Origin: Candidatus Zixiibacteriota bacterium
Lineage (GTDB): Bacteria > Zixibacteria > MSB-5A5 > GN15 > FEB-12
Length of the DNA: 38,830 bases
Direction of reading: 5' to 3'
Assembly (NCBI GenBank): GCA_034003725.1
Contig: JAVEYB010000005.1
Coordinates: 1 to 38,830 of the forward strand
The translations under genes were made by a program, and so were the position numbers. Below, one piece after another: positions 1 to 38,830 of the stretch (the stretch's first letter is position 1; each line of letters opens with the position of its first letter). The notes below the pieces were generated by a model. The model made no database searches, was not told the origin of the DNA, and was given only the letters and a program-made list of their open reading frames with translations.

Positions 1-114
1 GCTGGTCAGATACAACGAGCAGCGGTGTCACGACGCCCTGGGCGGCCTGCCGCCGACGATCTTCCGGGAACGTCAAACCGCCGAAAACTCTACTTATGAA
101 TTGTCTACTTGACA
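1..114 (+). mobile_element. Right end of an IS3-like insertion sequence (partial)
   Basis: The window opens inside an insertion sequence. The transposase C-terminus ends at 112 and the element probably ends within a few bases, around 114, where the sequence read inward on the minus strand begins TGTCAAGTAGACAATTC, a plausible terminal inverted repeat. The left end and any target duplication lie outside the window, so the boundary is an estimate. Confidence 0.55.
2..112 (+). CDS. IS3-family transposase OrfB, C-terminal fragment
   Basis: The frame beginning at base 2 encodes 36 residues including YNEQRCHDALGGLPP, which matches the tail of the DDE integrase core of IS3-family OrfB proteins (YN.xRPHxALGGLxP). 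The reading frame is open at the window edge, so the catalytic DDE residues are not visible. It ends at a TGA at 110-112 and overlaps, on the other strand, the last codons of the neighbouring secreted-protein gene, which is consistent with the element having inserted into that gene. The family assignment rests only on this C-terminal motif. Confidence 0.8.
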   Translation: MVRYNEQRCHDALGGLPPTIFRERQTAENSTYELST

Positions 115-1944
115 GGGAAGCTTACGCCCACACTCACTCGAAGGTAGGCTACACCAAGTTGCGAAATCGAAAGGAGTATCATCACAGTTGGGAGCTTGGA
201 GTTGGAAAGGGTCCTTCTCGTGGTCAGAAACAAACTCAGTATACTTGGCAGGATCTTCCGTCTCATCTGAAAGATAAGGCCAGTAACCAATACCTTTCGC
301 GCCATAACATAACGCAAGATTCACCAGCATCCACAATTCATTCTGCGTCGGTTTTCGACCAGGCTTGTAGACCACAGAATCGATTTTGGCCCAGAAGTCA
401 AAGACGGGAACGACTATCCAGAAATCCACTGCCCCTCCGGGTGCAACCATAGCTCTATCGCGGACTATTGCCAACCGGTCCCTGTACCAATTGACCATAC
501 ACTGCACATTAGTATAGTCCTCAGGATTCGACGACGAAGTGTAGTAAGAGTTTACGCCATATAGATCTACCATGAAAAAGTCAGCATTCGTGTACCGAAC
601 GTAGGTGTCGTAATACTGACTTTGAAAGTTGCCCGCGGAGGTGTTATTGTATGCACCAAGGGTTCCTATGACCTCATGTGGATATTGATCATCGACGATA
701 GCATCAGTAACATCCTTGACACGGGCTACAACCTGAAATTCTGGGCCATACGATTCATCAAAGGCATAGAATCCTGTAACTGCACCCTTTGCATACTCGT
801 GGTCGTCATACCACGCCTTAATAGAATTAACTACTTGAGAACGGTGGTTATAGACCAGAGAGTCGAATCGTCTTCCAATATCATCATAGACATAGAAGCT
901 GTCTAAATAGACCGTTTTGACGTTCGGCCAATACACTTTGTAATGATATTGATACTGGTCCCCCCAAAGGCCGTTCTTGGTAACACAGGTCTCCGCGTAG
1001 GAGTGGTACTCCGTCTCGTTGTGGAAACTCGTGTCATATACATCCTTGACGAAGCGATAGGGGATAGTGCAGTAGGTAGTGTCATTGGCAATATAACATA
1101 CATTCGTTACTTCGCGAAGGTCCTTCCAAGAAGGGTTTTGTTCCGACGACGGGAAATTTATTGCCACGAGTTTTTCGCCAACGGATGGTGTCCTATCAAC
1201 CGTCGGGTATGTGACAAATTGACCATTCTCCTTTCGAACGAGAAGCGTGTCGTTCAGCCGGTAGACACGATACGGGCTGTTATCAAGATCAGCGACAAAA
1301 CTGCTACGTTGAGCTATCCAATACTCAAAAATAAGTTGGGCAACAACTGAGCCGTTTGAGCCGCTCGTGTCAGGTAGCCTCAGCTTGGCTTCGTATACAA
1401 CCTCATGACCTTCGCCGAGGTGCTTTCCGATGAAGTGGAGAACACCCTCGACAAAGTCAGCGTGTAGCATACCTGAAAAACTGCTATCGTCAACGACTGC
1501 CATGAGTACAGGTCTCTGAATAGATACATCAGTCGCGCGCCTCGCGACGATTGAGGATGACCTAAGATATCCATCTATGGCTTGGTCATTGGCTCCTGCC
1601 ATGCGAGTATTTGCAGAACCGCTCATGGCATTATAAAGGTCCAAGTCAGGGAGAATCTCCAACTCTTGATCCACCCGATTAGGCCAATGCTTCGTGTACG
1701 CCTTAATCCCCCATGTGCCGCCAGTGTAGTATCCGAGCGAGTCAGCATTGAAATTCTCCAGATGGCTGATACCACACGTATCCATGTATGCAAAATAGAC
1801 TCCGAAGCTATCGCACGCATCCTCCCACGGATCCTGGTATGAGAACACATTGAATCGATTACGCGCATGTCCTGTCGTCACAGTCACTGCAACTACTACA
1901 AACACCAGTGCGGTAACTAATACAGTCCTGACTGGAAATCTCAT
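94..1944 (-). CDS. Secreted protein of unknown function, probably 3'-truncated by the IS
   Basis: The start is placed at ATG 1944, which follows a GGGGAG ribosome-binding site by 8 nt; a longer frame opens at 1974. The protein is about 616 residues with an N-terminal hydrophobic signal segment (residues 4-25) and a Trp/Tyr/Asp-rich mature part. A segment near the C-terminus (GAKGIGYWPY) recalls the barrel of glycoside hydrolase-like proteins, but no catalytic motif can be assigned. The last seven or so codons lie in the insertion sequence end, and the C-terminal sorting domain carried by its operon partner is absent. I infer that the original 3' end was removed by the insertion. It is separated from the next upstream gene by 53 nt and probably shares its transcript. 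Confidence 0.75.
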   Translation of the reverse strand: MRFPVRTVLVTALVFVVVAVTVTTGHARNRFNVFSYQDPWEDACDSFGVYFAYMDTCGISHLENFNADSLGYYTGGTWGIKAYTKHWPNRVDQELEILPDLDLYNAMSGSANTRMAGANDQAIDGYLRSSSIVARRATDVSIQRPVLMAVVDDSSFSGMLHADFVEGVLHFIGKHLGEGHEVVYEAKLRLPDTSGSNGSVVAQLIFEYWIAQRSSFVADLDNSPYRVYRLNDTLLVRKENGQFVTYPTVDRTPSVGEKLVAINFPSSEQNPSWKDLREVTNVCYIANDTTYCTIPYRFVKDVYDTSFHNETEYHSYAETCVTKNGLWGDQYQYHYKVYWPNVKTVYLDSFYVYDDIGRRFDSLVYNHRSQVVNSIKAWYDDHEYAKGAVTGFYAFDESYGPEFQVVARVKDVTDAIVDDQYPHEVIGTLGAYNNTSAGNFQSQYYDTYVRYTNADFFMVDLYGVNSYYTSSSNPEDYTNVQCMVNWYRDRLAIVRDRAMVAPGGAVDFWIVVPVFDFWAKIDSVVYKPGRKPTQNELWMLVNLALCYGAKGIGYWPYLSDETEDPAKYTEFVSDHEKDPFQLQAPNCDDTPFDFATWCSLPSSECGRKLPCQVDNS

Positions 1945-1997
1945 GGTGATATCTCCCCTCCCTAAGGTTCTCAAATAGGATTATTGTGAATTCACTG

Positions 1998-3560
1998 CTA
2001 TCGCAACAAAACCATCTTCTTAGAGTCGAAATACTTAGGAGTGCGGAGCAAACTCCAGTAAACACCGCTGACCACCGGACTCCCAGTGTCATTTGTTCCA
2101 TCCCAGTCAACAGAGTGCATCCCTGCCGACAAATCACATGACATGAGCGTCTTCACTCGCTGACCGAGCACATTGTGAATCGTCAGTGTAACAGACGATT
2201 TTTCGGGTAAAGAAAATGAGATCGTTGTTGATGGATTAAACGGGTTGGGATAATTCTGAAACAACTCGAAGTCTACGGGAAGAACAACACCCCCACCTCC
2301 GCTGCCACCAGTGCTGGTAGAACCGTCAAACCCCGCATAAATGTAGACTGTGCCGATACTCCCCGCGTGAACACAGGAAAACGCGAAGTCGTCAATACCA
2401 TCGCTATTAAAGTCACCGATACCCGCCACGTCCATCCCGAACTGCGTCTTGTAACCGGGAAGTTCATTGATATATAACTCAAAATCAGGCAGGCTGTCGG
2501 CGTCGGGACCACCGTAGTACAAATACACCCAGCCGACACCGCTCCACTGGGTGGGCAGTGACGTGATCAGGTCTGGATATCCGTCGTTGTTGATATCACC
2601 TGCGGAGGCTGCCCTACCACGAGGAGAAGGTATGGTCAAGTTAGGTATCGAGTCAATACCGGGACCTCCAAAATAGATGAACGCGGCAGTGTCAGTAGTA
2701 GCCGATGCAGCCGCGTAGACATCATCGTAACCATCACCGTTAAAATCTCCGAGGTTTACCAATAAACCACCAAAGCTCTCCCAATCCCTTTGATACGAAC
2801 CCGGTCGAGGTATGACAAGATCTGGAATGGTATCAAAGGACGGGCCGCCCCAATAGAAATATACCTGGCCTTTCAGGCTGTCGGCGAAGTATAGAGGGCG
2901 AAGGCTGGCCGCAAGATCGTCGTATCCGTCACCATTGAAATCGCCGGTGATGAGCCCTTCTGCGAAGGCAAAGCTGCTCGGGGAAAGCGCTGCCGGACTT
3001 ATGATCAGATCCAACGACGAATCCATAGGTAAGTTAAGGTCATAGATACACAGTGACCAGAAATCATCACCGCAAGTAATCAACTCATCCACCCCATTGC
3101 CATCAACATCATATCCCCTCACTGATGGACCATACCCGTAGAGGTCGTTGGTGCCAAGTAATGCAACTGGGGAAGTATCAAGATCATTTCCGCCATAATA
3201 AACAGCTCTTCTGTAAGCGGGGTAGATGCCGTAGAGCAACGAAAAGTCATCTCTGAAATCGCCATTAATGTCATACAAATTCACAGGCTGACTAGTGTTA
3301 TCGTATGTAATATCAACTACGGAGTCAAGAAGTGCTCCACCGTAATACAAGTGCATGCTGAACCGGGTGTCGCCGACCAGAATGTCCGAACAGCGATCAC
3401 CGTTCTGATCCCCAAGTGATATGATCTGGCGACCAAACAGAACACCCATCGTATCGGACGTAATTCTGCCAAGCAGTGCCGGCCGCTGAGCACATAAATC
3501 GTCAACATGGATTACGAAGACAGATACAGATAGTGATAGCAGGAAAAGGAGGATTCTCAT
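1998..3560 (-). CDS. FG-GAP repeat secreted protein with C-terminal sorting domain
   Basis: This 520-residue protein has a signal peptide (residues 1-24, cleavage near LCAQ). It then has a series of FG-GAP/integrin alpha-like repeats with calcium-binding loops such as DFNGDGYDDL, DINNDGYPDL and DFNSDGIDDF, which predict a beta-propeller. From residue 431 it carries a sorting domain with the YPNPFNPST signature, the VLGQRVKTL strand and the DWDGTND segment. Such domains target proteins for type IX-like secretion or surface attachment in the FCB group. Binding partner or substrate is unknown. The gene lies upstream of the truncated secreted protein on the same strand. Confidence 0.88.
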   Translation of the reverse strand: MRILLFLLSLSVSVFVIHVDDLCAQRPALLGRITSDTMGVLFGRQIISLGDQNGDRCSDILVGDTRFSMHLYYGGALLDSVVDITYDNTSQPVNLYDINGDFRDDFSLLYGIYPAYRRAVYYGGNDLDTSPVALLGTNDLYGYGPSVRGYDVDGNGVDELITCGDDFWSLCIYDLNLPMDSSLDLIISPAALSPSSFAFAEGLITGDFNGDGYDDLAASLRPLYFADSLKGQVYFYWGGPSFDTIPDLVIPRPGSYQRDWESFGGLLVNLGDFNGDGYDDVYAAASATTDTAAFIYFGGPGIDSIPNLTIPSPRGRAASAGDINNDGYPDLITSLPTQWSGVGWVYLYYGGPDADSLPDFELYINELPGYKTQFGMDVAGIGDFNSDGIDDFAFSCVHAGSIGTVYIYAGFDGSTSTGGSGGGGVVLPVDFELFQNYPNPFNPSTTISFSLPEKSSVTLTIHNVLGQRVKTLMSCDLSAGMHSVDWDGTNDTGSPVVSGVYWSLLRTPKYFDSKKMVLLR

Positions 3561-3909
3561 AACTCCCCACTTTCTTACCTATAAAGAACGGACCGATGTC
3601 ATGATTCGTCAAGTGATTTCTGCGTTAAGCAGCTCATGGTGAGCATGAGACGGTTTCCTGTTCCAGTTATCGTCTTGTGATAAGTCAACTCCTTCTCCCC
3701 CAAATGGTCACCTTCAGAATCCGTTGTCCCATCTCCTCTCCGAGTCACGATCCCGGCGCAAAGCGCCGGGTATCATCCATCTCGTCGTTAGGCGGCATCT
3801 TGGGGCGCAGCCTCGGTAATCTACTCCCTCGAATCTTCTGGGTTACCACCATGTGCCATTGTGCATTATTAGATAGAGCGAATCCCCACATAGTGCTCGT
3901 TTGCTACCC
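3561..3909. other. Intergenic stretch without a supported gene
   Basis: About 350 bases separate the FG-GAP protein gene from the mobile-element genes. I see no convincing coding frame. It contains a GC-rich hairpin (3752-3770) and half of a 12-bp direct repeat (3899-3910). No good promoter for the leftward FG-GAP gene was found: the best TTGACG has no properly spaced -10. Confidence 0.6.
3752..3770. repeat. GC-rich perfect hairpin
   Basis: CCCGGCGC and GCGCCGGG form an 8-bp perfect stem around a 3-nt AAA loop. No T-run follows on either strand, so it is not a canonical intrinsic terminator. It may be a REP-like element, or may still end transcription from the leftward recombinase gene. Confidence 0.5.
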
Positions 3910-3957
3910 CTAATCACTCGCCGCTGACAATGACTCGAGCATCAGGTTTGCTACCCC
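3899..3957. repeat. 12-bp direct repeat at the recombinase 3' end
   Basis: GTTTGCTACCCC occurs at 3899-3910 and again at 3946-3957, straddling the stop codon of the tyrosine recombinase fragment. Short direct repeats next to a recombinase gene can be core or arm-binding sites of an attachment site. No other copy was seen in the window, so this role is only a possibility. Confidence 0.35.
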
Positions 3958-4557
3958 CCGTCCGTCTCTCAATTCAGCCAACTCCTTCGCGATCTCATCA
4001 AATCGGGCTGAAAGCGTCGCATTTGCCTCCCTGAGCATTACCACCTCTTCTCTCAAACTCTCCGATTCCCTGCTCCTCTTGGACCGTTCATCTTCATGTA
4101 TAGTCTGAGCAGTCTCTTCTTCCATGATCCCCGCCCGATCTATATAGCGATCAACCTGCTTGCTCGACATGGCCCACCCGTAGCGATAGCACAGCTTGAA
4201 GCGATTGGACAGTCGATTGGCATAGTAGGTGGCTGAGCTGTGTCTCAGCAGATGGGGTGCCACCTGCTTCCCCAGTACCCGCCTTCCCACTCGATGCACA
4301 ATCATGCGCATGTTGTCGTAGCGCAGCGGAAACAACTGCGCCTCGGGTTTGCCCTTCGCCGGATGCTCGTCCAACCACGTCTTCAGGTACTTCGTCGACA
4401 GCGGCAATGATATAGTCCGCGGCTTGGTCTTGCTGTACTCGATGCGCATCTTGTAGCATCCCAGAGAGGACTCTTGCCACACGTGCTCAGGTCGTATCCT
4501 GACTTTGAGGTTTGTCTCGGCTCTACTCCGGTTCCAATTTCGAAGCGGGTCCACCAC
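3910..4557 (-). CDS. Tyrosine recombinase catalytic-domain fragment with C-terminal coiled coil
   Basis: This 215-residue frame holds the C-terminal half of a phage-integrase domain. The beta-strand lysine is K43 or K45 (SKTKPR), followed by H102-x-x-R105 (HLLRHSSAT), W128 in the box-II position (GWAMSS) and the nucleophile Y138 (QVDRYID). Residues from about 145 to 200 are charged and heptad-like, suggesting a coiled coil. The GWxxSS...Y spacing resembles archaeal-type integrases. The box-I arginine and the N-terminal DNA-binding domain are missing: an in-frame TGA lies four codons upstream of the GTG start, and only 76 nt separate it from the next gene. It is probably a decayed remnant of an earlier integration module. 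Confidence 0.65.
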   Translation of the reverse strand: MVDPLRNWNRSRAETNLKVRIRPEHVWQESSLGCYKMRIEYSKTKPRTISLPLSTKYLKTWLDEHPAKGKPEAQLFPLRYDNMRMIVHRVGRRVLGKQVAPHLLRHSSATYYANRLSNRFKLCYRYGWAMSSKQVDRYIDRAGIMEEETAQTIHEDERSKRSRESESLREEVVMLREANATLSARFDEIAKELAELRDGRGVANLMLESLSAASD

Positions 4558-4633
4558 CCGAGAGATTCAGCCGAACAAGCTTCGTGCGACCACGGGAAGT
4601 GTCAAGCTCTTGATTTGGCTTTGTTTCGCAGAA

Positions 4634-5551
4634 TCAGTTTTGGCTGTTAATTTCGACGTTTATAGGAGGGGGAATTGGCTGGCCTGATCTGCCGCGCTGC
4701 AGGCGTTCAAGCTGGTTGATCGCACGATAGAGCTGGCGCTCAATGGTCGTTTCGTAGCGCTGGAGTCGATCTAACTCGCCATCCGGGGGAATGTGATTGG
4801 CCAAGAAGGTCGATTCAGAGGCGGAAGACTCAAGCTCCTCGTTGAACTCCTGACAGGTATTGAGCCGTTCAATTTCGCCATCCAGTCCCGTGATGAGGTT
4901 GGCTGTGAGCTTCGCCTTTGGAGGCTTCTTTCCAGTCGTGAAATCGGCATCTGTCAGCTCGGAATCGTCAACCAAGCTGTTCATAAGAAAAAGAAATGCA
5001 CCGTGTGAGTCGCTATCTGAGCCCCAGTATGCGAGAATCCTGGACATCGTGTCGTCAGACAGTTTCCCCATGACCGCTGCCTCTGCTTTTGCATCCTCCA
5101 AGAGGCTCTTGAGAAATGTGACACCCATTGTGGATCTGCGAAGAGTCATTCGCTCGGCGTCCGTAAAGGGAAATCGCTTGTGATCGTTGAAGTTATCGAT
5201 GAGTAGAGACACCTGATTGGTGGCGTGGCAATCCAATTGCTTTCGGATCACACCGGTTTCAGCCATCACCGCTCGCCTGAGCCGCCAGTAACACACGGCT
5301 ATACGTTCTACGAGCATCTCTTCGAGCACACCGACAGGTCCCAGCTCTGCACGCAGGGTGTACAAGAGAGTGCCGAACTGCTTCAGGTCCTCTTTACCGT
5401 CCCCCTTTGCGATCACTACCTGCTGCGCGAGGAGACCGTGTTTCATGGCATTCCACTTCACTGCGTCCTTCCCCTTTTCGGTCTTCGGCCCGGTGGATTT
5501 CCGGGCGTTGCGCCTATTTGACTCCACTTTTGCAGGTGTTGTTTTGGCCAT
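4634..5551 (-). CDS. Conserved hypothetical protein with N-terminal STGPKTxxGK motif
   Basis: The start is placed at ATG 5551 because it shares a base with the TGA of the preceding gene (TGATG), implying translational coupling. The protein has about 305 residues. Its basic N-terminus (residues 8-40) contains SNRRNARKSTGPKTEKGK followed by NAMKHGLL, a pattern I recognise from uncharacterised proteins of Acidobacteria and Planctomycetes. The rest is helical and charged, with no catalytic motif visible. It sits in the leftward arm of the element downstream of the primase, so a replication or packaging-related role is possible but not shown. Confidence 0.7.
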   Translation of the reverse strand: MAKTTPAKVESNRRNARKSTGPKTEKGKDAVKWNAMKHGLLAQQVVIAKGDGKEDLKQFGTLLYTLRAELGPVGVLEEMLVERIAVCYWRLRRAVMAETGVIRKQLDCHATNQVSLLIDNFNDHKRFPFTDAERMTLRRSTMGVTFLKSLLEDAKAEAAVMGKLSDDTMSRILAYWGSDSDSHGAFLFLMNSLVDDSELTDADFTTGKKPPKAKLTANLITGLDGEIERLNTCQEFNEELESSASESTFLANHIPPDGELDRLQRYETTIERQLYRAINQLERLQRGRSGQPIPPPINVEINSQN

Positions 5552-5892
5552 CAGTTCGGTAGCCCCGTTAGTATCTCGCCCCCGCACTTCTTCTTCAGCT
5601 CGTGAACTCGTTTCATGAGTGAAGGAGAAAGCCCCGCCAGAACTTGAAACTCCTGGAAGGTGTATCCGATCAAACCGTGGGACATCGCCTCAGAATCGCA
5701 GAACTCGGGGACAATCGCCAATTCATCTTCAAGCACCTTGCTATGGATGAGCACTACCATACTTGCAGCGTTGAATTGGTCCTGGCTATTCTCAAGAATA
5801 TTGTCGACGTCAATCTCCTCCGACGGCACACCCTCGTTCACCTGATCTCTCCGCAACTCTCGAACGAGATCAAGGACATTTCCCTGTGGCAT
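5551..5892 (-). CDS. Hypothetical protein of the element's leftward operon
   Basis: This 113-residue soluble, acidic and mostly helical protein is not recognised. ATG 5892 is preceded by GGAG with a 7-8 nt spacer, and the stop overlaps the next start, so it is translated as part of the operon. A 135-nt gap separates it from the primase gene; I see no feature in that gap. The C-terminal part (LSPSLMKRVHELKKKCGG) could be a short helical adaptor. Confidence 0.65.
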   Translation of the reverse strand: MPQGNVLDLVRELRRDQVNEGVPSEEIDVDNILENSQDQFNAASMVVLIHSKVLEDELAIVPEFCDSEAMSHGLIGYTFQEFQVLAGLSPSLMKRVHELKKKCGGEILTGLPN

Positions 5893-6027
5893 GTTACTTC
5901 TCCATATCCTGAGAATCGGGCTTGTCGAACTCTATCCTATTGTGACTCAACCCAGTACCTCAACTTCTCCACTTCGCCAGCCGCGCATGAGGGCGAATGG
6001 GTTTTTCTCCTATTCTCCGGAATCTAT

Positions 6028-8556
6028 TCAAATGCCAGCTTCCTTGTTGGGGAAGTGGTGAAGTTGCTCTATGGCATTGCACTGAATAGTGTTAGACTTC
6101 TCAGGAATCGATTCCGAAGCACTGGAAGAGCGGAGAGGCGTCTGCTGCCTGTACTCATCACGCAGGGTCTGCGGATGCTTAAGGAGTGCTTCCGGGACTG
6201 TCGGCAACTTGAGAAACTGGTATTCATACGCCTTGCCCTGACCTCCCTTCAACACATCGAGACAACCCTGCCCAGCAGCTTCCTTGAGACAACGATCCAC
6301 GGTCTTGGTGTTCCAATTGACCAGTCCGTATACTTCCTTCCTCTGGAATGACTCGCCGTCCTCGCCGCCGAACTTCTCCTTCAGTTTCATCAGGAGTGAC
6401 TCTGTCTTGGGTGAGATAGCTTTGATGGTCTGGCCCAGTACTGCTGAAGCAAGCCCGTATGCAATCGCGTAGTCCACTTCGCTCGCCAGGATGTGTTCCT
6501 CTCCATCGACTGTCTGGGTGCCGCGCTGAAACTGGTGAAGAAGTGCACTCGTCTCGATAAGAGTAAGGAATCGCTGATGATCTCTCCGCGCGCGTATCGG
6601 TGTACTTGGGAATGTGATTAGGTCAACGAAGGGAATCTTCACCTTCCGCTTCTTCAATATCTGCTGGGCGATTGTCCAAACGGATAGATCCGGTGGCTGA
6701 GTAGTGTGTTTCAACCTGTATCGAGCCCGCTGAACCTCATGTATGCGGTCCGTTTGCTCTTCGGATTCATCGATGAAGACCTCGAAACTGCGAGTCTCGT
6801 TCTCGGGGTGGAGATGCGACCTGGTTGTGGTTTCTATGTACGCAACCGGACCGGCAACAGTCTTGTCTATTGTTTCGAACTTGCCAGTTTTCTCGTCTTT
6901 GACTGCCATGCTGATGGTCAGCTTCCCCTCCGATTGAAGGGTCCTGATCGAATAGTCACTATCCTCCGCACCGGGACGTTCATAGACTATTAGGATCTTG
7001 TGCGAGAGATCGTTTTGTCTGTGGTAAAGCGCCCTCGGCGTGATCGCCGAAAACGCCAACTTCTCGGCATCTGGCATAAATGCAGACATCTTCTCTACTA
7101 GGAAACTCTTCCCGCCCGAACTGTCTCCCTTGACAATCAGACTGATAGGCTTGTCGAGAAGTCGAGAGGTCATTGCAAGATAGACCAGAATCTTGTTGTC
7201 GTCCTCCCCTACGCAGCCAGACTTCTCAGTGGCTTCAAGGAACCGCTGAAGCAGATCGGGATCGTTTAGGAGTGCTTGAGCACGCTCTCGGTCCTCGGAG
7301 CAAATCGGTTGAGCCTCAGCATCCGGAATGCTCTCGACTTGGGAGCGACTGTCGTTCTTCCGCGACTGCTTCAGGCCGGCATTAATCGAGCTCTTCGGCA
7401 ACTTGCTCGCTTTCGCGAGATTCGACACGTATCGGTCCCGATCGAAGTCATCCATCTCCACAAGGAGCGGAAGTATCTCTTTTGCTGCCTGCACCTTGGC
7501 GTTCTCAGGCAGGCATTGGATCGCGTCAATCTCCAGATCGACAAAGCCTCTGGCGGAATCAAGGAGTTTGGCTATCCCTGCGGTTCCAGTCTCACGAAGA
7601 ACATCATTGAGGTCTTTCGCCTCGGGCAAGCTGGCCACATACGCCTTCTCAGGCATCAAACTGCCGATTCTCTTTGCTGCTTGTCGCCCGGCTTCATCGC
7701 CGTCAGTGCAGACGATTACTCTGTTGCATTTCCTGAATTTCTTCGCGTGATCAGCATTGAATTGACCAGTGCCCAGAATGCCAACTGCAGAATACCCGGC
7801 CTGACTGACGGAAATGCAATCCGGCGCACCCTCCGCGACAATAACCTGCTCTGAATGCAGCGCATCTTCGTTGTATAGGTAGGTCATGGGACCCGGCAAG
7901 TGTAGATACTTGGGTTGCGTGTTTCCCAGGACTCTGCCCGTCATGTGGACTACCTGCCCGCGTCTCCAATTGGGGAAGATCAGCCGATTCTGAAAGAAGT
8001 CCGTGTAGTGTCCGCCACTGCTTTTCCTGAGTAATCCAATCTCGATTGCCAATTCGAAGTAATTCGAGCCGCGTCTTTTCAATTCCTCGCAGAGCTTCCC
8101 GTCGGCCCATCCCAGTCTGAATTGACCTATTGTCTCGGCAGTTAAACCACGTCCCTCACTGAGATACATCCTCACTGTATCCGTCAGCCTGCCGTGATAG
8201 TAGTCTGTCGCGAACGTTAGCAACTCGTGGCGGTCTCGATGCCTTTGCATCTCCATTAGCTCGGAGCCACTGAAGACTCCGATGTCAATCCCCACCTGTG
8301 CGGCGAGGCTGCAGAGAACTTCCTTAAAGGGCCTGCGTTCCATCAGCTCAAGGAATCGAAACACGTCGCCACCTACACCACAGCCGAAACAGTGGAAGTA
8401 CTGACCCTTTTGATTGACTGAGAAGCTCGGAGTCTTCTCATCGTGGAATGGGCATAGCCCTTTGAGATTGCGATTGAGGTCAACATACTCCGACACCACA
8501 TTCACGATGTCGATGGACTCTCTAACCTTCTCCTTAACTTCTTCCAAGTTGGACAC
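6028..8556 (-). CDS. Primase-helicase-like protein: CHC2 zinc finger, TOPRIM and P-loop ATPase
   Basis: This 842-residue protein probably starts element replication. Residues 30-70 form a CHC2 zinc finger with C35, H38, C56 and C59 (LCPFHDE...FHCFGCG), as in DnaG. The TOPRIM domain follows with E242 (VAEGAPD) and D285xD287 (CTDGDEAG), the metal-binding acids of bacterial primases. From about 470 there is a Walker A (GDSSGGKS, 477-484) and a Walker B-like strand (ILIVYE), which suggests an AAA-type or SF3-like translocase. The tail (about 720-800) looks like a winged helix. GTG 8556 follows GAGG by 7 nt. The zinc finger-TOPRIM-ATPase order is typical of phage, plasmid and satellite replication proteins. 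Priming activity is inferred from motifs. Confidence 0.88.
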   Translation of the reverse strand: MSNLEEVKEKVRESIDIVNVVSEYVDLNRNLKGLCPFHDEKTPSFSVNQKGQYFHCFGCGVGGDVFRFLELMERRPFKEVLCSLAAQVGIDIGVFSGSELMEMQRHRDRHELLTFATDYYHGRLTDTVRMYLSEGRGLTAETIGQFRLGWADGKLCEELKRRGSNYFELAIEIGLLRKSSGGHYTDFFQNRLIFPNWRRGQVVHMTGRVLGNTQPKYLHLPGPMTYLYNEDALHSEQVIVAEGAPDCISVSQAGYSAVGILGTGQFNADHAKKFRKCNRVIVCTDGDEAGRQAAKRIGSLMPEKAYVASLPEAKDLNDVLRETGTAGIAKLLDSARGFVDLEIDAIQCLPENAKVQAAKEILPLLVEMDDFDRDRYVSNLAKASKLPKSSINAGLKQSRKNDSRSQVESIPDAEAQPICSEDRERAQALLNDPDLLQRFLEATEKSGCVGEDDNKILVYLAMTSRLLDKPISLIVKGDSSGGKSFLVEKMSAFMPDAEKLAFSAITPRALYHRQNDLSHKILIVYERPGAEDSDYSIRTLQSEGKLTISMAVKDEKTGKFETIDKTVAGPVAYIETTTRSHLHPENETRSFEVFIDESEEQTDRIHEVQRARYRLKHTTQPPDLSVWTIAQQILKKRKVKIPFVDLITFPSTPIRARRDHQRFLTLIETSALLHQFQRGTQTVDGEEHILASEVDYAIAYGLASAVLGQTIKAISPKTESLLMKLKEKFGGEDGESFQRKEVYGLVNWNTKTVDRCLKEAAGQGCLDVLKGGQGKAYEYQFLKLPTVPEALLKHPQTLRDEYRQQTPLRSSSASESIPEKSNTIQCNAIEQLHHFPNKEAGI

Positions 8557-8728
8557 TTCCGTACCTCAACTCCGCTTCAGCGTCGGTTGGCGTCTCGTAC
8601 CTGTGATACTGCTCATGGTGCACCTCACTCTGTGATGCCATGCTCGCGCAGTGTCGGATCGCGATGATGCCGGCCAAGTACTGCAGTCCTTGACTGGCCT
8701 TGTCGTTTTGAGCAGGAACTAAAGTCAC
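8534..8728 (-). CDS. Small hypothetical protein coupled to the HTH gene
   Basis: This frame encodes 64 residues starting at a GTG whose last bases overlap the TGA of the HTH gene in a GTGA arrangement, a hallmark of translational coupling. It ends 23 nt inside the primase gene. The sequence has a hydrophobic patch (LQYLAGIIAI) and a polar tail and is not recognised. A longer version from GTG 8755 is possible but would lose the coupling. Support comes from gene packing, not homology. Confidence 0.5.
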   Translation of the reverse strand: MTLVPAQNDKASQGLQYLAGIIAIRHCASMASQSEVHHEQYHRYETPTDAEAELRYGSVQLGRS

Positions 8729-8994
8729 GGCATCTTGCCCTTTGAACCCAGCCACGGTTCGAAGAGATCATCCAACTTGCAGTCCAACGCTTCCGCGATA
8801 AGCAATGCGTAAGGAGTTGACAGAAACAGCTTATTGCTCTCTATGGCTGAGATAGTCGTACAGGGGATGCCTGTCATCCTTGAGAGATCCTTCTGCTTAG
8901 CAACTTTGGCACTGAGGCGACATTGCAAGACTCGATTCCGATAGCGTCGCTTCACCCCCGCCACCCGCTCGCTGAAGATGCGTTTTCGTGTCAT
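8725..8994 (-). CDS. XRE-family HTH regulator of the leftward arm
   Basis: This 89-residue protein has a lambda-repressor-like helix-turn-helix. The core KQKDLSRMTGIPCTTISAIES is followed by a sequence ending in LDDLFEPW. The start at ATG 8994 gives an AAGGA spacer of 9 nt; ATG 9000 is six bases upstream but too close to that site. It is the first gene of the leftward operon and faces the XRE repressor across 230 nt, as expected for a Cro- or excisionase-like opponent. Its targets are probably the palindromes between the two genes (inference). Confidence 0.8.
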   Translation of the reverse strand: MTRKRIFSERVAGVKRRYRNRVLQCRLSAKVAKQKDLSRMTGIPCTTISAIESNKLFLSTPYALLIAEALDCKLDDLFEPWLGSKGKMP

Positions 8995-9058
8995 CGACAT
9001 ACATCCTTGCATATTTCTGGACACGCCAATCCACATGACCCGTTTTTTTGACGGCCGA

Positions 9059-9087
9059 ATGATAGCCATAACCATATGGAAAATCAA
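9059..9087 (-). promoter_or_regulatory. Sigma-70 promoter of the leftward operon
   Basis: Read on the minus strand, TTGATT (9087-9082) and TATCAT (9064-9059) are separated by exactly 17 nt. The promoter lies about 65 nt upstream of the HTH start at 8994, so transcripts would begin near 9052. Confidence 0.6.
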
Positions 9088-9157
9088 GGGAATAAGGTTG
9101 ATTTGGCTCATGACCGCTCATTTCTTCAGGAAAGGCCGAACTTAGTTCAGGATTCTC

Positions 9158-9186
9158 TTGACAGCGGCAATACGTATATGCATATT
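9158..9186 (+). promoter_or_regulatory. Promoter and palindromic operator of the XRE repressor
   Basis: TTGACA at 9158-9163 is followed after 17 nt by CATATT (9181-9186), a weaker -10. Two perfect palindromes, ATACGTAT (9170-9177) and ATATGCATAT (9176-9185), fill the spacer and overlap the -10, so a repressor bound there would block transcription. This suggests autoregulation of the gene at 9225. Confidence 0.5.
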
Positions 9187-9224
9187 CTTCATGCACTACC
9201 CAACGGAAAGGATGGAGAAGGCGC

Positions 9225-9584
9225 ATGGCGATTCCCACATTGGCCGAGAAGGTCAGGATAAAACGAGAGGAATTGGGAATGACTCAGAAGGATCTGGCCA
9301 AGAAATCAAACCTGACGCAGGCAACGATATCTCGTGTCGAGTCAGGTGAGGTCACCCAACTGCGATCGGAAAATCTAGCAAGACTCGCCAAGGCGCTCGG
9401 CGTGACCGCGGATTTCCTCGCAGGTAGCCGAGCGCGGATGGATTTCAGTGAAACGCTGACCGCAGACGAAACGGCGAAGGTCATTTTTCGCGGCTTTGAG
9501 AACCTCTCAGAAGATCGAAAGCAGCAACTGAGAGAATACGTCTTGTATTTGCTCTCGTTGCAGAAGAAGGACCCAGCAAAGTAG
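9225..9584 (+). CDS. XRE-family repressor (ImmR-like)
   Basis: This 119-residue protein has an N-terminal helix-turn-helix (residues 20-41, TQKDLAKKSNLTQATISRVE) and a C-terminal helical part likely to mediate oligomerisation. ATG 9225 is preceded by GGAGAAGG. The next gene, 16 nt downstream, is an ImmA/IrrE metallopeptidase. In ICEBs1 and related elements such a peptidase cleaves the adjacent repressor to switch on excision, so the same logic is expected here. The divergent HTH gene and intervening palindromes fit a two-repressor switch. Confidence 0.87.
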   Translation: MAIPTLAEKVRIKREELGMTQKDLAKKSNLTQATISRVESGEVTQLRSENLARLAKALGVTADFLAGSRARMDFSETLTADETAKVIFRGFENLSEDRKQQLREYVLYLLSLQKKDPAK

Positions 9585-9600
9585 GAGTCCAGGATCAACG

Positions 9601-10524
9601 ATGTCAAGGAAGTACCTTTCGGCTGACCCGCGTGCATATGCTCGACGAGTGATCGAGGACATAGGGCAAGAGGCTCCGCCTGTCAGAGAGGACGCTGTGT
9701 TGGACTATTTCGGCTTGAGGAAGATTCGGCTACGTAGGACCGATCTTGCTCAGATCCCTTCGTTTTGCAAAGAGAGAGCCGGAATTGACTCATTCCTGAT
9801 TCGACAGGGGGACACCGGAACCATTTATCTCGCGCCCCGCAAATCTGCGGAGCGAGACCGGATGTCTATATTCCACGAGGTGGGCCACTTTGACCTCCCG
9901 TGGCACGGACAGCACAGTTTTGTGTGCGATACCAGTCCCTGGTCGTCACATTCTGCGCGAATCGAACGCGAAGCCTTTGCTTACGCATCCGAAATGTTAA
10001 TGCCGTTAGAATGGTCTATTGACTATCTCCGTGGCCGCTTCACTCTTCTCCAGTTGCGGAAATTTGCTAACGCGTTTGAGGCTTCGTTCGAATCGGCAGC
10101 AATCAAATTCGTAAAATACTCCGACAGGCCGTGCTCTTTGGTGGACTTCCAGAGGCTTCAGCAACCGGACGAATACGGTCAGCACTACCGAATAAGGTAC
10201 GCAGTGACCTCGCGTTTCTTTCCACGAGGACTCTCTCGTTTCTCCAGAATTGCCGACTCGTCATTCTTGGATAGCTACTTGGCCAATCGGCGAAACAGCC
10301 AACATGAGGTGAACGGCTCGTCGCTTGGTCTAAGCAAATGTTGGACACTGGAAATGGAACTCAAGTACCACGGTCCGGACCATGTCTTGGGGCTGCTAAG
10401 TATGCCAAGACAGCAACTCGGATTCAAGTCAGGATTGGAAATCGAGCATGAAAGTCGCGCTATACGCCCGCGTCTCATCAGAACGCCAGGCAGAGAAAGA
10501 CCTCTCCATCTCGGCTCAGCTTAA
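9601..10524 (+). CDS. ImmA/IrrE-family metallopeptidase (anti-repressor)
   Basis: The protein has 307 residues. The zinc motif H92-E93-x-x-H96 (FHEVGH) and the downstream glutamate-rich helix (REAFAYASEMLMP), which supplies the third ligand, define the ImmA/IrrE fold. ATG 9601 is preceded by AGGA. It follows the XRE repressor in the same operon and probably cleaves it. The protein is longer than the typical ImmA of 130-170 residues; the region from about 190 onward is not recognised. The last 25 codons run out of frame through the start of the serine recombinase gene, a 77-nt overlap, so the natural C-terminus may have been altered. Confidence 0.85.
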   Translation: MSRKYLSADPRAYARRVIEDIGQEAPPVREDAVLDYFGLRKIRLRRTDLAQIPSFCKERAGIDSFLIRQGDTGTIYLAPRKSAERDRMSIFHEVGHFDLPWHGQHSFVCDTSPWSSHSARIEREAFAYASEMLMPLEWSIDYLRGRFTLLQLRKFANAFEASFESAAIKFVKYSDRPCSLVDFQRLQQPDEYGQHYRIRYAVTSRFFPRGLSRFSRIADSSFLDSYLANRRNSQHEVNGSSLGLSKCWTLEMELKYHGPDHVLGLLSMPRQQLGFKSGLEIEHESRAIRPRLIRTPGRERPLHLGSA

Positions 10525-12019
10525 GGAGCTTCGGCGATACGCAGATCGGCAAGGCTTCACGGTGGTCCGTGAGTTTGTCGACAAAGCCGAAAGTGCGAGG
10601 ACTGCGAACCGACCGGCGTTTCAGGAAATGATCGGCGTGGCCAAGCAGAAGGCACGTCCGTTCGATGCCATCCTGGTCTGGAAGCTGTCAAGATTCGCTC
10701 GCAACCGCGAAGATTCAATCGTCTACAAGTCGATGCTTCGAAAACGCGGCATCCAGTTGATCTCGATCAATGAACAGGTGGACGATTCACCTACGGGGAT
10801 GCTTCTGGAGGGCCTAATCGAAGTAGTGGACGAGTTCTACTCAATGAACCTTGCCCAGGACACAAAGAGGGGGCTTCGAGAGAACGCCCAGAGGGGCTTC
10901 TGCAATGGTGGAATAGCGCCATATGGCTATCGGCGAAAAGGGGTGATCGACGGACAAGCAAAGCGCAGCATCCTGGAGCCCGATCCAGAAACGGAACCGA
11001 TTGTCCAAGAGATCTTCGCGATGTGCCGGGATGGCTTGGGAGCCAAGGAAATTGCAAAGGTTCTTAACCACCGGGGCTTCCAAACTCGGAGCGGCCGACA
11101 ATGGTCCAAGACGGCTATCCTGTATATACTCCGCAATCCTATCTACACCGGCAGATATGTATATGCTCGAAACCGGAAACTGACCAAAGGCGAGGATCGG
11201 TTCACGATAGAAGGCAGAATTGAGCCAATCATCAACAAGTCGCTGTTCGAGGAAGCCCAGCGTTTGATTGAGAGTAGGTCGCCTCTCGTGACCGCGCCAG
11301 CACGGACCCACTCTGAATACCTGCTCAGCGGACTCTGCTATTGCGGCAAGTGCGGGAGGGCGCTGCAAGGGGGCACCGCGAAGTCAGGTCGATATCGATA
11401 CTATGGTTGCTACAATCACTTGAGGCGGGGCAAGACTACCTGCGACGCCAAGCTCGTCAACGCCGAACGGTTTGAACAGCTCGTGGTGGAGAAGCTTAAG
11501 GAGAGGGTCCTTACACCTGAGAGACTCGCGGAGCTGCTGGAAATGACAAACAGGGAGATCGTATCCCAGTCGAGAGGTACCCAGAAGGAGATTGACGCTC
11601 TCACCAGAGAAATCGAAGCCCGCCAGAAGAAGCTCGACCGCCTTTACGCCGCTCTGGAGGATGGCAGTCTGGATCTCGCTGACCTAAGCCCGAGAATCAA
11701 GCGCCTCAGAACCGACATCGACAAGCTGCAGTCAACGCTCAGTGAAAAGACCAGTGCCCAAGCGTCACAGCAAACGTTCAAGCCCCTCAATCAGAGACAA
11801 CTTCAGAACTATGTAGATGACTTGTATGATCTTCTTTCCAACGCCTCGGTCTTCGAGCGGCGTGGGTTTCTGAAATCGTTCGTGAAGAGGATCGAGGTGA
11901 CTCATCCCGACGTCAAAGTTGAGTACACGTTACCGCTTATTCGGGAGGGGGCAAAGGGGGAAGTTCTGTCTATTGATAGAAAAAGCGGCCCCAATATCAC
12001 TCTCCCCAAACTTTTGTAG
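10448..12019 (+). CDS. Large serine recombinase (integrase/resolvase)
   Basis: This 523-residue protein has an N-terminal resolvase domain with the nucleophile S10 (YARVSSERQ) and the conserved KLSRFARN segment, then a recombinase domain (about 165-270, ending YILRNPIYTGRYVY). A zinc ribbon follows (CYCGKCGRALQG with a later YYGCYNH...TCDAK) and a coiled coil at about 370-435. This is the architecture of large serine integrases that insert elements by attP x attB recombination. It lies at the outer edge of the element, as such genes normally do next to an attachment site. The sequence just after its stop is repeated at 22.2 kb. Confidence 0.93.
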   Translation: MKVALYARVSSERQAEKDLSISAQLKELRRYADRQGFTVVREFVDKAESARTANRPAFQEMIGVAKQKARPFDAILVWKLSRFARNREDSIVYKSMLRKRGIQLISINEQVDDSPTGMLLEGLIEVVDEFYSMNLAQDTKRGLRENAQRGFCNGGIAPYGYRRKGVIDGQAKRSILEPDPETEPIVQEIFAMCRDGLGAKEIAKVLNHRGFQTRSGRQWSKTAILYILRNPIYTGRYVYARNRKLTKGEDRFTIEGRIEPIINKSLFEEAQRLIESRSPLVTAPARTHSEYLLSGLCYCGKCGRALQGGTAKSGRYRYYGCYNHLRRGKTTCDAKLVNAERFEQLVVEKLKERVLTPERLAELLEMTNREIVSQSRGTQKEIDALTREIEARQKKLDRLYAALEDGSLDLADLSPRIKRLRTDIDKLQSTLSEKTSAQASQQTFKPLNQRQLQNYVDDLYDLLSNASVFERRGFLKSFVKRIEVTHPDVKVEYTLPLIREGAKGEVLSIDRKSGPNITLPKLL

Positions 12020-12050
12020 AATTCGCCTTTTCAGTCAAATCCAGTTACTC
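12001..12050 (+). repeat. Recombinase 3'-end repeat, copy 1
   Basis: These 50 bases span the last codons and stop of the serine recombinase plus 31 nt downstream. They align without gaps to 22189-22238 with 42 of 50 identities, including an identical TCGCCTTTT core. The block could be an attachment-site half or the 3' end shared by two related recombinase genes. Confidence 0.6.
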
Positions 12051-12214
12051 AATAACTAGCGGAACACGTTGGAAGACAATAGAATAGCATATGGTCGCTG
12101 ACCGCACCAGATTCACCGATTGGTGCAGGGCAAACAAAGGAACATTTGACTACGTAAAGGGTTTAATGTGCAAGATATTGACGACCAAGTCGGTCGATAA
12201 TATATTAGGAGCCA

Positions 12215-12649
12215 ATGAAACAACAGTTAAGAACATCTCTTTCCTCCATACTGTGCTTCCTCCTGATAGCAGGGGTCGTAGCAGGCAGCAATGGGAGTGT
12301 CTTGTGCATCGGCGCTGATGATCATGTCGAGGTAGAATCCGTCTGTCAGCCGTGCTGTGCGAGCGCTGAACGCGACTGCGATGCGAGTGGTTGCGGTTTG
12401 GAGCATGACGATCACGAAGAATGCTTCGACTGTACTGATGTCGCCATCTCCCTGCAGATCCTATGCGAGAGAAACAGCGCACTTGGTTCCGGCTTGCAGA
12501 TCCAATTCTCCTCCTTGCAGACCTTAAGCGCAGTATCAGGGGCTCAATACCTCACTGCCGTAACATCGAGGGCCGCCCCGGGTGGGTTACAGGATCTATT
12601 CTCTGCTTCCTTCAGCCGACATCTCGCATCAACAGTTATACGCTGCTGA
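12215..12649 (+). CDS. Exported Cys/His-rich protein heading the efflux operon
   Basis: This 144-residue protein has a signal peptide (residues 1-24). A Cys/His-rich core follows at about residues 31-73, with CQPCC, CDASGC, HDDHEEC and FDCTD, which could bind soft or borderline metals in the periplasm. ATG 12215 follows AGGAG by 3 nt. Similar small exported proteins precede CzcCBA-type operons in other Gram-negative bacteria, with a conserved C-x-D-[IV]-[AP]-[IL]-S segment. A TTGACG/TATATT pair (12178-12206) lies upstream, but it would give an almost leaderless transcript. The metal and role are inferred. Confidence 0.7.
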   Translation: MKQQLRTSLSSILCFLLIAGVVAGSNGSVLCIGADDHVEVESVCQPCCASAERDCDASGCGLEHDDHEECFDCTDVAISLQILCERNSALGSGLQIQFSSLQTLSAVSGAQYLTAVTSRAAPGGLQDLFSASFSRHLASTVIRC

Positions 12650-12741
12650 TCCTTTCTTTCTATTTTTCCAAGTAAACAATCCCGTGCATCTCAATTGAGT
12701 TGCATGCTGTTAGTTAATTTCACCCTTTTTGGAGAGTATAA

Positions 12742-14046
12742 ATGAAAGGAAACGTGTACCGACTTTTCATAGTCGGCATAATCATTATATCAGGCAGTGT
12801 AGGCGCTGCGGAGCGCTGGCAGATACCCTTTGACACCTCAACAGCAGGAACACGGCCCGAGACCGATTCGGTTTATGGCATTGCAGAGGTGATGAGGCTG
12901 GTTGCGCTGCAAAACCCCACCCTCAAGGCTCTCGAATATCGACAAGAGGCCGCGCGAGGATTGCTCAAGCAAGCAGGGCTGTGGTCGAATCCGGAGCTTG
13001 GATTGGAGGCTGAGGAAGTCGGTTGGGACGCTCCCGGTCTCGAAGAGTCAGAACTATCTATCTCGCTATCTCAGGATTTTGAGCTTTTTGGCCAACGAGG
13101 CGCCCGCAGGGCCCTGGCACGATCCCAGATTGACAACGTCCACTTGCAAGCAAGGTTGGCCGCTTTTGACCTCTATTTCGAGACAAAGGCCCGATTCTAC
13201 GCGTTAGTCCACGCCCAGCAACAACTGGAATTGGCACAACGGTCAATGGAGCTTGCCGAACAAATTGTAGACAACATCAAATTCAGAATTGAGAAGGGCG
13301 CGGCGCTTCAGTCCGAACTTCTTCTAGCAGATCTGGAATACCAGCGTGCTGAACTGGCTCTGGAGCAGGCGCAACAGGAAGTTTCATCCGCCTCGGTAGT
13401 TCTGACCGCCCTCTGGGGTGATTCGTCCGCCAGTCTCTCTGTCTCGGCTAATACTGAGCCAGACTTTCAGGACGCACTGAACAGCGTTGCATCACTCGAA
13501 TCTCAACTGGATTCTACTCGCTCTCTCTTGCAGCTGGAGCAGGAGACCGGGATTCTAAGAGCTGAAGCCTCGCTGGCGGCTGCCGAAGCTCGTCCCCCCA
13601 TTACTTTGAGTGGCGGCTTCAAACGACTGGAGGGAACGAATTCAAACTCCTTCCTTCTTGGGATATCCCTGCCACTCCCGCTATTCAACCGCAATCAAGG
13701 TACCCGGGAACGACTGGAGTCGGAGATGCGCGCTCTGGAGTACACAACAAAGCAAACCCGAGTGGAAACCAGGGCGGATTTGCAGTCTCAGGTTTTCCGA
13801 CTACGGCAACTGGTACAGCGCCATGATCGTCTGGATTCACTTCTGCTGCCAACGGCAGAGAATGCCTATTCGACACTGCAGGATGCCTACGAAGCCGGTC
13901 GTGTTCCCTACACGCAACTGCTTGAAGCCGAACGCTCACTGAATGAGCTTCGCTTCGAACATAACGACATGCTGCTTCAAATCCACACCCAGGTCATAGA
14001 GATCGAGCGCGTGACGGGAATAACAATTCGTATTGACGAGGAGTAG
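12742..14046 (+). CDS. czcC: Outer-membrane efflux protein, CzcC/TolC family
   Basis: This 434-residue protein has a signal peptide (1-22) and two long alpha-helical repeats with the heptad-rich pattern of TolC-family channels. The segment ending VTGITI is characteristic of the second repeat. It would form the outer-membrane duct of the tripartite metal exporter with the two next genes. The start at 12742 follows GGAG by 7 nt. The next gene starts 8 nt after its stop. Family assignment is firm; metal specificity cannot be read from this subunit. Confidence 0.9.
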   Translation: MKGNVYRLFIVGIIIISGSVGAAERWQIPFDTSTAGTRPETDSVYGIAEVMRLVALQNPTLKALEYRQEAARGLLKQAGLWSNPELGLEAEEVGWDAPGLEESELSISLSQDFELFGQRGARRALARSQIDNVHLQARLAAFDLYFETKARFYALVHAQQQLELAQRSMELAEQIVDNIKFRIEKGAALQSELLLADLEYQRAELALEQAQQEVSSASVVLTALWGDSSASLSVSANTEPDFQDALNSVASLESQLDSTRSLLQLEQETGILRAEASLAAAEARPPITLSGGFKRLEGTNSNSFLLGISLPLPLFNRNQGTRERLESEMRALEYTTKQTRVETRADLQSQVFRLRQLVQRHDRLDSLLLPTAENAYSTLQDAYEAGRVPYTQLLEAERSLNELRFEHNDMLLQIHTQVIEIERVTGITIRIDEE

Positions 14047-14054
14047 TGATAGCC

Positions 14055-15089
14055 ATGAAAAATAGATTCCTTCTTTTAATTGGATTATTGATTCTGCCGG
14101 GCATCGCCTTAAATGCTCAGGCCCAGGATGAGCACGATCATGATAAACCGGCCACCGCAACCTCATCGGAGCAATCGGCTGATCAGCATGATGACCATGA
14201 AGACCACGATGAACACGGCGATGAGGAGGCTCATGATGATCATGCCGGACACGATGAAAGTGAATCGGAATTCGTGAAATTGACTGCAGCAGAAATGGCG
14301 GAATTCGGCGTCGTTCTTGACACGACCGGGCCGGGTCGGATACGCAATGAGATTGTTGTCCCCGGAGAAATTGCCGTCAATGGTGACCGTATTGCTCATA
14401 TCGTTCCTCGCTTTACGGGTGTGGTGAAAGAGGTGAGAAAGCGTATCGGTGATAGAGTGCGTACGGGCGATGTCCTGGCTATTGTTGAGAGCAACGAAGG
14501 GCTGACTCCGTACAATGTCACCGCTCTTATGGATGGTACCGTAATCGACAAGGAAATCAACGTCGGTGAGGTTCATCAAGGCGACCGGCCCGCATTCATC
14601 ATTGCCGATTTGGACACGGTTTGGGTCAACCTGAGCATCTATCAAATGCACCTCACGGAAGTACAGACCGGTCAGACCGCAGCCATAACGGCTGATCACG
14701 GGATAAATTACGATAACGGGGTGATCTCGTACGTCTCGCCCGTCGTCGATGAACATACACGAACTTCAACTGCCCGCGTAGTGCTGGCTAATCCTACCGG
14801 TAAGTGGCGTCCCGGTCTTCTTATTGAGGGACGGATTGCTACCGACGCCTACCCGGCGTCTGTGGTTGTGCCAAAGTCGGCAATCTTCCATATGGATGAT
14901 GCTGAGGTTGTGTTTGTGCTGACTCCCGAGGGATTCCGGGCACAACCCGTCTCAATTGGACGCACCAACCATGTCAATGCCGAAATCATGAGCGGCCTTC
15001 AGGCTGGTCAGACATATGCGGCCAGCGGCGGGTTCACCATTAAAGCTGAAATGCAAAAAGGGTCGTTTGGCGACGGCCATGCGCACTAA
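14055..15089 (+). CDS. czcB: RND efflux periplasmic adaptor, CzcB family
   Basis: This 344-residue protein has a signal peptide (1-23), then a very His/Asp-rich linker (residues 25-70, many HDDH and HDEH clusters) likely to bind metal. The membrane-fusion domains follow: a lipoyl/barrel-sandwich segment (GEIAVNGDRIAHIVPRFTG ... GDRVRTGDVLAIVES) and a beta-barrel domain. Its alpha-hairpin is short, as in CzcB-like adaptors. ATG 14055 is preferred over GTG 14046 because the residues following it form the typical signal peptide. It bridges the outer-membrane channel and the RND pump encoded on either side. Confidence 0.9.
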   Translation: MKNRFLLLIGLLILPGIALNAQAQDEHDHDKPATATSSEQSADQHDDHEDHDEHGDEEAHDDHAGHDESESEFVKLTAAEMAEFGVVLDTTGPGRIRNEIVVPGEIAVNGDRIAHIVPRFTGVVKEVRKRIGDRVRTGDVLAIVESNEGLTPYNVTALMDGTVIDKEINVGEVHQGDRPAFIIADLDTVWVNLSIYQMHLTEVQTGQTAAITADHGINYDNGVISYVSPVVDEHTRTSTARVVLANPTGKWRPGLLIEGRIATDAYPASVVVPKSAIFHMDDAEVVFVLTPEGFRAQPVSIGRTNHVNAEIMSGLQAGQTYAASGGFTIKAEMQKGSFGDGHAH

Positions 15090-15103
15090 TCGGGAGGATA
15101 ATC

Positions 15104-18100
15104 ATGTTTGAAAAACTTACCGATTTTGCGCTGAAAAATCGCCTGCTCATACTGGTGCTCGGTGTCATCGTTCTGATCGGCGGATATTACAGCTATAACC
15201 GCTTGCCGATTGACGCCTTCCCCGATGTTTCCCCAAACCTGGTTCAGGTGTTTACGGTGACCGAAGGGCTCGCACCCGAGGAAATCGAGAAATATGTCAC
15301 TTATCCGGTAGAGACTGCAATGAACGGCTTGCCCGGAGTGACCAAGATACGATCGGTTTCAAACTTCGGGCTGTCCGTCGTCAACATTTATTTCGAAGAC
15401 GACCTGGATATCTACTTCACGCGCCGTCTGGTCGGTGAACGACTACAGGAGGCTCGTGAACAGATCCCCGAAGGGTTTGGTGAACCAGAGATGGGGCCGA
15501 TTTCGACCGGGATGGGCCTGGTACTTTTCTACTACCTTGAAGATACGACCGGCACATATAGCCTGGAAGAGCTTCGCAGTATCCAGGACTGGGTAGTAAA
15601 ATTCAATCTTCAGACTGTGCCAGGCGTTACTGAAGTGCTCGGTATCGGCGGCTATGAAAAACAGTATCACGTCATACTGCACCCCGAGCAACTGCTTCGA
15701 TATGATGTCTCTCTTGAGGAACTGCGGGAAACATTGATAGCAAACAACCTGAACGTCGGTGCCCAGTTCCTGGAACGCAACGCAGAGGAGTTCATTGTCC
15801 GGTCGGTTGGCCTCGTGACCGCTCTCGAAGACATAAAGAACATAGTTGTGAAGACTGAAGCCGGTACACCGATATATCTCGGTCAGATATCCGAAGTGAA
15901 GGTCGGCGGGGCTATTCGGCGCGGCCTGCAGACGCGCAATGGCGTCGAAGAGGTAGTATCGGGTCAGGTTGTCAAACTGTATGGCACGAACTCTTCGACA
16001 GTCATCGGCCGCGTTGAGCAGAAGATGGCTGAAATCAACAAGATCCTACCCGACGGCATTCAGCTTGTGCCCTACTATGAGCAGAAGTCTTTGGTTGAGG
16101 CGGCAGTTGCGACTGTTACCAATGCCCTCCTGTTTGGTATCATTCTAGTTGTTATGGTCTTGCTTCTTTTCATGGGAGGTATACGGCCGAGCCTCGTCGT
16201 TGCGCTCGCCATACCCTTCTCAGTTCTTTTTGCGGCAATTCTGATGCGTCGAATCGATCTCTCGGCCAATCTCATGTCATTGGGTGGTCTTGCAATTGCG
16301 ATCGGAATGCTCGTAGACGGAACTATAGTCATTGTCGAAAACATTGAGCGAAAACTACGGGAGGCAGATCACGCCGAATCGAAGCTTCATATCATCGCTC
16401 GAGCGTGCGGTGAAGTCGGCCGACCGATCATTTTCGCCATCGCCATTATCATTGTCGTTTTCATTCCCCTGTTCACACTTCAGGGGGTTGAAGGCAAGAC
16501 TTTTAGTCCACTGGCTTATACGGTGGCCTTTGCCATGCTTGGATCGTTGCTCTTTGCTATATTCCTTGCCCCGGTGTTGTCATCACTCCTAATGAAACGT
16601 AGCAAGAAAGCCACTTCTTCGAAGGATGGAGAAGAAACCGGCGTTTTGCGTTGGCTTCTGATACCGTATCGGCCCATAATTCGTTTCTTTGTGAGACAGC
16701 GTTGGGTTGCGGTATCAGTCGCGGTTGTGTTGCTGCTGATCGGAGCGGTGGTCTTCCCGCAACTTGGCTCCGAGTTCACACCATCCCTTCAGGAAGGCAC
16801 AATTGTGTTGCGCCTGACTATGGCCCCTTCAATCGCGCTGACCGAGTCCACCCGAATTGCCCAGATCGTCGAGCGGCGACTTATGAAAGTTGACGAAGTC
16901 ACTGGCGTTGTCACGCGAATCGGTCGCGGGGAAGTCGGTGCTCATACCGACCCGGTCAACAGCGCGGAGATGTATATCCAGCTGAAGGAACCAGAGGAAT
17001 GGACCCACGGTGAAAACCAGGAGGAATTGCAGGATTACATCCGCGACCAGTTGGGTGCAATTCCCGGTGTTCAGACTAATTTCACGCAGCCAATTGAAAT
17101 GACTGTCGATGAGTTGCTGGAAGGTATTAAGGCTGAGCTGGCAATCAAGCTGTTCGGTGAGGACCTGCAGGAGCTCAAACGGCAGGCCGACCGGATCGCC
17201 GAAGTCATCGGTGAAGTACGTGGCGCGGCTGATGTTCAAGTCGACCAAATCACCGGTACGCCGCAGCTCTTGATTACGGTGGATCGGGCCGCCATCGCCA
17301 GGTACGGCATCAATGTCGAAGATGTCCAGCATACTATCGAGGCTGCTGTCGGTGGGGCCACTGCCGGTCAGCTGTTTGAGGGTATTCGGCGCTACGACAT
17401 CCTTGTTCGTTACCACGAAGAACATCGCAGTACGCCCGAACAGATAGAAGACATTTTGGTCAAAGCTCCCTCCGGTGCCTGGGTTCCTCTTGAGCAACTG
17501 GTGACTATGCGAGAGATTATCGGGCCGCGCCAAATCACGCGAGAAGACAATCAGCGATTCATCACCGTGCAGTGCAACGTCTTTGATCGCGATATTGGCA
17601 GCTTCGTCGAGGAGGCTCAGGCGGCCATCGACGAACAGGTGGATTTGCCGCCGGGGTATCTCGTCACGTGGGGTGGCCAGTTCCGGTTGCAGCAGGAGGC
17701 AAACAAGCGCTTTGCCATAGTCATTCCGGCTACCTTGCTATTGGTTTTTCTGATGCTCTATTCCAGCTTCAATTCTCTGAAGAACTCACTCCTTATCCTG
17801 CTAAACATTCCGCTGGCGCTCGTTGGCGGGATTGTCGGTCTCTGGCTGACCGGAGAGAACCTGTCGGTGCCGGCTTCGGTAGGCTTTATAGCCCTGTTTG
17901 GCATAGCACTCGAAAATGGGATGGTGTTGGTTACTTACTTGAACCAGTTGGTTCGCGACGGTAAGTCATACGAAGAGGCATCCGTCACCGGTGCGTCTCT
18001 TCGACTACGGGCTGTCCTGATGACCGCCATGACCACCGGGCTGGGACTCACCCCCCTCATCTTTTCGAGCGGCGTTGGCAGTGAAGTTCAGCGGCCGCTC

Positions 18101-18226
18101 GCTATTGTGGTGGTCGGCGGGCTCATCACCTCAACTGTCCTGACACTTCTGGTAATTCCGTCGATTTACCGGTGGTTTGCCAAGTATCCGGAAGCCGTCA
18201 TCGCCCATGAAACGACAAAGGAGTAG
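15104..18226 (+). CDS. czcA: Heavy-metal efflux RND pump, CzcA family
   Basis: This 1040-residue inner-membrane proton/metal antiporter has twelve predicted membrane segments, two large periplasmic loops and the typical start KLTDFALKNR. The proton-relay helix TM4 reads GGLAIAIGMLVDGTIVIVEN, with D405 and E412 in the positions of CzcA D408 and E415. The CzcA D402 position is an alanine, so it lacks the DFGxxxD pattern of Zn/Co CzcA and is nearer to other HME subgroups. It therefore may not pump the same metals. It forms a complex with the two upstream gene products and is followed after 5 nt by a PII gene. Confidence 0.92.
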   Translation: MFEKLTDFALKNRLLILVLGVIVLIGGYYSYNRLPIDAFPDVSPNLVQVFTVTEGLAPEEIEKYVTYPVETAMNGLPGVTKIRSVSNFGLSVVNIYFEDDLDIYFTRRLVGERLQEAREQIPEGFGEPEMGPISTGMGLVLFYYLEDTTGTYSLEELRSIQDWVVKFNLQTVPGVTEVLGIGGYEKQYHVILHPEQLLRYDVSLEELRETLIANNLNVGAQFLERNAEEFIVRSVGLVTALEDIKNIVVKTEAGTPIYLGQISEVKVGGAIRRGLQTRNGVEEVVSGQVVKLYGTNSSTVIGRVEQKMAEINKILPDGIQLVPYYEQKSLVEAAVATVTNALLFGIILVVMVLLLFMGGIRPSLVVALAIPFSVLFAAILMRRIDLSANLMSLGGLAIAIGMLVDGTIVIVENIERKLREADHAESKLHIIARACGEVGRPIIFAIAIIIVVFIPLFTLQGVEGKTFSPLAYTVAFAMLGSLLFAIFLAPVLSSLLMKRSKKATSSKDGEETGVLRWLLIPYRPIIRFFVRQRWVAVSVAVVLLLIGAVVFPQLGSEFTPSLQEGTIVLRLTMAPSIALTESTRIAQIVERRLMKVDEVTGVVTRIGRGEVGAHTDPVNSAEMYIQLKEPEEWTHGENQEELQDYIRDQLGAIPGVQTNFTQPIEMTVDELLEGIKAELAIKLFGEDLQELKRQADRIAEVIGEVRGAADVQVDQITGTPQLLITVDRAAIARYGINVEDVQHTIEAAVGGATAGQLFEGIRRYDILVRYHEEHRSTPEQIEDILVKAPSGAWVPLEQLVTMREIIGPRQITREDNQRFITVQCNVFDRDIGSFVEEAQAAIDEQVDLPPGYLVTWGGQFRLQQEANKRFAIVIPATLLLVFLMLYSSFNSLKNSLLILLNIPLALVGGIVGLWLTGENLSVPASVGFIALFGIALENGMVLVTYLNQLVRDGKSYEEASVTGASLRLRAVLMTAMTTGLGLTPLIFSSGVGSEVQRPLAIVVVGGLITSTVLTLLVIPSIYRWFAKYPEAVIAHETTKE

Positions 18227-18231
18227 GAAAT

Positions 18232-18573
18232 ATGAAAGCAATACTTGCCATTATTAAGCCGCATAAATTAGCCGATGTCACCCTGGCCCTCCGTAAACTG
18301 GAGGGCCTCACCGGCATGACGGTAACGGACGTTCGCGGGTTCGGCCGTACCCGTGCCGAAGGTGCGGGAGAGCTGGTTCCAGACGATGTCGCCGATTTCG
18401 TCCGCAAGTCTCGAATCGATATTGTGTGCGATGATTCTATGGCCACAACGATCATCGAGACCATTCAGGAACACGCTCATACCGGTGCCCATGGCGACGG
18501 AAAGATCTATTCTTGGCAAATAGACCACGCTATCCGTATTAGTACTGGAGAAACCGGTGACAAAGCGGTGTAG
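18232..18573 (+). CDS. PII-like regulator linked to the metal RND pump
   Basis: This 113-residue protein has the PII ferredoxin-like fold. It has the start MKAILAIIKPHKL, the GFGRTR segment before the T-loop and the nucleotide-binding B-loop HTGAHGDGKIYS. The T-loop lacks the modifiable tyrosine of GlnB/GlnK. It belongs with the PII proteins found next to CzcA genes (sometimes called PII-NG), which probably sense nucleotides or metal rather than nitrogen. It sits 5 nt after the pump gene and 9 nt before the next transporter, so co-translation is likely. Confidence 0.88.
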   Translation: MKAILAIIKPHKLADVTLALRKLEGLTGMTVTDVRGFGRTRAEGAGELVPDDVADFVRKSRIDIVCDDSMATTIIETIQEHAHTGAHGDGKIYSWQIDHAIRISTGETGDKAV

Positions 18574-18582
18574 AAAACGGAA

Positions 18583-19392
18583 ATGTTGCTGATTCGATCT
18601 GTGTACAATGTTCCAAAAATGGACTGTCCCGCTGAGGAGCAGATGATCCGAATGGCCCTCTCTCAAATAGAGGGCATTCGGTCTCTCGACTTCGAACTTA
18701 ATGCGCGTAGACTGGTAATCTGGCACTCCATAGATGTTGGCAGGCTAACGGACAAGCTCGTTGGACTGAGACTTGGAGCTGAGTTGTCGGAATCTCAGTC
18801 GGTATCTGAGAGTGAGTATTTGTCACAAGGCTCGATTCAGTCTGATCGGCACGAATCGCAAGTATTGTGGACATTGCTCGGAATCAATGCCACCACGTTT
18901 GTGGTGGAGTTCGTCTCGGGCTGGGTAGTGGAGTCTACCGGGCTTATAGCGGATTCTCTCGATATGCTTGCGGATGCCACAGTATACGGTATTAGCCTAT
19001 ACGCCGTCGGCAAAGCGGCCAGGCATAAATTAACAGCCGCCCGCGCAAGCGGGTGGTTTCAATTACTTCTCGCCCTTGGCGCCCTGACTGAGGTTATCCG
19101 CCGCTTCATCTTTGGCAGTGATCCTGAGCCCTTTTACATGGTTGGTGTTGCCGTCGTCGCTTTGGTTGCCAATGTCGCCTGCCTGTGGCTGTTGGCAAAG
19201 CACAGGAACAAGGGGGCGCACATGAAAGCGAGCTGGATATTTTCGACCAACGACGTCATTGCCAATGTCGGCGTGATAGTCGCCGGAGTATTGGTCAGTC
19301 TCACGGGCACCCGGTACCCGGATCTGGTGATCGGATGCATTATCGCGGCAATTGTGTTCTACGGTGCGCTGCGTATACTAAAGCTGAAGTGA
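18583..19392 (+). CDS. Cation transporter with N-terminal HMA-like domain (CDF superfamily)
   Basis: The protein has 269 residues. Residues 1-70 form a ferredoxin-like HMA domain whose metal loop is MDCPAEE, with a single cysteine instead of CxxC. From about 95 there are five or six membrane helices with CDF-like motifs: ADSLDMLADATVYG in the first metal-site helix and NDVIANVGVIVAG in the second. The usual histidines of the zinc site are absent, so the substrate may differ from that of CzcD. The gene follows the PII gene and is followed 88 nt later by a classical CDF gene. Confidence 0.82.
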   Translation: MLLIRSVYNVPKMDCPAEEQMIRMALSQIEGIRSLDFELNARRLVIWHSIDVGRLTDKLVGLRLGAELSESQSVSESEYLSQGSIQSDRHESQVLWTLLGINATTFVVEFVSGWVVESTGLIADSLDMLADATVYGISLYAVGKAARHKLTAARASGWFQLLLALGALTEVIRRFIFGSDPEPFYMVGVAVVALVANVACLWLLAKHRNKGAHMKASWIFSTNDVIANVGVIVAGVLVSLTGTRYPDLVIGCIIAAIVFYGALRILKLK

Positions 19393-19480
19393 AAGCTGTA
19401 ATGCTGATTTCTTGTCAATTATCTCGGCATGCGGGGCACCAGGCTACTTGTAGTGCAAACAATCGTCAGGGATTACGCTA

Positions 19481-20380
19481 ATGAGTGCCACCCACGACCA
19501 TGATCATGGAATGCGGCGCTGGGAAAAAGCCTTTGGTATCGGAATAGCGCTGAATGTCATCTTTGTGGCGGTCGAGGTATTCTACGGTCTTGCCGCCAAC
19601 TCCTCGGCGCTCCTGGCTGATGCCGGACACAACGCCAGCGACGTGCTGAGCCTCGTATTTGCCTGGGCCGCAATTTGGATTGCAGGCAAGAAGCCATCGG
19701 GGAAGTATACGTACGGATTGCGCCGTACCACGATCCTGGCGTCAATTGTAAACGCGCTCTTGATAGTTGCCGCAGCCGGAGTCATATCCTGGGATGCGAT
19801 CAGGAAAATTCAGCAACCCGCTGAGGTTGCAGGTATGACCATCGTCCTGGTGGCCGGTATCGGTGTCGTAATCAATACCATTACCGCCTTGATGTTCATG
19901 AAGGGTCAGAAGGATGACCTCAATATCAAAGGAGCATTCCTCCATATGGCCGCTGACGCCGGCGTCTCCCTTGGAGTGGTAATTGCCGGCTTACTCATTC
20001 GGTATACCGGCGCCAACTGGATTGATCCCCTTATCAGCCTGGTGATTGTCAGCGTCATACTCTATGGCACCTGGGGACTCCTTCGAGATTCAGTCAACCT
20101 CGCCCTTGATGCCGTTCCAAAAGACATCGATCTCGGGGAGGTTCAGCAGTTCCTGAGATCCCGTGAGGAGGTTCAATCAGTTCATGACCTGCATGTATGG
20201 GGGATGAGCACAACGGAAGTGGCCCTTACGGCTCACTTGGTTGTATCGGCAAGAAACGATGATCATTTCCTGAGTTCAGTTCGTTCCGAGCTGCATCAAC
20301 GCTTTGGCATCGCGCATACCACTCTGCAATTGGAATCATCTGACGACGAGAACGACTGCGAGAATAGCTGTACTACTTGA
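19481..20380 (+). CDS. czcD: Cation diffusion facilitator, CzcD family
   Basis: This 299-residue inner-membrane metal/proton antiporter has a His-rich N-terminus (THDHDHG) and six membrane helices. The transport site is complete: H and D in LLADAGHNASDV and H and D in HMAADAGVSL, the tetrahedral zinc site of CDF exporters. A cytoplasmic C-terminal domain carries VHDLHVWGMST. It would deliver cytoplasmic Zn, Co or Cd to the periplasm for the RND complex encoded upstream. It is the last gene of the rightward cluster and faces the mercury-type operon. Confidence 0.93.
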   Translation: MSATHDHDHGMRRWEKAFGIGIALNVIFVAVEVFYGLAANSSALLADAGHNASDVLSLVFAWAAIWIAGKKPSGKYTYGLRRTTILASIVNALLIVAAAGVISWDAIRKIQQPAEVAGMTIVLVAGIGVVINTITALMFMKGQKDDLNIKGAFLHMAADAGVSLGVVIAGLLIRYTGANWIDPLISLVIVSVILYGTWGLLRDSVNLALDAVPKDIDLGEVQQFLRSREEVQSVHDLHVWGMSTTEVALTAHLVVSARNDDHFLSSVRSELHQRFGIAHTTLQLESSDDENDCENSCTT

Positions 20381-20515
20381 CTTCGCCCTTCTGTAATCGA
20401 GTTTCCAGTGAAAACGCGCTACTCTACATCAAGCTGAATTCGCAGGAAGACAATATCATAGGGCGATAGCGAGAACGCAGTAAAAGTTCTATGAAGCCGC
20501 CCAGATCAAACTACC

Positions 20516-20794
20516 TCATATCAGCTGACCCAGTCCAGCCTTCTTGAGGGTCTCGATATCGACACCACCGCTCGTACAACAGGATGCCAGTTTGCCATCT
20601 ATGGCAACTGCGGGAACCGACTTGACGCCATATTCTTTTGCCTTATCACGACATTCGTTCGTTTCGCAGCCTTGGTTCAAATCATAGACTATAACTTCGC
20701 AACTTGAGCAGGCCGCTTTTTGAACCTGTTTCACTGTATCTTCACATACCGGGCACCCAGCAGTAAAGACTTCGACTGTTCTTTTCTGAGACAT
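20516..20794 (-). CDS. Thioredoxin-fold protein of the mer-type operon
   Basis: The start at ATG 20794 follows AAGGAG (spacing 8), giving 92 residues. The protein has a thioredoxin fold with active site CPVC (FTAGCPVC) and the cis-proline segment SVPAVAIDG. It has unusually many extra cysteines (CSSC, CETNEC, SCC). Similar proteins occur beside mercury and arsenic genes and could pass thiol-bound Hg(II) or reduce disulfides. It is the last gene of the leftward operon, 17 nt after the MerC-like gene. Function is inferred from fold and context. Confidence 0.8.
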   Translation of the reverse strand: MSQKRTVEVFTAGCPVCEDTVKQVQKAACSSCEVIVYDLNQGCETNECRDKAKEYGVKSVPAVAIDGKLASCCTSGGVDIETLKKAGLGQLI

Positions 20795-20811
20795 TCTTGA
20801 TCTCCTTTCTT

Positions 20812-21231
20812 TCACGATTCGCTCGTTTTACAATTCGGGCATGCTACAATTGACTCATTCTTGTCTGAGGAACTACTCTCCTTGATTGGGATATTGTTCC
20901 AGACTGATGCGATTATCAGAATAAAAGCACCTAAGTAGAACAGATAATCGGATAGAGCGTAGTATTTTCCCCCGACGATTATAACCGTACTCAACAGTCC
21001 AATCCAAAATGGACGATAACCCCGTCTGGTTTTTGCTTTATAGGCTAAGCTGAAAAGCGAAACACTCAAGAGCAATATAATGAGCAGATAGAAGTAAGTA
21101 CCTGTCATCAGAAACCCTAATCCCAGTGCTGAGAGCATTCCAGCGTAAACCGGCCAGCATGCCGGACAAGTTGCATTTGGAAGGAGAGCGGCTCCAATGC
21201 CTGGAAGTACTGAGAGGATTCTCTTCACCAT
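20812..21231 (-). CDS. MerC-like membrane protein
   Basis: This 139-residue protein has four predicted membrane helices. The first helix region holds NATCPACWPVYAGMLSALG, the CPxCW signature of MerC/MerT-type mercuric ion uptake proteins. A cytoplasmic tail ends in CPNCKTSES, a possible second thiol site. It would carry Hg(II) inward to cytoplasmic thiol proteins. The gene begins 3 nt after the DF-family gene ends, and its neighbour downstream is a thioredoxin. Hg transport is inferred; the protein could also move another soft metal. Confidence 0.78.
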   Translation of the reverse strand: MVKRILSVLPGIGAALLPNATCPACWPVYAGMLSALGLGFLMTGTYFYLLIILLLSVSLFSLAYKAKTRRGYRPFWIGLLSTVIIVGGKYYALSDYLFYLGAFILIIASVWNNIPIKESSSSDKNESIVACPNCKTSES

Positions 21232-21234
21232 GCC

Positions 21235-21552
21235 TTAATCTCTCTGACTCGCCAACAGGTTTACTCTTATCAGTTCTTTTGAAGGAAATCCTTCCATCGT
21301 TTCCCCGTTCTTGTATCTGCGGCAACGCATAGAATATTCTGTAGAATCATCCTCAATTATTTCAAGGTCACGATCATTGATCCTGATTGATGGTGATCCG
21401 AGGAACCGATGTCTTGTCACGTCTTCGGGCTGCTCAATCTTTATGGTGTCAATCTCATCTCCTATTCTCGTTTCAGAAAGAACTTCTTTCAGTTTGCTAA
21501 AGGCTGTTTCGTGATTGGGACAGCCATCGAAATATAAGAATTCAATTTTCAT
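21235..21552 (-). CDS. DF-family thioredoxin-like (seleno)protein homologue
   Basis: ATG 21552 follows AAAGGAG by 9 nt, so the ten residues further upstream are excluded. The protein has 105 residues with the motif YFDGCPNHETA, where some family members have selenocysteine, then LGSPSIRINDRDLE and a C-terminal MRCRRYKNGETMEGFPSKELI. These are hallmarks of the DF family, often found near mer genes and alkylmercury lyase-like proteins. It may accept Hg(II) from the membrane transporter. The gene begins 4 nt after merR ends. Confidence 0.78.
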   Translation of the reverse strand: MKIEFLYFDGCPNHETAFSKLKEVLSETRIGDEIDTIKIEQPEDVTRHRFLGSPSIRINDRDLEIIEDDSTEYSMRCRRYKNGETMEGFPSKELIRVNLLASQRD

Positions 21553-21556
21553 ATTA

Positions 21557-21967
21557 TTATGCTCCTTTAGAAAGCGATTCAATTATCGGGCAATTCCTTA
21601 TTGTCCCGGTACGTTGACATTCAGATACCAACATTGCTAATGTAGCCTTCAGCTGTTTGAGATGCTTCAGCTGGTTGTCAATATATTCTAACTTGTCCTC
21701 AGCGATCTTTCTGACATCACTACACTTGTAGATTTCCCCGTCTGCTATTTCTAATAGTTCCTTGATCTCTGAAAGAGCAAAACCAAGTCCTTTGGCATTC
21801 TTAATAAAGATGAGACGCTCTAAATCCTGTCGAGAATATTTCCTGTACCCGCCGTCTGTTCGCACAGGATCATACAGTAGTCCCTTTTTCTCATAGAATC
21901 TTATTGTCTCTTTATTCACTCCCGCCTTATTGGCCAATTCACTTATTCTTAAGTCATCAGTATGCAT
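21557..21967 (-). CDS. merR: Mercury-responsive MerR-family regulator
   Basis: This 136-residue protein has an N-terminal winged-helix (LRISELANKAGVNKETIRFY) and a dimerisation helix. C82, C117 and C126 lie at the same residue numbers as the Hg(II) triad of Tn501 MerR (KCSDVRKIAE...SECQRTGTIRNCP). That makes Hg(II) sensing very likely. ATG 21967 follows GGAG by 5 nt. A 22-bp dyad lies 28 nt upstream. merR is the first gene of its own leftward operon, the arrangement seen in Gram-positive mer operons rather than the divergent Tn501 layout. Confidence 0.92.
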   Translation of the reverse strand: MHTDDLRISELANKAGVNKETIRFYEKKGLLYDPVRTDGGYRKYSRQDLERLIFIKNAKGLGFALSEIKELLEIADGEIYKCSDVRKIAEDKLEYIDNQLKHLKQLKATLAMLVSECQRTGTIRNCPIIESLSKGA

Positions 21968-21994
21968 CTTTTCTCCAATTCTATATTCTTAAAC

Positions 21995-22016
21995 ACCCTG
22001 TACTATACTACAGGGT
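21995..22016 (-). promoter_or_regulatory. MerR operator dyad
   Basis: ACCCTGTA and TACAGGGT form a perfect 8-bp inverted repeat around six bases. It abuts a -35-like TTGAAA (22021-22016, minus strand), as MerR operators do. The -10 is less clear: no good match lies at the expected 19-20 nt spacing. The site would serve autoregulated expression of the merR operon. Confidence 0.78.
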
Positions 22017-22188
22017 TTCAAGGAAAAATACGCTTTATCATGAAGAGTCGAGATGAATTTATGTGAATCCCTGCCTTGACGCAGATTTGGGATCAGCGCA
22101 GAAGTTTGTCGAGAGTGATGTCGGGTTCTTGGGGTGCTCGTAATTTATTCGTAGTTAATGGGATATGAAATTGCGAAGTGACCCTCAG

Positions 22189-22238
22189 TCTCCCCGAACT
22201 TATGTGGAACTCGCCTTTTGAGTGAAATCCAGCTATTC
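22189..22238 (+). repeat. Recombinase 3'-end repeat, copy 2
   Basis: This block aligns without gaps to 12001-12050 with 8 mismatches in 50. Here it is not attached to an intact recombinase. It is either the other half of an attachment-site pair or the remnant of a second, related serine recombinase gene. Confidence 0.6.
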
Positions 22239-22304
22239 GATGTCTTAGGTGAACACAACGAATCATCCTCAGGAGCAAGCTGCAGGACCGCTTAGTCCCC
22301 GACT

Positions 22305-22322
22305 ATCGCGAAAAGGCGCGAT
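22305..22322 (-). terminator. Hairpin after the EamA gene
   Basis: ATCGCG and CGCGAT form a 6-bp stem with a 6-nt loop, starting 3 nt past the stop codon of the EamA-type gene on the minus strand. A U-run does not follow, so termination is uncertain. Confidence 0.35.
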
Positions 22323-22324
22323 CC

Positions 22325-23206
22325 CTATGCCGTTTGAATTCTACTAGAAGGCCAGTGCAGGACCAGGATTCCGCCGATAATGATCGCCGTCCCAATGAGT
22401 TCATTGGTCTGCAGGACCTCGCCCATGAAAACCGCTCCAATCAATAGCGCGAATAGAGGCGTTAGAAACGTAAAGGCGTTCATGCGGTGCAACTTCCCAA
22501 CTTTCAGCACATGAAACCACATGAACGTCGCAAGGGCTGTTCCAGGAATGGCCAAGACAAGCAGCGAAACCAGTATCTCAGATCCAAAAACTATTGTGCT
22601 CGGATCTTCTAGCACAAGGGCGGCTATTCCGAGAGGGATGCTCCCGACTATCAGTTGCCACGCACTAACTCTCAAGACATTGGCTTCAACAGCTATCTTC
22701 TTCATCCAGACATTGCCAAGGGCAACTCCAAGCGCACCCAGGAGCACAAAGCCGATTCCGCCAACCGAGAGGTTATTCTGCACGTGGTGAAGTGAAGGTA
22801 ACACGATCGCGATGATCCCCACTAAGCCTATAGTGAGGGCAGCCAACTGCCGTTTCGTCACTCGTTCAACCGCTAACACATATGCAAGCGCCACGGCAAT
22901 CATTGGCTGAGAATTCGACACAACTGTCGCCAGGCCCGGCGACACGAGGCTACCTGCCAGGAACATTCCGCTGAAGCCGAGAGAGGTGTAGCCAAATCCG
23001 ACGATCCCGATGCTCTGCCAATTCGACCAGGCACGGGGAATCACCGACCCCGGGGAACCCATCCCGAAGAGGAGCAGAGTGCCCCCTGCCAGTATCGATC
23101 TCATAAAGGCAAGGTAGAGCGGCGGAGACTCACTCAGAGCAATCGAAATAAAGGGATAACAGAGTGCCCACAGCAGGCAAACAAAAACGGCTTTCAATTT
23201 CAACAT
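22325..23206 (-). CDS. EamA/DMT-superfamily transporter
   Basis: This 293-residue membrane protein has ten predicted helices in two EamA repeats. The features include the N-terminal LLWALCYPFI, the mid-protein YVLAVERVTKRQLAALTIGLVG and the C-terminal IGAVFMGEVLQTNELIGTAIIIGGI. The family exports metabolites such as amino acids or nucleosides, and substrate cannot be predicted from sequence. It lies between the mer-type and copper operons but has no obvious metal motif. It is 47 nt downstream of the P-type ATPase gene on the same strand, with overlapping control possible. Confidence 0.88.
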   Translation of the reverse strand: MLKLKAVFVCLLWALCYPFISIALSESPPLYLAFMRSILAGGTLLLFGMGSPGSVIPRAWSNWQSIGIVGFGYTSLGFSGMFLAGSLVSPGLATVVSNSQPMIAVALAYVLAVERVTKRQLAALTIGLVGIIAIVLPSLHHVQNNLSVGGIGFVLLGALGVALGNVWMKKIAVEANVLRVSAWQLIVGSIPLGIAALVLEDPSTIVFGSEILVSLLVLAIPGTALATFMWFHVLKVGKLHRMNAFTFLTPLFALLIGAVFMGEVLQTNELIGTAIIIGGILVLHWPSSRIQTA

Positions 23207-23253
23207 TGAGTCACGTACCGTCCGGGCCTAGGCAATTGACATCGGACAGGCTG

Positions 23254-25887
23254 TCATACTTTGACTCGTCGTAGCCTGAGGGCATTGGCGACCACTGACA
23301 CCGAACTGAAGCTCATGGCTGCAGCTGCGAGGATGGGGCTGAGCAGTATCCCAAAGAATGGATACAACACGCCTGCCGCGATTGGTACGCCAGCCGAGTT
23401 GTACACAAAAGCCAGAAACAGGTTTTGCTTGATGTTGCGAATCGTGGAGCGACTAAGTTTTCTTGCCCGTACGATACCCCGGAGGTCACCTTTTACCAGT
23501 GTAACCCCCGCGCTTTCCATCGCCACATCAGTACCGGTTCCCATTGCAATGCCCACCTGCGCCTGGGCCAGTGCTGGAGCGTCGTTGATTCCGTCACCGG
23601 CCATTGCAACATATTTGCCCTGATCCTGGAGCTTCTTGACAGCGTCGGCCTTTTGATCGGGCAGTACTTCGGCCATCACGTCATCAATTCCCAGTTTTTC
23701 GGCGACAGCCTTGGCAGTGGTCTTACTATCGCCAGTGAGCATCACGACCGCAATTCCTTCATCGTGCAACTGCTTGATCGCCTCTGGAGTAGTCTCCTTA
23801 ATCGGGTCCGCAACGCCAATGAGACCGGCCGCTTTGTTGCCGATCGCCACAAACATAGCCGTCTGACCTTCACGCCGCATCTCTTCGGCTCTGTCCACGA
23901 GAGGCTGAGCATCTACTTCAAGCTGATCGAGCAGAGCACGATTACCCAGGGCGATCTGCTCGCCATCTATCTTCCCGGTAACACCCTTTCCGGTAACTGA
24001 CTCAAAGTTTTCTATATTGCCGGGCGCAACGCCGCGATCTCGGGCGCCCTCGATGATTGCAGCCGCAAGAGGGTGTTCGCTGCCTTTCTCCAACCCAGCG
24101 GCCGCCGCCAGCAGTTTCTGCTCATCCCACGGGTGTTCAGCATGGACTGTTACGAGCTTGGGTTTGCCGAGGGTGAGAGTCCCGGTCTTGTCGACGACCA
24201 GCGTATCAACTTTCCTTAGTACCTCGATTGCCTCGGCGTTTTTGAATAGCACACCAACGGAGGCCCCTTTTCCGCTTGCAACCATTATAGACATCGGAGT
24301 TGCCAGTCCGAGTGCGCAAGGACAGGCAATGATGAGTACCGCCACGGCGTTGATCAATGCATGAGTCAGCCTGGGATCAGGTCCGACCAGCGACCAGACT
24401 ACGAAGGTAATAATCGCAATCGCAATAACCGCCGGAACAAAGTAGCCCGAGACAACATCAGCCATTTTCTGGATGGGTGCTTTACTTCGCTGGGCATTTG
24501 CGACCATCTGGACGATTTGAGATAGAAGTGTATCCGCGCCGACTTTTTCTGCCTCGATAACTATCGAGCCAGTCCCGTTCACGGTGGCACCGATAACCTT
24601 TTCGCCGGCACTCTTCTCTACCGGGATAGGCTCACCTGTAATCATCGATTCATCGACAGAACTATTTCCTTCGCTGACAATTCCGTCAACCGGAACTTTT
24701 TCGCCAGGACGAACGCGCAATTTATCGCCGATCTGCACCTTTTCGAGTGGAACATCTTCCTCGGATCCGTCCGAATTGACTCGCCGGGCAGTCTTGGGGG
24801 CTAAACCCAGCAGCGCTTTGATCGCGGCTCCGGTTTGACTTCTAGCCCTAAGCTCAAGGACCTGGCCAAGCAGCACCAAGGTCACGATCACCGCGGCAGC
24901 CTCGAAGTACACGCCGACCTCGCCGGACACGTCGCGAAAGGCATCAGGGAATATACCCGGAAACAGCGCGGCAATGAGGCTGTAGACATAGGCGACGCCG
25001 ACGCCTAGCCCAATAAGTGTGAACATGTTTGGACTTCGATTGACAACCGACTGATAGCCGCGGACGAAGAACGGCCAACCGCCCCAGAGAACAATGGGCG
25101 TGGCGAGGACGAGTTCAAGTATGGTTAGCATGCGCGCACTGGCCAGTGTCTGAAGCCAGTCATGGATACCGGGAATCCACTCACCCATGGCAACGAGCAA
25201 GAGCGGTACTGATAAGATCGCGCAGACCCAGAAGCGTCTCGTCATGCTTCGAAGTTCGGGATTGTCTTCTTCTTCCGCTGTGACGCTGCGAGGCTCAAGC
25301 GCCATCCCACATATGGGACAGTTGCCCGGACTATCCTGGACTATTTCCGGGTGCATCGGACACGTATACTCGGTCTTGGTTGGCTGAAGAGTCGGAGTCT
25401 CCGGTTCGAGAGCCATACCACACTTGGGGCAATCGCCCGGCCCCTGTTGTCTTATCTCCGGGTGCATGGGGCAGGTATAGGTGGCCTTGCCAGCAGCGGA
25501 ATCACTGGAATCGACCTGTTTGTTGTCTTGGCGGTGTCCATGTCCGGCATGGCCCGGGTGTTCGGCAGCATGGCCCGGATTCGTTTTCGACTGGTTCAAG
25601 TACTTTTCCGGGGCAGCCTGGAACTTGTCTCGACATCCTGTCGAACAGAAGTAGAACTCACGGTCATTGTGCTTGCCAGAGTGAGCCGTTTCGGCAGTAA
25701 CTGTCATGCCGCACACCGGGTCCTTCAACTCTTTGTCATCTCGGTCTTCCGAGTGTGCCGTTTCGTACTTCCTCTTACAATGGTCGCTACAGAAGTAAAT
25801 CGACTCACCGTTAAGCGACAGTCGATGGGCGGTCTCTTCTTCGACAGTCATGCCACATATCGGGTCTCTATGAGTTCTATCAGACAT
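23254..25887 (-). CDS. copA: Cu(I)-exporting P1B-ATPase with two YHS and two heavy-metal-binding modules
   Basis: ATG 25887 follows GAGGAG by 7 nt. The 877-residue protein begins with two YHS domains (about 7-46 and 55-97), a His-rich linker and two CPMHPEI...CPxCGMALEP modules (138-163 and 174-200), rather than CxxC HMA domains. The catalytic core is complete: TGEP (417-420), CPC (522-524), the phosphorylated D566 in DKTGTLT, an HP motif (SEHPLA) and [10 protein letters not shown]. The last helices contain YN and MSFSS, the P1B-1 pattern for Cu(I). It exports cytoplasmic Cu(I). It is the last gene of a nine-gene leftward operon with a sigma-54 promoter at 29.7 kb. Confidence 0.94.
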
Positions 25888-25944
25888 TGTCAATCTCCTC
25901 GCTTCATCCTTTTCCTCACCGCGTATACTACCGCTCCCCGAGTT

Positions 25945-26235
25945 CTATACGTAACTGTCTGGGGCCTTATTGAATGTTTTCAGGCAGCTTGCCGAGCAAA
26001 AGTACAGTTCCTTCGTCTTATAGGTGGTATGATGCTTGCTGTCCATCGGCACCGTCATTTCGCATACAGGATCAGTCGTCTGCCCGGACTCACGGGAACC
26101 CCCGTGTTTCGCCTCAAATTGTTGGAGGCACTTGTCGCTGCAGAAGTAGTACTGTTCGCCTTCTACTTCCAACTGATGTGGCGTGTCGGCACCTACGGAC
26201 ATACCACAAACCGGGTCTGTATACGTCTTGTCCAT
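25945..26235 (-). CDS. Double YHS-domain metal-binding protein
   Basis: ATG 26235 follows GGAAGGAG by 6 nt, giving 96 residues. Two YHS domains fill the protein. The first has DPVCGMSV...YYFCSDKCLQQF and the second DPVCEMTV...LYFCSASCLKTF. There is no signal peptide, so it is cytoplasmic. The domains resemble the first two modules of the ATPase encoded 57 nt downstream, so it may bind Cu(I) and hand it to the ATPase as a chaperone. This role is inferred. Confidence 0.85.
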   Translation of the reverse strand: MDKTYTDPVCGMSVGADTPHQLEVEGEQYYFCSDKCLQQFEAKHGGSRESGQTTDPVCEMTVPMDSKHHTTYKTKELYFCSASCLKTFNKAPDSYV

Positions 26236-26306
26236 GAAATACTCCTTCCTCAATTGTGACTAATCTTCATGCTACGCGGCGACTTCCTCTCTCCAGCCAT
26301 TCATTG

Positions 26307-27443
26307 TCAATCCTCGATGCCCATCGCATGACCCTCCCTGACACACCTGCACCAGACACAGGTGCAATCCTCATGCGTGCATTCGCGGTCCTTCACTTTG
26401 CTTACATAGTGACGTCGTGCCATTCCCGAGAATAACCATTTGCTGAAAGACATCTGGTAGTGGTGGTTCAGGATTCTTGAAGGTTCATGCCGGCTCAGCC
26501 TTCGTGCCAACACACCATATCCGCGCTGCCCCAGCCGCTCGAACAGGAATCTGTTAGCGAGCGAGGCTCTCAAAGCGGGACGGAGATGAGCTTTCCATTG
26601 CTCATTGTAGTCGGTGCCATTGATTAAGCATTGTGCCGCGATGTACCCGGATCGAATCGCGTAGCGCATACCGAATCCCCAAAGATAGTCCTGAAATCCG
26701 GCCGCTTCACCGATATACGTCTTGCTGTTGCGAACTTGACTCCGGCGCATGAAGAAATTGCCAAAGCCTCCAAATGGACGAGAGTCGGAAAGGTTTAAAC
26801 CGAGCCTTGCTAAAAAGAATTCAAGACAGGCATTACGGTAGGCGTCGGAGTTGTGAAAATCTCTATACAAAACAGAGGCCATAGTCCCCTTCCCGTTGTG
26901 AACAAGAAGATACGCATACCCTTTGGGGGCCAATGTGTCGTCGAATACCATCGCTGCAACATCATCGTGGCTCGTTTCAAATGTCACGCCGGCTGCCAGA
27001 ATATCAGCACCCTTCGGACCGGTTGCCACAATGGCCTCGCCCTCAAACTTGTCGATTCTTTTATTGAAAACAATTTGGACTCCTTGTTGTTCAGCCTGAC
27101 GTCTTAGGCTCTGATCGAGTGTGCCACCGGCGCTGCCCCTCCTAACCAGGTAAAAGGCCGGCTGGCTGGATACTAATGACAATTCCTCACCGTCGGGAGT
27201 GAATAGCACTCCATTGCTGACCGGTACGCATTCACAATCCGGCTGTAAACCGTATGAGCGTAATTCTGCTAGTACATCAGAGTCGGAACTCCAGTTCTCC
27301 AGTCCCTGAAAGTCGTTGTGGAACCGGAATCCTACATCTGAGTGTTGCTCACACACTGTGACGGCATATCCTCTGCGTGCCAAAGTAATAGCCGCCGTCA
27401 ATCCGGCCGGACCGGAACCGACTATGGTTACTGCGTCTCTCAT
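26307..27443 (-). CDS. FAD-dependent oxidoreductase with Cys-rich tail
   Basis: The protein (about 378 residues from ATG 27443) opens with a Rossmann FAD motif (VGSGPAGLTAAITLARRGYAV). It resembles the geranylgeranyl-reductase/PHBH-like flavoprotein family, including the GEAAGFQDYLWGFGMRYAI segment that closes the FAD site. The C-terminus carries a cysteine cluster, ECTHEDCTCVWCRCV, suited to metal binding. The start is chosen because the Rossmann motif begins there; upstream codons to 27509 overlap the previous gene. It is embedded in the copper operon, so oxidation or reduction of a metal or thiol is possible. Substrate is unknown. Confidence 0.8.
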   Translation of the reverse strand: MRDAVTIVGSGPAGLTAAITLARRGYAVTVCEQHSDVGFRFHNDFQGLENWSSDSDVLAELRSYGLQPDCECVPVSNGVLFTPDGEELSLVSSQPAFYLVRRGSAGGTLDQSLRRQAEQQGVQIVFNKRIDKFEGEAIVATGPKGADILAAGVTFETSHDDVAAMVFDDTLAPKGYAYLLVHNGKGTMASVLYRDFHNSDAYRNACLEFFLARLGLNLSDSRPFGGFGNFFMRRSQVRNSKTYIGEAAGFQDYLWGFGMRYAIRSGYIAAQCLINGTDYNEQWKAHLRPALRASLANRFLFERLGQRGYGVLARRLSRHEPSRILNHHYQMSFSKWLFSGMARRHYVSKVKDRECTHEDCTCVWCRCVREGHAMGIED

Positions 27444-27493
27444 ACTATATCCGCTACTGTCTTTGGCATAACCCTCATTAATGCTGTTGAATG

Positions 27494-27769
27494 CTATTTG
27501 CCCGCGCACCGATCGCCCGTCCGGGCGTTAAAGAAGTTGTACAGGGGTACGAATACGAGGGCTATATATACTCCGTACAAAATCGTCTCTACGAGGCCGA
27601 TGAAGAAGGTCGTCCACGTTAGCCAGTGAAAACCGGGGAGAAGAGCTTCCCAGGCACTGTGCATGGCATATTCGTGGAATATCAGCCCGTATATAACGCA
27701 TAGGATATACGAACCCGCTAGGAAAATGCTGACAGAAAACGCTACCGGCTTGAAACACAACTTGTTCAT
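27494..27769 (-). CDS. DUF5676-like small membrane protein
   Basis: The 91-residue protein from ATG 27769 has two membrane helices (about 10-32 and 50-80), with HxxY and WxxL in the loop and the tail GxxxALVFVPLYNFFNA. This is the general pattern of DUF5676 proteins, which often accompany copper operons. An AAAGGTGA ribosome-binding site precedes it. Function is not known. It lies between the 55-residue Cys/His-rich peptide and the FAD enzyme in the operon. Confidence 0.75.
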   Translation of the reverse strand: MNKLCFKPVAFSVSIFLAGSYILCVIYGLIFHEYAMHSAWEALLPGFHWLTWTTFFIGLVETILYGVYIALVFVPLYNFFNARTGDRCAGK

Positions 27770-27784
27770 GGTAGTCACCTTTCG

Positions 27785-27952
27785 CTAATGACAGCCCGAC
27801 TTCTTCTCGCTTTTAGCCTCGCCAGCCGGTCCATGTTCTTGGTCACCGTGCTTTTTGTGGCCACCATGTGAGTGGCCGCCGCAGCAACCGCCCTTTCTCA
27901 TCATGAAAAAGAACAGGGCGCCTATCACAACCAGCCAAATCAGGTTTTCCAT
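27785..27952 (-). CDS. 55-residue membrane-anchored Cys/His-rich peptide
   Basis: ATG 27952 starts 7 nt after the stop of the SHOCT gene, with AAAGGTAGG before it. The peptide has one N-terminal helix (LIWLVVIGALFFFMM) and a soluble tail with GGCCGGHSHGGHKKHG and a terminal GCH. The double cysteine with five histidines makes metal binding likely. It is tightly packed in the copper operon. No family name is known to me for this exact layout. Confidence 0.72.
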   Translation of the reverse strand: MENLIWLVVIGALFFFMMRKGGCCGGHSHGGHKKHGDQEHGPAGEAKSEKKSGCH

Positions 27953-27959
27953 GACCTAC

Positions 27960-28172
27960 CTACCTTTGAGCCAGATCTCGTTTTTTTTCTTCGAACTCGT
28001 CACGAGTAATTTCGCCTGAAGCATACCTGTGTTCAAGGAACTGCAGCGGTGTCTTTGACTTGGTATCGCGGTTCCGGGTCGAGTTGCTCAAGAGCTTGAC
28101 CACGACAACCACCACAGCGATGGTCGCCACCCAGACTAGTATCATTCCGAAGCCACCGAATCCAAAATGCAT
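27960..28172 (-). CDS. SHOCT-domain small membrane protein
   Basis: The 70-residue protein has one membrane helix (residues 9-27) and a C-terminal SHOCT domain (TPLQFLEHRYASGEITRDEFEEKKRDL). Such proteins are frequent in copper operons. SHOCT domains are thought to mediate oligomerisation or protein contacts. An excellent AAGGAGGTG site precedes ATG 28172. It is 14 nt downstream of the DUF302 gene. Confidence 0.86.
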   Translation of the reverse strand: MHFGFGGFGMILVWVATIAVVVVVVKLLSNSTRNRDTKSKTPLQFLEHRYASGEITRDEFEEKKRDLAQR

Positions 28173-28186
28173 TGCTATTCACCTCC

Positions 28187-28603
28187 TTATGCACTCGCCG
28201 GATGTATCTCGAGTACAGCGAGAACCTCCTTTAGGCGCGCACGAACCTCTTCTGCTACGGGGCCAAGAGCGGTATTGCCGACAATACTCAGACTAGTCAC
28301 CGGATCCACCGCGGCTACCATGCAGGCGCCTTCTTCGATCTCATAGACAATGACATTACACGGCAGCAACAACCCGAGTTCTATTTCCTCTGATAATGCC
28401 TGGTAGGCCAGAGGCGGATTGCAGGCGCCAAGAATCCGGTACCTCCGGAAGTCGATGTCGAGCTTGTTCTTCAGAGTTTCCTGGACATCGATATCACTCA
28501 AAACTCCGAAACCTTGATCCTTAAGTGCGTTGATGGTTTGCGACACGACCTTGTCGAACTCACCGTCCACCCGCGTTCTAATCCCATATTCGGACGTAGA
28601 CAT
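28187..28603 (-). CDS. DUF302-domain protein
   Basis: ATG 28603 follows AGGAG by 8 nt, giving 138 residues. The sequence has the DUF302 pattern: an N-terminal FDKVVSQTINALKDQGFGVLSDIDVQ, then RYRILGACNPPLAYQAL and ELGLLLPCNVIVYE. The two conserved cysteines (ACNPP and LPCN) could bind a soft metal or heme. Proteins of this family recur in copper and sulfur gene clusters, function unproven. It lies between the TRASH-coiled-coil and SHOCT genes. Confidence 0.88.
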   Translation of the reverse strand: MSTSEYGIRTRVDGEFDKVVSQTINALKDQGFGVLSDIDVQETLKNKLDIDFRRYRILGACNPPLAYQALSEEIELGLLLPCNVIVYEIEEGACMVAAVDPVTSLSIVGNTALGPVAEEVRARLKEVLAVLEIHPASA

Positions 28604-28646
28604 GCTCTTCACTCCTATTCACTTTTCCTGACTAACTCCAGAGCAG

Positions 28647-29144
28647 TTAATCGGAAGTTGCTTTCATTGGTTCCACCGATGACTCAGTCACAGACAAAAC
28701 GAATCTGCAGACACCGGCATGGACCGCCATCTTCTTCTCAATTGCATCCATCATTCTGCGGTGATCACTCAGGGCCTTTCGCAGTCCCTCCAGCCCACCT
28801 GATGCGGATATCTGATCGAGATGCTTCGACAACTCAGTATTGTCACGTTCCAGGGTCTCGAATGATTCCTTCAGGTTGCGGACGATATGAACTAGCTCAG
28901 TGGCACTTCTGCTCGTAATGTCAGTGTCGATCGAACGCTCAGCAACTTGGGTATGTGAGTGTGCTTTCACCGCATAATCTCCGAATAGTGATCGAGCCAC
29001 CGCCGTATAGTGCGCCGGGTCACGATGGAACTCCTTCTCACACAAAGGACAGCATACAAGGTACTCGTGGCCGTCTCGCTTGACGGAGTTCTGTGCTTTT
29101 GGCCTCGTTACAATCTTCCCGCATGTAATGCATCTGTTCATCAT
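28647..29144 (-). CDS. TRASH/YHS-type metal-binding protein with helical C-terminus
   Basis: The 165-residue protein starts with a TRASH-like zinc-finger module (residues 2-45): CITCGK...YLVCCPLCEKEFHRDPAHY, four or more cysteines plus histidine. Residues about 85-160 are helical, with a coiled-coil-like region (ESFETLERDNTELSKHLDQI). Two ATGs (29144 and 29141) fit the GAGG site equally. Its metal domain is paralogous to the small TRASH protein at 29940-30110. Membership of the copper operon suggests it senses or buffers Cu(I) and links this to a partner through the helical tail (inference). Confidence 0.8.
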   Translation of the reverse strand: MMNRCITCGKIVTRPKAQNSVKRDGHEYLVCCPLCEKEFHRDPAHYTAVARSLFGDYAVKAHSHTQVAERSIDTDITSRSATELVHIVRNLKESFETLERDNTELSKHLDQISASGGLEGLRKALSDHRRMMDAIEKKMAVHAGVCRFVLSVTESSVEPMKATSD

Positions 29145-29201
29145 ACTATCCTCACATTCGCTAATCGGGGCGGCCGTTTCCGACCGCCCTTGCCGTCAGC
29201 G

Positions 29202-29657
29202 TTAATGGTCGTGATTATGCTGGCCGTCTGCTTCGGACTTTGCGGAGTCCGCCCCCATCATACCAGGCATGCCGCCGGAGTGCGTCAGTGACATCATATT
29301 CTGACACATGCTTCGCTGTTCGCTCATGTTCTCATGCATCTGAGTCATCATGTCATGATGCTTCTGCATTTCCGCCTTCAGGGCTTTCATGTCGTCCATC
29401 TTCATCATCTTCTCAAAGTGGGACTGCAGGTCGTCGAATTCGCTCGACATCATCTTACAGTGCTTTGACATATCGCCCATCATGTTGCCCATCTTCATCA
29501 TCATCCCTTCACCCATCATCCCGAAATGCGCAGTACTGTCGTCCTTGTTCATGGAGGAATGATCGTGATCGCCGCCCATCATCTGGGCCGCGGCAAAGGA
29601 TGCGAGTCCAAGGGTCAACGCGATTACCATTACTAACATCAAGCGATTCTGTCTCAT
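29202..29657 (-). CDS. Exported Met/His-rich metal-binding protein
   Basis: ATG 29657 follows AAGGAG by 7 nt. The 151-residue protein has a signal peptide (cleavage near SFAAAQ). The mature part holds more than twenty methionines in clusters (MMKMGNMMGDM, MMKMDDM, GMPGMMG) and His-rich ends (DHDHSS and HNHDH). Met-rich periplasmic proteins bind Cu(I) or Ag(I). It has no recognised catalytic motif. It is the first gene of the long copper operon and would therefore be the product made first after induction from the sigma-54 promoter 38 nt upstream. Confidence 0.82.
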   Translation of the reverse strand: MRQNRLMLVMVIALTLGLASFAAAQMMGGDHDHSSMNKDDSTAHFGMMGEGMMMKMGNMMGDMSKHCKMMSSEFDDLQSHFEKMMKMDDMKALKAEMQKHHDMMTQMHENMSEQRSMCQNMMSLTHSGGMPGMMGADSAKSEADGQHNHDH

Positions 29658-29694
29658 CGTTAACTCCTTCATTTCGGTTTCTGCTCACATATTA

Positions 29695-29711
29695 AGCAAT
29701 AGCCATGCCAA
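29695..29711 (-). promoter_or_regulatory. Sigma-54 promoter of the copper operon
   Basis: On the minus strand the site reads TTGGCATGGCTATTGCT, matching the -24/-12 consensus YTGGCACG-N4-TTGCW at all but one position. The GG and GC are exactly ten bases apart. Transcription would begin near 29684, giving a leader of about 27 nt before ATG 29657. Confidence 0.8.
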
Positions 29712-29802
29712 AGCCTGACCCTGAACGCCTACGTGCTTGTCCGCCAGTAGGATAGCGCGCTTCGACTACGTTTCCCCGTCTCGGTACCAACGGACTTTAC
29801 GT

Positions 29803-29832
29803 AGAATATTCTTCATTATCGTGGACTATTCT
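29803..29832 (-). promoter_or_regulatory. 30-bp dyad, putative enhancer site A
   Basis: Half-sites AGAATATTC (29803-29811) and GACTATTCT (29824-29832) are inverted around 12 nt. The centre is about 108 bp upstream of the -24 element, the usual place for a sigma-54 enhancer-binding protein. Two similar sites lie at 30689 and 36916. Confidence 0.72.
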
Positions 29833-29869
29833 AATCTAATACTGTGAAGGCAACCAGAAGTAAAGACCG

Positions 29870-29905
29870 AGCCCCCGTGCGTCTCACTATTCACACACGG
29901 GGGCT
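29870..29905 (-). terminator. Strong hairpin after the PII-TRASH operon
   Basis: AGCCCCCGTG and CACGGGGGCT form a perfect 10-bp stem with a 16-nt loop, 34 nt beyond the stop of the small TRASH gene. On the minus strand it is followed by CGGTCTTTAC, only moderately U-rich. It also insulates that operon from the enhancer site of the next one. Confidence 0.5.
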
Positions 29906-29939
29906 GGGGGGAGGGGGCGAGGAGGGTGTATGCAGATTG

Positions 29940-30110
29940 TCAATGTCTGGGGTGTTTGCTCTTGCTCTTTCGGATATACTTCTCCGGATCCTTCTCAAAC
30001 TCGGACTGGCACATGGGACAGCATGCGAGATAGGTGTTGCCGTCCAATTCGATTGTCATGTGTGCCTTATTCCGATTCACCGGTTTGTCACAGGTTATGC
30101 AGCGGTTCAT
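29940..30110 (-). CDS. Small TRASH-domain metal-binding protein
   Basis: ATG 30110 follows GGAG by 6 nt, giving 56 residues. The protein is almost entirely a TRASH/YHS-like module: CITCDK...YLACCPMCQSEFEKDPEKY. It closely parallels the N-terminus of the protein at 28647-29144, so the two are paralogues. The tail is Lys/His-rich. It is 38 nt downstream of the PII-like gene and probably co-transcribed. A Cu(I) or Zn buffering or sensing role is inferred. Confidence 0.82.
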   Translation of the reverse strand: MNRCITCDKPVNRNKAHMTIELDGNTYLACCPMCQSEFEKDPEKYIRKSKSKHPRH

Positions 30111-30148
30111 AGTCCTCTCCAATCTTTATCCGCCCGATTTGGCGGTGT

Positions 30149-30517
30149 TCACGGTTTGCCAGTTTCATCCGTTGGTGAGTCAAGCGTGAATTCACCTTCC
30201 TCACCTGAGCGAATCTTGATAGCTCTCTCGATGTCGCTGATGAAGATGACACCGTCGCCCTTTGCTCCCGTGCGGGCAAGGCCAAGGAGCGTATCTACAA
30301 TGCAATGGGCGTCACTCTCGCGGCACACAATTTCCAGTTTGTAAACCATTGAGTAGTTGGTAACGTAGTTGAGTGACAGTTCACTCGCTTCAGGATCGGC
30401 CAGGGCGCCAATACCTTCCACCGGGATCACAGACATCGCCTTCACCCCGATTGCTTTCAGCCCGTGCACGATGTCGTCCATCTTGGATCTGCGGATGTAT
30501 GCCTTAATCTCTTTCAT
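30149..30517 (-). CDS. P-II family protein in the copper island
   Basis: ATG 30517 follows GGAG by 8 nt and gives 122 residues, close to the usual PII length of 112. The fold signature is clear: KEIKAYIRRSKMDDIVHGL at the start, EIVCRE, and the B-loop ARTGAKGDGVIF, with V in place of the usual lysine. The T-loop (about 38-55) lacks the GlnB tyrosine. An ATG at 30550 without a ribosome-binding site is less likely. It is expressed from a sigma-54 promoter with a TRASH protein, so metal or nucleotide sensing rather than nitrogen control is inferred. Confidence 0.83.
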   Translation of the reverse strand: MKEIKAYIRRSKMDDIVHGLKAIGVKAMSVIPVEGIGALADPEASELSLNYVTNYSMVYKLEIVCRESDAHCIVDTLLGLARTGAKGDGVIFISDIERAIKIRSGEEGEFTLDSPTDETGKP

Positions 30518-30560
30518 GACGCTTGCTCCGTCCTTACTTTTTTCGCTCATTCGTGTGTGA

Positions 30561-30577
30561 TGCAACTGCAATGCCAA
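30561..30577 (-). promoter_or_regulatory. Sigma-54 promoter of the PII-TRASH operon
   Basis: The minus strand reads TTGGCATTGCAGTTGCA, with GG and GC ten bases apart and a full TTGCA -12 box. It deviates from consensus at two -24 positions. The expected transcript start is near 30550, 33 nt before the PII start codon. Confidence 0.75.
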
Positions 30578-30688
30578 CTCAGCATGCAACTCCCCAGAAA
30601 ACCGGCATCCGTCTCAAAGACAATAGAATAAAATGCCGCATGCGTCCACATCATGTCGGCCGGCTGATCTCAAACGACTAAGTGGCGA

Positions 30689-30718
30689 AGACTATTCATC
30701 GAATTCAGAGAATATTCT
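30689..30718. promoter_or_regulatory. 30-bp dyad, putative enhancer site B
   Basis: AGACTATTC and GAATATTCT flank 12 nt in inverted orientation; one base in the left half deviates from the AGAATANTC pattern. The centre is about 128 bp from the leftward -24 box and about 149 bp from the rightward one, so one site could serve both operons. Confidence 0.72.
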
Positions 30719-30849
30719 ACGAATTACTTCTCGGGTGATCAGACACCAGCTGTACGAGCTACCAACAGAAAGAGCATGCCGCCCTCTAAGCCACTATGAG
30801 CCATCGGGCTGTGAACAAAGTACACATTCAAAATCCAATCTGCCCGTAT

Positions 30850-30866
30850 TTGGCATGGCATGTGAT
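30850..30866 (+). promoter_or_regulatory. Weak sigma-54-like promoter of the methyltransferase operon
   Basis: TTGGCATG matches the -24 box well, but the -12 box is GTGA instead of TTGC, so only GG-N10-GA is present. It would start transcription about 42 nt before ATG 30919. It is reported because of its position opposite the shared dyad. Confidence 0.35.
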
Positions 30867-30918
30867 AACAAATGGTGTGTGAGGCATAATTGTGGAAGAA
30901 ATGTGAAAGGTCGTTTCA

Positions 30919-31632
30919 ATGAATACATTAGCTGTTGGCGGCCTCGGTGGCCAGTGGTTCCTCGCCATACTCATGATAGTACTGGTGAGTTGGTTTTTGT
31001 TCCGATACCTCATACCCCAGAGTTGGAAGGAATGGCGTGCGGCAGGTATCCTGCAGGCTTTCATTATCGCCTTGTACGCGGAGATGTACGGCTTTCCGCT
31101 CACGATCTATATCCTTACCGCATATTTCGGGGTCGATATCCCTTGGCTCCACATGCGAGGGCACCTGTGGAGTTCCCTCCTCGGCCTCGGCGATATTGGA
31201 GCGATGGCCGAGATGGTGCTCGGCTATGCAATCATCTTCGCCGGCATTGGCTTGCTCGCGGCCGGTTGGCGCCAGGTATACAAGGCTCAGAAACAGGACA
31301 AGCTCGTAACAGACGGTCTCTACAGGTATGTCAGGCATCCGCAATACACCGGGATCTTCATAGCTGTTCTCGGGCAGCTCCTGCATTGGCCGACATTGCT
31401 CACTCTAGTCCTGGCGCCGTTGATTGTCTTGATGTACTGGCGGTTGGCTGTAAAGGAAGAACGAGAGATGCTTAAGAAGTTCGGTGCAGAGTACGCCGCG
31501 TACACAGCCAAAACGCCACGATTCATCCCAAAAGGCAACGCCTGGCGATCGCTCATGCGCGCAACCAAGGAAACTGAAGAGGAGCAGGACGCCGCTGCCA
31601 GACCGGTCCAAGACGGTAGAGGCGATCTTTAA
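30919..31632 (+). CDS. Isoprenylcysteine/phospholipid methyltransferase-family protein
   Basis: The 237-residue membrane protein has five or so helices and the C-terminal ICMT/PEMT methyltransferase signature. This comprises LVTDGLYRYVRHPQYTGIF, the ligand-binding RHPxY, and KEEREMLKKFGAEYAAY, the conserved EE. These enzymes use S-adenosylmethionine to methylate membrane-embedded acceptors. ATG 30919 follows AAAGG. It is co-directional with the next gene, 30 nt downstream, a SAM-binding spermidine synthase-like protein. Such methyltransferases occur in metal-resistance islands, but the substrate is unknown. Confidence 0.87.
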   Translation: MNTLAVGGLGGQWFLAILMIVLVSWFLFRYLIPQSWKEWRAAGILQAFIIALYAEMYGFPLTIYILTAYFGVDIPWLHMRGHLWSSLLGLGDIGAMAEMVLGYAIIFAGIGLLAAGWRQVYKAQKQDKLVTDGLYRYVRHPQYTGIFIAVLGQLLHWPTLLTLVLAPLIVLMYWRLAVKEEREMLKKFGAEYAAYTAKTPRFIPKGNAWRSLMRATKETEEEQDAAARPVQDGRGDL

Positions 31633-31662
31633 CGGCCACGCTATTCAAAGAGATCGGGAAAA

Positions 31663-34002
31663 ATGGACTTTCGGAAAAATACGGCACTGCGCGCATCACT
31701 GGTTGTATTCATAGCCTCAATGCTCGTCTGGCTGATGGAGCTGACTCTGCCGAGAGTCTATTCTCTCCTGTTTGACTACCACTTTACGTTTCTCTCGATT
31801 TCTCTAGCTCTTTCCGGTTTGGGGTTGGGTGCCGGAGTCTATCACGTTTGGTCAAAACATGAGCGACGGAAGCCTGTTTCCCTCGTGTTGTCGATGTTGT
31901 TGCTGGGTACGGCAACAGTGCTATTTCTCGTCCTGATTTCCACTCAAATCACGTTGCTGATCAATATCTATGTGGTTGTGGGGTTGTCGATAGTACCCTT
32001 CGCGGCATGCGGTGCGATTTTGGCCCACGCCTTCAAGGCGCATTCGGGAAAGGCATCAATTTTGTATGCGGTTGATCTTGCCGGAGCCCTGGTGGCAATT
32101 GGCCTCTACGTGATATCCGCACCGCTGGGAGCTCTGTTCCTGCTACTTCTGTGCGCCTTTGTTCTCGTCATTCTGATTCCAATCCTGGTAAGGACCCACC
32201 GCCAGCTACTAGCGTGGTCCCAGGTTGTGTGGATTCCGATTTTGGCCCTGCTCTTGCTCGCGGCCGGAACGTCTTACTGGCAACCCCGTATTGCCCTGCA
32301 ACCGGGTCAACACAAAGAGATGTTTCATATGCAACAGCATCCCGGACGCAACGGTGAAGTTGTCGCCAGCGAGTGGAGCAGTTTCGGACGAACCGACCTG
32401 CTTCAAAGTAAAAGTGAGCCGGACCGAATGGTGTTCTTTACCGACGGCTCCGCCGGATCTTCAATGTTCCGATTCAACGGCGACTACTCCGACACATCGA
32501 ATACTGCGGTTCAGATGCTGAAGTACTTCCCGGCGTTTTCCGCGCTTTCCCTGATTCCACCCGCGGAGAAGCAGAGTGCTCTGATTATTGGCCCTGGCGG
32601 TGGTCGCGACATTCACTTGGTGCGGCTGGCTGGATATGAGAAGGTTGATGCGGTGGAGGTCAATGGCGATCTCCTGAATCTGGGTCGGACGTTCAGCTGG
32701 TTTAACGGCGGCATTTTCGATGGGGCACTGCCCAACATCAAAGTGATCGAGGCTGAGGGTCGCGGTTTCATAAAGCGGGCGAAACAAAACTATGATCTTA
32801 TTTATCTGAGCATACCGATCATCAAGTCAAGTCGCAGCCCGGAAGCATTTGCCTTGACCGAGAACTTCCTGTTCACGACCGAAGCATTCGATGATTACTT
32901 CTCTCATCTTTCGGAGCGAGGACGGCTGGTGGTAGTTACTCACGACGAAGCTGAGGTATTGAAATTAGTTCTGACGGCAAAGCGAAGTGACTACGCGAAT
33001 AATCATCTATCGCAGTTCTATAATCACTTCTACGCAGCTGGCGCCGGAATGAATCCGTTTGTTGTATTTCACAATACCGCCCTGGACTCCACTTTGGCAA
33101 ACGTGCTGCACGATGTTACGATGGCAACCGGCAACTTCAATCCAGCCGGTGCCTGGTTCCCGTTTATTCAGGCACACGACATTCAGGTCCTTCTTTCCGG
33201 TAATCTCCCTTCGGAGATGCCAATGCTTAGTGAAGAGATAAGGGGGCTGGCTGATGGCACTTATGGTCCGGACGAGTTGGTTTCTGCGAGTAATCTGAAC
33301 CTGTCACCCCCACGGGATGATTCGCCTTTCTTCTACAATTTCTCTCGGGATGTCCCAGCGGTGATTGATCTTGCAATCTTCATCTCCGGCCTATTGATAG
33401 TTTTGGTCATACTGTGGCGGATTCGCTCAAATGGAGTGCGTCGAGCTCACAGTTCAGCGTGGGGCTCCGTCTTTATAGGATTGGGGCTCGCATTTATGCT
33501 GATCGAGGTGCCGTTGGTTCAGCGCTTCACGCTTTTCCTGGGCAGACCTATATATGGGCTGACGATCGTCCTCGGCTCATTGCTTGCCGGTGGTGTGATA
33601 GGTAGTCTCTTCAGCAGCAAAATAGGCGGGTCGCTGCGGTCTTTGCTTGTAGGATCACTGCTCACGGTGGCACTCGTGGGGGCCGCTCATATCTTTGCTG
33701 TGCCGATGCTGCTCGAGGTATTTAAAGGCGAAGTGCTGACTACGAGGATGGCGCTTGCAACCCTTACTCTGGCGCCTCTTGGGATCGCTGCGGCCATTCC
33801 TTTCCCTACGGCATTGCGCTACGCTGGCAGCCTGGGCATGTCGGGCGAGGTTCCTCTGTATTGGTCCCTTAACGGCCTTGCGGCTGTTCTCGGTGCCGCT
33901 ACGGCGGTAGCGGTATCACTGTCCGCCGGTTTTGCGATTGCGATGAGCCTAGCCGTTGTGCTTTACATCCTGGCCGCGATGATGTCGTTGTTTCTCCGGT
34001 AG
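31663..34002 (+). CDS. Membrane-embedded spermidine synthase-like protein
   Basis: The 779-residue protein has three parts. Residues 10-210 form about six membrane helices. Residues from about 235 to 560 are a soluble aminopropyltransferase-like Rossmann domain with LIIGPGGGRDIHLVRLAGY and the acidic strand DAVEVNGD. The C-terminal region (about 570-779) has six to eight more helices. The arrangement matches fused SpeE-like membrane proteins of unknown function. The DxxD-type polyamine site is not obvious, and the loop after strand 4 reads YLSIPIIKSSRSPEA, so polyamine synthesis is doubtful. It follows the methyltransferase gene. Confidence 0.82.
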   Translation: MDFRKNTALRASLVVFIASMLVWLMELTLPRVYSLLFDYHFTFLSISLALSGLGLGAGVYHVWSKHERRKPVSLVLSMLLLGTATVLFLVLISTQITLLINIYVVVGLSIVPFAACGAILAHAFKAHSGKASILYAVDLAGALVAIGLYVISAPLGALFLLLLCAFVLVILIPILVRTHRQLLAWSQVVWIPILALLLLAAGTSYWQPRIALQPGQHKEMFHMQQHPGRNGEVVASEWSSFGRTDLLQSKSEPDRMVFFTDGSAGSSMFRFNGDYSDTSNTAVQMLKYFPAFSALSLIPPAEKQSALIIGPGGGRDIHLVRLAGYEKVDAVEVNGDLLNLGRTFSWFNGGIFDGALPNIKVIEAEGRGFIKRAKQNYDLIYLSIPIIKSSRSPEAFALTENFLFTTEAFDDYFSHLSERGRLVVVTHDEAEVLKLVLTAKRSDYANNHLSQFYNHFYAAGAGMNPFVVFHNTALDSTLANVLHDVTMATGNFNPAGAWFPFIQAHDIQVLLSGNLPSEMPMLSEEIRGLADGTYGPDELVSASNLNLSPPRDDSPFFYNFSRDVPAVIDLAIFISGLLIVLVILWRIRSNGVRRAHSSAWGSVFIGLGLAFMLIEVPLVQRFTLFLGRPIYGLTIVLGSLLAGGVIGSLFSSKIGGSLRSLLVGSLLTVALVGAAHIFAVPMLLEVFKGEVLTTRMALATLTLAPLGIAAAIPFPTALRYAGSLGMSGEVPLYWSLNGLAAVLGAATAVAVSLSAGFAIAMSLAVVLYILAAMMSLFLR

Positions 34003-34038
34003 TTGATACGTTCTGCAATAATTCCTCGTAAGTGAGCC

Positions 34039-34060
34039 ACGATCGCGGTTTCACGATCGT
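34039..34060 (+). terminator. Weak hairpin between convergent genes
   Basis: ACGATCG and CGATCGT form a 7-bp stem with an 8-nt loop, 36 nt past the spermidine synthase-like gene. There is no T-run. The surrounding 174 nt hold no gene I can support. Confidence 0.3.
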
Positions 34061-34176
34061 CCTGATTACTCAAAAGACGAATCGGTACGATAGGAGTAAA
34101 GTCCTTTCGGGATTTCGAGACCATAGCACGTGCGATTCTGATTGACTTGACCAAGACGGTGTCAAGTAGCTGCCTT

Positions 34177-35322
34177 TCAGAACCTGTTTTCATCTAATGA
34201 CGTATCTGCTGAATCGGACGAACCAACTGGACGCTTCACTTCCGCCTTTAGATACCACGGTAAGCGTATCCGTCTGGGTAGCACCAGTATGAATTCGACA
34301 AGCTGACCACTGCGTCGTCGCACTTTTACGCTGCCGAAGTGACTATTCATCGTGTTTATGATATCGACCAGGGAATAGTCTGAGGTATTGCCATTTTCGG
34401 GCCTTGATAGTTCACTTAAGTAATATGAGTGCAACCTGACGTCCTCACTTGAACAACCAACCCAGCGGGAATTGCCGGACTCCCCGGTATAGATAGTTAC
34501 TGTCTCTATCAACTCGTTGTCGCTGGTCATCTCCTCAATAAGGCGGTGCAGGCACCGAAGGAGATGTTTCCGTGCGACACGGCACTTTAGTGGCCTTGAG
34601 GCCAAGCGCGTCTCAAGTCTGATATTGGAACTATTGAGTAACGGGGATGTTTGTTGGGAGCATTCCTCTGCCAGATCATTCAGGTCTATTACAGCCAGGC
34701 GGACTCGTCTTCGCTCGACCAAGCTGATTAAACTGCTGCGTACGTCTGCAATGGACTCCGTCTGAGAGCGTATGACATGGATGAACTCACGAGCACCAGG
34801 GTGGTCTCCAATCGACGCTTCCAAAGATATCAGTACTCCTTGAATCGATCGGACCGGAGACTTAAGCGATCGAATTACAGAGCGCGCTACAGAGCCAAAC
34901 TGTGCCATACGTGCATAACCGAGCGCGGTATGCCTCAGTTCAGCCTCTCGCCCAAACAGCCAGCCGCCGACAAAACCAACAACTGGAAATAACAGCACTT
35001 CGATTAGTTGAGCCGATTGGTAAGCCGGGTGCGCCTCCCATGTCATGAGAATGTGCGGTAGGTATACCGCCGCAGGCAATAGCGCCATGAAAATGGCACT
35101 CTTGCGCGATATGGCGTACGCTGCCCACACAATCGGTATGTAATAGAGCCGTTGCAGAATGTTGTGGAGCACGAAGTTCGATGGCGGAAGCAGGTAATGC
35201 AGGATTGTGACAAGTAACACAAGTGCAAACAATAACAGCGGCAATCGTTTGCCTGTCCGGAGGCTAGACTGCGTTTCGTCGACAAATCCGGGTGTCTGTT
35301 CGTTGCTGTTGCCGGGTTGCAT
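34177..35322 (-). CDS. Membrane histidine kinase-like protein lacking the phosphoacceptor histidine
   Basis: The 381-residue protein has four N-terminal membrane helices (about 28-120), resembling DUF4118-type sensors. A soluble region with the DHp layout of NtrB-like kinases follows. Where the H-box should read HE(I/L)xNP, it reads IRSLKSPVRSIQG, without histidine. The ATPase region is recognisable only by general spacing; the N-box and G-boxes are degenerate. It is probably a pseudokinase or signal adaptor. It is the last gene of a four-gene operon behind the sigma-54 promoter at 36.8 kb, so it may feed back on the enhancer-binding protein of the regulon. Confidence 0.7.
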   Translation of the reverse strand: MQPGNSNEQTPGFVDETQSSLRTGKRLPLLLFALVLLVTILHYLLPPSNFVLHNILQRLYYIPIVWAAYAISRKSAIFMALLPAAVYLPHILMTWEAHPAYQSAQLIEVLLFPVVGFVGGWLFGREAELRHTALGYARMAQFGSVARSVIRSLKSPVRSIQGVLISLEASIGDHPGAREFIHVIRSQTESIADVRSSLISLVERRRVRLAVIDLNDLAEECSQQTSPLLNSSNIRLETRLASRPLKCRVARKHLLRCLHRLIEEMTSDNELIETVTIYTGESGNSRWVGCSSEDVRLHSYYLSELSRPENGNTSDYSLVDIINTMNSHFGSVKVRRRSGQLVEFILVLPRRIRLPWYLKAEVKRPVGSSDSADTSLDENRF

Positions 35323-35356
35323 GACGAGTTCTCACCTCACCTTCAGTCGCGAGAAA

Positions 35357-35812
35357 TCATGTCGAAAACTCAACGAAGCCTCGCATCTTCCTTTTCAGGC
35401 ATGTGAAGTCCAGGCGTCGTACTTCTCCTCCGCTGAATTCAACTTCCACTCGCTGGCCTATCGGTAACTCTACTCTCTTGTTTAAGGCTGGAAAGACAAT
35501 CGCTTCGTTGCACTCCCCGCCCGTGTTTCGCAGGAAGATCAGTTTTGCCGGAACACCCGCGGCGAACTGAATACGGTCGGGAACGAATGCCGTATCGACT
35601 ATAATCGCGGCGGTCTGAATGGCTGGTTCAACCGCGTCCCATTGCTTGAGATCTGACTGTGCCGTGCGCCGCGAGATCATCATCGGCACAGCGATGAGCC
35701 CTACTAATAGCAGTATTCCTATTGCTTTCGGCCATTGTCGATCCATAACGGTTCTTCCTAGTGTCAGGGTGAGTATGATTGCCACGGTTATTGTAGCTGC
35801 AGTCCACTCCAC
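35357..35812 (-). CDS. Membrane-anchored cupredoxin-like protein
   Basis: GTG 35812 follows AAGGAGG by 6 nt, giving 151 residues. Two N-terminal hydrophobic segments (1-20 and 29-46) lead to a cupredoxin-1-type beta barrel (about 65-150) with FVPDRIQFAAGVPAKLIF and NTGGECNEAIVFPAL. The C-terminal loop has FTCLKRKMRGFVEF, with C and M at copper-ligand positions. A histidine ligand of a type 1 site is not obvious, so copper binding may differ. It lies between the CPMHP protein and the kinase-like protein. Confidence 0.82.
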   Translation of the reverse strand: MEWTAATITVAIILTLTLGRTVMDRQWPKAIGILLLVGLIAVPMMISRRTAQSDLKQWDAVEPAIQTAAIIVDTAFVPDRIQFAAGVPAKLIFLRNTGGECNEAIVFPALNKRVELPIGQRVEVEFSGGEVRRLDFTCLKRKMRGFVEFST

Positions 35813-35851
35813 GGCCGTCCTCCTTTCTGCGCTGGTACAATGGCGGTTGCG

Positions 35852-36289
35852 CTACTTGTTGGATGAATTCGCCTCCTCTGCGTCTGAACAGCCTTCGTGG
35901 GGGTCACGACTGGACATCACAGATGGATTCGGATCACCGCAGCAGCCACCCATAGACTGTGGCTGTAACAAGCTTTGCTTCGTATAGGTAAGATTCTGTC
36001 GGAACTGATTGAGCCGCTCTGTCATTTCTCCCATGTTGTCGGAGCTAAGAATTAAATTCACTTCGTCTTCACATGCCTGAAGAAGCCTCAGCATGTCTTG
36101 TTCACTACCGCTGCCTGGCTGCGTCTCGGAAGAAGCATCTTTTTGAGGGTGCATCGGACATTCGTCAGCCGTCTGGATAGTGACAGCGGCCGATTCCGGA
36201 TCACCGGTCGCATCGGTGCTTACTGCCGATATGGTCAGCAGTGCCAACAGTGCCAGGGCTCCGCTCCAGATAAGTGCCTTCGTTTTCAT
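35852..36289 (-). CDS. Exported protein with a CPMHP motif
   Basis: The 145-residue protein has a signal peptide (1-24) and the sequence ECPMHPQKD, the core of the heavy-metal-binding modules in the CopA N-terminus. A helical central part follows (about 60-110), then MGGCCGDPNP and a Cys-containing acidic tail. It could bind Cu(I) or another soft metal in the periplasm. It is 25 nt downstream of the sorting-domain gene and 39 nt upstream of the cupredoxin gene. Family not recognised. Confidence 0.72.
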   Translation of the reverse strand: MKTKALIWSGALALLALLTISAVSTDATGDPESAAVTIQTADECPMHPQKDASSETQPGSGSEQDMLRLLQACEDEVNLILSSDNMGEMTERLNQFRQNLTYTKQSLLQPQSMGGCCGDPNPSVMSSRDPHEGCSDAEEANSSNK

Positions 36290-36314
36290 CGCTTGTCATC
36301 CTGTTTTTAGGGTT

Positions 36315-36746
36315 CTATTTCACTAACATCATTTTTCTTACCGCCCAATTGTCATCAGCCAGCAAGACCAAAAAGTAAAGTCCACTGGGCACTACCTGCG
36401 CCTGGTCGTCGGTGCCATCCCAGTGTGCCGTATACGACCCTGGTTGCTGACGTCGGTCTACCAGCCGCCTTACCTCCCGTCCCAGAATATTGTAGATTTT
36501 GACTTCAACATCCGCCTTGTCAGGCAGATCGTAGTCGAGATTGGTTGACACGTTGAAGGGGTTTGGGTAGTTCTGGCTGACTTCAAAGTACTGTGGCACA
36601 ATACCACTGGACATTGCCACATTCGGCGATAGTGCACCATGCCCCGACTCGCTACTGTAGGCCGTATTTGACAGTGAAGTAGCGATCCAGCCAACAATAC
36701 TCGCGGCCAAGAGCAGCTTTGCAGTCATTTGTGTCGGACTTCTCAT
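36315..36746 (-). CDS. Small exported protein consisting mainly of a sorting domain
   Basis: ATG 36746 follows GAGG and lies 32 nt downstream of the expected sigma-54 transcript start; upstream codons to 36854 would run through the promoter. The 143-residue protein has a signal peptide (about 1-27), a short spacer, and then a complete C-terminal sorting domain: NYPNPFNVSTNLDYDLP, KIYNILGREVRRL, HWDGTDDQ and SGLYFLVLLA. Almost nothing precedes the domain, so it is either a free domain used as a competitor or tag, or a decayed surface protein. It heads the four-gene operon. Confidence 0.8.
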   Translation of the reverse strand: MRSPTQMTAKLLLAASIVGWIATSLSNTAYSSESGHGALSPNVAMSSGIVPQYFEVSQNYPNPFNVSTNLDYDLPDKADVEVKIYNILGREVRRLVDRRQQPGSYTAHWDGTDDQAQVVPSGLYFLVLLADDNWAVRKMMLVK

Positions 36747-36787
36747 TGTCTCAATCCTCGTCGAGTTTCCCACTACTCGATTTGATA

Positions 36788-36804
36788 GGCAACCCGCGTG
36801 CCGA
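36788..36804 (-). promoter_or_regulatory. Sigma-54 promoter of the kinase-like operon
   Basis: The minus strand reads TCGGCACGCGGGTTGCC, with the GGCACG and TTGC boxes intact and GG-N10-GC spacing. The predicted start is near 36778, 32 nt before ATG 36746. Confidence 0.75.
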
Positions 36805-36915
36805 AGCAGAGCACTATTGTGCCAGCTTGGTCTACTCGCATAGAAGCAAACCACTTACAAGGACTACGCAATACTATGTGATGATAGATGAGCCGTTTGA
36901 CTGTGATGCTGTTGA

Positions 36916-36945
36916 AGAATAGTCTATAAAGTAGGCGATTATTCT
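36916..36945 (-). promoter_or_regulatory. 30-bp dyad, putative enhancer site C
   Basis: AGAATAGTC (36916-36924) and GATTATTCT (36937-36945) are inverted around 12 nt. The centre is about 129 bp upstream of the -24 box. Confidence 0.72.
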
Positions 36946-36983
36946 CAAGACGTAGTATCCAACGGCGCTGACACGTCAAGAGA

Positions 36984-37430
36984 CTATGCTGTGACTGTGA
37001 CGAAGATCCGGCCGTTGAGTACGTTGACTTCATATTCCTTGAGCGGTCGAGGCGGCGGACCAGCGATGTTACGGCCACGGAGATCGTAGTGACCATTGTG
37101 ACAGGCACACCAGATGTGTTCAAAGTCGGAGCGGTACTGAACCGTGCAGTCCAGATGCGTGCAGATAGCCGTAAAAGCGCGAAGCTCACCATCCGGCGTT
37201 CGGATGAGAATGCCTGGTCTATTGCCAATTGGGAAAATGATTCCTGAGTTTGGCGCCATTCCTTCATCTGCGGCAACGTCGATGGTACTGTTGCCGGGCC
37301 CTTTTCCCTTTGGGGGAATCAGGAAACGTATTATGGGATACGCAATCGTACCCGCCGCAAGTCCTCCGAATACAGTAAGTGCCAATTCCAAGAACGGCCG
37401 TCGACCTAGTTTGTTATCACTATCTGCCAT
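36984..37430 (-). CDS. Rieske 2Fe-2S protein with twin-arginine anchor
   Basis: The 148-residue protein from ATG 37430 starts with GRRPFLELAL, a twin-arginine-like signal or anchor helix (residues 10-36). The cluster ligands are C90 and H92 (CTHLDC) and C108 and H111 (CACHNGH), with the disulfide pair C95 and C110 typical of cytochrome bc1/b6f Rieske proteins. It would accept quinol electrons on the periplasmic side. No cytochrome b gene is adjacent. A TTG start at 37442 is possible. It does not share the sigma-54 promoter of the next operon. Confidence 0.88.
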   Translation of the reverse strand: MADSDNKLGRRPFLELALTVFGGLAAGTIAYPIIRFLIPPKGKGPGNSTIDVAADEGMAPNSGIIFPIGNRPGILIRTPDGELRAFTAICTHLDCTVQYRSDFEHIWCACHNGHYDLRGRNIAGPPPRPLKEYEVNVLNGRIFVTVTA

Positions 37431-37467
37431 TAAGAGACTCAATTCATAGAGCTGCAGTTATAGAGCG

Positions 37468-37507
37468 AGGCCGGGTCGGCAACCGCTCTGTTCCCGAATC
37501 CCGGCCT
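37468..37507 (-). terminator. GC-rich hairpin between lipoprotein and Rieske genes
   Basis: AGGCCGGG and CCCGGCCT form an 8-bp perfect stem with a 24-nt loop, 23 nt past the stop of the lipoprotein gene. It lacks a U-run, so termination is uncertain. Confidence 0.35.
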
Positions 37508-37530
37508 ACGTCTCGCTGGAGGAGGCGTCG

Positions 37531-38073
37531 CTACGGAGCGGTAGTGAAGGCGTACATGTGATAGCCGTTGTCGTTGTGGTTGGCGCCACCCATCATTCCG
37601 CCATGACCGTCATGCATGCCGCCCTCATACAGTAGACACAGATACTCAGTGGTTGGCATCAATGTGGAATCAGGCACAAATTCGCACGAATCGAGCGTGC
37701 CATTCCAGTGGAATTCACCAGGCGTGTGTATGGAGTCCATCCAATGCATCATCTGCTGTTCCATATTCATGTTCATCATGCCGAACCCGCCATGGTGACT
37801 AACTGAATCGCGCCATTCATGCATCGGTTGCCCGCCGGCCAGATGCAGATTTTGCATAACCGACATTGTGTCCACCGGCCCGGTGAACTTTAGGGCAACC
37901 GCGGCCGACGTTGATATGTTCGTCGAACCATCCACTGGATATACCGCCGCGACAGATACGACACTCGTGCCACTGTTCGACATCATATCGTGATCGTCAT
38001 CGCTGCAACCCGCAAAGGCGACTACGGCGATAGCCAATATTGTAATCCCGATTAAGGTGCTTAGCGTTTTCAT
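37531..38073 (-). CDS. Met/His-rich lipoprotein with Ig-like (Big_5) domain
   Basis: ATG 38073 follows AAGGAAGGA, giving 180 residues. The signal peptide ends in a lipobox AFAGC with C23. Residues 45-75 have the Big_5/Ig-like start (VYPVDGSTNISTSAAVALKFTGPVD). The rest is rich in Met and His (GGFGMMNMNMEQQMMHWM and HDGHGGMMGGANHND), suited to Cu(I)/Ag(I) binding. It is 26 nt downstream of the DUF2231 gene. It probably acts as a surface or periplasmic copper-binding lipoprotein. Confidence 0.8.
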   Translation of the reverse strand: MKTLSTLIGITILAIAVVAFAGCSDDDHDMMSNSGTSVVSVAAVYPVDGSTNISTSAAVALKFTGPVDTMSVMQNLHLAGGQPMHEWRDSVSHHGGFGMMNMNMEQQMMHWMDSIHTPGEFHWNGTLDSCEFVPDSTLMPTTEYLCLLYEGGMHDGHGGMMGGANHNDNGYHMYAFTTAP

Positions 38074-38099
38074 TTTGTCCTTCCTTCTCATATTGTACT

Positions 38100-38830
38100 T
38101 TACAAACCATAGTAGTTAGGGCCAAATACGAGGGTTGCTCCTAAATGTCCGGTCACACCTATTGCTACTACATTCAGCACCAGCAGCACTCTGAATAGCA
38201 GTCGGCTGCGCTGCGAGTCTCGCTTTCGCCAATGATATGCCACCAATGCGGTCAGCACGGTCAGCACGGTGGAGGCGAGCCCCAGCAGGCGATGCCACTC
38301 GAAGTATTCCTCCAGCGCTGAAGGGAAACTGGCCCCTGAAGCGCGAGCCCATCCCAACAGCGCGGCTACCACCGCAAAAAATGCAGCCCAATACATGGTG
38401 ACGGCCGCCATCTGGTCGAATATTTCCGAACCGAGTACGAACTTCGTTCCCACAAAGATCAGAGCCATGATGATCAGCGCGATGGGAAAGTGCACGGCGA
38501 CCGGGTGTAGTTTACCAAGAAAGCCAAGGACACTGATACTTGCCCCATGATCAGTTGCATGATCGTGATCGGAATCCGGCTCTGTCCCACTACCGTGATT
38601 CAAATCGACATCGGTATCATCGTGAACCTTCTGACCTAAGCTCCCGGTCGCTCCTTCTGACGAGTCTGCACTAGACACCGCATGATCGTGGTTGTGGCCG
38701 TCGTCCGATACACTCGCTTTGGCCGCCTCACGCTCAGCATCCTCTGCGTAGTGCGCCAGCTTGTCGGACGCTGGCTCGGCGTCAACGTCCCTCAGACTAA
38801 CTATGTACTCATCAGGATCGGCAATAAAGT
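38100..38830 (-). CDS. DUF2231 membrane protein with His-rich linker (5' end outside window)
   Basis: The frame stays open to the window edge, so the gene is partial at its 5' end. The visible N-terminal part reads FIADPDEYIVSLRD, like the end of a YHS/TRASH domain, then a His/Asp/Glu-rich linker (GHNHDHA and DSDHDHATDHG). The C-terminal 145 residues form four membrane helices with GKLHPVAVHFPIALI and WHRLLG, the DUF2231 signature. A GTG at 38678 would give only 192 residues and is not needed. A metal-binding/redox membrane role is plausible, since DUF2231 proteins often sit in copper and cytochrome gene clusters. Confidence 0.82.
   Translation of the reverse strand, partial: FIADPDEYIVSLRDVDAEPASDKLAHYAEDAEREAAKASVSDDGHNHDHAVSSADSSEGATGSLGQKVHDDTDVDLNHGSGTEPDSDHDHATDHGASISVLGFLGKLHPVAVHFPIALIIMALIFVGTKFVLGSEIFDQMAAVTMYWAAFFAVVAALLGWARASGASFPSALEEYFEWHRLLGLASTVLTVLTALVAYHWRKRDSQRSRLLFRVLLVLNVVAIGVTGHLGATLVFGPNYYGL

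What the first reader, a model, noticed from the sequence alone, without database searches (positions are those of the whole stretch)
29803..36945. Shared 30-bp dyad AGAATANTC-N12-GANTATTCT upstream of each sigma-54 operon
Sites at 29803-29832, 30689-30718 and 36916-36945 have the same half-sites and exactly the same 12-nt spacer; only one half-site base departs from the pattern. Each is centred 108-149 bp upstream of a -24 box, the normal position for a bacterial enhancer-binding protein. No other full copy was seen in the window. I do not recognise this as the site of a known regulator.
Basis: seen in the sequence. Interest (0 to 1): 0.85.

Follow-up and report, generated by a model that had tools for sequence, protein, structure and literature searches.

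The report
Copper-island enhancer for NtrC-type activator
The repeated 30-bp sequence is real: it is a pair of docking sites, most likely for one copper-responsive regulator, that switches on several metal-resistance operons together, and the same site sits in front of the same genes in related uncultured bacteria (Zixibacteria).

Summary
The three dyads are present at the stated coordinates and are far beyond chance. Genome-wide at ≤2 mismatches there is only one more copy, C5:47022-47051, 8 kb past the window, between a divergent CusCBA operon and an operon encoding a membrane histidine kinase (HK) and an NtrC-family response regulator (RR). All four strong σ54 promoters have the dyad centre 109 or 129 bp upstream of the -24 GG. 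In related genomes, 28 of 28 HK-RR orthologs carry the same element upstream. A model built only from relatives recovers two of the four own-genome sites and a second Cus/HK-RR locus. In relatives it also finds sites before the same genes as here: the Met/His-rich–DUF302–FAD operon, PII, the operon encoding the FlgD-domain protein and pseudo-kinase, and Cus. Each "half-site" is itself a palindrome (TTGA-AGAATATTCT-TCAA); the 30-bp dyad is two such sites 20 bp apart, and relatives also use 10, 21-22 and 30-33 bp. Best explanation: the tandem enhancer of a σ54-dependent, copper-type two-component system, like CorSR or ZraSR but with a different membrane sensor and its own DNA site. Binding and the metal signal are inferred, not shown.

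The parts
29803..29832 (.). Enhancer S1: two palindromes, 29803-29812 and 29823-29832 (AGAATATTCT / GGACTATTCT), before the operon starting at 29672(-)
   Evidence: relatives-only model R1 finds it at E 0.056 genome-wide; orthologous operons in G008 and G045 carry the site
30689..30718 (.). Enhancer S2: two palindromes, 30689-30698 and 30709-30718, between divergent PII-like (-) and ICMT-like (+) genes
   Evidence: not found by R1 in the own genome, but the same divergent ICMT/PII pair with a site occurs in G045 (L250), and PII with a site in G008 (L240)
36916..36945 (.). Enhancer S3: two palindromes, 36916-36925 and 36936-36945, before the operon encoding the FlgD-like secreted protein, cupredoxin and pseudo-kinase
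   Evidence: not found by R1 in the own genome, but a site occurs before the orthologous operon in G032 (L241)
29696..29710 (-). sigma-54 -24/-12 box TGGCATGGCTATTGC, 109 bp from S1 centre
30562..30576 (-). sigma-54 -24/-12 box TGGCATTGCAGTTGC, 129 bp from S2 centre
36789..36803 (-). sigma-54 -24/-12 box CGGCACGCGGGTTGC, 129 bp from S3 centre
30851..30865 (+). Weak sigma-54-like box TGGCATGGCATGTGA, 149 bp from S2 centre, before the ICMT-like gene; G045 has CGGCACACTATTTGA at 150 bp before its ICMT ortholog
29202..29672 (-). Lead gene of the S1 operon: Met/His-rich secreted protein, putative periplasmic metal binder
   Evidence: no Pfam family at gathering cut-off
28647..29144 (-). YHS-domain protein, S1 operon
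   Evidence: below Pfam cut-off
28187..28612 (-). DUF302 protein, S1 operon
26307..27509 (-). FAD-dependent oxidoreductase, S1 operon
23254..25893 (-). P1B-type ATPase with YHS and heavy-metal-binding domains and a CPC motif (Cu+-type), same strand and probably same transcription unit
30149..30517 (-). P-II-like protein; start moved from TTG 30589 to ATG 30517 because 30589 lies upstream of the predicted sigma-54 start site
29940..30110 (-). 56-aa Cys-rich YHS/TRASH-like ORF after PII
30919..31632 (+). ICMT/PEMT-like membrane methyltransferase, divergent from PII
36315..36854 (-). FlgD-Ig/Por-secretion-tail protein, first gene behind S3 (true start probably downstream of GTG 36854)
35852..36289 (-). 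Cys/His-rich secreted protein, S3 operon
35357..35812 (-). Cupredoxin-like protein, S3 operon
   Evidence: just below Pfam cut-off
34177..35322 (-). Degenerate sensor kinase (pseudo-kinase) homologous to the HK, S3 operon

Best explanation
The dyads are tandem enhancer sites for the NtrC-family response regulator encoded about 11 kb to the right of S3 (C5:48265-49614, outside the window), the partner of the membrane HK at C5:47207-48268. Each 30-bp element holds two 18-bp palindromes (TTGA-AGAATATTCT-TCAA), 20 bp centre to centre, so two RR dimers can sit side by side on the same face of the DNA. Proposed mechanism: the HK senses periplasmic or membrane copper (or silver) and phosphorylates the RR. 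The RR oligomerises on the tandem site, loops to sigma-54-RNA polymerase about 109 or 129 bp away, and opens the promoters of its own operon, CusCBA, the Met/His-rich-YHS-DUF302-FAD(-P-type ATPase) operon, PII/ICMT and the cupredoxin/pseudo-kinase operon. Shown by sequence: the sites, their conservation, sigma-54 boxes, spacing, gene content and the presence of the TCS. Inferred: that this RR binds, that it activates, and that copper is the signal.
For: Genome-wide specificity: four copies at <=2 mismatches, all in this island. The fourth lies between CusCBA and the HK-RR operon and has its own sigma-54 box at 129 bp. RR domains are REC + sigma-54 AAA+ + Fis-type HTH. All 28 non-redundant orthologous HK upstream regions carry the palindrome, and in leave-one-out scans shuffles reach the best score in at most 2.5% of trials. 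In further families of the class, 10 of 12 HK orthologs with >=42% identity have it against 0 of 12 with <=38%, Fisher p 7e-5. A model built without own-genome sequence (R1) ranks as its top own-genome loci C5:47019 (E 5e-7), the paralogous Cus/HK-RR locus C1:675283 (3.5e-4) and C5:29801 (0.056). In relatives, sites not used to build R1 fall before CusC (G007, G070), the Met/His-rich-DUF302-FAD operon and PII (G008, G045), ICMT (G045) and the FlgD/pseudo-kinase operon (G032). Of 22 activators whose HTH was compared, only this RR and its C1 paralog share the IPRHVL(I/V)YRLKKF helix, and these are the two with the element upstream. Enhancer-promoter distances fall near a helical lattice (85, 105-109, 119, 129, 138, 149), p about 0.005 after collapsing orthologs.
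Against: No binding or expression data. S2 and S3 are not recovered by R1 in the own genome; their support is the window pattern plus orthologous promoters. The sigma-54 boxes before ICMT and CusC are weak, and none was found before the paralog HK. Three loci that keep the HK lack the element (L265 and L270; L130, which matches L270 at 100%). The spacing test used distances picked by eye, and the best-fitting period, 10.75, is at the edge of the range tried. The metal is inferred from gene content only.
Confidence: 0.88

Rival explanations
1. The palindromes are operators of another metal regulator (for example a MerR-, ArsR- or CopY-type protein), and the nearby HK-RR acts elsewhere.
For: The island carries a MerR gene, and palindromes are common operator shapes.
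Against: The sites lie 85-150 bp upstream of sigma-54 boxes, not over a promoter. They follow HK-RR orthologs across the order and class. The MerR gene lies next to MerC, away from the dyads.
Confidence: 0.07
2. The true unit is one 30-bp dyad with a 12-nt spacer, bound by one dimer or tetramer through the outer half-sites only.
For: All four own-genome copies on C5 have exactly this spacing, and the outer halves are the best conserved.
Against: Each half is a conserved palindrome with TTGA/TCAA flanks. In relatives palindromes occur singly or at 10, 21-22 and 30-33 bp, and the own paralog locus uses 33 bp.
Confidence: 0.12
3. The similarity is inherited by recent promoter duplication within the island, or is chance in AT-rich DNA, with no regulatory role.
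For: S1 and S4 have similar spacers (TCATTATCGT / TCAATATCGA), so duplication may have spread the element.
Against: Shuffles never give three copies, and the element is conserved at homologous promoters in other genera and families.
Confidence: 0.02

Closest known systems
CorSR of Myxococcus xanthus (PMC3707914)
   Same: Two-component system with a sigma-54-type RR (PF00072, PF00158, PF02954) that induces a copper operon with a cupredoxin protein, P-type ATPase and its own genes; four putative sigma-54 promoters
   Different: CorS has a signal peptide, one TM segment, a periplasmic sensor and HAMP; this HK has several hydrophobic segments, a weak DUF4118 match and no HAMP hit. The passages read mention no CorR site resembling this element. 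Here the regulon includes CusCBA, PII, ICMT and a pseudo-kinase
ZraSR of Escherichia coli
   Same: sigma-54-dependent NtrC-family RR with upstream binding at zraP and its own zraSR genes; ZraR is among the solved relatives of this RR and second for the HTH
   Different: Zinc/envelope-stress system with very few targets (zraP, zraSR, possibly mgtA). Only generic NtrC-family similarity was measured
CusRS of E. coli
   Same: A two-component system controls the CusCBA efflux pump (own knowledge)
   Different: CusR is an OmpR-family RR acting with sigma-70 (own knowledge); this RR has a sigma-54 AAA+ domain and a Fis-type HTH

Membership tests
sigma-54 enhancer-binding site (bEBP UAS) | Palindromic sites upstream of a -24/-12 promoter at roughly 80-200 bp | tested here: met
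   109, 129, 129 bp in the window and 129 bp at the fourth copy
sigma-54 enhancer-binding site (bEBP UAS) | Tandem dimer sites on one DNA face | tested here: met
   Two palindromes 20 bp apart; other spacings 10, 21-22, 30-33 bp in relatives. This is sequence geometry only; dimer binding was not tested
sigma-54 enhancer-binding site (bEBP UAS) | Bound by the cognate activator | not testable with these tools
   Only co-occurrence and co-conservation
NtrC-family response regulator (group I bEBP) | REC + sigma-54-interaction AAA+ + Fis-type HTH | tested here: met
   PF00072, PF00158, PF02954 on P0001
NtrC-family response regulator (group I bEBP) | GAFTGA loop and phosphorylatable Asp in the REC domain | tested here: met
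   ESELFGHTKGAFTGAVRD and LLLSDIRMPKMDG read in P0001
CorSR-type copper TCS | Periplasmic-sensor HK with HAMP | tested here: not met
   HK has hydrophobic segments, HisKA, HATPase_c and a weak DUF4118 match, no HAMP hit
CorSR-type copper TCS | Copper-dependent induction | not testable with these tools
   Only gene content: Cus, CPC P-type ATPase, YHS, cupredoxin; multicopper oxidase in a relative
CusRS | OmpR-family RR | tested here: not met
   RR is NtrC-type

The most novel reading that the evidence does not exclude
A separate class of sigma-54 copper-sensing systems in Zixibacteria. The metal is sensed inside the membrane by invariant His/Cys residues of the HK (H25, H44, C48). The RR reads phased arrays of TTGAAGAATATTCTTCAA palindromes. 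A co-regulated pseudo-kinase (34177-35322) that keeps much of the sensor but has lost the phospho-accepting His and ATP site gives feedback.
Probability: 0.3. Interest if true: 0.68.

Novelty: new member of a known kind. Interest (0 to 1): 0.55.

Why it matters
It gives a lineage known largely from metagenomes a defined regulon, with the site, the likely activator, the promoters and a conserved target list all named from sequence. It adds a second copper-type case, after CorSR, where σ54 and an NtrC-family activator rather than CusR/CopR-type regulators would run a Cus pump. The 18-bp palindrome can be tested directly with a purified RR.

Tried and rejected
Scanning relatives with the 30-bp pattern at 2 mismatches gave mostly AT-rich noise among distant genomes, so it was replaced by an ortholog-derived profile. 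Weak R1 hits (E >0.003) in L248, L249 and L252-L258 mostly fall in coding DNA or beside unrelated genes and were set aside. The genome-contig scan returned mainly generic kinases; only L130 was a close relative. D. vulgaris σ54 and DAP-chip papers mention no copper system. Literature searches found no such site described. A MerR-type operator was considered and rejected.

Full report
OBSERVATION. The three dyads are exactly where stated, at 0, 1 and 0 mismatches, and no other match at ≤3 mismatches exists in the window (shuffles mean 0.20, never 3). In the 3.73-Mb genome the same pattern at ≤2 mismatches adds one site only, C5:47022-47051, 8 kb beyond the window end; eight further sites at 3 mismatches are scattered. 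Scaling the window shuffles to the genome would predict about 19 at that level, so those eight carry no signal.

THE UNIT. Each reported half-site AGAATATTCT is itself a palindrome. Upstream regions of 28 non-redundant orthologs of the neighbouring kinase were analysed by EM with a palindromic matrix. The consensus is TTGA-AGAATATTCT-TCAA with strong 10-bp phasing between hits (spacings 10, 20, 30, with 21-23 and 32-33 variants). All 28 regions score ≥12 bits against 0.4% of shuffles; 27 of 28 score ≥15 against none; in leave-one-out scans shuffles reach the best score in at most 2.5% of trials. The 30-bp dyad is therefore two 18-bp palindromes 20 bp apart, whose inner flanks make up the spacer consensus TCAATATTGA. 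A paralogous locus in the same genome, C1:675283, has AGAATATTCT repeated at 33 bp and is missed by the 30-bp pattern.

THE ACTIVATOR. The fourth copy lies between a divergent CusCBA-type operon (OEP, YHS, CusB with HMBD, AcrB-family CusA, DUF2231/YHS) and an operon of a 353-aa membrane HK and a 449-aa RR with REC, σ54-activation and Fis-HTH domains. The HK-RR promoter has its own σ54 box TGGCATACTCATTGC at 129 bp, so autoregulation is likely. The genome has about 24 σ54 activators. Of the 22 whose HTH was compared, only this RR and the RR of the C1 Cus locus (73% identical overall) carry the IPRHVL(I/V)YRLKKF helix, and these are the two with the palindromes upstream.

CONSERVATION OF THE REGULON. 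A sequence-only model from 15 relatives' sites, with no own-genome sequence, was run on the own genome. It returned C5:47019 (E 5e-7), C1:675283 (3.5e-4), C5:29801 (0.056) and then chance-level hits. S2 and S3 do not reach E 10 there. Run on 80 genomes of the order, its hits away from HK genes were inspected. They lie before CusC (G007, G070), before the Met/His-rich–YHS–DUF302–FAD operon and before PII (G008), at the divergent ICMT/PII pair and the Met/His-rich–DUF302–FAD–EamA operon (G045), and before the operon encoding the FlgD-domain protein, pseudo-kinase and P-type ATPase (G032). These are the same transcription units that S1, S2, S3 and S4 precede here. R1 hits at E ≤0.01 occur in 26 of 36 genomes with the HK ortholog and 4 of 44 without (counts read; tested), though the model was partly trained on such sites. 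An independent check on the rest of the class gives 10 of 12 orthologs with ≥42% identity having a palindrome ≥15 bits, against 0 of 12 with ≤38% (p 7e-5).

GEOMETRY. Distance from site centre to the -24 GG is 109, 129, 129 and 129 bp for the four strong own-genome promoters. Weaker boxes lie at 149 bp (ICMT), 85 bp (CusC) and 83 bp (paralog CusC). Relatives give 85, 95, 105-106, 119, 125, 129, 138 and 150 bp, with 136-139 for most HK promoters. A circular test for helical phasing gives p about 0.005 after collapsing orthologs. I treat it as supportive only, because boxes were chosen by inspection and the fitted period, 10.75, lies at the edge of the range tried.

FUNCTION OF THE TARGETS. The gene content points to copper or silver: CusCBA, a P1B ATPase with a CPC motif, YHS and heavy-metal-binding domains, DUF302, a cupredoxin-like protein, Met/His-rich secreted proteins and, in a relative, a Tat-type multicopper oxidase opposite the S1-type operon. 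Silver or mercury as co-inducers cannot be excluded; a MerR/MerC pair lies nearby.

SENSOR. All 22 aligned HK orthologs keep H25, H44, R46, C48 and YIPI. The two His and the Cys are candidate metal ligands near the membrane; this is inference. The S3 operon encodes a homolog of this HK (E 3e-14) that keeps HY and R..YIPI but has Arg for the phospho-accepting His and has lost the ATP-binding boxes; the ortholog in G032 shows the same losses. A regulated pseudo-kinase would fit a feedback role.

SOURCE ORGANISM. L130, titled Candidatus Zixiibacteriota, is identical over 2,245 bp to L270 from G109, a member of the window's class, so the window is most likely from that phylum.

NOVELTY. As a kind, a bEBP tandem enhancer with an NtrC-type TCS is well known, and CorSR is a copper example (PMC3707914). 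I found no description of this site, regulon or sensor type in the held library, which lacks most subscription journals. I file it as a new member of a known kind.

Noticed in passing
window 34177-35322 (-); L241:1181-2368 (-): Conserved pseudo-sensor-kinase homologous to the HK next to CusCBA: sensor region largely kept, H-box His replaced by Arg, ATP-binding motifs lost, in an operon behind dyad S3.
   Followed up: partly
G000:C1:664000-683000 (L103): Second complete CusCBA + HK-RR locus in the same genome (HK 68%, RR 73% identical) with palindromes at 33-bp spacing; cross-talk between the two systems is likely.
   Followed up: partly
window 29940-30110 (-): Unlisted 56-aa Cys-rich YHS/TRASH-like ORF directly after the PII-like gene.
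   Followed up: no
window 30149-30517 (-): P-II-like protein conserved in the copper regulon of other genera; its role there is unknown.
   Followed up: no
window 36478-36499: Single palindrome-like hit (11.3 bits) inside the coding region of the FlgD-like protein, probably chance.
   Followed up: no
L240:3985-7022 (G008) and L250:2187-5259 (G045): In relatives a gene set with a Tat-signal multicopper oxidase and a haem-binding-domain protein (both called in L240) sits opposite the Met/His-rich-DUF302 operon; none was noticed at that position in the window.
   Followed up: partly
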